From NCBI GenBank assembly GCA_019454045.1, contig SKCR01021112.1, forward strand, positions 1-64,000: a stretch of 64,000 nucleotides of DNA. The letters are read 5' to 3'. Of this stretch, positions 1-64,000 are shown in pieces. This DNA comes from Zanthoxylum bungeanum (Eukaryota; Streptophyta; Magnoliopsida; Sapindales; Rutaceae). The first letter of the stretch is position 1. Each line of letters starts with the position of its first letter. The notes below the pieces were generated by a model. It saw nothing but the letters and a program-made list of their open reading frames with translations. It had not been told where the DNA came from and ran no database searches. The position numbers were made by a program, and so were the translations under genes.

Positions 1-1680
1 ACTTCAAAGCTACCATTGGATTCCAATGACAAAGATTGATTTTAATTTTTGGAGTTTAAAGAGTCAAGAGTGTAATTAGTATAATATGATTTGAGTAATT
101 TTATATCAATCTGCAGGGTTTCCTACAATCGAAATATTATATTTAATTATTTATACCCACTTGTATTGTAATTGGACATTTTTTTATTGTGCCATGTATA
201 TTATAGAGAGGCGTTATACTTTATAGTCGTTCACTTTAAACAGTTTTGGTACAAAATCAAAGCTAATAATTGTATTTGATACCAATAATGAAGTAGTCAA
301 GTCTGCCGTGGGCTTCTTCCTATACAAGGAAAAATCTTATAATTTATTTACCTTATAATACTGATTATGTAGTAATCAACTTTCATTAGATAAACCACCA
401 ACATAAAATCAAATCAAAATTAGAACTCAATACCAAAGCTTCGATCCATTTAGACCTCATAATCGGTTTGTCGGATTTACAAATTCTGATCTCATCTCGA
501 ATTCATTTGATTTTTAAATCGGGATAAAATTTCGGCTCGAGGATGGTTTAAGATCCAAATTTTGAAAGGAATAAGAAATTTTTTAAGAAATAAATTGAGA
601 TTCTAAGATAAAATTAATCATAAATCATAGCCTTATAAAAATAGTCACAAATCTCAACCTTATTTTTTTGGAACACAAAATTATCTCGAATCCCGATTAA
701 AATTTTTAATCATATATAAATCATCTCAAATTTTATATCAAATGATATGAAGATTTGATGGAAATAAGAAATTTTCTATCCTAAATAGCTAGATTCATTT
801 AATAAACAGAAAAAACAAACACACACCAAAATAGTTAAAATGACGTGTGCAACTGGATCTGGAGGGCTCCCGTTTATTTTATATTAGAACCCGTTTCAGT
901 ATAATCTGGATCGTTTAATTTTGATCCAAAGAAAATAATTTTCTCTCTCCAATTTTTTTTCATCCAACGGCTCCAGATCCCAGCAACTATCCAAGTGTAC
1001 AGAACGTGCGTGCAGGAGCGGGGACGCAATCGTCATTGTCATACAAGACAAGGACAGCTGTTCCTTTCATCTACAAAGCTCTTGTCAATTTGTACAATAT
1101 ATACTTGCTGTATATTGTTAGTACGTTAATTATATACATACTATATAATATAACAATTCTAAAAAAGATAAAACGAAAAAAGATTTTTCATTTATTTCCC
1201 TAATTAAATTATAAATTATTAAAAAAAAACAAAATTTTAATTTAATTTCATGTTTGGCCGTGGATTTCTCTCTATCCACCCATCCATCTCTCTAGTATCC
1301 AATCCATCCACTCGTGTATTTGCTTTTGTTTTGCTACCACCACCTTAAAGCAGAGGGGAGAGAGTTGGACGCCCATACGACGGCGTACGGGGTAGCACCA
1401 GGCCCTGTTTTTGCGGCCTGGTTCGGTTTCATGGATTCTTCTTCTCCTTTCCAAGGTCGCTTCGTTCCCACGGCAATTGTACTTTTGATTAAATTCCCAG
1501 TGAAGTGAAAGTTCGATTCGTAAAAAAAAAAAGTTTTCATTTTTATATTAATTTTTTGTTCAATTAACTCTGGCGGACCTAAAGGGGACTCAAGCGTTTC
1601 TAAGATTTTCTTCGATTATAGCAGATCGATTCGATTTCAAATCAAAGAAAAAGAAGAGGAGAGGGATTTACCAGGCGAGG
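1..1680. other. AT-rich intergenic DNA and presumed upstream region of the GATL gene
   Basis: No coding or repeat structure is convincing here. A pyrimidine-rich patch at about 1266-1296 and a purine-rich leader at about 1640-1665 just before the ATG are typical of plant 5' regions. No TATA box could be placed with confidence; the AT content makes many chance matches. Confidence 0.5.
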
Positions 1681-2787
1681 ATGCTTTGGATTATGAGATT
1701 TTCTGGTTTTGTCTCAGCCGCTATGGTCATGATCGTTCTCTCTCCTTCTCTCCAATCGTTTCCTCCTGCCGAAGCCATTAGATCCTCCAGCCTCGATAGC
1801 TACCTGCGGTTACCTTCACAGGTGTCGGCCGTTGATTCGCTCGATAGGTTTTCTTTTCGGAAGGCCTCCGTATTCCGCAATGCAGATGAATGTGGTTCCA
1901 CTTCTGACAAAATCAACGGCGGGGGAGCCAGCGTTTGTGATCCTTCTCTGGTTCACGTCGCGATTACTCTTGATGTTGAGTACCTCCGTGGCTCAATCGC
2001 CGCCGTTCATTCCATTTTACAACACTCCACGTGTCCGGAGAATTTTTTCTTCCATTTTTTGGTCTCCGAGACCAATCTGGAAACCCTAGTGAGATCCACT
2101 TTCCCACAATTGAACTTCAAGGTGTATTATTTCGACCCGAATATTGTACGGAACCTGATCTCCACTTCCGTTAGGCAAGCGCTTGAACAGCCGTTAAATT
2201 ACGCCAGAAATTATTTAGCTGATCTTCTGGAGACGTGTGTTCGTAGAGTGATTTATTTGGATTCCGATTTAGTAGTGGTTGATGATATTGCAAAACTTTG
2301 GAATACAAGTTTGGGTTCAAGAACAATCGGGGCTCCTGAATACTGCCACGCAAACTTTACCAAATATTTCACGGCGACGTTTTGGCGTGAGAAGCGATTT
2401 TCCGCTACTTTTAACGGAAGGAAGCCGTGTTATTTCAATACTGGAGTTATGGTCATAGATCTGGTGAAGTGGAGGCGGGTCGGGTATACGAAGCGGATTG
2501 AGAGGTGGATGGAGATCCAGAAGAGTGACCGGATCTATGAGCTCGGTTCACTGCCTCCGTTCCTTTTGGTTTTTGCGGGACACGTGGCGCCAATGGAACA
2601 CAGGTGGAACCAGCATGGGTTAGGTGGGGATAACGTGCGTGGCAGCTGCCGTAACCTACACCCTGGTCCGGTTAGCTTACTACATTGGTCCGGTAGCGGG
2701 AAGCCGTGGCTCAGGCTTGACTCCAGGCGGCCCTGCCCGCTTGACGCACTATGGGCGCCCTATGATCTGTACGGACACTCAAATTGA
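1681..2787 (+). CDS. GATL: GATL-type galacturonosyltransferase-like protein (glycosyltransferase family GT8)
   Basis: A single 368-codon exon. Residues about 8-22 are hydrophobic, followed by a Ser/Pro-rich stretch, which fits an N-terminal secretory signal rather than a long stem. The GT8 core starts near residue 90 ([14 protein letters not shown]). The donor- and metal-binding DxD lies in [11 protein letters not shown] (D194, D196). The GT8 C-terminal motif HxxGxxKPW is H335-W343. Other family hallmarks are [41 protein letters not shown] and the ending LWAPYDLY. Length and lack of introns match plant GATL proteins, which act in the Golgi/ER in pectin or xylan synthesis (PARVUS/GATL1 is the best known). 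M5 is an alternative start. No frameshift or missing motif is seen. The exact GATL subgroup is not resolved. This is the only intact host gene in the window. Confidence 0.95.
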
Positions 2788-5700
2788 ATCATCTTCTCGC
2801 GGTGGTGTAGACCCCGGTAAATTCCATTCGAGGACTTCTTTTTCTTTTTCTTTTAATTTTCTTTTTCTTTTTTTTTAAATTTTTTCACTTCATTAATTTG
2901 TGCCTTCTTTATTTTCTCTTTACTTTGATTGAGGACTCATTTATTTTTTTTAAACATTTGTCATAAAACTCATTTCTTGTATTTTATCATCACTGTCTAT
3001 GAAAATAAAACGGAAAAATAGTGATATTCATTTTGTTATTACTTGTTACACATTTGGGTAGTAGTGTGCTCAGTTTACTTGAATTGAGTTAAAATTGTGG
3101 TTGAAATGACAACTTGCCTTTTGAATTTTACTCGATTAGCAAATAGGAACTAGCTAAGAGAAAAATATTTATTTAATTGCATCAATCAAGGCTGGTGTCG
3201 GTCTTAGGCCTAGCTGTTATTTACATGGGCATTTCATATCATTGTTTGTATTTGTAGGTAATTTTCATATATTTTTGGTTTTCCTGAAATGCCCTCAGAC
3301 TGATTTGAGGGAAGCTATCTGGTTAAAGGTTGTTAAAACAATCGCTCAAATAATTTTATATATTAGATAAATTTTGATATGTTTAACTAATTAATTTGTC
3401 TTTTAATTGATTTAAGGCAAAAACCTTGTCCTTAATCCCTCCTTTGACCTATGCTTCGAAGATATTTCATTTATTTGGTAGGCCACTTAGGCAAATGTGA
3501 AAGCATTTTCGTATGGCACTTGAAAAGAATAGATCAGCATTTTTTTATTATTCCTGTTCTGTTTTTTGGCCTTATGCACTTCATTTTCCTGTCACTTGGA
3601 AGAACATATAAGCCATAAAATGATAATAGGAATAAATGTATGAACAACAATTGTAATGAGCAAAAGGTGGAGGGGGGGCATGTGAGTCGAAGTGGTTTGT
3701 TGGTTGTCCATTTTCTTTCATGGCCAAAAGGAACCGACTAGAGTAGGTTTGCTCTCTCGGAGCATCTCCAATAACGCGTTTTTAATTTAGAAAGTGAATT
3801 TACTTCAACAATATTCTACATATCTCTTATCAACTCCGACATAATATAAAATATTTTATAATGTATATATATAATATTAATTGATTAGTTTTATTTATGA
3901 TAATATTGATTATTGTATAAGCCATTATTTAGAATATGGGTTATTGTTGAAGATTAAAATTGGTGATAGCAGCCACGTCGAAGGGTAAAGGGTTCCTTTT
4001 ATTTATTTATTTATTAAGTTTAATTTGGTGGCAGCTGCTGATGACTTGTGAAGTAGCACCCACTCTGTCGCTTGCGCACTTGGGTGGCATTGGCAATTCC
4101 TAATTGTCTTTTTTGTTCTTGTTGATTGATTGAACAATGTATGATTTGTGTATTTATTAATGAAATATATAGTTAAAATAATAGCGATTGGGTTAATGTT
4201 AGTATAAGTTAAGAAGCTGAACAATCACAATTAATGGTGGCACGAACAAGGGACCCGTCTCTCTTTGTTGCCTAAGAAGTGTCCAAATAGGAATGGGGAC
4301 CGATTCCTTCCCCTGGTATCACACGTGGCCAGTTGCTTTCAGTCTCGTAGAATCAACGGGTTACGTGTGGGTTAGTCGGCAATACTTTTCGAGGTGGCAA
4401 TATAGTATTTATTTGTCATATGATTATCTCATAAATAAATATTTATTTTATATAAATTTATTCGTGTTAAATCATTATATACATATATATATATATATTA
4501 TTCGTGTTAATAAATGTGTTGAAATATTATAACACGAATATTATTGACATGGTATATGTAGGTATGTCCATATTCGTGATGAGATTGTTTTTACACTCAT
4601 CATCTCATGTTTGGTTTCAGTATAAAGACGAGTGTATTTTGTTTATTTTTTGTTGTTTCTTTTCGTGTGAGAGTATTTCAAGTCTGAATTGGGACCCAGC
4701 AACAAACGCTGGGGCCTACTAGTTTAGGTGGTGAAATAATAAAAGAGAAATCTGACTTTGACAGATCTTTTGTCCCCCATTACTCTAATCATATGCTAAT
4801 GTAATTGTTTGTTTGAATCATTTGGTTATGGTTAGATGGTTATAGATGCGGGCAAGAGAGCTGGCGTTGGATTTTGACCCAAACGACAAAATTAGAATTA
4901 TTAAAACGTCGTTTGGATTTACCAATTCAATCGGAATAGTACAACTGATCGAATCAATTTGAACCTTTGAGATCACTTATCCGGTTATGAAAAGACTAAC
5001 AAATACATACACTTGCACTGCCTAAAACTTGAACACTGAACAGAAGCAGCTTTTGTATAATCAGTGTGTTTTCTGGAGATTGACCATATTGATCCCCAAG
5101 GTGTTTTGAGTTTTGCTGATTGTGTAGAGCTTGGCACCAAATAGATGGATATAAGAGTGCTTTTGTTATTTTGTGTGGAGGCAAAGAGTTAGGTTATTCA
5201 TGTGGAAGGAATTGGACCTTGATATTTTGTTAGGCAGATATTATTTTTTTCTAGGTAAAATTAATAATAGCTCCACGACACATACTATTGGTCCTCGTTT
5301 AGGATACGGTTTTTTTAATAAGTGAATGAAGAGAAAGGCTTATATGTGTCCGGCGTATCAGTTCAGCAAGATCAATTTTGGCATAGCATGATTGAGCTTA
5401 CTGAGTTAATGTCGTGGTTTGGTGGTGTATGGCCCAAGATCTCAATTGAATCAAGAGATTGCGTTCTTGTAAGAGTCTAGGACAGCCGAGCCTCTTACCT
5501 GTGCCGCTTAAGTTCGGAAGGAGTGATTTGACAGTGAGATTTCCAACGATTTAAAAAAAAAAAATTGATGTCAGACGCATACAACTCCTTATAAATGGGT
5601 TGCCAAATCATCTAAAATGCACTATTTAGTTGTTAAATTATCGGAACCTCAACAAAATAGTTCTTTCTGGCGGAGCCATATTCATGCGAGTAGGAGACAA

Positions 5701-6158
5701 TTACCTCTGTTTGATGTAAAATTTTATTAAAATATCTCATATCAATTAATAAAAAATATAGTTTATTGATAAGATAATTTTAATATGAAAAGTATTTATA
5801 ATTTTGGTGCTCTTTCAATTGACGTGTCTGGTAAACATGAGTTTCTGCATTTTCGACATAGTTGATTGTTTCATGTTGTGCTGCCTCTGGTGGGTATAAA
5901 GTCTATAACTTTGTGAAACAAAATGAGTTTAATAATTTTAGTATCTGGGGGAATAAAAACGTTTTGTTGCTGCCAATTTGAGGCATATGTTTGGAAAAGG
6001 AATAAAAGAAGAACAGAAGGAAGCACACATTATTGTAGTATAAATAAGATTATTGGGCCTTCTGAAAGGCCTTTACAGCTAGAAACAGCCATTCCCCGCT
6101 TTAGTTGATTTCGGGAATAAGGGACCATCAACTGTCTATGGTCCTCCTCCACCACCAC
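2788..6158. other. 3' flank of GATL and AT-rich intergenic DNA
   Basis: A T-rich tract follows the stop codon, and candidate poly(A) signals (AATAAA-like) occur near 3003-3010. No other gene is recognisable. A short open stretch at about 5343-5480 (+) has higher GC and reads through about 45 codons, but I do not recognise it. Confidence 0.5.
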
Positions 6159-6161
6159 CAC

Positions 6162-6198
<37 letters not shown>
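6159..6198. repeat. (ATT)n microsatellite
   Basis: About 13 uninterrupted TTA/ATT triplets lie in intergenic DNA, directly after a short CCA/CCT-rich run (about 6141-6158). Confidence 0.9.
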
Positions 6199-6290
6199 TT
6201 AATGAGGACTTCTGAAAAATATATTTGATGGAACGTAGTTATAACATATTAAGTTTGATTATTTTTTTTCGAGGATTTAAATTTTGTGGA

Positions 6291-6688
6291 TTAAGGATAT
6301 GTTTGAATTGATGGAAGTTGATGGTTTATAATGGAATGTAACCCAATAGAATGGAATGGAGCTGAATGAGATATAATATACTATAATCTTATTGAGAAAA
6401 AAATGAGATGTTAATTGTTCCAAAATATTGTCCGGTAAATAAATAGTAATTGAAGGGAATGTAACTAAAAATATTTTAAAGACAATTATGCCCTTTTAAT
6501 TTCTAAAAGTAAAAAAAAAAACAAATATTTTAATGTTATGTTTTCAAAAGATAAATTTATCTTCACAAGTAATGTTATTTTTTTAAGTTACATTTCTTCC
6601 TCACACTCCGATTTGGGCTGCTCATTTTTTCAATGGCTTAAGACCCCTTTTTATTACACTTCATTCCATCAATCTAAACATAATCTAA
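6291..6688. mobile_element. MITE-like element with imperfect terminal inverted repeats
   Basis: The left end (6291-6316, containing GTTTGAATTGATGGAA) pairs with the inverted right end (6664-6688, containing TTCCATCAATCTAAACATAA) over about 25 bp with a few mismatches. The interior also has partial inverted symmetry (GAGCTGAATGAG near 6360 against GGCTGCTCATT near 6616). There is no coding capacity and no clear target-site duplication, so the superfamily is not assigned. Confidence 0.5.
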
Positions 6689-6825
6689 GGGTTTTAGGAG
6701 GAATTGCATGTGAAAATTAATGTAGATATAACAAGTGAAGCCCAAATTTTACTAGGAATTAAGAAAGGAATGTCTACAGTTATGGTGTTGCTGGTTTTCC
6801 TCTTCTAAGAATAAGATTAATCTTG

Positions 6826-7249
6826 AATAACTTTATAAAATCAGCCTTCTTAATTACTAGTATACCGCATATTTAATATATTAATAAAAAAGAGATTATG
6901 GTATTCATTCATAAAGAATGACAGTTTTACCTTGTAAAATAATAAGAACTCAGTAAGAGACCAACTTGGTTTTTGAACTTCTTTGAAAAACAAGCTCTGT
7001 TGGCCCGTTTGCCGTTGATAATATTGAAAGGCTTTTAAGGGCGTTGATCGGGAGTTTTGGTTTTGAGAATATGGTTTGAAAATCAGTATTTTATTTCAAA
7101 AGATTTATTTTACAAACCGCCTCTGAAAGGCCAGTTTTACAGACCCTTACTCACCTTTTTTTAGTCTTTGGTATCAGTGGTTTTTTTTATTAATATATTA
7201 TATATGCAGTATACTACTGATTTGCGAAGGCTGACTTTATAAAGTTATT
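6826..7249. mobile_element. Long inverted-repeat element (MITE-like)
   Basis: About 75 bp at 6826-6905 (starting AATAACTTTATAAAATCAGC) recurs in inverted form at about 7172-7249 (ending GCTGACTTTATAAAGTTATT) with roughly 80 percent identity, including the AT-rich core TTAATATATTAATAAAAAA. The element is about 424 bp. No target-site duplication is evident and it encodes nothing. A second short inverted repeat (ACAGTTTTACCTTGT / CCAGTTTTACAGACC region) lies inside. Confidence 0.65.
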
Positions 7250-7599
7250 ATATGCATTTCCATAAAAAATATTTTGATATGAGTTTATTTGTTAATAAGT
7301 TTATAGAATATTTTGGCTTATTACACTGGACAAATAGAAATAGACTTATAAAATTAAGAAACTAAGAAATAGATCACAGCTGTTTTTAGCAGAATCATTA
7401 TTAGACATACCACCTGAGTTTCGTAATAAAGAAGAAATAGCAATTCAACAAAAAAAAAAAAAAAAAAATACTCAGATCAATAATAGAAGTTTTAAACGAT
7501 ATAATAGATTTTGGTAACCCCGATTTTTAAAGTGGCATGAATTTTCAAAAATTAGAATATTTAGATCTTGAAATAAGTAACTATAGACAGACAAAAGTT
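7250..7599. other. AT-rich intergenic DNA left of the nested complex
   Basis: AT-rich, with a poly(A) tract at 7450-7468. Nothing else is seen. Confidence 0.5.
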
Positions 7600-7604
7600 A
7601 GTTT

Positions 7605-8068
7605 TGTTGGAGTTGGTGCTTGAAGTGTTAATCCGAATTATACATTTTATTATTTATTAATAAAATAACTACATTTTCATTTTATACTTTATTAATGATA
7701 CTATCATTATGCGTATTAGATTGATGTATAGATATACTAAGAATGACATCGACCTTAGAATAGTCTTGTAGTAATAATAGACACTAGGTGGTCGACAATG
7801 AGATAAATATTTCTATGGTAAATTATTCTTAAAGTATATATATTCATAGTCGTTGATTTTGGAATACGGTAGAATTTCTATAACTTAGAAGACTAGCACA
7901 TGTCGTATATTGAAATTGGAGTTTCAATGGTTAACTCGATGTATAATGAGTTAGGAAACTCGTATAGACGTGTGGGTATTGGTTGGACCGAATATTGAAT
8001 AACTCACAAGTGATTCCTAATAGTTGGAAGTACACACCACTGTCAATAGGAATCTCCTCGAGTCGAGT
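7605..8068 (+). mobile_element. Level-1 solo LTR, segment 1 of 3
   Basis: Begins TGTTGGAGTTGGTGCTTGAA, with TSD AGTTT at 7600-7604. The same AGTTT follows the far end of this LTR at 53087-53091, 45 kb away. Segment 1 stops where the level-2 solo LTR entered at CGAGT (8064-8068). It aligns with the reverse complement of the right end of that solo LTR, for example GTCAATAGGAATC followed by CTCGAGTCGAGT, so the two are related families. No internal domain was found; the summed LTR length is about 2.45 kb. Confidence 0.8.
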
Positions 8069-10539
8069 TGTTGAGGTTTTAGCGCGGGAGCAACGGAGGC
8101 GCGCGGTTCTGACGAAATCGTAATTTTAAAAACTTTTAAAGTTACCAAATAAATTATTTAATATCCAATATGAAAAATTCACTCTTATTTCACCTAAACA
8201 TATTTATTCGATATAAATAACGACATAAATAAGTAAGAAACACCACGAAACTCTTATGAAAACGTTTTTCCGCAAAATGACATAAAACATGTTTTTATCC
8301 GAACCGACCAATCAATACACATGGGGGCTGCCCAGGTCAGCCCCAATAGTACTGGGCAATTCATGGGCTGCCCGAATAGTGGCTAATTCACTGTTTGGAC
8401 AGCGGACACCCTGGTAAGTCTGAAACTCACCTGATAACGCCGTTTTTCACCGTTTTCGCGTATTTCAACTCCGAAATAATTTCCGATAATTGTTCCAATA
8501 CCCAAAACAAATCCAATATATTTATACAACATACTTTTTATCACCAAAATCACAGAATTTTCGGATCTGATTTGGTAACTAAAAATATCATTTTTCATGC
8601 TTTAAATCCAATTTTCTCAACAGTAATCATATTAATAGTTACACCAACCAAAGTCACCACAAATGAAGAACTCAAGAACAATTCTAGGAGTTACAAGAGT
8701 GGTCAAACACTCTAGAATGGCAACAAGTCATCAAATGATAAAATTGAACTAATATTACACTAATATTATTCAATCAAATTTCACACATGCATTTAGCCTC
8801 CAAATCCATCATCCAAATCAAAAGGCCCCAAAATCTAAGAAAGGAAGAAACCCTAGAACTATTCTAGATGTTCAAGAATAAGAAACAAGCTTTTTAAATT
8901 TAAGATTACCTTAAAATCTCAGAATTCCTTAAACTTCCTTCTTGATTTCTTCACTTTCTTGTTTCTTCAAACAAATTTTTGGGAGCATTATTAAAGATGA
9001 GATTCGGCCATAGCTTTTAAGTGAAAGAGAAAATAAAATTTTTCAACTTAAAAATTAGGCCAAACCGACTTTGGAGGGGTATTTTAGTCTTTTAGTCATT
9101 TTAATGAAATTAAATAATAATAAGCTTTAAGTTAACAAATCCAATTTGTAAACTTTAAGCTTAATAGAATCATGTCACATGTAACCAATAATAATCAAAC
9201 ATATTGCATAACAATTATGTCATATTGAAATAATTTAATTATCTAGATATTTAACACTTAAACATCTAAATAATTAATTAATGCGATTATTATTATATAT
9301 GTATTTTTATTTACATTAAATAACAAATACATATATTAATGGCATGTGTCAAAGTCTCATTTGACAATTAATTAATATGTATCAAATACAAATACACATT
9401 AATTATTAATTGATCGAAATGCCCCTAATGCATGTATTTTCATTTAACCGATTAAACAATTCGAATTAACTCATTTAATCCGGTAAAGTATTATGAATAA
9501 TCTATATTATTCATAACGTGTTGCCCAAGTGTTCAACGAGTACACTTAATATTGTGGGACTCTCTGAATTTAGGTTTATCCGTCACGAAATCCAATTTCG
9601 TGTCCATAATTCACCAACTTATGAATTATGACGACCACAGATAATCTCGCTAAACTATGCAAGTCGAGGTCATTACATACGATAATCTCTCTGTCACAGG
9701 CTATCAATATTATACCGGGGATATAGATAAGAATTTCAAATCCCTAAGGTATAATATAGCCGACTTTCAAATTTATGATCTCTAAATAACACTAGGAACT
9801 CGCTTCCAAAGTATACCACGGTCTTGGATTTACTAGATTGCAAATACGTACATGATACATATGCCTTGTACACAGGACTGACAGATTCTATCTGTTACTC
9901 ACAGGATATCATGAGCATCAGTTCACACCCAATGAACAGACAGAGGTCTGATCTAAATAGATCGGTGACGTGACTGCCATCAAAGTGTGGATGATATCTC
10001 ATATATCCATAGTGGTATCTCAAGTCGAATGACCACTATGCTACTCGACTCGAGAAGATTCCTATTGACGTTGGTGTACAATCTATTAGGAAATCTTCGG
10101 TGAGTCGTTTAGTGTTTCTCAAATAAACACCTACACGTCTATACGAGTCTCCAAAGACTCATGGTTCATTGGGATAAACCATCAGACCAAGTCTTGATAT
10201 ACAACATGTACTGGTCTCAGCGGATTTTACTAACCGACATGTGTTAGTAAATCTTGACCATGAACTTTATTTGATAATATACTTATAGTAGTGACACTTC
10301 CCAATGTCAATTACAAACTACTTTGTAACTGTGCACTACAAAATATATTATCGGGTCTTTGTCTAATATATACATATCACTAAATCATATTTAGTTTTAA
10401 TCTAATCGTAATTAGATATATATATATAAGCAAGAAGTACTACCATAAATAAGTAATATTATGGAAAAAATAATTGTTCGTATTCATGAATCGGACATAA
10501 ATATGATCCGAATTGACACTCCGAGCACCAACCCTAACA
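8069..10539 (-). mobile_element. Level-2 solo LTR, inserted in reverse into a related LTR
   Basis: On the minus strand it begins TGTTAGGGTTGGTGCTCGG and ends CTAAAACCTCAACA. The 5-bp duplication CGAGT flanks it at 8064-8068 and 10540-10544. It has no primer-binding site, no coding region and no partner LTR, so it is a solo LTR (2471 bp) left by LTR-LTR recombination. A GC-rich patch with repeated GGGCTGCCC-type words lies at about 8325-8375. Intact TG...CA ends and a perfect TSD indicate it is younger than its host LTR. Confidence 0.85.
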
Positions 10540-10544
10540 CGAGT

Positions 10545-12333
10545 AGCATATGTAATCCTTTGACTATATGATAACATTGATTTTGTGTGAGATCATCCAA
10601 ACTTTGATGCCATGTATGTCAGAAACCTTTCATGGTCTGGGCTCTAGATGTTCGTTGGGTGTGGACCGATGCACTTAGCAATCAAGTGCTAAGCAAGATA
10701 AAATATGTTGGCCCATATGTGTACTATAAGAGGTTTAGATATCCATGTGAGTAAAGCCATGATTCTTAAAGCTTTGGCCAAATCGATCACCTTGGGTGGA
10801 TCACATGAGTTATGAAGAATCATTGACATGAGATGTGCGCCTCAGAAACTTGACGGTGTATTTTATGTTTCCTCAGCACAAGTCGAATAACCTACGACGA
10901 AGAGATTGTTAAACATATGTTATGACATCGACTTGTATAGTTCAGAAAGGTCATTGTGTTCTTAGCAAATTCAGATGTGGCTGAATGCGTACATATTAGC
11001 TAGGCTTATATCACGAACGTGTCTAAACTTAGAGAGTCTCAATATGAAGTGTACTCGTTGAGCACTTGAATAGCCGATTAATTTTGATAAAAGATAATAT
11101 TCGATATTATAATTATTGACTAAGATAATCAAGTGTTATTGGATAACATTGATTATTTACTTTTAACCTAATTAGATTAATTGGATTAATTCAATAATTA
11201 CAGAAATCTGTAATTAAAATCATAATTATCTATATCATTTGAGGATATTATGATAATTGTAAATATGTAATAATATGTGGTTTTGGCTTGATTTAATTGG
11301 ATTAAATCAAACTGGCAAACATTGAACTAATCCATTTCCTAATCATTGTCTTGATTTAATTGGATTAAATCAAAGTGGTAGACAATGGAGATTAGTCACA
11401 CCTAATTATACATATTTGGAAAAATTAGATTAAGCCCACATAAAAGTTGATTTGAACTTTTATTAATTAAAAATTACCTATGTTTTGCTATAAATAGCAA
11501 GCTTTAGGAAGATTTTAATTAAGCAAAGCAAAAGCTTGAGAAAAACTAAATACAAACAAGAATTAGAGAAATTAGCCTAAGTTAGAGAAATGTTTAGAGA
11601 AGTTTTGTGAGGTCTCTACAATATTTAATCTAAGAGAAATCAAGATTGGATCTTGGGGGTGAAGCTTTCTAGAATTGGAATCAAGATTTGATCTTGGAGT
11701 CAAGCTTGCTAATCCTTGAAAGTTCTCCAAATATTTCAACAAGGAGAAGTAAATTGGATCTTTGAATTAACCTTATTAGGTAAGTTTGATCTTCTCCAAA
11801 AGTTATATTTTTCATTAATAAGACATATAGTGTTGAATTATGTATTAGATACATAATGTTGAAATTAGGCTAATTAATTGTGATAGAATGCTTTGGAAGT
11901 ATAAACACAATATGCTTGTAATTGGGTCAAAATTTTATGTTAGACATAGATATAAACTTAGAGTTTAGAATTCTAGATAATATCTTGGAGCTAAGGCTAC
12001 CATTTTAGAATCATTTGACCATATTTGGGTGACCTAGAATTATTCACGAGTCACTTCATTGTGGGATTCTAATTTGGTTTGTGTTTTGGATTCAAAATTT
12101 ACGCAAATGTGTATTTAGAATAAATTTATATTCTTGTAAAAATATTTGATATTTTAAAAAACTTGATTTTTATTCTATAACATGTGTTGATGTTAAAATA
12201 ATTTGGGTATTTTGAAAATTTTTAGGGAAGGTTAGAAGCAATTAGGGTTGAAAACCCTATTGCCTTCATCTCTTTGTTTCCAAAGAGCTGAAGGACTGAA
12301 GGATTAAGAAAAAAGTTACAGTACGCACGCGCT
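10545..12333 (+). mobile_element. Level-1 solo LTR, segment 2 of 3
   Basis: Continues segment 1 directly after the duplicated CGAGT. It aligns with the level-2 solo LTR on the opposite strand at several places, for example AAGTGTACTCGTTGA (about 11046) and TCATCCAAACTTTGATG (about 10585). It ends at the GCGCT target site of element A (12329-12333). No open reading frame is convincing. Confidence 0.8.
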
Positions 12334-13462
12334 AGATAAGTGCATGAAAGTGTACTTTGAACATCATTAATTCGGCTTGATTATCATGTGTTTAATCTTA
12401 ATTATAGTTTATTTTGTGCTTTGTTATTAGGAAGCAATGTAATATGAAGATTAGATCAATTACACATGTTTCGGGACCTTGCGGACGCATCGGAAACGCA
12501 CGAAACGAGCATAAACACAGGAATCATTATCCTGCAAAGTCGGCCACGCGTCGCGACACGGAAGCATTTTCCAGGGTTTTTGGTTAGTTCGTTTTTATGC
12601 AAATAAGAACTTCAGAACTTCCCTATATAACCCAACATCGTCCAAACCCTAAAAATGAGAAAATGAGGAGAAAAAAAGTGAAGAAACACATAACAAAGAG
12701 CCACAAACACAAATTTGAGATTGAAGAACGAAGAAATTTCATACCAGACAAGATGCTGCTGCAATCTCTTCAGGCTATGTTTGTTTCTTCCATGGAGAAC
12801 TAATCTCCTAGGCAAAGCTAAGGATGAACTCTTGTAGTTAAGTTTTTATATTCATGTTGTTGATTCCTAAATACTCTTAAACTTTTAATACAATTGATGT
12901 TTATTATTCTTTATTATCTTTCGTTTTATGAATCCAAAAACTGTGATTATTCAACTTGCATATAGATTCAGTCATGCTTTTTCTATGTGTGATTGGGAAA
13001 TCAAGTTGTGACTGGTAAAGTTGTTTTATGAGTTGGTCTTCTGCTGCAGTATTTCCTGAGGGTATATTGTCGACGTTAGATAGGTCATAATGATAAATTT
13101 GTGTGCTGTTAACATAGAGAAAGTAAATCATTGGTTACATTGGAATTTAATATGTTTAGAATTGAATATCTTTCGATTGTTGGTTTGGGATGTGAAACCT
13201 TCAATTGAGTAATAACATGAATCAATAAATGAATATAGGGATTTGATACAAGAGGGATTCCTGACGCTTTGCTACTTTTCTCTGTCGATATTCTTAAAGT
13301 ATTTTCCATAGTTTTTATCTTATATTATCAAATCAATCTTTATATTTAATTAAGTTGATGCTAACATTTTGTTTAAGTAAATCAGTTCTTTGTAACCATA
13401 TCTCTGAGGAATCGACACCCCAACTATACTGCGATAGCGCAAGTATTTTTTGGGCGTAATCA
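12334..13462 (+). repeat. 5' LTR of element A
   Basis: Matches 51749-52886 throughout. It starts AGATAAGTGCATGAAAG (TGATAAGTGCATG in the 3' copy) and ends GGGCGTAATCA. A TATA-like CCTATATAA lies near 12622. It carries a GC-rich palindromic patch, CCACGCGTCGCGACAC (about 12544). The 3' LTR has a 24-bp longer version with two such palindromes. Small reading frames here are not coding. Confidence 0.85.
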
Positions 13463-13468
13463 AAATTT

Positions 13469-13485
13469 TGCGCCGTTGCCGGGGA
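13469..13485 (+). other. Primer-binding site of element A (tRNA-Asp)
   Basis: TGCGCCGTTGCCGGGGA, six bases after the LTR, is the complement of the 3' end of plant tRNA-Asp (TGGCGCCGTTGCCGGGGA) with one G missing. Intact versions of the same site occur in elements C and E with the same 6-base spacer. Confidence 0.85.
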
Positions 13486-13697
13486 TGCGGTTTACAATCT
13501 GATGGAGCAGGTTTGCTTAGTCAACAGCAAAGCGGTAACACTTCGTTCTATTTTATTTTTTATTTTTGTTTATTTTATTTCAGTCTCAATTTTCATTTTT
13601 GATTTCTTTTTAATTATTTATTTTTAAGTTTATTCTTTTATTATATTATTATTATTATTATTATTTTTGTTTTTCGTTTTATTTGTGTTTAAATTGC

Positions 13698-15367
13698 ATG
13701 CCTAGACGTAGGGATAGGTTTGGTAGATTTGTTAGGACTGAAGAGGAAAATTCAGACTCAGAGTTTATTTGACAATCTCTTTACCACACCCTCCACGTCT
13801 AGCGCATGTACTATGAGTGAGTACGAGAGACCCCTATGAGAACTCTTGAGGAGTACCTCCACCCAACTCGCACAGCTACACCGTCGTGCATCATGTTTCC
13901 TCATAATGCACAAGACTGAAATGATACAGTATCTCCCAACCTTTCATGGTTTGGAGAACGAGAATCATTATGTGCACATTAGAAAGTTTGAAGAGGTTGT
14001 AGCAACTTTCCATGACCGGTTTGGAACCACTGACACAATTAGGCTTAAGTTCGTCCCCTTGCCCTTAAGGATAGAACTAAAAGCTGATTGTATTCTCTAA
14101 GACCTCGGTCAATAGGATCATGGGGCGAGATGACATATGTATTCTTTAATAAATACTTCTCACACTATAAGACGAATGCCTTGAAAAGAAAAATATCTAC
14201 CTTCTCCCAAAAATACAGTGAAACCCTTTATCAAACATGAGAGAGGTATAAGAAGATGTTAGCAAGTTTTCCTCACCATGGATATGAGAGTTGGCTCTTA
14301 GTGAGCTATTTTTATGATGGTTTAACCCCTAAAGAGCGCCAATTCGTGAAGACAATATGCAATGGTGAGTTCATCTGAAAGGACCTTAATGAGGCGTTAG
14401 AGCACTTAAATGAATTAGCTGAGAAATATCACATTTGGACTGGACCTAATGCCATTTATAACACTGATATGACACACCCAACTCCTTTTAGTAGAGGAAT
14501 ACACCACTTTAGGGAAGATGATAGCCTTAAGGCACAAGTTGAGTTATTAACTAGACATTTAGGAACCATAAAAGCTAAGGATAGTCAGACTATGCATGTA
14601 GTAGCCCATTTAGAACCTCAAAGGGTATGCTTTGTGTGTAAGGGAACTGACCATCTAGCCCAAGAGTGCCCGATATATGGTGAGATGAGGGGCACATATG
14701 AGGAACACTGCAACACTTTAGGGATGTACAAGAAACCATACACACCTTATTCAGATACCTATAATCCCAGTTGGCAGAACCATCCCAATCTTAGTTGGAA
14801 ACATGAGTCTTATCAGCCTACCCAGACACCAGAAACCAAAGGTTATAGTGCCCCCCAGTATCATACACCTACCATTCCTAGGAATTCCTTAGAGGATACT
14901 GTGCAAGTATTTATGGAGGCCCAGAGCAAAACTAATCAAAGGTTTGAGTCACTGATAACTTAGATAGTTGAAGGCAATAATGAGAGATTAAGAGTCAAGT
15001 CTCTAAGTTAACGAATGCCCTGAGTGTGCAAGAACAAGGAAAATTCAAATCTCAGGCTCAACCAAATCCACAAGGGCAACACATGTCACAGACTGATCAT
15101 GAGGTATCCAATGTAAGAGGTGTTAATGCCATAATCACTAGGAGTGGTAAGGATGTAGGATTGCAGGACACTTCCAACACTCCAGGAGCCAGTAAGAATA
15201 GTAATGAAAATACCCCTCAGGCAGATCAAGAGACACATTTCCCAGTTAGAGTACCCTTTCGTCAGGCACTTAGGCCCATAGCGAGAGATACAAACCCAAA
15301 TGGTGAGATCCTAGAACATCTTAAGAAAATAAAGATTAACCTTCCGTTGTTACATGTGATAAAATAA
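13698..15367 (+). pseudogene. Element A gag (degenerate)
   Basis: The ATG at 13698 opens an Arg-rich start (MPRRRDRFGRFV). The Ty3/gypsy gag core follows in pieces: YLPTFHGLENENHYVHIRKFEE (about 13930-14000), then YFSHYKTNALKRKISTFSQK, then HHGYESWLLVSYFYDGLTP (about 14275-14330). A zinc knuckle CFVCKGTDHLAQEC (C-x2-C-x4-H-x4-C, about 14628-14670) is followed by the typical Tyr/Pro/Asn-rich YNPSWQNHPNLSW. The last part (15026-15367) is a Gln-rich linker containing NAIITRSGK, a usual gag-protease junction motif. There are several stops and shifts, e.g. near 13769, 14098, 14378, 14961 and 15008. In the family this protein forms the virus-like particle. Confidence 0.85.
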
Positions 15368-15925
15368 GTTCTCACTTATGCGAAGGTTTTAAAGGATTTA
15401 TGCATCATAAAGAGAAAACACCATGTGAAGAAGACTGCATTCTTGACAGAGCAGGCTAGTGCAGTAATTGAACAGAGGACTCCACCAAAATATAAAGATC
15501 CAGGGTGTCTACCATTACTTGGTCACATTAGCACACATGATTTCAGTCAAGCTTTATTAGATTTAGGTGCTAGTGTTAATCTTATGTCATATTCTATTTA
15601 TATGCAGTTAGGGCTTGATGAGATTAAACCTATATCTATATTTTTACAGTTAGCTGACCGATCTATCAGAGCACCGCGAGGTGTATTTGAGGATTTTAGT
15701 TCAAATCAATAAATTCTATTACCCTATTGATTTCCTGATCTTAGATACTCAGTCTGTGGTTAACACTGAGTCAAAAATTCCGTCTTCTATCTTTGGTAGA
15801 CGTTTTCTTGCTACAGCTAATGCCCTTATTAATTGTAGGAATGGTCTCATGAAGCTATCATTGGGAATATGACACTGGAAATAAATATTTTCATTGTTGA
15901 CAAAACAACAAGTGCTGATGAGTGC
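15368..15925 (+). pseudogene. Element A aspartic protease (degenerate)
   Basis: FSQALLDLGASVNLMSYSIY (about 15542-15600) holds the protease active-site region (D-L-G-A-S in place of the more common D-T/S-G, as usual in this gypsy group). LQLADRSIRAPRGVFED follows; then, in another frame after a shift near 15695, come DFLILDTQS and GRRFLATANALINCRNGLMKLS (about 15738-15870). In the family the enzyme processes gag-pol. No RT follows; the next 300 bp contain only stops. Confidence 0.85.
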
Positions 15926-16232
15926 TAATAATAACATACAGTACTTAGACACAGTCTTAAACAGCTTCTTCACAATATGAATCACACCCTCCCTAACTGA
16001 AATTGACCCCAAAGAACCGTAATAGTAAAATGAGGAAAAAGAGAGTAGTGCTCATTATGAAGATGCTCATTGGGAAGCTAAAAGGAGATTGAAATAGATG
16101 CAATGTCAACCCAATCTCCACCACCAGACCCTGAGGAGGAGATAAATTAACAGCAATAGCTTGACAAAACTTCTTTCTCATGCCTTATCAGTTCATACAT
16201 GGAAGCCACCAGTGACAACATTACGTGGTTAC
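15926..16232 (+). other. Element A: remnant between protease and the B insertion
   Basis: No domain is recognisable and there are stops in all frames. It ends at GTTAC (16228-16232), the target site duplicated around element B. Confidence 0.6.
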
Positions 16233-18057
16233 TGTTGGACAATTATGACCCATTACATCACTATTATAAGGAACATTGTGTTTTTGTACAAATTAACTAT
16301 GTGACAAAAGGAAATTGCTATTTTATCATTATTGTAATTAGATTACTTGGATATATATTAATGATAAAAGTCCATATGGTTAAATCAGAGTAACAAGATA
16401 TGAGACAATATTAATCCACGAACGGTTTAATCATTAAATATCCATAGTCGAAGTATTATCGAGACTAGACATTGATAATGCGGAATAGACTAGTATTACA
16501 CTTGTGCGCGTTATGGAAGCTTAACGACATATTTCTCATATATTTAGGTATTAGATACTTATGCAAGTGTAATAAGAGGTTTTGTTAGCTATTGGACCGG
16601 GAACAGTTCGCTCTGGATAGACCCACTCGGAATCCCATTGGTAGTATGAATGTGTTTATGAGAATCCGAATCAGGGTAGGTGTATGTGATCTTTAACCTG
16701 AGACTTACGTCGCTATTACTTGCGACAATCAATTTACTTTGGTATTTGTCGTCTGGAGCTTTAACATGTTCTATGTACGCCTGTATTGGGTTTACTGAGA
16801 ATCGTAGTGTATTGGATGTGATGTCAAGATGTGAGTATCACTTCAGTAATATGGAGATGATGGTCACACATGATACATAACTATAACTCTAAAAGCTGCA
16901 GCTATCAGGATAATATGACTAGGTCATGACTTCCCGATTACATAGATTAGTTACACGGGATCCGATATATGCTTCGTACATGGCAGACACAAAGCCAGCC
17001 CTAGGCCTAGCATGTGACATCCGATACTGGATCGTATTACGTATTACATAGTATTACTACGCATGATACAAATGATATTCATCGGTGAATATTTCTGGAG
17101 AATTGGGTAGGCACGGTGCTTTGCTAGAAGCCAACCATGTCTTGTAAATCGGTGAGAACGTGGTACGAGGTACGCACGTGTTTGGATAGTCTGATAGCCG
17201 TATTTACTGCCAATATATCCAAGAATCTATTGGGTCTCTTCCCAAAGATTCACCAATGACATTTGACTCAAATAGAATTAATCTGGGATTAATCATGAGA
17301 GATAATTAATCTGGGATTAAATTCGTATGGAAGAGAGAACGCGATTAATTTAGAATTAATCGATAAAATAAATTTAATTGTTAAATTGGATTTTTCTATT
17401 TTATTTATTTTTGGGGCTTAAATAATATTTCAGATATATTAATTGAAATCAGATTTCAACACGAAATTAAAATTTGATTTTAATTGGGGGAACGAATTAA
17501 TTTAGAATTAATTCGTAAGCGACTATCGTAATTATTTTGCGAGGCATAATTATTTAATTAAATTGGATTTAATTATGTCACGACGACAAATTCGTTTAAT
17601 CGGAATTAAACGAACCCGATAAAATTTCCCGTGACTTAGTTGTGTGTTGGAGAAGCCAACTTAAATTTTGAATTTAAAAGTGGTGGGACCACTTGACTTA
17701 CATCAAATGTCAAATTTTGATGGAAGTAGTTGGCTTAATTAATGTAAAGCATTAATAACTCAACCACCAAGTCTTGGCACGACACAACACTTTCTTCCTC
17801 TCTTTCCTCCTTGGCCGAATTCATCTCCCATGGAAGTGAAATTTTTGCTTCAAAAAATTTCATCAAAGCTAGCACTTGGAGGAGTCATTTGAGGTGATAG
17901 GGAAACTCACCCAATGACAAACAACAAACTTAGAGCTTCATACAAATAAATTTTGAAATTTCACCAAATAACAATGTAAGTGATTCCGCCACTTTTCTTG
18001 TTAATTTCACACTTAAAATCACATTTAGGATCTTGTGGCATGTCTTAGAGACTAACA
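16233..18057 (+). repeat. 5' LTR of element B
   Basis: Near-identical to 43072-44898 over its full length. It starts TGTTGGACAATTATGACCC and ends GAGACTAACA. It includes direct repeats of the type ATTAATCTGGGATTAA (about 17276-17320). Differences between the two LTRs are scattered substitutions and short indels. Confidence 0.92.
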
Positions 18058-18058
18058 A

Positions 18059-18072
18059 TGGTATCTAGAGCC
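18059..18072 (+). other. Primer-binding site of element B (initiator tRNA-Met type)
   Basis: TGGTATCTAGAGCC, one base after the LTR; the consensus copia site is TGGTATCAGAGCC, so one base is inserted. Confidence 0.8.
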
Positions 18073-20377
18073 TTCTAAATATGATTTTGAAATATAGGGT
18101 TCATAAACTTTAATTAGGTATTTTGCTTGGAGCATGAAAATTCAAAATTGAGTTGTTAATTGATGTTAGATGATGATAACTTGGAGTTATGCATTGTTGG
18201 ATTGTTGAAAAATTGATTGGATCAAATTTCCCTAAATTCCCTATCATGGCCGAAACTTACCCTAGATTTACTCATGGTGATTTTTTAAATTTTGCCACTT
18301 GGATGTGTTAATGGCATGAAATAAATGTTGAATGTTGATTTTATTGGATTAGAATCAAATTGGATGTTATTTTTTATCATTGTCGTGAGAAGCATGTTTG
18401 TTGGAGACTTGATTTTGCTTCAATTTGTGTTGGACATGAATTGAAATGATAAGCATGATTAATTAGATTAATTAATATTTTGGAAATGTTAGATTAATTA
18501 ATTAGTTATGTTAATTACACTTAAATTAGATTAATGTAATATTTGAATATTGTATTAATGTAAATTAGTCACTAAAATATTAATTGGGCTAATTTGGTAT
18601 ATTTGGATTAATGGGCTTGGTTGGGCCAAGTTTGGTTGTGGACAATTGGGTTGGATCCAATTGGGCCATAAACTATTTCCATAAAAGTCCAAGATGTGAC
18701 TTTTATGCCTTTAATTATATAATGGCTCTAATGGGCCAAAATTAATTTATGGCATATGGTGATTCCTAAATGGGCCAATGCATTATGGGTTTGATCCATA
18801 ATGGCCAAAATTTCATGCCTAAAGAATTAATTAAAGCCCATTGGACCTAATAGAAATGGCATTGGATGCTAAATGGGCCTTTGAGACCATTTGGATTGGA
18901 TTTGGAATCCCAGTCAATAAATGCATTATATAATAAATGTAATTGTTTAATTTGGAATTTATTGAATACAATTTAAATTGGATTTAATATTGTAGTTCGA
19001 CATAATTCAAGAATACTTACTTTGAGTATTTATTCTTAAATGAGTTGGACTCGCGCAAATCAAATCGTTGTATGAACATTGGATGGTCATTAATTGAAGA
19101 ATTAATTAATTGGCTTAAATTGATTGACAACATGCTATGTGTGAATGCTTGGATGTATTTGTTTGAATAATGTATATCAGATGGATATTAGATGGGTGTG
19201 GGCAATTTTGGAAATTGCTGTAAATATTGTATTTATTTGAAATTGGACCTGCGCGTCCAGCCTATCACCTCTTATTCTCATTGTATTTCTCTTCTCACCA
19301 ATTCCCCTCAATGTAAATGAGGTTTCTTATAGTTTTATGTAATTGGGTGTATTTGAAGAATGTAAAGTGCTAGCGGGCAGGGAGAGAGATTTGTTCCAGG
19401 AATAAAATGTTGTGAATATCCATCCACATATCATTATTATATTTATCGCGCCTTATTATGCTTTTAGAATGCATGTTTAAGGGTGTATGAAGAGACCTAA
19501 TCAAAGATAATAAATTGGTTGCCAATTTATGAAAACACCCTCACATTTAATATTAAGCTTTTCCTTCCATTGTGTGGTTCTCTCTCAAGATCCAAGATTG
19601 GCTTTGATTTGTTGGCCAAAGTCAAGATCATTGTCTATCGCGGATGTGTTTGAACCATGAAAGCTTTGTTAATATCGCATGTCTTGGGCCGTTGTGACTT
19701 GTTGGCCAAAGTCAAGGTCACTACTGTTCATCGACGTGGATTACGAAGTTTTCCCACTGTCAATGGGTCGTGCTTAACTGGAATCATTAAGCTTGTTGAG
19801 CCAAAGCCAAGACTTAGTTGATTTAGAGGAGGAAACAGTTAGGAAATATATTAGATATATGTTTTGGACTTGGATGTCCGCCTACCGGATCTAGGAATTG
19901 GATGAGATCCAATTGATCTTAAAGATCTACCTAGTTAAATTTTATACAGCTTGTTGGCCAAAGTCAAGGTTTTGTATTATTTAACGGGATCCTAGCCCAC
20001 TAGGAAACTAGGTTTCCTGAGTACTCAACGGAGGGTTAGAGGCTCGCCGAAAATTAGTGGGAGGCTAGTATTAAATTTGCAATTTCGTTTAATACTCGTT
20101 AATATGCGCGCTCTATTATTTCTCGTTATTATATATATATTAGTTGGACTAATATTCATTTATTGTTTTCTTTGAACAATTAGACTGTACTCAACATTAC
20201 TCCATTTGTAGTTGGTTATATAGTTGGACTATAGTAACCATTGCATTTGAGTGTATACCCGAAACACTTGATTGGATAATTGGACTATAGCAATCAAAAT
20301 GGCTGGAAAGATAAGCGTTGGGGACATACATAATCAGGTGAGAATGTCTTTAACGACGTAAATTTTTCAGATGGGAA
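18073..20377 (+). other. Element B leader, non-coding, with short repeats
   Basis: A 2.3-kb AT-rich leader. TGGGCC/TGGGCT words cluster at 18606-18880. The word TTGTTGGCCAAAGTCAAG occurs at about 19608, 19698 and 19949, with a diverged copy at about 19790. No coding region was found until the gag region. Confidence 0.7.
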
Positions 20378-21106
20378 ATGAATCTCAGGATAATCCTGGG
20401 AGCTGAGAAGTTGCTCTATGTAATAGAGAGACTTCTCGGGCCTAAGCCCGGACTTGAGCAGCCAATGGAGCATGAGCTTTGGAAGACTCATCGTGATGAT
20501 AACTTTACTGCTCAATCTGTTATGCTTGCTGCAATGACTCCTCAGTTTAGTCGTCAGAACAAAGGATTGGATATTTATGCCATGATGTTGAAGTTGAAGG
20601 ATCTTCATAGATCTAATATTAGATCTCAGAAGTATGATTTGCAGAATAAGCTCTTTCTCTCTCGTATGTCAGAGGGTATATCTTTCGAACACTGCGTGTC
20701 GCAGATGATTGCTGACATCGAACAGTTGGGTCAGCTGGGCATTATCTTCGAGGCCGAGACTTCCATAGATTTGATCTTACAGTCTCTGCCCGACTGCTGG
20801 GGCGGGTTCGTCATGACCTATAACATGATAAACCAAGAGAAATCTCTTGGAGAGTTAATGGATATGCTGAAAGAGGCAGAGCCAGAGCTTCTGAAGGGCA
20901 AGAAGCGCGAGGCGCATCTTACTTCGACATCCAAGAAGGCCAAGGCTTGGCCGAAGACTTCTGGGGGTGTGAAGAAGAAAAAGAAGAAGGGCGAGGCTCA
21001 ATCGTCACAGTCTTCTGGGAAGACAAATGACATATCCCAAGACGTCTGCCTACACTGTGGCAAATGAGGTCACTGGAAGCGTGACTGCCGTAAGTTCAAG
21101 GCGGAC
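20378..21106 (+). pseudogene. Element B gag (copia)
   Basis: The copia gag fold is readable from MNLRIILGAEKLLYVIE through DLILQSLPDCWGGFVMTYNM to a Lys-rich tail. The zinc knuckle CLHCGK-stop-GHWKRDC is split by an in-frame TGA at 21065-21067. Upstream of 20378 the usual start is lost in stops. The length from this start to the knuckle (about 240 aa) fits the family, where the protein packages the element RNA. Confidence 0.88.
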
Positions 21107-21873
21107 TTGAATGAAGCGAAGGTGGGCAAAGCTCCGGCTTTATGTATGTTTGTTATTGAAATAAACATGTCCACTACTAGTTTTAAAATTGGATTTTTGA
21201 TACTGGATGTGGTATTCACATATGTACTAATGTGCATGATCTGCAGATTAGCAGGAGACTGGCTTCAGGAGAGATCGACCTGCGAGTCGAAAATGGGACG
21301 AGAGTCACCATTTTGGCCGTTGGCCCTATGTTTTGAATCTGCCCTCAAGGCATGTACTTACATTAGGCGACTGTAATTTTGTACCTAGTTTGACTAGGAA
21401 TATTATCTCTGTATCTAATTTAACCCGATGCAGGTATACCTTTGTATTCAGGAACACTGGGTGTTTTGTTTATAAAGATGATATTGAGATATGTACAACA
21501 GATATGAATAATGGTCTTTATATTTTGAATATAAACGAATCTCAAACATATAACATGACAAACAAAAAGCTCAAATTGAGTAAAAAGGATGAGACTTATT
21601 TGTGGCATTATCGTCTGGGACACATAAACAAAACTCGTATATCCACACTTTCGAAGAATGAATACTTGGACGGATTTGATCCTAATTCATAGATGTCTGC
21701 AAATCTTATTTGTTAGGGAAATGCCTAAAACATATTTTAGTAGTAAAGGTGTACGTGCCACCGAGCTGTTAGCCATCGTTCATAGTGGCGTATTTGGGAC
21801 CATGTCTAGCCAGGCTAGATGTGGATATGAATACTTTGTAACCTTTACGAGGATGCATCGCGTTATGGTTCTG
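21107..21873 (+). pseudogene. Element B protease, pre-integrase and N-terminal integrase (interrupted)
   Basis: The protease region is frameshifted: FLILD (about 21193) then IDLRVENGTRVTILAVGP. Next come NFVPSLTRNIISVSNL and the GAG-pre-integrase segment YLWHYRLGHINKTRISTL (about 21597-21650). The integrase start reads RATELLAIVHSGVFGTMSSQARCGYEYFVTFT (about 21755-21850). The Asp of the usual HSDV catalytic motif is Gly here. The reading frame is then cut by element C at TGTAT (21874-21878). Confidence 0.85.
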
Positions 21874-21878
21874 TGTAT

Positions 21879-23924
21879 TGATGAGCGGAAAATATATCAA
21901 TATTTACCCGCCCTTTTACTTAATATTTTGTTTAGTTTCTCTCGGGTTTGATGAACGTTTTTGATATGTTTTATTTTATTTTGCAGATAAAATAATATCG
22001 GGACTCAATGAAATCATTTAGGATGAAATGTGGATCAAATAAGGGCAATTATTGGACTTGATATATTAATTTTGGAGATTGGAAACTTGAAAGGTCGTTT
22101 TTGACGAAGTGCAGTTTGGAAATTCCAGTTTTGCGCATCTGTCGTATTTTGAGCATAACTTTTTACTCCAATATCGGATTGAGCTGATTCAAGTTCCCGA
22201 TTAAAGAAGACTCAAAGATCTACAACTTTGAAAGAGAAAATATTTTCAAATTCTGATGATTTCATGACCGAAATTGATGAACCATCCAGAAGTGTGTGGA
22301 GTGTAATTATTAAAAGTCATTATCAATCATTTTCAAAGCAAAATATTAATTAATTAATAATTAATAAAATTATCAAATCAACACCAAACAAGATAAGAAA
22401 TTATTGGAGCAATTATGGATTTGGTGGAGTAATTAGTGGAGAAATTAATAATGTAATTGGTGGAGAAATTGATTGATGATTTGATGGTGGCAAAATTTGC
22501 CTATAATACCAAGCCATTTCATTTGTAAAATTCATACTTTCTTCTTTGAAATTCTTAATGAATAAATAAGAAGATTGTATCTAGTTTGTTTATTTTTAGT
22601 TTTCAGTAATTAATTTTCAGTTTCGCACTTTCTTTACTTTTCAGTTTTTACTTTCCGCGATTTACTTTTACGCACAGTACTTTTCTTTCTTTAATTTTTC
22701 AGTTTTTTACTTTTCAGTAATGAGGAGGTAATTTCCCAAGCTAGGGTGAAAGGTAATTCTTTTACTGTTACTATTTAGATTAATCTCCCTTAAAAATAAT
22801 ATATTCACTATTTAAAATACTGATTAATAAAGGATACCGCTATATTGGTCGGTTGGCAATTCAATTTAATCTGGTTTAAACCTGACTAATCAAGGATACC
22901 GCCAGATTGGTCGGTTGGTAAATTTATTTTGGTACCGCCCTTTATGGCTGGATTATGGACAAATATTACCGCCTATATGGCTGGTTGGACTTAATTTGAC
23001 TTAATCAGGATACCGCCAGATTGGTCGGTTGGTAATATAATAACAAGTTTATATATTATTTTATTGGAGATTTCTAAATAAGTAGTAGTAAAAGTAATTC
23101 CTTTTACCTTAGCATTTATTTTACTTTTTACTTTATGTCTTTTCTTTTCAGTATTTTTACTTTATGTCTTTTATTTTTCAGTTATTAGTCCTAGTTATGT
23201 GTTGTAACTAAATAGTTATCTGGGGTTGTGATGAATTTCAATATCACCGTTTATAAGGGTTAGATTATAGTTTGGGTATTATAAAGATTTATTTATTGAG
23301 TCTTAATCTTAATGCTTTTTATTAATTGGCCATTAATAAAATTGATTAGGTAAACTTAAAATGAACTAGACATAGGGATTTTAAGTTTAAGACCTTAGAC
23401 TCAATAGCCCACGATCTTCCTTGAGGATAGATAACCCTTTAATAGATTTCCTTACAGGATAGGATATACCTGTCGGGCGAGGGTAGCCATAATTGGAACT
23501 CAATCTTAATGAATCCAGATAATGTGGTTGACATAGGAATATGGTTCAATTGGGTTACACTGGGTATTTGTGTCTGACCATCGACAGATGCTTTCGCATA
23601 ATTTCGTGTTCCAGGTTAATAAATCAATATATTACCCAACTTTAAGATAACCACTTCATCTTAAAATGATATTGGAAGAAATCACAACCCTAGATAGTTT
23701 GTTAATATTGAATTTTCTTAAACCTATTTTCGACAATTTTATTTACTTGCTTTAAATTTAGAATCGTCACCATTTCAAATCAATCATCAACTTGTTAGAT
23801 ATTTAGTATCATTTGACCTCATAAAATTAATAGTTTAGATATTAAGTCCTCGTGGGATCGATATTTTTATACTACTTGAACGATACGTGCGCTTGCGTTA
23901 TACGTGTGTGTTTACGCGCGGTCA
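21879..23924 (+). repeat. 5' LTR of element C
   Basis: Starts TGATGAGCGGAAAATATATC and ends TTTACGCGCGGTCA. The TATA-like CTATAATA is at 22501 (CTATAAATA in the 3' LTR). At 22832-23036 it contains several diverged copies of a repeat whose core is ATACCGCCAGATTGGTCGG, alternating with shorter ACCGCC...TATGGCTGG copies. CT/TTCAG-rich tracts occur at 22610-22710. Confidence 0.93.
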
Positions 23925-23930
23925 AGTTTT

Positions 23931-23948
23931 TGGCGCCGTTGCCGGGGA
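23931..23948 (+). other. Primer-binding site of element C (tRNA-Asp)
   Basis: TGGCGCCGTTGCCGGGGA is an exact complement of the 18-nt 3' end of plant tRNA-Asp, six bases (AGTTTT) after the LTR end. Confidence 0.92.
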
Positions 23949-24060
23949 CTTATATTTCTTGAGTTATTAATTTTGAAGCTATCTAATTTACTTGTATCTA
24001 ATTTTCTTTATTTTATCTGTAATTTTTATTTCTTTCTTTTATTTTCAGGTGGTTAAACAA

Positions 24061-24401
24061 TGGAACACTATTGGGAGATTGAAAGATCAAGAGCTTTACA
24101 AGAAGATACACCCCAAATCTGGGAGCAACAGTCCGGTTTTCTGAGGCCTGTTGTCCAGCCCAACAATTATCACTGGATGCCAGAACCAAGCAATACCACA
24201 TTTGCTCAACAGAATGCAATGGAGAGATGTGAGATATGTGACGGTAACCACCCAAGTAATTATTGCGAGTACAACTACAATCCAGGGTGGCAGAGCTATC
24301 AAAATCCTTCATGGTACGAAGAACCATCATACTTTCCATCTTATCCACCATCCACCTACTATCCTCAACAAAAACCAGAACCATCAGAGAAGAACAATTG
24401 A
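24061..24401 (+). CDS. Element C gag C-terminal-like fragment with one zinc knuckle
   Basis: 113 residues starting MEHYWEIERSRALQ. C57-x2-C60-x3-H64-x4-C69 (CEICDGNHPSNYC) resembles the gag nucleocapsid knuckle with one residue fewer than standard before His. It is followed by the Tyr/Pro/Trp-rich YNPGWQSYQNPSWYEE, as in Athila/Tat gag proteins. The N-terminal capsid part is absent. Near 24390 the frame shifts by one base into the next ORF, so the two were probably one protein. Confidence 0.7.
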
Positions 24402-25339
24402 TTGATATGCTCAAATTTTTTTCCAAGAAACGAGACGAAAAGTTGGATACAATGCTTGAAACAAGCCTGAAGCAACTTGAAAGTATTCAGAGACAATCAG
24501 AATTCATTCAGAGGATGACAGATCAAATGAGACAATTAACAGAAAACCAGAACTACATACCTCAAGAACCAGTTTCAGATGACACTGATGAAGCCTTCAA
24601 GTACCTAGAAATCCACAAAGACACTTCAACAGAGGAGGAGGCTGAGCAGTATCAACAACCAGAGGTATCAGTTCAGGAATCCGAATCGGTAAAGTCTCAA
24701 TTTGACTTTTATTATTCAGATTCTGACGAAGATGAAGCTGATCTTTTTGTACCAACTGCTCCAACAACGGAGGATCAAACTTTCAATCCTCAAAATGAAG
24801 ATCTTGGAGCATGCTTTACCATGATGTTTGAAGAAGATCTATCTGAACCATCCATTCCAGTCATATCAGAGGATGAAGACCTAATGTCAGAAACATCTTT
24901 GCATCCTCTGGTTGACAATTTTGAAGCATGTATTTCACAGATGACCGATGAAGAGCTGAATACAAAAATTTTACAATTCATCTGTGAAGAAAATGTGGAG
25001 CAAGAAACAGAGCAAATGAAGGAGCAAATGTCTGACCTTAATAAAGATCCAGAGCATTCAGGAGAAACATCGCTGTTTTGGGGAGTACAAATTAAAGATA
25101 TCAACCAGAAGCTTGACATAATGGAATTTCCATTCCAAGTCAAGCATCATACGAGACCTCCTGATTTTCTTTCTTTCTTTGCAGGAACCACTGGAGTAAC
25201 AAGGAGCAAAAAGGTGGCACGAGTACTGAATGAGACAAAACTCTTTTTGCCACTTTACCGTTGGAAGAGACCCTTCAAAAGCAACGCTCACGGGATTGTC
25301 TTTAATCGGACATCTAAAATGACATTGAAACCTCCTTAA
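24402..25339 (+). CDS. Element C acidic ORF of unknown function
   Basis: Reads on from the zinc-knuckle fragment after a one-base shift, as about 310 residues (frame of the start at 24263). The first part (about EEQLIDMLKFFSKKRDEKL to MRQLTENQ) is likely coiled coil and matches the position of the gag C-terminal helix. The middle is strongly acidic (DSDEDEADLF, EDEDLMSETS, EEDLSEPS). The end is basic and aromatic (PLYRWKRPFKSNAHG). I do not recognise a domain. It ends at TAA (25337-25339), just before the conserved AGCGCTAGCAGGGAGGCAAC motif. It may be a lineage-specific gag extension. Confidence 0.6.
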
Positions 25340-25354
25340 CAGATAAATTTCAGT

Positions 25355-25406
25355 CACGTCTGGCTGAAGACGAAAAATTTAGCGCTAGCAGGGAGGCAAC
25401 CCATGC
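25355..25406 (+). other. Conserved post-gag motif of the tRNA-Asp elements (copy in C)
   Basis: CTGGCTGAAGACG followed by TTAGCGCTAGCAGGGAGGCA and ACCCATGC. The same block occurs in A (44904-44957) and, on the minus strand, in E (47920-47965), each time just after the last coding region. It contains AGCGCT and GCTAGC palindromes and a GGG...CCC pairing. Confidence 0.8.
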
Positions 25407-25876
25407 AATTTGTTGTAATTTCTGTTTTATATTTTGTGTATACATGTTGTAAATTTTTTTTTTAATTTTGTGTGTTATTTTTTTGTAGGGAAGGCACAAA
25501 CGAAGCATTTTAAGACAGAAGGAATTGTGTTTGGCAATCAAAGATGAGAAACAATTCATTAGCGATGGCTGAATAAGGAATGAAATCTTGAGACCATCCT
25601 AATGAATTTATACTAAGCGAGTGGCGTATTGCGTACACAATTCCGTTGCCGTAATTATTGCTTTGATTCGCTTTTCTATTGTAATTATCTTTATTTTCGT
25701 AGACAGGATCCAGACTTTTTGACCTTTCACGATCTCTTTTGTTGTTTTAGCTAACAATCGTCCTTTGGAAGATATTAGTGCTATTATTACTCACCCTTTT
25801 TCAGGTACTATAAATTCAGCCCGTCATTGCACTTTTGAAGGCGTCCAGAGTTGAAAAAGAAATACAAAAAAAAAAT

Positions 25877-26538
25877 ATGGAAGCCACTTCAAGAAACGAG
25901 TTGAAAACATCTGCGTGTTTTGCGGTAGTAGTGTTGGTACTAAGCCACAATACATAGAAGCAGCACAGGAATTGGGTCGAGTCTTAGCTGCAAGGAATAT
26001 GCACTTAATATATGGCGGAGGAATCTTGGACTTATGGGGATCGTTTCAAAGGCTGTACAGGAAGGAGGCAGTCATGTTTTAGGAATCATCCCAAAACCTT
26101 TGGCAGAGGCAAATCTTATTGGTTCAACAAACGGAGAGGAACTGATCGTGCCAGGTATGTCTGAACGACTGGTAGAAATGATTAACCGTGCTGATGCTTT
26201 TATCGCTTTGCCAGGTGGCTTGGGCACATTGGAGGAAATTTTTATAGTTCTATCTTGGGCGAACCTGAACATACACCAAAACCGCTTGGACTGCTTAACG
26301 TTGATGGATTTTATGATTTTCTTTGTGTGTTTTTCTTGATGATGCTCGGAGAAATGGGTTCGTGTCAAAACCTATGAAAGAACTCCTCTTCACTGCCAGA
26401 ACTGCTTCGGATCTAATAGACCAACTCATAGCCTATGAACCACAAGTTGACCCTATCATTTCAAAGATAATTGGTCTGGGGACGATCGTGGTAAGAGGCG
26501 TCGGGTTAATCTGGATCTTAACCTTTAATTTCCTGTAG
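25877..26538 (+). pseudogene. LOG-like: Captured LOG-type cytokinin riboside 5'-monophosphate phosphoribohydrolase, intronless, frameshifted
   Basis: LOG enzymes release active cytokinin bases from their nucleotides. Three frames in succession read as one LOG protein of about 220 codons, the usual size: ENICVFCGSSVGTKPQYIEAA (frame of 25903), MGIVSKAVQEGGSHVLGIIP (26034), LPGGLGTLEE (26207-26237, the LOG signature PGGxGTxxE), the conserved Arg/Glu of MSERLVEM (about 26160), LLNVDGFYDF, then NGFVSKPMKEL to a stop at 26536-26538. The ATG at 25877 is one frame off the body. Every shift lies in a short A or T run (about 25895, 26022, 26280, 26332) and equals one missing base, so these may be sequencing errors. 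Plant LOG genes normally have several introns; this copy has none, which implies capture from mRNA. It sits between the gag region and the polypurine tract of C. Confidence 0.88.
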
Positions 26539-27860
26539 AATTTCTGCTAACCAGGTATTATCTTCTAAACTCTTCTTCTACTGTTTAAGACATTGGGGAC
26601 AATGTCTCATTTAGGTTTGGGGGAGGAAATTAGTTGATCAGTACCTTATTTTTTTTTTAGTTTTGTGTTATTTTTATTTTTTAGTCCAAAATTTTTCGAA
26701 AAATACAAAAAAATTGAAATTTTTTTCAAAAATTACAAAAATATTTTGCGTTTTTTTGTTTTTTATTTTTGACTAAAAAGGTGAAATTGGTACGAGATAG
26801 CTGAGTAAGGAGTTTCCACTCCTGAGACGTATCTCAAACCTATTTCGAAACAAGTTAATTTTTGTTTATTTCATTTTGAATTATTTAATTTGTGAATTCT
26901 CCTTAAAACGGACTAAATGGATCTTCATATGCTTAGTTAGCAAATATTATCAACATATATAGTAACATACAGACATGAGCTAAAATTGAAAAGTTTGTAA
27001 TATTCAGTGCTCTAGTTTAATTGGAGGAAGCATCTCAAAAAGCAATGGAATAAAAAAAATAAAAAATAAAAACGTCCGAGATCCGAGTTATTAAGTCTGT
27101 AAGGGTGTTTTAACACCTAGTGCCCTAAAACCAACTGGTTTGGGAGTCACTGGCCCAACACTCGCTACATGGATCAAAGATGCTGCAAAAATATATTTAT
27201 ATCTGAAGTCTGGGTAATTAAGTCCGTAGGGGTGTCTTAACACCTGGTGCCCTAAAACCAACTGGTTTGGGAGTCACCGACCTAACACTCATTACATAGC
27301 TGGAAGATATTGTATATAAATAAAAAATAGAGAAAAAATCAAAGAAAAAATCAGAAAAATCAGAAAAATTATTCCATTGCTGCAAAAAAGGTGTGAAATC
27401 TGATAGAACTTTAGGACAAAAATATTACTCTCTTATCAACTACACTTATGACTGTTGTGGGCAAAAATGAGTTGATTAATATTTGTTGGCTGTGTATATG
27501 GAGAATGGTAAACAATCGGAGAATTTACTTATTCAGTAATTTAAAATAAAACAAAACAACTAGTAACTTGGAGTAGAAGTTTCACCTGATTAGTCACTAA
27601 CATCTTTATTCTCTTTTCGCTTGTCTTTTTGCTTTTGTGTGCATTAGTTTTAATACTTTTTACTTTTGTAAAATGTTTGTGGGTATCATTGCTGTAAACC
27701 CTCACGAGACTACAACTCGTCCACTAGGGACACCTAGGGGTTTAAAGGCTTGTTGCATATGCTAAATGCAACCGTGATCCCTACGAAAGTGGCTTAGTTT
27801 AATTTTAATTTTATTTTGTTGTTTTGCTCGAGGACTAGCAAAATGTTAGGTTTGGGGGTG
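26539..27860 (+). other. Element C 3' non-coding region
   Basis: Holds a first polypurine-like block CATTGGGGACAATGTCTC plus TTAGGTTTGGGGGAGG at 26591-26627. A two-copy tandem repeat follows at about 27076-27300 (GGTGTTTTAACACCTAGTGC and CAACTGGTTTGGGAGTCAC in each copy). The three-hairpin module is at 27704-27772 and the final polypurine tract at about 27845-27860. No coding region. Confidence 0.7.
27704..27772 (+). ncRNA. Conserved 69-nt three-hairpin module (copy in C)
   Basis: Three consecutive perfect stems: ACGAG/CTCGT (27704-27708 with 27716-27720), CTAGG/CCTAG (27724-27728 with 27733-27737) and GTTGCAT/ATGCAAC (27752-27758 with 27766-27772). Copies in A (51573-51641) and E (46744-46812, minus) are also exactly 69 nt. 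The stems are kept while loop bases vary. Its role is unknown; it may be an RNA structure for packaging, dimerisation or transcript ending. Whether it acts as RNA is inferred. Confidence 0.55.
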
Positions 27861-29906
27861 TGATGAGCGGAAAATATATCAATATTTACCGCCCCTTTTA
27901 CTTAATATTTTGTTTAGTTTCTCGGGTTTGATGAACGTTTTGATATGTTTTATTTTATTTTGCAGATAAAATAATATCGGGACTCAATGAAATCATTTAG
28001 GATGAAATGTGGATCAAATAAGGGCAATTATTGGACTTGATATATTAATTTTGGAGATTGGAAACTTGAAAGGTCGTTTTTGACGAAGTGCAGTTTTGGA
28101 AATTCCAGTTTTGCGCATCTGTCGTATTTTGAGCATAACTTTTTACTCCAATATCGGATTGAGCTGATTCAAGTTCCCGATTAAAGAAGACTCAACGATC
28201 TACAACTTTGAAAGAGAAAATATTTTCAAATTCTGATGATTTCATGACCGAAATTGATGAACCATCCAGAAGTGTGTGGAGTGTAATTATTAAAAGTCAT
28301 TATCAATCATTTTCAAAGCAAAATATTAATTAATTAATAATTAATAAAAATTATCAAATCAACACCAAACAAGATAAGAAATTATTGGAGCAATTATGGA
28401 TTTGGTGGAGTAATTAGTGGAGAAATTAATAATGTAATTGGTGGAGAAATTGATTGATGATTTGATGGTGGCAAAATTTTGCCTATAAATACCAAGCCAT
28501 TTCATTTCATTGTAAATACTTTCTTCTTTGAAATTCTTAATGAATAAATAAGAAGATTGTATCTAGTTTGTTATTTTTAGTTTTCAGTAATTAATTTTCA
28601 GTTTCGCACTTTCTTTACTTTTCAGTTTTTACTTTCCGCGATTTACTTTTACGCACAGTACTTTTCTTTCTTTAATTTTTCAGTTTTTACTTTTCAGTAA
28701 TGAGGAGGTAATTTCCCAAGCTAGGGTGAAAGGTAATTCTTTTACTGTTACTATTTAGATTAATCTCCCTTAAAAATAATATATTCACTATTTAAAATAC
28801 TGATTAATAAAGGATACCGCTATATTGGTCGGTTGGCAATTCAATTTAATCTGGTTTAAACCTGACTAATCAAAGATACCGCCAGATTGGTCGGTTGGTA
28901 AATTTATTTTGGTACCGCCTTTATGGCTGGATTATGGACAAATATTACCGCCTATATGGCTGGTTGGACTTAATTTGACTTAATCAGGATACCGCCAGAT
29001 TGGTCGGTTGGTAATATAATAACAAGTTTATATATTATTTTATGGAGATTTCTAAATAAGTAGTAGTAAAAGTAATTCCTTTTACCTTAGCATTTATTTT
29101 ACTTTTTACTTTATGTCTTTTACTTTTCAGTATTTTACTTTATGTCTTTTATTTTTCAGTTATTAGTCCTAGTTATGTGTTGTAACTAAATAGTTATCTG
29201 GGGTTGTGATGAATTTCAATATCACCGGTTTATAAGGGTTAGATTATAGTTTGGGTATTATAAAGATTTATTTATTGAGTCTTAATCTTAATGCTTTTTA
29301 TTAATTGGCCATTAATAAAATTGATTAGGTAAACTTAAAATGAACTAGACATAGGGATTTTAAGTTTAAGACCTTAGACTCAATAGCCCACGATCTTCCT
29401 TGAGGATAGATAACCCTTTAATAGATTTCCTTACAGGATAGGAATATACCTGTCGGGCGAGGGTAGCCATAATTGGAACTCAATCTTAATGAATCCAGAT
29501 AATGTGGTTGACATAGGAATATGGTTCAATTGGGTTACACTGGGTATTTGTGTCTGACCATCGACAGATGCTTTCGCATAATTTCGTGTTCCAGGTTAAT
29601 AAATCAATATATTACCCAACTTTAAGATAACCACTTCATCTTTAAAATGATATTGGAAGAAATCACAACCCTAGATAGTTTTTAATATTGAATTTTCTTA
29701 AAACCTATTTTCGACAATTTTATTTACTTGCTTTTAAATTTAGAATCGTCACCATTTCAAATCAATCAATCAACTTGTTAGATATTAGTAATCATTTGAC
29801 CTCATAAAATTAATAGTTTAGATATTAAGTCCTCGTGGGATCGATATTTTTATACTACTTGAACGATACGTGCGCTTGCGTTATACGTGTGTGTTTACGC
29901 CGGTCA
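27861..29906 (+). repeat. 3' LTR of element C
   Basis: Matches the 5' LTR base for base except for a handful of substitutions and several one- to three-base indels. It ends ACGCCGGTCA and is followed by TSD TGTAT (29907-29911), after which the integrase frame of B resumes. TATA box TATAAAT at 28484-28490. Confidence 0.93.
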
Positions 29907-29911
29907 TGTAT

Positions 29912-30449
29912 CTTATGAAACACAAGTCAGAAACTTTTGAGAAATTCAAAGAGTTTCGACACGAAGTTAAAAAAAAATACTGGCAAAAGTATTAAACATT
30001 GCGGTCGGACCGTGGTAGAGAATACTTAAGCAATGAGTTTCAAGATTACTTGAAAGAATATGATATTCTTTCACAGTGGACTCCTCCCGGAACACCTCAG
30101 TTGAACGGTGTGTCCGAACGGAGAACCGAACTTTGTTGGACATGGTAAGGTCAATGATGAGTCGCACAGAGCTACCGATTTACTTATGGGGATACGCATT
30201 AAACAGTGCAATACTTATTTTGAATAAGGTTCTGTCAAAGTCTGTAGAACAGACTCCATATGAGATATGGACAGGAAAGAAACCAGGTTTCTTATTCTTG
30301 AAGATTTAGGATGATGGGCATATGTTAAATATTTGGATAGTACCAAACTAGAACCCAAATCGGATAAGTGCCTATTTGTAGGGTATCCTGAGGAAACGAA
30401 TGGATATTATTTCTACAAACCACAACAGAACAAAATATTTGTTGCTCTT
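29912..30449 (+). pseudogene. Element B integrase core, continuation
   Basis: Resumes the integrase cut by C: LMKHKSETFEKFKEFRHEV, then LRSDRGREYLSNEFQDYLKE (second catalytic Asp) and PPGTPQLNGVSERR (catalytic Glu). MMSRTELPIYLWGYALNSAI and EQTPYEIWTGKKP complete the core. Frameshifts occur near 29970 and 30120 and a stop near 30307. The C-terminal KIFVA (about 30432-30446) is interrupted by D at CTCTT (30445-30449). The reading continues at about 41228 with VFLENEF. Confidence 0.88.
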
Positions 30450-33067
30450 TGTGGGACACAGAACTTGGGCGACGTTGTTCTAGGCTCGCGGCCTAGTTAG
30501 GAGTACGAAATAACATGGAGTCGCCACCCGGTGTGAACCGGGACAAAGATTTAAGGCCGCACTCACCCCTCGCAAGGGAAGACCTCAAACCGTTGGGTTC
30601 AGAATGGTCCCTTACTTATGTCACTTGTGATGATATGATTTGTGCAATAAACTAACTGAATCTATTCAACATTCATGCTCAAGGGGTACTTAGATCTAAC
30701 ATGCTTTCATCCAAATAACTCCACGCAATATAACACAACGAGCATATTGAACCATTAAACCAAAGTAAACAAATAACTAATTAAACATAAACATAAACTA
30801 AACGAAACATCATGCATAAAGAATGAAGAAACAACATGCCTAAATAACACAATCATGCTTTGAAAATTAAATAACGAGACTAAATTAACTCATGCTTAAA
30901 ATAATAAATAAATGGCCTAGAACTATGACATGCTCAAATACAAATTTGGATGGGACAAAACATATATATCTTAAGTGGTACGTGGCGTTGTATCCCGAGT
31001 ACAAACCGCACTACCGTCCATTCAGATTCGGTTACAGAATTTACGTCCGAGTTTCCATCCTATATACCACAAAAGGGAACACATGTCCCGCCCATCCAAC
31101 AATCAAATCATGCCTCAACGACTCTCATGCGATAATATATTAAAATAAACAAAAAATAAATGAAAAGTAATAAATAAAAACGTTCCCTCAGGTCTAACCT
31201 CTTTTGTCGTCTCTCGAAAGCGCGTTACACGGCCGTCGGAAGGGTTGATGTTCCGTAACTTTTTTGGTTCACTGATCCGATGTTTTTCCTCGCTGTTTCG
31301 CTGTTTGGTCTGTTGTTTTCACTCCATTTCGCTACTGTTTTCGGTGAATTTTCTGGTCACTGTTTCAGGTGTGTTAAGGGACTGTTCTCGGCAGTTTCGG
31401 GGGGCTATTTTAGGCAGTTTACTTGGCAGTTTCTGGATAGTTTCTGGGCAGTTTTACTAGGCAGTTTTTGGATAGTTTCTGGGCAGTTTTTCGGTGGATT
31501 ATGGAGCCTGTTTTTGGTGCAATGCAGTGAGCGGTTTTGGATGTAATAGGCAGCAGTGAGGGGAACTAGGTTACGGCAGTTTTAGGTAGTGAATGAGGGC
31601 CTTTATGGTGAAGTTTTAGACAATGAATAGATGCGGCTGGACTGGGGCTTTTGGTCCGCAATGCAAGGGTCGTTTATGGGGCAGTTATGTGTGGTCAAGG
31701 GGCTTATGCGTGAGTTGTTAGGGCTGGATGGATAATCGTTGAAAGTGATTTTTGGAAGGGGCAGATGGCTTGCATGGGGTTTTAGAATAAGTGGTGCGCT
31801 GAAAGGCTATAGGGCAGTGGCGTTAGGTGGGCTGTTGGCTGATGTGTTGAAGGGTTGATGCCGAGTATATCTAGGGTTCTCTGGTGATGAGTTGAAGGGC
31901 ATGTGGCTAGAGGCAGTGAGTTGAGTGGCGTGAATGAAGGCTTTTTTTGTTTGGTGAGTTCGTGAAGGGTTCGGCAGTAGTGTGGCGGCAAGGGCAAGAG
32001 AGCCTACGTGAGTGGAGGGTGATCGAAAATATGTTGAGTGTTGTGGCTGATTTATGGGTGAAGCTGGATCAAAAGAGAGGGTCTGTTTGATTGATGAGGG
32101 CATATTGGTGTTGTGGCGTTGTCGGTGTGAGTCTTTTGTTGATGAATTGAGTGCTTTGTGTGCGTGTGTTTGTTACGTGAAGGAGGCAGTGATAAGGTGT
32201 TGCCGTGAGTTGTTCTGCTTGAGGGGAGTGAGGCGAGCTGGTGATGCTGTTGAAGGGCGTGAAGGAGCAGGCTGTAAAGGCTTTGAAAAATTGCTTCTTC
32301 ATGTGTGATTATGGTTTTTTATTTTGTTTATTCTTTGTGCCGTGAATGGTTGTATGTGGAGAGTCTGGTTGCTATCAATGTGTTTAGGGTTTGTGTTGGT
32401 TTTTGAAGTGCCGAATCAGTGAGGGAGAGAGAGAGAGGATCCAGAGAGTTTAGTTTATGTCATCTTTTATAGTAGCAGGTTAGGGTTTGGGTTATTAGGG
32501 TTGTACATGGTTTTTAAAAGGTAACAAAATCAATTAAATGAGGATTTATTTTATTAAAGGCAAGGAATAATTATAATTTGGGTGGGAATTTCTTAAATTA
32601 GGGGAGTGATTTAATTAAATTGGGAAGTGATTACTTTAATTTGATTTAATTTAATTTCACTTTAATTTATTTTAATTAAATTTGGTTTAATTATTAGATT
32701 TAGTTTTAATTAAATTTCAATTTAGTTATTTAATTGGTTTTGATTTAATTTAATTAGCTTTAATTTGTGAATGTGTTTTAATTTAATTTAATTTAAGTTT
32801 AATTTGTGACATATATTTTAAATATTTTAATTATTTAATTTGTGAGATGTGTTTTAAATATTTTAATTATTTAATGGGTTTGGTGTGTTTTAAAATAGAG
32901 GTTCAACAAGCGAACCCGAAACGAAACAAGCGAGTTAAATCCGACCAAATGCTAATTTCCAACTTTACCCTTCCAACGTCCGTTCCCACGGCTTTCTCAA
33001 TCAAAGAGGTAGCGTCTCCATACGAGACTCATCATCGGGACTTATATGCAAAAATGCAGTGCCTACA
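30450..33067 (-). repeat. 3' LTR of element D (full length)
   Basis: In the plus direction it runs TGTGGGACACAGAACTTGGG to AAAATGCAGTGCCTACA (2618 bp). It matches the 5' LTR and, in inverse orientation and more diverged, the solo LTR at 37132-39760. AT-rich TTTAATTTAATT runs lie at 32580-32880, and a repeated GGCAGTTT word at about 31385-31490. Reading frames here recur in the LTR copies without domain content and are not taken as genes. Confidence 0.88.
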
Positions 33068-33265
33068 GTCGCCCCCACTTTGATGGGACTTGTGCAGTGT
33101 GTGAGAATGACAATCCTATCAAAGTCTATGCAATGTATTTTTACTTACCTGGCTCGCCAGCTGTCACCCGGTTTGCCTGCTGTGTTGTGTGAGTTGAGTT
33201 GGTCTGGTTGTGCCATTTTCGGCATGCTGAACCCCATTCCCGAGGCGTTGCTGAAGTGATGACTG

Positions 33266-33890
33266 TCCATTTCGAACTGTGCTCCATTTTCGGAGTGCCA
33301 TTTTCGGCGACTGATGAGATAATGGTCCATTTTCGAACCGTGCTCCATTTTCGGAGTGCCATTTTCGACGAGATGTGATAATGGTCCATTTTCGAACCGT
33401 GCTCCATTTTCGGAGTGCCATTTTCGGCGGCTGATGAGATAATGGTCCATTTTCGAACCGTGCTCCATTTTCGGAGTGCCAATTTCGGCGAGCTGATGAG
33501 ATAATGGTCCATTGTCGAACCGTGCTCCATTTTCGGAGTGCCATTTTCGGCGACTGATGAGATAATGGTCCATTTTCGAACCGTGCTCCATTTTCGGAGT
33601 GCCATTTTCGACGAGATGTGATAATGGTCCATTTTCGAACCGTGCTCCATTTTCGGAGTGCCATTTTCGGCGGCTGATGAGATAATGGTCCATTTTCGAA
33701 CCGTGCTCCATTTTCGGAGTGCCAATTTCGGCGAGCTGATGAGATAATGGTCCATTGTCGAACCGTGCTCCATTTTCGGAGTGCCAATTTCGGCGAGCTG
33801 ATGAGATAATGGTCCATTTCCAAACCGTGCTCCATTTTCGGAGTTCCATTTTCGGCGAGTTGATGAGATAATGGTCCATTTCCGAACCGT
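33266..33890. repeat. Minisatellite with about 60-nt units in a four-unit higher-order pattern
   Basis: Units contain CGTGCTCCATTTTCGGAGTG and GCTGATGAGATAATGG. Four variant endings (CGACTGATGAG, ACGAGATGTG, GCGGCTGATGAG, GCGAGCTGATGAG) occur in the same order twice, with the marker TCCATTGTCG at 33508 and 33751. The higher-order period is therefore about 242-243 nt. Confidence 0.88.
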
Positions 33891-34439
33891 TGCTGATGAG
33901 AGATAGTCCATTTCCAAACCATGACTGATATGAGAGTGGTCCATTTCTGAACCGTTGCTGATATGAGAGTGGTCCATTTCCGAACCGTTGCTGATGAGAG
34001 ATAGTCCATTTCCGAACCGATTTGATGATGTAGTAGATATAGTGGCGAGGCGCCTCGACCTCTGGGCTTTGTTCCCGATTCACCGAATGTGAACTGTGAT
34101 AATGATGCAGGAGGCCCTCAACCCTGGGAAGCATCCCGGAACTACAACCGACAACGGAGGCACCTCGACCCTGGGCACCTCGACCCAACACCGCTGACAA
34201 TAGGGACCTCGCCCTCGAACTGATAATGATGTAGTGGGCACCTCGACCCGGAACTACAACCGACAACGGGGGCACCTCGACCCTGGGCAACTCGACCCAA
34301 TACTGCTGACAATATGGACCTCACCCTCGAACTGATAATGTAGTGGGCACCTCGACCCTGGGACTCATCCCGGAACTACAACCGACAACGGGGGCACCTC
34401 GACCCAATACCGCTGACAATAGGGACCTCCCCCTCAAAC

Positions 34440-34690
34440 TGATGATGTAGGCCTCGCCCCTGAACTGATACTGACGTGGGCCTCGCCCCTGAACTGATAC
34501 TGACGTGGGCCTCGCCCCCAGACTGATGTGGGCCTCGCCCCTGACTTATACTGATGTGGGCCTCGCCATCAACTGATACTGATGCGGGCCTCGCCCCAGA
34601 CTGATACTGATATGGGCCTCGCCCTCAAACTGATACCGATATGGGCCTCGCCCCTATGTTGATACTGATATGGGCCTCGCCCTCAGAGTG
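34440..34690. repeat. Tandem array of about 28-nt units (GGGCCTCGCCCC...CTGATACTGAT)
   Basis: About nine diverged copies of GGGCCTCGCCCCTGAACTGA plus TACTGATGT. Related longer units continue to about 35110. Confidence 0.85.
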
Positions 34691-35945
34691 CCATACCCGG
34701 TAAGACCGATTCTGATGCTAATACGGGCCTCTCCCCCATAGTGACATACCCGGCAAGACTGATTCTGATGTCTCCATACCTAGAGTGCCGTACCTGGCCA
34801 AACTGATCCGATGTCTCCATACCCGGAGCACCATACCCGGTAAAACTGATACTGATGATGATGTGGGACTCATCCCCAAAACTACTGGTGAAGTCGGCTA
34901 CATCCTTGGGATTCATTCCCGAAACTCTGATAATATGGGCCTCGACCCTAGAATTAATTCCAAAACTTTGCTGTTGTGGGCCTCAACCCTAGGATTCATT
35001 CCCAGATTCTGCTGATGTGGGCCTCGACCTTGGGACTCATCCCCAAAACTGATACTAATGCTGATGTGGGCCTCGACCCTGGGACTTATCCCTGAAACTG
35101 ACACTGATTCATTTCTGAAACTGATACTGATTCATTCCTGAAACTGATAATGATTCATTCTTGAAACTGTACTGTTGTTGTTTCTGATGGGCTTGCCTTT
35201 GCCGCTTTCTCTTTTCTTCTTTGAAACCTGTGAATAAAAACGAGACAAAGATTGCATGTATATGACATGTATGCATGTATGCATGAATGCATTTCCTATT
35301 CCGATGGGTTAGGTCTTCCTTGTGCTTCTCGGTGCTTCTCGCCTACAAAAGTCTTTGATCTTCCTTTGGGCATGCTTACAGTTTCTTTCTGTCGATTCTC
35401 TTCTGGTGATTGCTCAGTCTTCTTTCTTGTCTCATGACTCAATATCTTGTTATGTCCTGGATTCGCGAGGTGGTGGACTAGTCACCCCCAGTCTTGGTTT
35501 AGCTTTCTGCTCTCTGCTGTTTGCACTTGGTCAAGATGAACTATATGGTGGGGCCTTCCATATCAATATGGTATATCACATGTTACGAAATAGTCCCAAT
35601 AGTAATACATATCATTGTCCTCAAAGAATGCTCAGTAATGAAACCAGAGAACCTTCAAAACATTCTATGCAACTCAAATCCAAGTCTTTGAATAAATGAT
35701 CTATGCCAGACTCAAAGTGTGTGTGTGCAAAGGTTCTTTCACAGCTTAATCCTTAGGTAAGCTAACTCGATGATTTCGTTTCAAAAATCGGGATCGATGG
35801 GTCAAACCAACCTAGATGTCTCGATTATATTCCGCAATTGCTTTTCCATGCTCAATGTGGTATGGCTTTATCTCTCTTTTCCTTTGTCTCTCATTTTTTC
35901 TTTTCATTTTGAATTCATTTTTTTTTTTTCTTTTTTTTTTCAACA

Positions 35946-36030
35946 TACCTACCCTTTAAGGTAGCATTTCTCCTCATGGTGGTCCTAATACTCGCCCATG
36001 GGTAGCTTCACGCTTATCGGTTATAAGTGG
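35946..36030 (-). other. Conserved block M2 (copy in D)
   Basis: Contains GGTAGCATTTCTCCTCATGG and GGGTAGCTTCACGCTTATCG. Near-identical blocks are at 47231-47315 (element E) and 51071-51155 (element A), always in the same orientation relative to the element. In D it lies close to the primer-binding site; in A and E it is in the 3' region. Flanking sequence (about 35580-36330 against 46930-47620) is also similar. Confidence 0.75.
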
Positions 36031-36452
36031 TTCGATTTTTTTTCTTTAGAGACTTTTCTTTCATTTTCAACCATACCACACATCATAACATAGACAAATC
36101 AAGATAGACATCTAAGCAAATGGTCATTCACCGACCTACAATTTCTTCGACTAGTCATTTTGCCAACTACTCAGGTCTTCACTGCTAAGAACCATAATCA
36201 AGTGCTCACGAGTGTAACATAGATCAATTACTCAAAGTATCAGATAAAAGCACGTCAAGGGTTTATCGTTTCTAAGGTTTCACCCTAAAGCATTCAGTTT
36301 CATCATCAGACTTATGTTTAACTATCAAACTATGGTTCTCATGCGGGTTTATGACAATGCCTTTAACTAAACCCCTTCAACCCATTATAGATACGGTTAA
36401 CTAAAGCACAATCATAAACATCACAAGACATGATTTCGGGGCCAATTCTCTA

Positions 36453-36470
36453 TCCCCAGTGGAGTCGCCA
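36453..36470 (-). other. Primer-binding site of element D
   Basis: On the minus strand TGGCGACTCCACTGGGGA begins three bases after the LTR end (TGTCCCACA). It ends in the complement of CCA, as a tRNA 3' end requires. Ogre/Tat-type elements use a similar site assigned to tRNA-Arg; that identity is from memory and not verified here. Confidence 0.75.
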
Positions 36471-36473
36471 GAC

Positions 36474-37131
36474 TGTGGGACACAGAACTTTGGTGACGCT
36501 GTTCTAGGCTCGCGGCCTAGTTGGGAGTACGAAATAACATGAAGTCGCTACCCGGTGTGAACCGGGACAAAGATTTAAGCCGCACTCACCCCTCGCAAGG
36601 GAAGACCTCAAACCGTTGGGTTCGGAATGGTCCATTACTTATGTCACTTGTGATGATATGATTTGTGTAATAAACTAACTGAATCTATTCAACATTCATG
36701 CTCAATGGGTACTTAGATCTAACATGCTTTCATCTAAATAACTCCACTCAATATAACACAACGAGCATATTGAACCATTAAACCAAAGTAAACAAATAAC
36801 TAATTAAACATAAACATAAACTAAACGAAACATCATGCATAAAGAATGAAGAAACAACATGCCTAAATAACACAATCATGCTTTGAAAATTAAATAACGA
36901 GACTAAATTAACTCATGCTTAAAATAATAAATAAACGGCCTAGAACTATGACATGCTCAAATACAAATTTGGATGGGACAAAACATATGTCTCTTAAGTG
37001 GTACGTGGTGTTGTATCCCGAGTACAAACCGCACTACAGTCCATTCGGATTCGGCTACAGAATTTACGTCCGAGTTTCCATCCTATATACCACAAAAGGG
37101 AACACATGTCCCGCCCATCCAACAATCAAAT
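36474..37131 (-). repeat. 5' LTR of element D, inner part
   Basis: Starts TGTGGGACACAGAACTTTGG next to the primer-binding site and matches 30450-31105 closely. It is interrupted after CAAAT (37127-37131) by a solo LTR and resumes at 39766. Confidence 0.88.
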
Positions 37132-39760
37132 TGTAGGCACTGCATTTTTACACATAAGTCCCTATGATGAGTCTCATTTTGGAGACACTACCTTTTAAGT
37201 CACGGAGGTCACGGGAAACGGACATCGGAAGGGGAAATTCAGAATAAACAAGGTTCACTGTTTTCGTTCGTGCTACGTTCGTGTTTACGTTCGAACGTCA
37301 AACGGATTGCGGGCGTTCGTGCCGCGTTCGAGGAAGCGTTCGAACGGTGTCGGTAATTATGGTTTTGCTGCTAGCCTCACATCCAGCCCAATTAGCCCCC
37401 CAAAGCCCATAAAACACATCCCAATTTAAATAAATAAATATTAATTAAAACATTAACTAAATAATATAATAATTAAATTAATTAAATGATTAAATAAAAC
37501 ATATACCAAACATAAAATAAACAATTACCAACTTAAACTAAAATCATGCCTAAATTAACAAATCACATACTAAATCAAAATATAATCATGCCTAATTAAA
37601 ATCAATCAACCAATTATATTCCCAATCTAATAAGATTATTCCCAAACTTAAAATATTGTATTCCTAAACCAAGCCAATCAAATATTCAACCTTCCCTATC
37701 TAGCCAAGATTTGTCCCCCCCTCAATCTTTGACTTCCCTTAACCAAACCAAATCAAATCCCTCTTCAATTAGCCTAACCCTTTGCCTATAAAAAGAACCC
37801 TTCACCAACCTTCTCAAGCTAGTTTTTTAGTTTCTAGACCCTAGTCCCTAGCTCATACACAACACACATAAAAATTACAGGAAGAAGACACCCAAAAACA
37901 GTAAGCAAAAGATAAAGAGGAAACGACAGCGAAACCACAAGGAAACAATAGCAAAAGACGGAGAACGACGACTCAAAACAGTAAAGACAACGAACGAGAA
38001 CAGTGAACCAGTGAACCGGGAGAGTTGCGGAGCATCCACCCTTCCGACGATCGTGTACCGTACATCCGAGAGGTGATTTAAAAGGTTAGACCTGAGGGTA
38101 CCTTTTCATTAGTTTATATTCATTTTTTTTTATTATTATTGAATTCTATTCGCATGAGAGTCGTTTATGGATGCATGTTGTGGCTTGAATGAAATGGAAG
38201 AGTGTCGTCTCTTGTGGTATATAGGATGGAAACCCAGACGTAAATTCCGTAGCCGAATCCGAATGGAAGATAGTGCGGTCTGTACATGGGACACAACTCC
38301 ACGTACCACTTGAGTAAACGGCACCTTCTCTTGTGTGGCGTTGCTTTGGTTTAGTTATTTCTTGTCATTTAAATTCTGTATGTTGCTTATTCCCATATGA
38401 TATGATCGAGTGCATGTGCTTAGTAAGTGCGATGAAAGGTTCCCTAATTGGAGGGGTTAAAATCCTTCACCACGACGCTTTGCCGCACCGATTGATGTGT
38501 GTTCGATTGAATGCGAGATACGTTCAATCGAGCATACCTAGTTTGATATGATTGTCTTTATTTTCGTATGCATGATTCAACCAAACGCATGGGTTTAGTA
38601 AGTGCGATGTGAGATCCCCTATGGGGAGGGGCTAAAGCCCTTTACCACGATGCTTTGCCGCGCCGGTTGATGTGTGTTCGGTTGGATGCAAGACACGTTC
38701 AATCGGACATACTTAGAATAGTATGATTGTCTTTATGTTTGTATGGATGATGTGATGTGACTCGCATGGGCTTAGTATGTTGGTCTAAAGGTCATCTCTT
38801 TGAGAGATCAAGAGCCCTCAAAAGGCCACCTTTACGGCAGTACTTCACCGCGCCCCTTTATTTTGTTGTTTATGTATTGCGTCCCATTTCATGCATCAGG
38901 TCTGTTCCCGTTCGAACGCATTTACGAACGCAACTCGAACGCGCATGCATTTTCGCCTTATCATGCATCAGCTCTCATTTCCGTTCGAACGCGTTTACAA
39001 ACGCCATACGAACGTGAGCATTCTATTTCATTTCTGTTCGAACGCGCTATCAAACGCCATACGAACGCGAGCATTCTGTTTCATTTCCATTCGAACGCGT
39101 TTATGAACGCTACTCGAACGTGAGCATTCTGTTTCATCTTCGTTCGAACGCGTTTACGAACGCTACACGAATGCGCACACACTGAACTGAGTATGTCTTA
39201 TCATATTCATGCATAATTGCCTCTTGGTTGATCTTTCTTGTGTTATATAGCCAACCGTATTATTTGTATCCCTGCATTTATCCATTCTATGTGTTCTCGG
39301 GATTGTATTCAAGCATGATTAGGCTGTTAGCATGTTATTTGGTTAATAGGTTCATGAGATAGTACTCAAGCATGATTATGTTGTTCTTAGTTTTCCATAT
39401 CATAGGATTGAAATATGTTCATGAGATGCCATGTGATGTTGCATGTTGTGATGAACTTGTTGATGTATGCATATGAATTTAGAAGCATGATATTCTTGGA
39501 AATAAATGTTATTTAAGCCTGGTTAAATTATTACATAAATCCTTTTATTACAAGTGACATAAGTAAGGGACCATTCCGAACCCAACGGTTTGAGGTCTTC
39601 CATTGCGAGGGGTGAGTGCGGCCTTAAATCTCATTTTCCCGGTTCACACGGGTGGCGACTCCATTACTCTCCGGTTTAGTCCCCTGTGGCTACTCCGTAC
39701 TCCCAACCGGGCCGCGAGCCCGGGACAGCATGCGTCGCCCAGGTTTCCTGTGTTCCCACA
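37132..39760 (+). mobile_element. Level-5 solo LTR of the D family, opposite orientation
   Basis: Runs TGTAGGCACTGCATTTTTAC to CCTGTGTTCCCACA (2629 bp) with CAAAT duplicated at 37127-37131 and 39761-39765. It is the reverse complement of the D LTR type but diverged. It contains short repeats GTTCGAACGCG (about 38910-39160) and a two-copy block around AGTAAGTGCGATG (38423 and 38600), each followed by CTTTGCCGC. No interior remains. Confidence 0.88.
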
Positions 39761-39765
39761 CAAAT

Positions 39766-41218
39766 CATGCCTCAACGACTCTCATGCGATAATATATTAA
39801 AATAAACAAAAAATAAACGAAAAGTAATAAATAAAAAGGTGCCCTCGGGTCTAACCTCTTTTGTCGTCTCTCGAAAGCGCGTTACACGGCCGTCGGAAGG
39901 GATGATGTTCCGTAACTTTTTTAGTTCACTGATCCGATGTTTTTCCTCGCTGTTTCGCTGTTTGGTCTATTGTTTTCACTCCATTTCGCTACTATTTTCG
40001 GTGAATTTTCTGGTCACTGTTTCAGGTGTGTTAATGGACTGTTCTCGGCAGTTTCGGGGGGCTATTTTGGGCAGTTTACTGGGCAGTTTCTGGATAGTTT
40101 TTGGGCAGTTTTACTAGGCAGTTTTTGGATAGTTTCTGGGCAGTTTTTCGGTGGATTATGAAGCCTGTTTTTGGTGCAATGCAGTGAGCGGTTTTGGATG
40201 TAATAGGCGGCAGTGAGGGGAACTAGGTTGCGGCAGTTTTAGGTAGTGAATGGGGGCCTTTATGGTGAAGTTTTAGACAATGAATAGATGCGGCTGGACT
40301 GGGGCTTTTGGTCCGCAATGCAAGGGTCGGTTATGGGGCAGTTATGTGTGGTCAAGGGGCTTATGCGTGAGTTGTTAGGGCTGGATGGATAATCGTTGAA
40401 AGTGATTTTTGGAAGGGGCAGATGGCTTGCGTGGGGTTTTAGAATAAGTGGTGTGCTGAAAGGCTATAGGGCAGTGGCGTTAGGTGGGCTGTTGGCTGAT
40501 GTGTTGAAGGGTTGATGCCGAGTATATCTATGGTTCTCTGGTGATGAGTTGAAGGGCATGTGGCTAGAGGCAGTGAGTTGAGTGGCGTGCATGGAGGCTT
40601 TTTTTTTGTTTGGTGAGTTCGTGAAGGGTTCGGCAGTAGTGTGGCGGCAAGGGCGAGAGAGCCTACATGAGTGGAGGGTGATCGGCAATATGTTGAGTGT
40701 TGTGGCTGATTTATGGGTGAAGCTGGATCAAAAGAGAGGGTCTGTTTGATTGATGAGGGCAGATTGGTGTTGTGGCGTTGTCGGTGTGAGGTTTTTGTTG
40801 ATGAATTGAGTGATTTGTGTGCGTGTGTTTGTTACGTGAAGGAGGCAGTGATAAGGTGTTGCCGTGAGTTGTTCTGCTTGAGGGGAGTGAGGCGAGCTGG
40901 TGATGCTGTTGAAGGGCGTGAAGGAGCAGGCTTGTAAAGGCTTTGAAAAATGGCTTCTTCACGTGTGATTATGGTTTTTTATTTTGTTTATTCTTTGTGC
41001 CGTGAATGGTTGTATGTGGAGAGTCTGGTTGCTATCAATGTGTTTAGGGTTTTTGTTGGTTTTTGAAGTGCCGAATCAGTGAGGGAGAGGGAGAGAGGAT
41101 CCGGAGAGTTTAGTTTATGTCATCTTTTATAGTAGCAGGTTAGGGTTTGGGTTATTAGGGTTGTACATGGGTTTTTAAAAGGTAACAAAATCAATTAAAT
41201 GAGGATTTATTTTATTAA
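39766..41218 (-). repeat. 5' LTR of element D, outer part, truncated
   Basis: Continues the LTR after the solo LTR and matches 31106-32556 of the other LTR with few differences. It stops at TTTATTTTATTAA. The joined copia sequence starts GGATCCGGAGAGTTTTCC, and the same word GGATCCGGAGAGTTT also occurs inside this LTR at 41098. Confidence 0.85.
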
Positions 41219-42562
41219 GGATCCGGAGAGTTTTCCTAGAAAATGAATTCATAAATGCAGTGGTAAGTGGGAGGAAAGTATAACTTGATGAAAATCAGAG
41301 TGATACTGTTCCTGGCACCGACCCCCTCACGGAACACGAACAGTCCATCATAGATGAGATCGTTCCATAATCTTCTTATACACAAGAACCACGTAAGTCG
41401 GAGAGAGTCAAAAAACAACCTGAGAGGTATGAGTTTCTAATCTCACCTCATGTAGACATTAATCTTATTAAGGAAGATGAACCAGCTACGTATGAGGAAG
41501 CGATACAAGGTATCGACTCCGCTTTATGGCAAGAAGCCATGAAGTCCGAAATAGATTCCATGTATACCAATCAAGTTTGGACACTGGTTGATGTACCAGA
41601 AGACATTAAGCCTATTGGTTGTAGATGGGTATTCAAAAGGAAGAAAGACATGGAAGGCAACATACAAACGTACAAAGCTAGGCTTGTAGCTAAAGGTTAT
41701 CATCAACGACATGGTGTCGATTATGACGAGACTTTTTCATCTGTTGCCATGATTAAATCCATTCAGATAATGCTTGCTATTGCTGCATATTTCTATTATG
41801 AAATATGACAGATGGATGTCAAAACTGCTTTCCTTAACAGAAACCTTTTGGAGGATGTTTATATGCAACAACCTGATGGTTTTATCGTACAAAGACATGC
41901 AAACAAGGTTTGCAAGTTAAACCGATCCATTTATGGATTAAAGCAAGCATCACGTTCTTGGAACCCATATTTTGATGAGATCATAAAAGAATATGGTTTC
42001 ATTCAAAACGAAAATGATTCTTGTGTATATAAGAAGGTTAGTGGCAGCGCACTGACATTCATTGTCCTATACGTTGATGATGTATTGCTTCTTGGAAATG
42101 ACATTCCCATGCTACAATCGGTGAAAGCTTGGCTTTCATTACAATTCTCCATGAAAGACTTGGGAGAGGCAGCCTTTATTCTAGGAATAAGGATCTACCG
42201 GGATAGATCTAGAAAGCTGCTGGCACTCTCCCAGAGCTCGTACATTGACAAAGTGTTGAAGAGATTCAACATGGATCAGTCCAAGAGGGGGCTGCTTCCG
42301 GTGTCACATGACGTCTCTCTATCGAAGGATATGTGTCCTAAAACTCAAGATAAGAGAGATGCAATGATTCGGATCCCGTATGCTTCAACAGTCGGATCGA
42401 TCATGTACGCTACGATATGTACGCGACCTGATGTCTCATATGATTTGAGCATGTGTAGTCGCTATCCGGCCGATCCAGGTGATGGTCACTGGATTGTTGT
42501 AAAGAACATCCTTAAGTATCTTAGACGAACTAAAGATGCTTTCTTAGTCTATGGGGAATGAT
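41219..42562 (+). pseudogene. Element B reverse transcriptase (copia)
   Basis: VFLENEF resumes the linker after D. RKSERVKKQPERYEF and ATYEEAIQG lead into RT: WQEAMKSEIDSMYTNQVWTLVD, GCRWVFKRKKDMEG, KARLVAKGYHQRHGVDYDETF (about 41666-41740), MDVKTAFLNRNLLEDVYMQQP and the catalytic YVDDVLLLGND (about 42070-42100), then SLKDLG-like MKDLGEAAFILGI. Stops occur in the linker (about 41281, 41368), at TGA 41807 within YYEI-stop-QMDV (a Trp codon in relatives) and at TGA 42559. Confidence 0.93.
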
Positions 42563-43043
42563 AACTTGAGGTGATTGGGTTCGCCGATGCAAGTTTCCAA
42601 ACCGATAAAGATGACTGTAAGTCACAATCAGGGTACATATTTTATTTGAACAACGGAGCAATGGGCTAGAAATCTTCCAAACAAGAGACTGTTGTCGATT
42701 CAACAACAGAAGCGGAATATATTGCTGCAGCTGAGGGGCAGCAAAATAATTAGTTTGGATTCGTAAATTCCTAATTGGATTAGGAGTAGTTCCGTTAGCA
42801 GCTGTGTCTATTCCTTTGTATTGTGACAATAATGAGGCTATCACACATGCTAAGGAACCACAGTCTCATCAACGATCCAAGCATGAACTTCGACGATTTC
42901 ACATGATTCGTGAGATCATACATCGTGGCGATGTGAAGATCGAAAAGATCGCATCAGATGATAACATTGCAGATCCGCTGACGAAGGCTATTTCTCACAA
43001 AAGTTTGAGCGACATGTACATAGTTCAGGTGTTAGATACTTGA
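42563..43043 (+). pseudogene. Element B RNase H (copia)
   Basis: Pieces in shifting frames: VIGFADASFQTDKDDCKSQSGYIFYLNNGAMG (about 42571-42668), KQETVVDSTTEAEYIAAAE (about 42680-42737), then IPLYCDNNEAITHAKEPQSHQRSKH and NIADPLTKAISH in the frame of 42804. The catalytic Asp/Glu/Asp set (FADA, TEAEY, YCDN) is visible. A TAG interrupts after NNGAMG and a frameshift lies near 42745. Confidence 0.9.
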
Positions 43044-43071
43044 GTGATTGGCTATAGGCCAAGTGGGAGAT

Positions 43072-44898
43072 TGTTGGATAATTATGACCCATAACATCAC
43101 TATTTGTAAAGAACATTGTGTTTTTTAAAAATTAAATATGTGACAAAAGGAAATTATTATTTTATCATTATTGTAATTAGATTACTTGGATATATATTAA
43201 TGACAAAAGTCCATATGGTTAAATCAGATTAATAAGATATGAGACAATATTAATCCACGAATGGTTTAATCATTAAATATCTCTAGTCGAAGTATTATCG
43301 AGACTGGACATTGATAATGCGGAATAGACTAGTATTACACGTGTGCGCGTTATGGAAGCTTAACGACATAGTTCTCATATATTTAGGTATTGGATACTTA
43401 TGCAAGTGTAATAAGAGGTTCTGTTAGCCGTTGGACCGGGAACAGTTCGCTCTGGATAGACCCACTCAGAATCTCATTAGTAGTATGACTGTGTCAATAG
43501 GAATTCGAATCAGGGTAGGTGTATGTGATCTTTAACCTGAGACTTACGTCGCTATTACTTGCGACAATCAGTTTACTTTGGTATTTGTCGTCTGGAGCTT
43601 TAACAGGTTCTATGTACGCCTGTATTGGGTTTACTGAGAATCGTAGTGTATTGGATGTGATTTCAATATGTGAGTATCACTTCAGTAATATGGAGATGAT
43701 GGTCACACATGATACATAACTATAACTCTAAAAGCTGCAGCTATCAGGATAATATGACTAGGTCATGACTTCCCGATTACATAGATTAGTTACACGGGAT
43801 CCGATATATGCTTCGTACATGGCAGACACAAAGCCAGCCCTAGGCCTAGCATGTGACATCCGATACTGGATCGTATTACGTATTACATAGTATTACTACG
43901 CCTGATACAAATGATATTCATCGGTGAATATTTCTGGAGAATTGGGTAGGCACGGTGCTTTGCTAGAAGCCAACTATGTCTTGTAAATCGGTGAGAATAT
44001 GGTACGAGATACGCACATGTTCAGATAGTCCGATAACCGTATTTACTGCCAACATATCCAGGAATCTCTTAGGTCACTTCCCAAAAATTCATCAATGACA
44101 TTTGACTCAAATAGAATTAATCTGGGATTAATCATGAGAGAAAATTAATCTGGGATTGAATTTGTATGAAAGAGAGAACGCGATTAATTTAGAATTAATC
44201 GATAAAATAAATTTAATAATTAAATTGGAATTTTCTATTTAATTTATTTATTTGGGGCTAAAATAATATATCAGATATATTAACTGAAATCAGATTTCAT
44301 ACGAAATTAAAATTAGATTTTAATTCGGGCGAACGAATTAATTTAGAATTAAGTCGTAAGCGACTATCGTAAAAATTTTGTGAGACATAATTTTTTAATT
44401 AAATTGGATTTAATTATGTCGTGACGACAAATTCGTTTAATCGAAATTAAACGAACCCGATAAAATTACCCGTGACTTAATTGTGTGTTTGAGAGGCCAA
44501 CTTAAATTTTGAATTTAAAAGTGGTGGGACCACTTGACTTACATCAAATGTCAAATTTTGATGGAAGTAGTTGGCTTAATTAATGTAAAGCATTAACAAC
44601 TCAACCACCAAGTCTTGGCACACAACAACACTTTCTTTCTCTCTTCTTCTCCTTGGCCGAATTCATCTCCCATTGAAGTGAAATTTTTGCTTCAAAAATT
44701 TCATCAAAGCTAGCACTTGGAGGAGTCATTTGAGGTGATAGAGAAACTCACCCAAGGACAAACAACAATCTTAGAGCTTCATCCAAAGAAATTTTGAAAT
44801 TTCACCAAATAACAATGTAAGTGATTCCGCCACTTTTCTTTTTAATTTCAAACTTAAAATCACATTTAGGATCTTGTGGCATATCTTAGAGACTAACA
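43072..44898 (+). repeat. 3' LTR of element B
   Basis: TGTTGGATAATTATGACCC to GAGACTAACA, preceded by polypurine tract CCAAGTGGGAGAT and followed by TSD GTTAC (44899-44903). The paired frames at 16680 and 43519 are the same LTR segment, not genes. Confidence 0.92.
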
Positions 44899-44903
44899 GT
44901 TAC

Positions 44904-45300
44904 GTCTGGCTGAAGACGTTAAACTTAGCGCTAGCAGGGAGGCAACCCTTGCATATGTATTTATTTATTTAATTTTATTTTATTTACTGTAGTTTTATTT
45001 TATTGTGTGCTAATTGCATGTTTATTGTTTGCATAAGTATTTATGCAGGTGTTCAGTGCAACTTACACAATCACACAACCCAAATCTTACCAGCAGGAAC
45101 CTGATGAACTCCGCCTGGTAGTGTTGTTCCTTAATCATTTTTCTTTATATTTATCTTACATTGAGGACAATGCAAGTTTTAAGTGTGGGGGTGTATGCAT
45201 GAGTATGATAATACCTGTTGTTTTGTTATAAAAAAATTTATTTTGTTTGTTTTTAGTCATTATAGAAAGCAGAAGTCCAATGATGATATTGTTTGCTTTA
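44904..45300 (+). other. Element A 3' non-coding region, left of E
   Basis: Opens with the conserved post-gag motif (TTAGCGCTAGCAGGGAGGCA). It then has ACATTGAGGACAATGCAAG and TAAGTGTGGGGGTG (45160-45193), a polypurine-like block also present in E. It is interrupted by E at 45306. Confidence 0.75.
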
Positions 45301-45305
45301 TGGTG

Positions 45306-46628
45306 TGTTGTGATATTTTATATCGTACCGCAAGTGTACGGTGTCAAGTTTTAGTATAAATCAGTGAAAGAGTGTCGAACCCACAAGGATTGCGTTAACT
45401 CGCACTAAGTATTACAATTGATAATTCTAACTTTATTTAGACGATAATTAATAAAGATTTAATGAAATAAATATAAAAATAATTTGATAGGAGAGACTAA
45501 TATGATAGAGATTTTTGATCCTGATTTCACCTAGCTGTCGCCTATGTATTTGTCATGCCAATTAATCCTTGTTCAGTTATATTGTTTATAAGTCAAGACT
45601 CCTAAAATATCCACTCAATCTCTCGAGTGCGAGTGAAAATATCATCAACTATAGACTTCGACATCTCTATAAAAATCCAATAGTTAACAACTCATTACGC
45701 TTTGTGATTCTATATTAATGACTTCAAAGGAACTACAGATTCTCTCGAACTCTATAAAATCCTACGTCATATTCTCTAGATCCATTCAAAATCCTCTCTC
45801 TCGAGTGAAAGATTTCAAACATATATCATCATATTTGTGGCCAGCAAACACAAGGCACTAAACTCAAAAGAATATAAATAAATCAATAAAACTTCATAAC
45901 AAAATTAGCAAACAATATAATGTTCAAGCATCGATTACATCATTCTCTAGAATTAAGGAGTTAGTTCATGACTAAAGATAAAAATAATGATAAATAAGTC
46001 ATGAATCTAATGGAAATCATTAGAGTTCTAAGAAAGAAACTAGAAGATATAACCCGAATTGGATCTCTTCCTCTTCGGACGTCACCGCCTTTGTCTCCTC
46101 TTGTTGCTCTTCAATCCTCCTCCTTGGATCTCTCTAAAAATAAGTATTTCTGTGTTTTATGATGTGTAATAGCCTCCTCTTTTGAGTTTTGGACGAAGTC
46201 ATGTATTTATAATAGAGCCTTGGGTCATAAACATCTTAAAAAACCCTAAAATCATATTTCTGGTCCGCGGGGGACGCTGCGGCGCCGAACAGTGGGCGCT
46301 ACAGCGCCCATCTCTTGGGAAAATATATGTAAATGACTATATCTCCTCGAGTAGATGTAAATCCATATTATGGGTCTCGTAACTCCTTCTAGATCAAAAG
46401 TTATAGCCTTTTTAATTTTAGTGCGCAGCTGATGTTGGTTTTTGCTGCTTCTTGAGTTTGATACTCCCGATAGGTCCCGAAATACGCGTATTTACTCCAT
46501 TCTTGATGTTATAATGCTTCCTACAAATAAGACATAAAATAAATTATAAAATACATTAAATGGCTCGAACCATAACAAAATAATAGGCTAAAGATGCTAG
46601 AATAAGTGAGTATAAACTACAATTATCA
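45306..46628 (-). repeat. 3' LTR of element E
   Basis: Plus-strand start TGTTGTGATATTTTATATCG, end CAATTATCA. It contains a perfect GC-rich hairpin GGGCGCTACAGCGCCC at about 46287. The matching hairpin in the other LTR has loop TTCA with the stem kept. Confidence 0.88.
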
Positions 46629-48066
46629 AACACCCCTAAATTTAAGATTTTGCTAGTCCCGAGCAAAAGATAAAATAAAAACTAAATTCAAATTAACAAA
46701 TAAAAATTACTAAATTAACTAAGTTATTTTCGTAGGGATCACGATTGCATTTAACGTATGCAACAAGCCTTTAAACCCCTAGGCGGCCCTAGTGGACGAG
46801 TTATAGTCTCGTGAGAGCTTACATCGACGATACCCACAAACGTCATTCACACACATGCAATCATACAAAAATATAAAAAATAAAAAAAGCATAGTCCCGA
46901 TAGTTACGCATAAAATTATCCTCAAAGAAAGCTTATAAATGAAATTAAAGAACCTTCAAAGTACGCAATTGCAACTCGAATCCAAGTTCTTGAATAAATT
47001 ATCTAAGCTAGACTCACAGTGTGTGTGTGTGTGTGAAGGTTCAGTCACAGCTTGATTCCTAAGTAAGCAAACTTAATGTTTTCGTTTAAAAATTGGGATC
47101 GATGGGTCAAACCAACCTAGATATCTTAATTATGCTATGTAATTGCTTTATTTTGTGCTCAGTATGATATGATTTTTCTTTTCTTTTCTTGTCTCTTTTT
47201 ACTTCTCTTTTTGCATTTTTTTATTCAACTCACCTACCCCTTAAGGTAGCATTTCTCCTCATGGTGGTCCTAATACTCGTCCATGGGTAGCTTCACGCTT
47301 ATCGGTTATAGGTGGTTTATTTTCTTTCTTTTAGAGACTTTTTTTCCTTTTATTTCTTATCCACCATACATCATAACACTAGCAAATCAAGATAGAATCT
47401 AAGAAAACAGTCATTCATCGACATGCAATTTCTTCAACTAGTCACCTTGTCAACTACTTAAGTGATCACTGCTAAAAACCTATTTTTAAGTGCTTACGAG
47501 TCTAACATAGATCAACTATTCAAGGCATTAGATAAAAGTATATCGGGCACTTATCGCTTCTAAAATTTCACCCATAAACAATACAAAATTCATCATAGAA
47601 TTTATGTTTTACTATCTAGGATTAAAAATAAATAAATAATTTTTTTCAGCTTAACTTAACAAATAAATAACAAGTAAGCAACATGCACACACCCCCAAAC
47701 TTAAAACTTGCATTGTCCTCAATGTAAGATAAAAATAAAGAACAAGAGTGAGGAACAACACTACCGTGCATGGAGTTGATCAGGCTCCTACTTGTTAGAA
47801 TTTAGTTGCGCGGGCATTGTGTGTCTCGTGCTACCTGCATAAATAGCATGCAAAACAAATAAATAAACAAATAGCACACGATAAAATAAAAATTAAAAAT
47901 AATAAAACGAATGCAAGAGTTGTCTCCCCGCTAGCGCTAAGTTTAACGTCTTCAGCCAGACGCAACCACCCAATTGGTGGTCATGGTAGCTTCTTCTTGT
48001 GTATCCACTGATTGCTTTGACATGAAAAAATGGCTTCGCGGCTGTGGCAGTTTTATCCAAATACCC
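46629..48066 (-). other. Element E 3' non-coding region
   Basis: On the minus strand, after the gag stop, come the post-gag motif (47920-47965), the TTGAGGACAATGCAAG block (about 47705-47722), block M2 (47231-47315), a (GT)n run at 47020-47034, the three-hairpin module (46744-46812) and a polypurine tract next to 46629. Confidence 0.8.
46744..46812 (-). ncRNA. Conserved 69-nt three-hairpin module (copy in E)
   Basis: Minus-strand stems ACGAG/CTCGT, CTAGG/CCTAG and GTTGCAT/ATGCAAT (last pair G-U). Loops are ACTATAA, GCCG and ACGTTAA, differing from C at several loop positions while pairing is kept. RNA function is inferred. Confidence 0.55.
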
Positions 48067-49333
48067 CTACTGCTGTTTGGTTATGGAGGATGCAATCTGC
48101 CCAATTTGTGTTTCTAAAGACTTCATGGAGGCCTCAAGATTTTCCATGTGTGTCTCAATATTGTTCAGCCTTGACTCATTCTTCTCAAACCTCGTTGAAG
48201 TATTAGCAACAAACGTGCTCATGAAATCTTCTAAGGAAGGTTTCTGCTCAGCTCTTTGATAGTCAAAACCAGATGAAGGTTGCAAAACATTCTCCGTATT
48301 AGCATATGACAGGTTTGGATGATAACGATTAGGCACATGATTTCCTCTATAGCTGTTAAAGTTCCGATTATTCACATATTGGACTTGCTCGACGTTTGGG
48401 TTTCCTTCCAATAATAGCATATTTGTAGCCGATGCTGATTCAATAGATGGTACCCGTGGATTTGTTAGGGCTGCTACTTGAGTAGATGATGTGGAAATCT
48501 GAGCTGTAAGTGCTACAAGAGGGTCCACTTCATATATTCCAGCCATTTTGGTCACCGTAATGCGTTCACTTCGCCATTGATAATGATTAATGGCCATTTC
48601 TTCCAATAGATTGTAGGCGTCCTTAGCTGATTTCTTGAATAGAGCTCCCCCAGCTGCTGCATCAACCACAGTCCTATTCGAACCATTCAGCCCATTATAG
48701 AACAACTGAATCTGGATCCAATCTGCATAATTGTGTTATGGACATCTATGTAGTAGATCTTTAAATCTGTCTCATGCTTCATATAAAGTCTCAGTCTTCA
48801 TCTGCTTAAATATACTAATTTCTGCCCTCAATTGAGCTGATTTAGCTGGTGGAAAGAATCTCTCAAGAAATTTTGTGGCCACATCCTGCCATGTCATGAT
48901 ACTCACTGTCTGTATTGATTGCAGCCAATCTCATGCTTTATCCCATAAAGAGAATGAGAATAAACGTAGCCTGATAGCCTTTTTACTCACGCCATTTATC
49001 TTTATGGTATCTGCGATCTCCAGGAACATCCTTAAGTGCAAGTTGGGATCTTCTATAGCTGAGCCCCCAAACTGATTTTCTTTGTACCATGTTGATCAAT
49101 GCAGGTTTTAATTCAAAATTGTTGGCGTTGATTGGTTGATGGGCAATCCCAGAATAGATATCATTAATGACCGGTTTGAAGTGATCTCTGATTGCCACAT
49201 GGCGTGGGTTGTTCTCTATGTTTTCAGCTGCCATTGCTTCTTGTTCAACTTTCCTTTCTTTCCTTAGTCTCCTCGTTGTTCTTTCTATTTCAGGATTAAA
49301 CAGGAGCGAGTCGAGACTTGTGGATCTTCGCAT
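48067..49333 (-). pseudogene. Element E gag (Athila-like), frameshifted
   Basis: The ATG at 49333 opens MRRSTSLDSLLFNPEIERT, the standard Athila-type gag start. RDHFKPVINDIYSGIA and NNFELKPALINMVQ follow; after shifts and stops (48710-48985) come MTWQDVATKFLERFFPPAKS and AEISIFKQ. From 48705 to 48067 one frame reads FYNGLNGSNRTVVDAAAGGALF, NRNFNSYRGNHVPNRYHPNLSY and a coiled-coil end NNIETHMENLEASMKSLETQIGQIAS, the usual gag C-terminus before protease. It stops there, without protease. Capsid function is by family. Confidence 0.88.
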
Positions 49334-49473
49334 TCACTGAAGCACCAAAAGAAAAAGAAAAAAAATCAATAAACAAAAACCAAATAAAATAAATATAAAC
49401 TAAAATAAAAGATAAATTCAAAATTAAAGCTAAAATTACTTGGTAGTAGTATTAATGTGAATTAATTAAACAA

Positions 49474-49491
49474 TCCCCGGCAACGGCGCCA
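49474..49491 (-). other. Primer-binding site of element E (tRNA-Asp)
   Basis: Minus strand TGGCGCCGTTGCCGGGGA, an exact 18-nt complement of the tRNA-Asp 3' end, identical to that in C. Confidence 0.92.
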
Positions 49492-49497
49492 AAAACT

Positions 49498-50822
49498 TAT
49501 TGTGATATTTTATATCGTACCGCAAGTGTACGGTGTCAAGTTTTAGTATAAATCAGTGAAAAGTGTCGAACCCAGAGGGATTGCGTTAACTCACACTATG
49601 TAATAAAATTGATAATCCTAACTTTATTTAGACGATAATTAATAAAGATTTAATTAAATAAATATAAAAATAATTTGATAGGAGGAACTAATACGATAAA
49701 GATTCTGGATCCTGATTTCACCTAGCTGACGCATATGTATTTATCATGCCAATTAATCATTGTTCAGTTATATTGTTTATAAGTCAAGACTCCTAAAATA
49801 TTCACTCCCTCTCTCGAGTGCCGAGTGAAAATATCAACTATAGACTTCGATATCTCTATAAAAATCCAATAGTTAACAACTCATTACGCTTTGTGATTCT
49901 ATATTAACGACTTCAAAGGAACTACGGATTCTCTCGAACTTTATAAAATCCTAGGTCGTATTCTCTAGATCCATTCAAAATCCCCTCTCTCGAGTGAAAG
50001 ATTTCAAACATATATCATCATATTTGTGGCCAGCAAACACAAGACACTAAACTCAAGAGAATATAAATAAATCAATAAAACTTCATAACAAAATTAGCAA
50101 ACAATATAAGGTTCAAGCATCGATTACATCATTCTCCAGAATTAAGGAGTTAGTTCATGACTAAAGATAAAAAAAAATGATAAACAAGTCATGAATCTAA
50201 TGGAAATCATTAGAGTTCTAAGAAAGAAACTTGGATATATAACCCGAATTGAATCTCTTCATCTTCGGACGTCACCGCCTTTGTCTCCTCTTGTTGCTCT
50301 TCAATCCTTCTCCTTGGATCTCTCTAAAAATATGTATTTATGTGTTTTATGATGTGTATTAGCATCCTCTTTTGAGTTTTGGACGAAGTCATGTATTTAT
50401 AATAGAGCCTTGGGTCATTAAGCAACTTAAAAAGCCCTAAAATCATATTTCTGGTCCACGAGGGACGCTGCGGCGCCAACCAGTGGGCGCTTCAGCGCCC
50501 ATTTCTCTGGAAAATATATGTAAATGACTAGATCTCCTCGAGTAGATGCAAATCCATATATTATGGGTCTCGTAACGCTTTCTAGATAAAAAGTTATAGC
50601 CTTTTTAATTTCAGTGCGCATCTGATGTTGGTTTTTTGCTGCTTCTTGAGTCTGATACTCCCGATATGTCCCGAAATACGCGTATTTGCTCCATTCTTGA
50701 TGTTATAATGCTTCCTACAAATAAGACATAAAATAAATTGTAAAATACATTAAATGGCTCGAACCATAACAAAATAATAGGCTAAAGATGCTAGAATAAG
50801 TGAGTATAAACCACACTTATCA
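49498..50822 (-). repeat. 5' LTR of element E
   Basis: Matches 45306-46628 with scattered substitutions and small indels. The inner edge reads TATTGTGATATT where the other copy has TGTTGTGATATT. It ends CACTTATCA at 50822. Confidence 0.88.
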
Positions 50823-50827
50823 GGGTG

Positions 50828-51748
50828 AAATATTAGAAATGATAAGTTTTTTAAAGTGTTTATCTGATACCTTCACTAGTTAATCTAGGTTAGACTCGTA
50901 AACACTTAATTATGGGTTTTTAGCAGTGACAACTTAAGTAGTTGGCAAAATGACTAGTTGAAGAAATTGCATGTCGATGAATGAACGTTTGCTTAGATGT
51001 CTATCCTGATTTGCTAGTGTTATGATGTGTGGTATGGTTAAGAAAAAAAGTCTCTAAGAAAGAAATTAAACCACCTATGACCAATAAGCGTGAAGCTACT
51101 CATGGGCGAGTGTTAGGACCACCATGAGGAGAAATGCTACCTTAAAGGATATGTGTGTTGAAAAAAAAGAAAAAGAAAAAGAGAAAAATTCAAAAACAAA
51201 GAAAAAAGAGACAAAAAAGAAAAAAAATCATACCATGCTGAGCACAGAAAGGCAATTACAGGGCACATTTGAGATATCTAGGTTGGTTTGGCCCATCGGA
51301 TTCCAATTTTAAAACGAAATCACTGAGTTGGCTTACCTAGGAATCAAGCTATGAATGAACTTTTATACACACACACACTATGAGTCTGGCTTAGATGATT
51401 TATTCAAGGACTTGGATTCGAGTTACATTGAGTACTTTGAAAGTTCTCTGATTTCATTACTAAGCATTCGTTGAGGACAATAATTGTGTAACTATTGAGA
51501 CTATTTTATTTTATTATTTTGCATGATTGTATATTTTGAATGACGTTTGTGGGTGTCGTCGCTGTAAGCCTTACGAGAATATAACTCGTCCACTAGGGAC
51601 ACCTAGGGGTTTAAAGGCTTGTTGCATATGTTAAATGCAATCGTGATCCCTACGAAAGTGGCTTAGATAGTATTTATTTATTTATTTAGTTCTTATTTTC
51701 TTTTCGCGCTTGAATTGCTAGGGACGTGCAATAAGCTGGTTGAGGTTG
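50828..51748 (+). other. Element A 3' non-coding region, right of E
   Basis: Contains block M2 (51071-51155), an A/G-rich run (51160-51230), the three-hairpin module (51573-51641) and a polypurine-like AAGCTGGTTGAGGTTG just before the 3' LTR. No coding region; the 62-codon frame at 51124 is composition-driven. Confidence 0.75.
51573..51641 (+). ncRNA. Conserved 69-nt three-hairpin module (copy in A)
   Basis: Stems ACGAG/CTCGT (51573-51577 with 51585-51589), CTAGG/CCTAG (51593-51597 with 51602-51606) and GTTGCAT/ATGCAAT (51621-51627 with 51635-51641). Loops AATATAA, GACA and ATGTTAA. RNA function is inferred. Confidence 0.55.
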
Positions 51749-52886
51749 TGATAAGTGCATGAAAGTTTACTTTGAACATCACTAATTCACTTGATTATCA
51801 TGTGTTTAATCTAATTATAGTTTATTTTGTGCTTTGTTATTAGGAAGCAATGAATATGAAGATTGGATCAATTACACATGTTTCGGGACCTTGCGAACGT
51901 ATCAGAAGTGCGTGAAACGAGCAGAAATGCAGGAATCATTATCCTGCAAAGCCGGCCACGGGTCGCGACGCGCAAAGGCCACGCGTCGCGACACAGAAGT
52001 GTTTTCCACGGTTTTTGCTTAGTTCATTTTTTTACGCAAATAAAGACTTCAGAACTTCTCTATATAAACCAACTTCGTCCAAACCCTAAGAAGGGAGAAA
52101 AAGAGTGAAGAAACACACGCAAAGAGCCAAAAACTTAAATATGAGATTGAAGGACGAAGAAGTTCATACCAGACAGGATGCTGCTGCAATCTCTTCAGGC
52201 TATGTTTGTTTCTTCCATGGAGAACTAATCTCCTAGGCAAAGTTAAGGATGAACTCTTATATTTAAGTTGTTATTTTTATGTTGTTGATTCATAAATACT
52301 CTTAAACATTTAATACAATTGATGTTTATTATTCTTTATTATCTTTCGTTTTATGAATCCAAAACCTGTGTTTATTCAACTTGCATATAGATTCAATCAT
52401 GCTTTTTCTATGTGTGATTGGGAAATCAAGTTGTGACTGGTAAAGTTGTTTTATGAGTTGGTCTTCTGCTGCAGTATTGTCTGATGGTATATTGTCGACA
52501 TTAGATAGGTCATAACGATAACTTTGTGTGCTGTTAACATAGAGAAAATAAATCATTGGTTACATTGGAATTAATATGTTTAGAATTGAATATCTTCCGA
52601 TTGTTGGTTTGGGATGTGAAACCTTCAATTGAGTAATACTAGGAATCAATAACTGAATATAGGGATTTAATATAAGAGGGATTCCCGACGCTTTGCTGCT
52701 TTTCTCTACTGATATTCTTAAAGTATTTTCCATAATTTTTATCTTATATTATCAATTCAACCTTTATATTTAATTAAGTTGCTGCTAACGTTTTGTTTAA
52801 GTAAATCAGTTCTTTGTAACCATCTCTCTGAGGAATCGACACCCCAACTATATGCGATAGCCGCAAGTACTTTTTGGGCGTAATAA
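51749..52886 (+). repeat. 3' LTR of element A
   Basis: TGATAAGTGCATGAAAG to GGGCGTAATAA, followed by TSD GCGCT (52887-52891). It has a duplicated GC palindrome patch at 51955-51998 that is single in the 5' LTR. TATA-like CTATATAAA at 52060. Confidence 0.85.
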
Positions 52887-52891
52887 GCGCT

Positions 52892-53086
52892 CTGAATTTT
52901 GTTTTCCCCCGTTTTCGAGTTTCCGGTCTCCAATTCAACCCCAGTTTTTTCCTCTACACTCGTAATGGAATATAATATTTCATTAAATTATTTGAAATTA
53001 CACCCATGCTTGATATCCATGGATTAGACCCATTTTCACTACAGAGGGTACCGATCCGACCCTAGAGGTTCACATCTGCCCCAACA
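52892..53086 (+). mobile_element. Level-1 solo LTR, segment 3 of 3
   Basis: Ends CATCTGCCCCAACA, a standard CA terminus, and is followed by AGTTT (53087-53091). This repeats the AGTTT at 7600-7604 and closes the oldest insertion of the complex. Confidence 0.78.
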
Positions 53087-53091
53087 AGTTT

Positions 53092-53719
53092 ATCTGAAAA
53101 TATTAAATTAGATCTGTAATATAGATCACTTAGAAAATCAATATAAGCATATTCCACATATTAATAGTAGTCAACAAAATTTTATAGTAAAGTTATTAAT
53201 AAATTTAAAATAGAACTAATGTGGCAATAAGTCGGGCCGGGCCCTGGCTTTGATAAGCCCAGCCCGAGCCCTGTAAGTATTTTTTTGGCCCGGGTCCGGG
53301 AAAAGCCCAGCCTGACTCGGGCCCGGACTTTGCCCGGTCCGGTTTTTATTATTAAAAAATTAAATATATTTTTAATTTATTATATAATATTTTTATATAA
53401 AATTTATTATATAAATATAAATATAAAAAATATTTTTTAAGAGGCCCGGGCCGGCCGAGCCTAGGCTTATTGTGCTAGCGCCTGAGCCGGACCTCTATTT
53501 CGAGGGCCCGATCCGAGATTTTTTACCCTCGGGCCGGGCCGGACCGAGCCATAAAACGTTTTTGCCACCCTTAAACAGGACTTTGAAATTGGTATATATA
53601 GTACAAATAAATTAATTAATATATAATAATCTAGCACACTCTTTCGAAAATAGTAATATTAATACGCTTAGAAATAATTTATATTTTATGAATGAACTTT
53701 TATCATATTTCACTGGTCA
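53092..53719. other. Intergenic DNA between the nested complex and element G
   Basis: AT-rich apart from the GC-rich element at 53217-53573. No gene is seen. Confidence 0.5.
53217..53573. mobile_element. GC-rich MITE-like element with GGGCCGGGCC repeats
   Basis: The ends TAATGTGGCAATAAGT and ACGTTTTTGCCACCCTTA are imperfect inverted repeats. Inside are several GGCCCGGGCC/GGGCCGGGCC words on both sides of an AT-rich centre. Elements of this look are common non-autonomous DNA transposons in plants. No target-site duplication could be confirmed. Confidence 0.5.
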
Positions 53720-54169
53720 AAATAGCGGATTTTTTTTAATAAAAGAGAAATCCATTAATACATTCACATGGGAAGTATCCACTAGAAGGGGCATGTAACC
53801 GCCTCTTTTTAGTATAAATAGAAGGATGAGGTTTTCTTTTCTGATAAGATGAGCAAGCAAGTTGCTAAATAAGCTAGAAAGACAATATATTGTAAATATA
53901 AAATTGCTCGGTTAAAGCCCAAAACAGGTCGGCCCGAGCCCATTACAGTAATAAAAAACACCATCCGTTTTGTGCCCGTGGACGTAGGTTGGATCCATTC
54001 CGCCGAACCACGTTAACTCTCTATGTCAATCTGGGTGTTTTACCGCTGTCTACCAAAATTTGCTTTTCGTTGTCCTCATAACCAAACAAATTCACTGCTG
54101 AAGGAAGGTTGATTCCTGGGAGAAATACATTTCCATTATTGTCATTGAGACGAAAACCACCCGTCTACA
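53720..54169 (+). repeat. 5' LTR of element G (left edge uncertain)
   Basis: A TATA box TATAAATA at 53813-53820 and the words GTGCCCGTGGACGTAGG and CGCCGAACCACGTTAA (53973-54015) are typical of Tat LTRs. It ends CCGTCTACA at 54169, two bases before the primer-binding site. No second LTR exists in the window to fix the start. Confidence 0.55.
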
Positions 54170-54171
54170 GT

Positions 54172-54189
54172 TGGCGTTGTCTGTGGGGA
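54172..54189 (+). other. Primer-binding site of element G
   Basis: TGGCGTTGTCTGTGGGGA resembles the TGGCGCCGTCTGTGGGGA site common in Tat-type elements, with two changes. The tRNA is not assigned. Confidence 0.6.
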
Positions 54190-54222
54190 TTCTCGACGAA
54201 AAAAAATTTACGTAACAGGGCG

Positions 54223-55725
54223 ATGGTAGAAGGCGGAAATCACCGGTCGTCAGAAAGTTCAACAATAGAATGGATGGAAAAAATGGAGGAGAGCCTGAGG
54301 AAAAACAGGGAGGAACACCAAACTCTTTTGAAATCCATGATGGACAAGCTGGAGAAAATGGAGAGGACGAATAACGGAAGACTCGAAGCTGCAACTAGCC
54401 AGATGAGAGGCGAAATAGCATAAGGAAAGATGTCTACAGATATGAGTGAAGACGATGAACCCAGGAGGAAGGACCCCGGGGGGATGAGATCTCCGGTAAT
54501 GGAGAGGGGTTTGCCGGCGGAGGATATATGGAAGGAAGAAGAGGAGAGACAGTCGCCAATTTCTTCCTACGATAGTCCACGCAACGTCAGAATGGAGGAT
54601 TGGAGGCGTGTTGGAATTGGACGGAAAACATCTCGTCACGACGAACATCGCATTCAGAATGAGAGGCACGAGGAAGGCCATGCAAGATAGCATAACAATA
54701 TGGATGACAGCATGAAGGCTTGGTTACGTAAAGAAATGACCAAGTGGGAAGAAAATTTCAGAGCTGATGTAGGGGATACTCGGGATGATGAGGTTGAATC
54801 TCCTTTTACAGAGGAAATAAGGTCAGCAAAATTTCCAAGACGATTCACCATGCCAACCATGACGCACTATAAAGGCCATACCGATCTGAAATCACATATT
54901 GAGGGTTTCATTTTGCTGATGGAGGTCCAAGGAATGGTTGGGGATGCTATTTGCAAAGTGTTTCCATTGACCTTGGGCGGGCCGACAGTCCTATGGTTCA
55001 GAATTTTGAACCCAAAAAGCATCAGCAGCTTCTCATTGCTTAAAAATTTATGTATTCGACACTTTAAAGGGGCGTGTGTACCAAAGAAAACAGTTGTGGA
55101 GTTGCGACTTGTAAAACAGGGGGATGATGAACCCTTAGAAGCCTTTATTAAACGATATCACAACTTGGTGCTCGAGGTCGGGGGATATGAGATACATGAG
55201 GCGTTGGAAAGTTTGAAAGATGTCTTGAAGGCTGGGAAACTGTGGACCCACCTGAGAGTCCAAGACACACCAGATTATGCCACCGCATTAGAGATAGTAC
55301 GGAGGTTCACCTTGCTGGAAGAAGAGGAGAAAATATTCAGAAGGGGCGCGGCGATAAGGGCAGAAGCTCCTCGGAGGTAAGATATGGAGATCAGAAAACC
55401 ACCCCCGAGACATAGGGAGTTCAAGCCAATACCTCCAAACAATCCAGAAAGAAAGATTCCGACTCAAGTGAACCAGGTCGCCCGGGAAGAGGCGTATGTC
55501 CCTTTAAACAAACCATTGAGACAAATCATCACGGAGATCCAGGGTAGAGGCCTCTTGGCGGAGCCTGACTTCAGGAGGTATCCGCCAGATATGAGGAATA
55601 ATGGGGCCTACTGCATGCACCGTAATTTGAGAGGGCATGCAACGAACAGATGCAAAGACCTGAAGGAACAAGTGGAAGATCTGGCGCGCAATGGCTACCT
55701 GAATAGATAAATCGACCATGAAGTT
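54223..55725 (+). pseudogene. Element G gag
   Basis: The ATG at 54223 (MVEGGNHRSSES) opens a charged, coiled-coil-rich N-terminus. The gag core is FTEEIRSAKFPRRFTMPTM, HYKGHTDLKSHIEGFILLME, CKVFPLTLGGPTVLWFRIL and EPLEAFIKRYHNLV (about 54805-55170). The C-terminal knuckle-like YCMHRNLRGHATNRCKDLKEQVEDLARNGYLNR ends at 55707. All pieces stay in one frame with the protease but are cut by in-frame stops at 54421, 54688, 55378 and 55708. Confidence 0.88.
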
Positions 55726-56244
55726 ATGGCAGCTAGGCAAAGGTCAGATTACAGACAAGTGAATATCATTGCCGGAGGAAGAACACTGGCTGGAAATTCC
55801 AATAGGACGAGGAAGAATTATAATCGTACCTGGAGACCAGAGGTTTTGGCAATGGAACAAACACCGGGAGCTCAAAGTGGTCGGTCAGTACCAATAATAT
55901 TCACCGACGAGGATGCTCGAGGGGTGAATTTCCCCCATGACGATGCTCTGGTAATTAAGGGAGTAATCGGTGGTTCCGAGGTGGATAGAATCTTGGTAGA
56001 TCCCGGAAGCGCGGTGGACGTAATTTCTAAAGAAGCCCTGGATGGCCTCGAGGTGGAGTATACAACCCTAACTGATGATGGGACTCCCTTGTATGGCTTC
56101 AGAGGCTCAACGGTGGTTCCTTTGGGAAGAATACAATTGGCAATGACAGTTGGAACCCTTCCCCGGACCCGGACGATCATGACAGATTTTACAGTAGTAG
56201 ACTGCATGAGCAGTTATCAGGTCATCGTTGGCGGCAGTTTATGA
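55726..56244 (+). pseudogene. Element G aspartic protease
   Basis: Same frame as gag. The catalytic region is VDRILVDPGSAVDVISKEAL (about 55981-56040): the usual D-T/S-G is D-P-G, so the Asp is kept but the next residue is changed. GSTVVPLGRIQLAMTVG and FTVVDCMSSYQVIVG follow. The reading then shifts at about 56240 into LKFPTRDW and KKVARLGAIEELESIEL, the protease-RT linker. Confidence 0.85.
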
Positions 56245-57946
56245 TGAAAATTATAGCTGCAATATCCTGCTACTACCTGAAGTTGAAATTCCCCACTCGG
56301 GACTGGATTGGAATCATGTGCGGTAGTCAAAAGGCCGCTCAGAGTTGTTTCGCCACTCTTTCGAGGGAGACTCTCTGTATTGAGAATGTAGGCCAAAAGA
56401 GAAAGGGAGACAAAGACTGGGAAGGAACGAGTAAGGTACCAGGTCATCGGCCGAAGAAAGTTGCTCGACTAGGGGCAATTGAAGAATTAGAGTCGATAGA
56501 ATTGTTCGGATCGGGCAAAAGTGTAAAGATAGGGACAGACCTGGATGAGGCCCTGAAACAGGATTTGTTGAAATTCTTAAAATATCCAGATGTGTTTGCA
56601 TGGGGACAAAAAATATGCTCGACATAGACCCGAGATCTATTCATCATCGTCTGGTGGTGGATCCGGCCCACAAGCCGGTCAAGCAGAAAAATAAGATCTT
56701 TAACTAGGAGCGGTGCGAGGCGATAGCCTTCGAGGTGGAAAAATTGCTAAAAGCTGGGTTTATCAGAGAGGAAAGGTACCCAGACTGGGTATCAAACATG
56801 GTCTTAGTAATAAAAAACACCGGGAAATGGAGAATGTGTGTAGACTTCACCGACCTCAACAAAGCCTGCCCAAAGGACAGTTTCCCATTACCAAATGTGG
56901 ACCTATTGGTAGATTCAACGGCCTGCCACGGGTTACTCAGCTTTATGGATGCATTTTCGGGGTACAACCAAGTCAAGATGCATCCTGATGACGAGGAAAA
57001 AACAACCTTTGTCACTGACCAAGAGCTGTATTGTTACAAAGTGATGCCTTTCGGTTTAAAAAATGCTGGAGCAACATTTTAGAGACTGGTGAACAAGATT
57101 TTCAAACCACTCATTGGCAGATCCATACTGGTGTATGTCGATGATATGATATCCATGTCCGTGGAACCATCATGTCATGTGTCTGATCTAGAAAAGACCT
57201 TTGAGTTACTACGGAAGCACGACCTAAGGCTGAACCTGGAAAAGTATGCCTTCGGGGTGTCCTCAGGAAAGTTTTTGGGATATATGGTGATCTCCAGAGG
57301 CATAGAGGAAAATCCCTAGAAGATCCGGGCTATCTTGGATCTGAAGTCTCCTGGGACGGTCAAAGATGTACAAAGCCTGACCGGACGAGTAGCCGCACTA
57401 AATCGTTTTATTTCCAGAGCAACCGACAAATGCCACCCTTTCTTCAAAGTTATCAAGAAGGCGAAACGAGAGGTCAACTGGACAATGAAATGCGAGGAGG
57501 CCTTCCAGCAGTTGAAGAGATATTTAACACAACCCCCACTTTTGGCAAAGTCAATCCCAGATGAGACTTTATTCTTGTATTTAGATGTTTCTGAGCATGC
57601 TGTAAGTTCAGTATTAATACAAGAGGATGATAAAATTCAAAGACCGGTGTATTATATTAGTAAAGCTCTGATAGATGCTGAAACTAGATATTCAATGCAT
57701 GAACTGGTCGCCTTGTCATTAGTTACTTCGGCCGGGAAATTACGACCCTATTTCCAGGCCCATCCTATTGGGGTTTACACCAGTTGTCCATTAAGGCAGA
57801 TTCTGTAAAAACCAGAAATCTCGGGTAGGTTAGTGAAGTGATCGGTAGAGTTAAGTGAACACGACATTTCCTACCTACCGAGGGCAGTAATAAAAGGCCA
57901 GGCTTTGGCAGATTTTGTAGCAGAATTTACAACATCCCAGGTTTAG
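56245..57946 (+). pseudogene. Element G reverse transcriptase and RNase H
   Basis: Linker PDVFAWG (about 56589), then RT in frame 56735: EKLLKAGFIREERYPDWVSN, KWRMCVDFTDLNKACPKDSFP, SFMDAFSGYNQVKMHPDDEEKT, MPFGLKNAGATF and the catalytic YVDD of ILVYVDDMI (about 57130). RNase H follows (LFLYLDVSEHAVSSVLIQ, RPVYYISKALIDAETRYS). TAG stops at 57080-57082 and 57317-57319 sit where relatives have Gln and Glu; further stops are at 57806 (TAA) and about 57839 (TGA). Confidence 0.92.
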
Positions 57947-57956
57947 CAATTGAGGA

Positions 57957-58358
57957 TGGTGGATGGGAGTTGTCAGTAGATGGCTCCGTCAGCTCGCAAG
58001 GTAGTGGAGCTGAGATTGTGTTGAAAAGAGGTGAAGGAGAAGAGACAATGTACGCCTTAAGATTCACCTTCGAGGCTACTAACAACGAGGTAGAATATGA
58101 GGCAATTTTGGCCGGCTTAAGGTTATGCACATCAATGGGTATTCGAGATGTAATTATAAGGAGCGATTCCCAGTTAGCCATCCAGACCAGAGAGTCAAAT
58201 ATGATAGCCTACTTGGCGGCGGTAAAAATCTTGGTCGAAATGATAGGGAGAGTAGAATTCGAGCAGATTGGTCGGGAGAATAATCATCAAGCAGATTCCC
58301 TAGCACGACTCGCTTCATCAATTAGGTCGAAAAACCCCAGAACAATTAGCCCGAAGTA
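57957..58358 (+). CDS. Element G second (archaeal-type) RNase H domain
   Basis: WELSVDGSVSSQGSGAEIVL, TNNEVEYEAILAGLRLCTS, IIRSDSQLAIQTRESN and NHQADSLARLAS carry the four-residue acidic set (D, E, D, D) of RNase H1. The extra domain between the first RNase H and integrase is a mark of the Tat lineage. The domain itself is uninterrupted (frame of 57970) but lies one frame away from both neighbours and ends at TAA 58357-58359. Confidence 0.9.
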
Positions 58359-59627
58359 ATGGAGCTCGATATGAAGAAGACACATCACTGGATTCAACCG
58401 ATCAGAAAGTATTTGGAAACAGGAGAGGTAACGGAGGAAAAGAAGGAGGCCAGAAAATTAAAATATAAGAGTAGCAGGTTTTGTTTAATTGAAGGAATAC
58501 TGTACCGAATGGGTTATACGGTGCCACTCCTGAGATGTCTGGCAGGAGAGGAAGCTGATTATGTGCTCCGAGAGATTCATGCAGGGATTTATGGGAACCA
58601 TGCCGGGGGACGATCAATCGCCTTTAAAGCTTTAAGACAAGGTTTTTACTGGCCAACCATGCATCAAGACAGGATGAGAATAGCTCAAAAGTGTGACGGA
58701 TGCCAAAAAAATGCTAATATCAATCACCTTCCGGCAGAACAGTTGACTACATTGTCCAGCCCATGGCCATTCTCTCAGTGGGGCCGGGATATTATTGGAC
58801 CAATGCCAAAGGGACAAGGACATGTGAAATACGCTATTGTGGCCATAGATTATTTCACTAAGTGGGTAGAAGCCGAACCTTTGTCCGCGATCACGGAGAA
58901 GAAAGCAACTGAGTTTGTGAGGAAGAATATTATCTGCAGGTTTGGGATCCCCCGGGCCATCATCACAGACAATGGGAAGCAGTTTGACAGCAAAGGCTTC
59001 AGGAATCTCTATGAAGACCTCCAGATTGCCTTGAGATTCGCTTCACCTGCTTACCCCAAATCCAACGGGCAGGTCGAGGCTGCTAACAAAGTTATCAAAG
59101 CCAATCTTAAGGCCGGACTCGGAGTTTGTAAGGGGTTATGGGTCGAAGAGTTACCGGAGGTATTGTGGGCACATCGGACAACCTGTAAAGACTCCACGGG
59201 AGAGACCCCGTTCTCGCTATCCTATGGGTTTGAGGCAGTCATTCCGGCAGAAATTGGGATGATAACCCACATGGTTCAGTATTTTGAAGATGGGCCACAT
59301 GAGGAGCTCATCAGAAATCATCTTTTGACCTGATTGAAGAAAAACGGGAGAGGTCGGGTATGAAGACTGCAATCTGTCAGCAAAGAATGGCCCGATTCTA
59401 CAACAAGAAAGTACGGACCTGATCTTTCCTGCCGGGCGACCTAGATTTAAGAAGCGTGACTCAGAATACTCGCAGACCGAGGATGGTTCGTTAGGTGCCA
59501 AATGGGAAGGGTCGTATAAAGTTGTGGAAATTGTGAGACCAAGAGCTTATCTTTTGGAACAGCTGGACGACATCCGACTAAAAAAGCCTTGGAACACTGA
59601 AATGCTAAGGAAGTATTTTCAATAAAG
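58359..59627 (+). pseudogene. Element G integrase
   Basis: 324 codons are open from 58359 to 59333. The zinc-binding HHCC region is IHAGIYGNHAGGRS to CDGCQKN (about 58576-58710). The DDE core has GRDIIGP, ITDNGKQF and SNGQVEAANK (about 58782, 58965, 59061), all three catalytic residues present. ETPFSLSYGFEAVIPAEIG closes the core. After TGA 59331 the C-terminal part continues in pieces (RMARFYNKKVR, LGAKWEGSYKVVEIVRPRAYLLEQ) to a stop near 59625. In the family it inserts the cDNA. Confidence 0.92.
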
Positions 59628-60660
59628 TGTTTCTTTCCCGAACAAAAAGGCCCGACGATCAAACCCATGTTTCATATATAAAAAAACAACTTAGCCACAG
59701 AGTCTCTCTTAAAATGACCCTCATAGAGTTGTAAGAAAGAGCAGTATGTCCTACGAATATGAATAAAACTTTCACTCTTAAATTAAAGAGCTTGTTTATT
59801 TTTTACCCGTTTCTTAATTAAATGTGAAAGACATGTTCAATATTCCGGGGACATACTCGATGTGGATGTAATGATTTGAGATCAGAGAGGGCACTTAACT
59901 TGTGGCATGTCAAACACTGTCATTCTTATCAAAACCTCGGGTAAAGCGCGCCGACCTGACTCACTTTATTTTAAGTGGGAATTACTTCAAGGGATGAAGT
60001 GCATGAGGGAGCGCGTAAACCCCTCGTGGCAGTATCAAACTCCCGAGGCCGGAGCATAACTACCCCATGACTTGCATTTTTAAGGGACATTTCAGAAAGG
60101 CAATCGCGGGGAGAGAGTGCCCCCGTGAAGTAATTTGCCCAGCTAAGTTAGCAATATCACCCCGGGATGGCGACTGCGGTGAGGGAATTCCCCCGTGAAA
60201 GAATCTGCCTAACCGGTTTAGGGGAGGCGACTGTGGGGAGCGTGTTCCCGTAGGTTTAGCTTGACCAATTGGATCAAAGAGAAGCAAATCACGGGGAGGT
60301 TTTTTGCCCTCGTGGCGTTTGCAGGCTCCAGAGCCGCTCAAGCATAATGAGGTGTTTTTCCCTTAGGGTCTCGGGCGCTCACCGATCCATATCTCGGCTC
60401 GCCGGGACGTCGAATTGTAAGATTCGGGATTATGTTTTCGAAGCTTCGGGCAGGACACTGTTTCGAGGCATCCGTGTTATTATTTTCATTCATGAGATTT
60501 CTCGTTTGGGGTATGTGCTAAGTCACCCCCGTCTTTTACTAATTATGTTTTAAACCTTTGTTTTTATTTTTCGCTGTTCTGGTAAGGGGACGCCCGCGCC
60601 AGAATCAGTAGAGCCTCGAAAGTTGATTTATTTCCATTCCGTGTAAATCTTGGAGATTAT
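59628..60660 (+). other. Element G post-pol non-coding DNA
   Basis: No gene. The words CCCCGTGAAGTAATTTGCC and CCCCGTGAAAGAATCTGCC (60120-60215) are two diverged copies of a roughly 75-bp unit. The rest is unique. Confidence 0.55.
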
Positions 60661-60662
60661 TC

Positions 60663-60850
60663 GGCTCGGGGCTGGATTCGTACCGCCGAGGCCTCTGTGT
60701 GTGTACCATCGGCTCGGGGCTGGATTCATTCCGTCGAGGCCTCTGTGTGTGTACCATTGACTCGGGGCTGGATTCGTTCCACCGAGGCCTCTGTATGTGT
60801 GCCATCGACTCGGGGCTGGATTTGTTCCACCGAGGCGTCAGTATTTATCT
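60663..60850. repeat. 48-nt tandem array, four copies
   Basis: Units of GGCTCGGGGCTGGATTCGT and ACCGAGGCCTCTGTGTGTGT begin at 60663, 60711, 60759 and 60807. Because 48 is a multiple of three, frames stay open over the array; they are not taken as genes. Confidence 0.92.
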
Positions 60851-60851
60851 T

Positions 60852-61325
60852 AGCTCGGGGTCGGGTTACGTCCCACCGAGTCAAGTTTTTGGTCTGGGGA
60901 CGTAATATTCCCCTAGAATTAAATGTTTACCTCAGCTCGGAGTCGGGTTACGTCCCACTGAGTCAAGTTTTTGGTATGGGGACGTAATATTCCCCCAGAA
61001 CCAAGTGTTTACCTCAGCTCGGGGTCAGGTTACGTCCCACCGAGTCAATTTTTTGGTCTGGGGATGTAATATTCCCCCAGAACCAAGTGTTTACCTCAGC
61101 TCGGGGTCGTGTGACGTCCCACCGAGTCAAGTTTTTGGTCTGGGGACGTAATATTCCCCCAGAACCAAGTGTTTACCTCAGTTCGGGGTCGGGTTACGTC
61201 TCACCGAGTCAAGTTTTTGGTCTGGGGACATAATATTCCCCCGGAGCCAAGTGTTTATCTCAGCTCGGGGTCGGGTTACGTCCCACCGAGTCAGCCTTTG
61301 TTATAGGGAACGTCATATTCCCCCC
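60852..61325. repeat. 82-nt tandem array, five full copies plus one partial
   Basis: Starts at 60852, 60934, 61016, 61098, 61180 and 61262, an exact 82-nt period. The core is AGCTCGGGGTCGGGTTACGT, then CCCACCGAGTCAAG, then GGGGACGTAATATTCCCCC. Confidence 0.92.
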
Positions 61326-61562
61326 TGGGATCAGGTTTTTTCTCCCATTTCGAGGTCAGTCTATGTGGCTCCAAATCTATCTTCACGGTCGCCCAGACCT
61401 CGATTGACAACCTTCCAGAATGCAATCAGAGCCGACTTTGGAGGCCCATAAGCGAAATAAAACATGCATTAACAAAGCAAAAAAAAAAAAATGTTGAAGG
61501 ATATTACAAAAAAATGGCTATTTCTGTTCAAAATTTACATGGGGCCCCATACGGGTCGTCCC
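61326..61562. other. Element G non-coding DNA before the antisense gene end
   Basis: Unique sequence with a poly(A) run at 61480-61490. Nothing else is seen. Confidence 0.5.
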
Positions 61563-62766
61563 TTATTCATCAGCCCGCACATGGGCACTTCTTTCCTCCT
61601 CAATAGGTTCAGATGGCGGGTGATTGGGCCCAACTTCGGGGAGAGGGATAGCAGCTTCCACATGACCGGTAAGAGGAATCTCAGCGGTTACAGCTTCGGA
61701 AGCAGGACCTTCTTGTTGGTTTGCCTCAGGCATGGGAGATGCTGGGATAGCTGAAATAGGATCGGGATTCAAGATTTCTTCAGGAGGAGGGGGCAGCCAG
61801 TTCATGAGTTCTTCTTGGGAGATCTCCCCCTTACAAAATCGGAGGCAGCATGTATTGGTCCCATATCCAGATTAGGCATCACCAGCGGGATAATATCGGC
61901 ACAGTCCCCAACTCCCTCTAGTCTAATTACTTCCCGCTCTTCCTCAAGCTGAGTTTCTTTCTTTTTCATCTCCTCATCTTTAGCCCTCAGTTTGGATTCA
62001 AGGCTGTATATGTCCACTTGCAGGATCCTAATATCAGCCCGAGCAGTCTCCAAATCTTTCTTCGCAGTCTCGGTATTTTTTCTTTCCATAGAAATCGTAG
62101 ACATGAGAGCCCTATTGTTTGACTGAGCTTCAGCGGAGGCCAGCTCTATGGTCCTTATTTCATCGTCTTTTTTGGCCATTACGGCCTCCATCTCGGTAAT
62201 TTTACTCTGCAGCCTCTGAGCTTGACCACCTTCAGACAAAAGGCTCAGAAAGAGATCTTTATTGTAAGAGGTCAGATAAGCCATCTGCCAGAAAGAAGCA
62301 AAAAGTCAGAAATCCAAAAACCCCCAGATTTGAGACAGAGGTGACACTTAATCGTTACTTTAGCCGCTTGGGAGCAGACCACAGAGAGTGCATCCTCAGG
62401 GGAAAGATCTTTGTACTTCGGGATCTTAGCATGAGGAACTGCTTCGGCTAATTCGTTGATCGCGGGTACGAGATGAGAAGTGGCTTCCATAACCTTTTGG
62501 CTGTTGTCATATGCACCAAGTATCACGGCGCCCTTCCATTTTTTGGAGGGGCCCTCCGGTTTCTTCTGCTCCTTCCGAGCAACCCGTTCTCCGCTCAGAA
62601 GCGAGTCTTCCTCAAACTCCCGAGCAAGCTCGGCTTCATCTACCCCGATCAGACGTCTCCTCTTTCTTGAGGGTTTGGGAGGATTGGCAGGACGTGTGAT
62701 TTGTAATGGAGATGCCCTAACAGAAGTCGAACTCCGAGCGACCGGCAGAGCCGTTTCTTCAGCCAC
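61563..62766 (-). pseudogene. Element G antisense gene: coiled-coil protein with a 74-nt intron, truncated at the N-terminus
   Basis: Opposite strand to gag-pol. Exon 1 (62766-62359) reads EETALPVARSS, then a basic KPSRKRRRLIGVDEAELARE (nuclear-signal-like), and ends SVVCSQAAK. The intron 62358-62285 has GT...AG ends, a pyrimidine-rich 3' side and phase 0. Exon 2 (62284-61802) is MAYLTSYNKDLFLSLL and then a long coiled coil (QSKITEMEAVMAKKDDEIRT to KKKETQLEEEREVI). A one-base shift near 61830 leads to the Pro/Glu-rich end (MNWLPPPPEEILNPD, stop at 61563-61565). Antisense ORFs at this place are known from Tat elements; their function is unknown. The frame is still open at 62766, so the N-terminus is cut off by element H. 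Confidence 0.75.
62285..62358 (-). other. Predicted intron of the antisense gene
   Basis: GT at 62358-62357, AG at 62286-62285, acceptor tract TTTTTGCTTCTTTCTGGCAG. Removing it keeps the frame (exon 1 is 136 codons from the break), and the upstream amino acids QAAK join to a helix. Confidence 0.65.
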
Positions 62767-63076
62767 TGATGAATGGTATTTATATCACTATTTCCCACTC
62801 ATTTAACCTAATATTTTCTATAGTTTCTTGAGTTTTGTGAACGTTTTGATGTGTTTTGTTGTTATTTTGCAGATAAATAAAGTTTGGAAAGCATTGGAGG
62901 CAATTTGGGGCAAAAACGGACAAAAATGCGTCAACAAGGATATTTTGGTCTTAAGCGCGTCGCGACGCTAAGTCTTCCTCGTCGCGACGTCTAAAATGCG
63001 CCGAACAGTGCTAACGTGCGCCGGGTCCACAAATCAGAATCTGAGAAAAGTTTGACTTTGCTAAAATACGCCGTGC

Positions 63077-63441
63077 CACGTGTCACCATCACAGCCGATC
63101 TGCTAACATGCGCCGTGCCACGTGTCAGCATCCTACGGTGCCGACAGTCATCATCGCCACGTGTTCCACGTGTCATTCCATGTCATCAGCCACGTCAGCA
63201 AGTCAACAAGTCAAATTGCCACGTGTCGTTCCACATCATCATCAGCCAATCATGAAGTGACACGTGTCGCAATTCTATGGTGCCGACAGTCTCTTTCCCA
63301 CGTGTCGCCACATCGTCGCCACGTCAGTATCAATTATTGGATATCCTATCCTTATCTGACACGTGGCGGATAAAAATATCAGCGACCAATCAGAAGCCGC
63401 CACGTGTCACAATAATTGAAGCCCAACCACTCTGCCACGTG
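63077..63441. promoter_or_regulatory. Cluster of ten G-boxes (CACGTG) in the U3 of LTR H
   Basis: Perfect CACGTG at 63077, 63119, 63158, 63167, 63220, 63261, 63299, 63360, 63401 and 63436, mostly as GCCACGTGTC, plus extra ACGT cores (63191, 63320, 63492). The cluster ends about 118 bp upstream of the TATA box. G-boxes are bound by plant bZIP and bHLH factors (ABA, light, clock). Activity is inferred. Confidence 0.8.
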
Positions 63442-63558
63442 TCACCTTATCAGCTTATCCAGAATCTTCAAACCAGCGAACCAGAGCGTGCCACGTCGAC
63501 AAATCCGGCGTCGCGACGCTGAAGACCTGGCGTCGCGACGCTGGATCCTACCGAGGCC

Positions 63559-63565
63559 TATAAAT
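63559..63565 (+). promoter_or_regulatory. TATA box of LTR H
   Basis: TATAAAT within GGCCTATAAATTGAGC, at the place equivalent to GCCTATAAATACC in the C LTR. Confidence 0.75.
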
Positions 63566-64000
63566 TGAGCTCGAGATTTCAGAATTCAGTGCACCTTCCT
63601 CTCTCTTCAATTCTATCTAAAGAGATAGTTTCTCTCTCTACTTTCTTTTAATTTTTAGTTTTTTAGTTTTTAGTTTTGTAATTAATTTTAATTACGTTTT
63701 GTTAATATAGTAATTTAATTTTTACTTTTAACTTTTTACAGTTTTTATTATTTACCATGAGGAGGTAACTCCCCCAGCTAGGGTGAAAGGTAATTCTTTT
63801 ACTGTTGCTACTTAGATTAATCTCCCTTAAAAATAATATATTCACTATTTAAAATATTGACTTAAAAAGGATACCGCCAGATTGGTCGGTTGGTAATTCA
63901 TTTTAATCTGATTTAAACCTGACTAATAAAGGATACCGCCAGATTGGTCGGTTGGTAATTTAATTTTGGATCCGCCTTTATGGCTGGTTGGACTTAATTT

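Follow-up and report, generated by a model that had tools for sequence, protein, structure and literature searches.

Steinbauerova et al. 2011 (Genetica 139:1543) reportedly found similarity to LOGL4 in two Athila-like elements, and the LOG-like extra ORFs of that study presumably lie in Athila-like elements, as we propose for the lineage studied here. Non-autonomous LTR elements of the LARD and TR-GAG kinds have long LTRs, a primer binding site (PBS), a polypurine tract (PPT) and TSDs, and carry no pol. The available sections of PMC9289625 report a YgdH domain, otherwise of the LONELY GUY (LOG) family, in Ty3/gypsy elements of Citrus and Populus and call this finding ‘in line with’ Steinbauerova et al. 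2011. LOG cargo in LTR elements is therefore already known, and the sequence-only reading of the present DNA, which knew of no description of such cargo, was not borne out on this point. Among open-licence PMC papers we found none tying LOGL4 to retrotransposons or lysine decarboxylase to Athila LTR retrotransposons; by term search, the 2026 review PMC13317346 had no LOG, LONELY GUY, cytokinin or Athila, and YgdH and LONELY GUY were not mentioned in PMC11963269 and PMC7264820. The same open-licence literature yielded no report of a pairing of LOG with a gene for a nucleic-acid-binding protein (NABP), of the C-terminal tail or of selection on LOG in pol-less elements, as described below.

A LOG gene inside an LTR element

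In the window, i.e. the whole 64,000-nucleotide stretch of Zanthoxylum bungeanum DNA that was analysed, an LTR element with a TGTAT TSD on either side was read from the sequence at 21879-29906 (Table 1). Between its PBS, which we take to be of the tRNA-Asp type, and its PPT lies a LOG coding region without an intron. Frame 25944-26336 matched PF03641 (E 6.9e-24) and the LOG frame matched the Arabidopsis LOG structure 2a33 (E 2.3e-26), which, together with the paired LTRs, TSDs, PBS and PPT, confirms that a LOG gene is located inside an LTR element. The earlier description of ‘nearly the whole’ LOG coding region was right as to LOG but too modest as to extent, as the whole region, from the ATG at 25877 to the stop at 26526-26528, is present. 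The long ORF upstream includes a gag-like stretch recognized by eye (CEICDGNHPSNYC, YNPGWQSYQNPSW), with no Pfam domain above cut-off, and its counterpart in copy L054 is a single stop-to-stop frame of 445 codons. Neither an RT nor an NABP match was found in the window element. Upstream, at 20354-21064, is a gag frame of the Ty1/copia type (PF14223); the LTR element was probably inserted into that Ty1/copia-type element.

Table 1 Coordinates of the window element and of the NABP ORFs of two sister copies (window positions unless a copy is named)
Feature	Position	Strand	Details
TSD, left	21874..21878		TGTAT
5' LTR	21879..23924	+	2046 bases, TGATGAGCGG...CGGTCA
Primer binding site	23931..23948	+	TGGCGCCGTTGCCGGGGA, read in sequence
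Broken long ORF	24057..25339	+	Frames 24057-24401 and 24260-25339
LOG-family coding region	25877..26528	+	Intronless, frame broken here; PF03641, 2a33
C-terminal tail codons	26493..26525	+	Basic cluster and LxLxL (EAR-like)
Polypurine tract	27848..27860	+	AGGTTTGGGGGTG, read in sequence
3' LTR	27861..29906	+	2046 bases
TSD, right	29907..29911		TGTAT
Carlavirus-type NABP ORF	L060:4532-5077	-	Directly upstream of LOG
Carlavirus-type NABP ORF	L061:3380-3924	+	Directly upstream of LOG

Elsewhere in the window, a relative of the element has left a partial and more diverged LTR at 62768-64000, pieces of which are 78-89% identical to the element LTR, and the approximately 150 bases directly upstream of the 3' LTR are repeated at 46689-46841 (minus strand) and 51534-51694 (plus strand) with 85-86% identity. 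A second LOG match was not found at the DNA level within the window. A long open frame at 1552-2784 (plus strand) encodes a glycosyltransferase of family 8 (PF01501, E 1.5e-59), which was the sole host-type domain among the eight long window frames scanned. Tandem arrays with periods including 61 and 243 bases occupy 33265-34019, where the minus strand is open in three overlapping frames of 312-391 amino acids.

We then searched the genome (3.96 Gb) for further copies. The LOG DNA query gave 5248 first-look candidates, and all 40 of the 40 scored matched over the full or nearly full length at 98-100% identity; a canonical LOG protein query gave 58,158, of which 150 were scored and 133/150 had no stop in the match. 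When a different part of the element served as query, there were 6912 first-look candidates, of which 40 were scored and 20 of those fetched. LOG was present in 18 of these 20 copies and absent in two, so that the proposed check for LOG in other copies came out in its favour. In another set of 20 copies, fetched with their flanks, both LTRs were found in 12, with perfect and mutually different 5-bp TSDs in ten of the 12 and an identical PBS site in 11 of the 12. The paired LTRs, PBS, PPT, TSDs and several insertions are those of an LTR retrotransposon, and these data show that the LOG ORF travels as part of a discrete element with LTRs, PBS and TSDs.

In some of the copies chosen by their flank, LOG had been swapped in from other subfamilies, as indicated by a LOG of 27% divergence behind a 96% identical gag-like flank. 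Such exchange of LOG segments is also what would be seen if the element had repeatedly captured LOG from a host gene that lacks introns and belongs to the clade of the element LOGs, with selection acting in the host gene and not in the element. However, hits of this clade are very many in the genome and dispersed over contigs, and recombination between element subfamilies accounts for the exchange, which leaves repeated capture improbable. A single-copy parent did not turn up either, in searches of a kind that would not have recognized one.

In comparison with copy L002, four single-base deletions break the window LOG frame. At two of them a gap was found in 0/28 other compared loci, whereas L003, L004 and L014 are gapped within 3 bases of the third and L030 within 3 bases of the fourth, a coincidence that weakens the claim that the breaks are private to the window. 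The 217-amino-acid LOG frame is uninterrupted in 9/30 loci, a set in which L022 and L023 are apparently one insertion seen twice. Between the two LTRs of the window element there are 22 substitutions (seven of them transitions) and 19 indels, and over the LTR pairs of the 12 complete copies the totals are 220 substitutions and 155 indels. By comparison, five further repeat pairs in the window, taken together, have 228 substitutions and 11 indels. The ratio of indels to substitutions between LTRs of the element family (window and L054-L073) is thus far above that of other window repeats, which suggests unpolished assembly in young repeats, and low-complexity LTR sequence could add to the indels. 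Because of this excess, some of the frame breaks in the window LOG may be assembly indels.

The LOG protein: fold, tail and selection

The protein of the uninterrupted copy L002 matched PF03641 at 8.3e-36 and TIGR00730 with 169.2 bits (cut-off 96.35). With NF058542, the curated LOG enzyme model (cytokinin riboside 5'-monophosphate phosphoribohydrolase equivalog), it scored 118.4 bits, far under the cut-off of 300, in a prokaryote-made library for which we had no canonical plant LOG control. An AlphaFold2 model (pLDDT 85.7), whose best PDB match was 2a33 with a TM score of 0.95 by target, shows the predicted LOG fold to be kept, with a C-terminus that is disordered from residue 203. Among long members of the element-LOG clade (210 amino acids or more), PGGxGTxEE is present in 58/59, Arg98 in 57/59, and Glu120 and Glu121 in 59/59. 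L002 has the motif and the Arg/Glu pair too, and both the PGGxGTxxE motif and the conserved Arg/Glu pair picked out by the sequence-only reading were thus borne out.

At the C-terminus, LxLxL was found in 50/59 long clade members and in 0/120 canonical LOGs, the latter being the rows closest to 2a33, with other LOG types hardly sampled. Where present it usually follows a basic cluster, and L002 ends LDLNL; when the last 30 residues were shuffled, LxLxL appeared in 2%, a figure that disregards relatedness. EAR motifs are defined as LxLxL or DLNxxP. Proteins with such motifs bind TOPLESS and SAP18, according to PMC6916588. A divergent subfamily (L087, L088, L090 and L091), which also sits behind a 96% identical gag-like flank, has Gln at position 98 in 4/4 copies, as do P0024 and P0027, and in the three of these four copies for which a tail was found this reads LDIDLN(R/W), without LxLxL. 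Because of this subfamily, the putative enzyme and EAR functions fit the window subfamily and most of the clade, but not all of it.

Selection was assessed from dN/dS values derived by the Nei–Gojobori method against L002, for which 18 copies were used. At dS 0.07-0.11, nine of ten copies displayed LOG dN/dS values of 0.14-0.27, the tenth (L076) having 0.42, and four copies at dS 1.2-1.4, where dS above 1 is near saturation, gave 0.12-0.16. For five closer copies the changes were too few for a judgement: L024 and L075 differ from L002 by nonsynonymous changes alone (5 and 4 respectively) and L077 by synonymous changes alone, L078 has a value of 0.20 and L082 one of 0.92 on 4 changes. L088 compared with L090 gave 3.69 on 7 changes. 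As the gag of sister copies has dN/dS values of 0.11-0.26, these estimates show purifying selection on LOG about as strong as on sister-copy gag. LOG variants found in at least three copies comprise 14 nonsynonymous and 19 synonymous changes, against a neutral share of 0.757 nonsynonymous taken from the singleton spectrum (binomial p 4.6e-5); when set against mixed-sample singletons (43 nonsynonymous and 23 synonymous), with three near-duplicates, four divergent copies and two LOG-less copies left out, the contrast had a p value of only 0.051. In the first sample LOG diverged by 0.7% and the 3' flank by 4.3%, a difference that we do not count towards selection, LOG similarity having been the basis on which those loci were picked.

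That last p value would also suit a LOG ORF that has no role and merely hitch-hikes with a successful element, as would the broken frame of the window copy itself and the singletons of the closest group, which look neutral (22 nonsynonymous changes and 3 stops to 5 synonymous changes). A neutral passenger is nevertheless unlikely in view of the dN/dS of 0.12-0.27 between subfamilies, with the one exception of 0.42, the depletion of nonsynonymous changes among shared variants relative to the neutral share, and the retention of LOG by copies without pol. The cargo gene is real, belongs to an element lineage of very high copy number and is most likely under selection.

For the Gln-for-Arg subfamily, dN/dS was again low (0.12-0.16 against L002), which means either that the enzyme is not what selection maintains there or that the low value is owed mainly to the other branch. 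The substitution lowers our confidence in the explanation that we prefer and raises it in another, namely that the LOG protein, with its LOG/SLOG fold and its basic and EAR-like tail, would act through binding, whether as a nuclear factor that binds nucleotides or as a repressor tether, and not as a cytokinin enzyme. A conserved basic and LxLxL tail that is disordered in the model and absent in 120/120 canonical LOGs would suit such a role, as would low dN/dS in a subfamily without the Arg. Yet active-site residues are kept in 57 to 59 of the 59 long members, and LxLxL is lost in 9/59 as well as in the Arg-less subfamily itself; a binding role may be entertained, but we consider it rather doubtful.

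Gag and NABP in sister copies

Of the 20 copies fetched with flanks, L056, L060, L061 and L066 carry gag, with the same motif in all four, and that of L061 matched PF03732 (E 5.9e-21). In these copies we recognized protease-like and integrase-tail stretches by eye, and none of the four has an RT between gag and LOG, where the two stretches lie too close together. An RT match in L061 (7884-8207) was discarded as the RT of the element since it lies beyond LOG, in neighbouring sequence. In L094, upstream of the NABP-LOG pair of contig C20442, gag occupies the place expected for RT, and an RT-bearing autonomous partner was not found. The PF03732 gag of the sister copies and the tRNA-Asp-type PBS fit non-chromoviruses, and the element is probably a pol-less, non-autonomous derivative of a Ty3/gypsy lineage of the Athila type, the Athila assignment being our assumption.

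Directly upstream of LOG, L056 and L066 have a carlavirus-type NABP ORF, as do L060 and L061. In L060 this is uninterrupted, encodes 182 amino acids and scored 28.9 with Carla_C4 (cut-off 20.9) and 27.5 with Viral_NABP (cut-off 23); the L061 ORF is likewise above the Pfam cut-offs. With E values of up to 0.01 accepted, PF01623 was found in 39 and PF05515 in 36 of 41 NABP members. Four near-invariant cysteines are spaced CX2CX4CX3C. The structure model of the NABP is of low confidence (pLDDT 60.1, pTM 0.34). Its dN/dS points to weaker constraint than on LOG, with values of 0.38-0.62 at dS 0.07-0.09 and of 1.4 and 2.0 for the two closest pairs.

A genome search with the NABP gave 46,136 first-look candidates, and 150/150 of those scored had 92-100% identity along almost the full length. 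Six contigs were common to the scored LOG and NABP hits, and on five of these (C20442, C41828, C50431, C14183 and C49206, but not C25206) the NABP lies immediately 5' of LOG, in the same orientation. In addition, the Acer yangbiense protein P0353 is an NABP joined to LOG in one gene model; its LOG part, at 24.5 bits just under the Pfam cut-off of 26.3, resembles by eye the deepest-branching P0038 type. A protein search with the NABP gave 140 matches, and among the 120 listed, all organism-named ones were from plants and none bore a virus name. Scanning viral contigs with A1 produced 23 loci, whose best segments were 26-45% identical. An NABP-LOG pair in Populus was set aside as a candidate: P0078 and P0268 are on contigs of equal length (4511), but the contigs of P0052 and P0313, also equal in length (1033), cannot be one contig.

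The viral NABP family is known for silencing suppression, and the NABP-bearing relatives of the element might counter silencing. We put forward, tentatively and as a possibility, a selected cassette of an RNA-virus-type NABP and a nuclear, EAR-tailed LOG in which LOG outlasts pol and control of host hormones or transcription would aid the spread of the element. Its occurrence here and, within a single gene model, in Acer (P0353) would make the cassette old. Flexivirus replicase-like sequence has been described in cucumber (PMC3136472), in the available part of which the terms nucleic acid-binding and cysteine-rich are absent.

Origin of the element LOG and comparison with known systems

In a tree of 71 rows, built without 11 close duplicates and from rows of at least 200 amino acids, the element LOGs fall in a 55-row clade with support of 100/98, outside which lie 13 canonical rows, LOG8 and two bacterial rows. 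Retrotransposon-borne status is shown within this clade for the window type and for the P0020/P0024 type, the latter tied to a retrotransposon via L087, L088, L090 and L091; two Populus proteins named LOGL10 also fall in it. Host-like LOG pieces made up 29/150 scored hits of a 64-amino-acid query (53-86% identical), and 23 of these 29 end at query residues 43-45, as at an exon end, which supports the premise that plant host LOGs have introns. The remaining 121/150 hits are 33-42% identical and run on past residues 43-45.

An intronless, LOG-like ORF in the window and host-like hits that look split into exons are what would be expected if one element had recently taken up the spliced mRNA of a host LOG, the window copy being a young pseudogene. 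The element LOGs, however, form their own clade and, across 150 scored hits, share 47-50% identity with canonical LOG3, other plants have 217-amino-acid relatives of them, and element-LOG subfamilies in the same genome are separated by dS above 1. We therefore regard a recent capture as highly improbable; to judge from the tree and these distances, there was no recent single capture, LOG having probably been acquired long ago. Of the proposal that capture went through spliced mRNA, what stands is that this is plausible at some past time, and what falls is its recency. The suggested siRNA against the parent LOG gene is unlikely, because host LOG pieces of the canonical type have diverged too far from the element LOG.

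Our preferred explanation, to which we give a probability of about 0.58, is that long ago a processed LOG gene entered a pol-less derivative of a Ty3/gypsy (probably Athila-type) lineage, which has since retained it as functional cargo. Transcription from the LTR would then yield LOG protein, which the basic tail may direct to the nucleus, where release of active cytokinin could give an advantage to cells with an active element; alternatively, the LxLxL tail might act on TOPLESS-type corepressors to the same end. The benefit of LOG probably goes to the element's own transmission, because copies without pol have kept it. If this explanation is true, a mobile element has kept the gene of a hormone-activating enzyme under selection through very large amplification, and the question of why plant retrotransposons keep host genes becomes testable. 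Some LOG-like plant gene models, e.g. the two Populus LOGL10 proteins, may then be genes of retrotransposons and not host cytokinin genes, and the NABP finding would tie a plant RNA-virus protein family to retrotransposons.

Like the Citrus and Populus YgdH elements, the window element has a LOG-family domain as an extra ORF of a probable Ty3/gypsy LTR element, but for YgdH the available sections of PMC9289625 are silent on a tail, selection, an NABP and pol-less copies. Canonical plant LOGs (At2g37210, i.e. 2a33, and At5g11950, i.e. 1ydh) share the predicted fold, PGGxGTxxE and length, whereas the element LOG is approximately 49% identical to them, forms a separate clade, is intronless and has the additional basic and LxLxL tail. 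The 2-ODD/ALKBH-type RNA demethylase ORF of orchid Gypsy elements, as described in PMC9289625, is likewise a host-type enzyme carried as cargo through many replication rounds; it is a different enzyme with activity shown in vitro, whereas that of the element LOG is putative. As to the carlavirus cysteine-rich nucleic-acid-binding protein (PF01623 and PF05515), the 182-amino-acid protein of the sister copies matches both families above their cut-offs, but is retrotransposon-encoded, has its cysteines spaced as given above and is missing from the window element. Finally, the window element resembles LARD and TR-GAG elements in lacking pol while having long LTRs, a PBS, a PPT and a TSD, and differs from them in that its lineage keeps a non-gag cargo gene which is uninterrupted in many copies.
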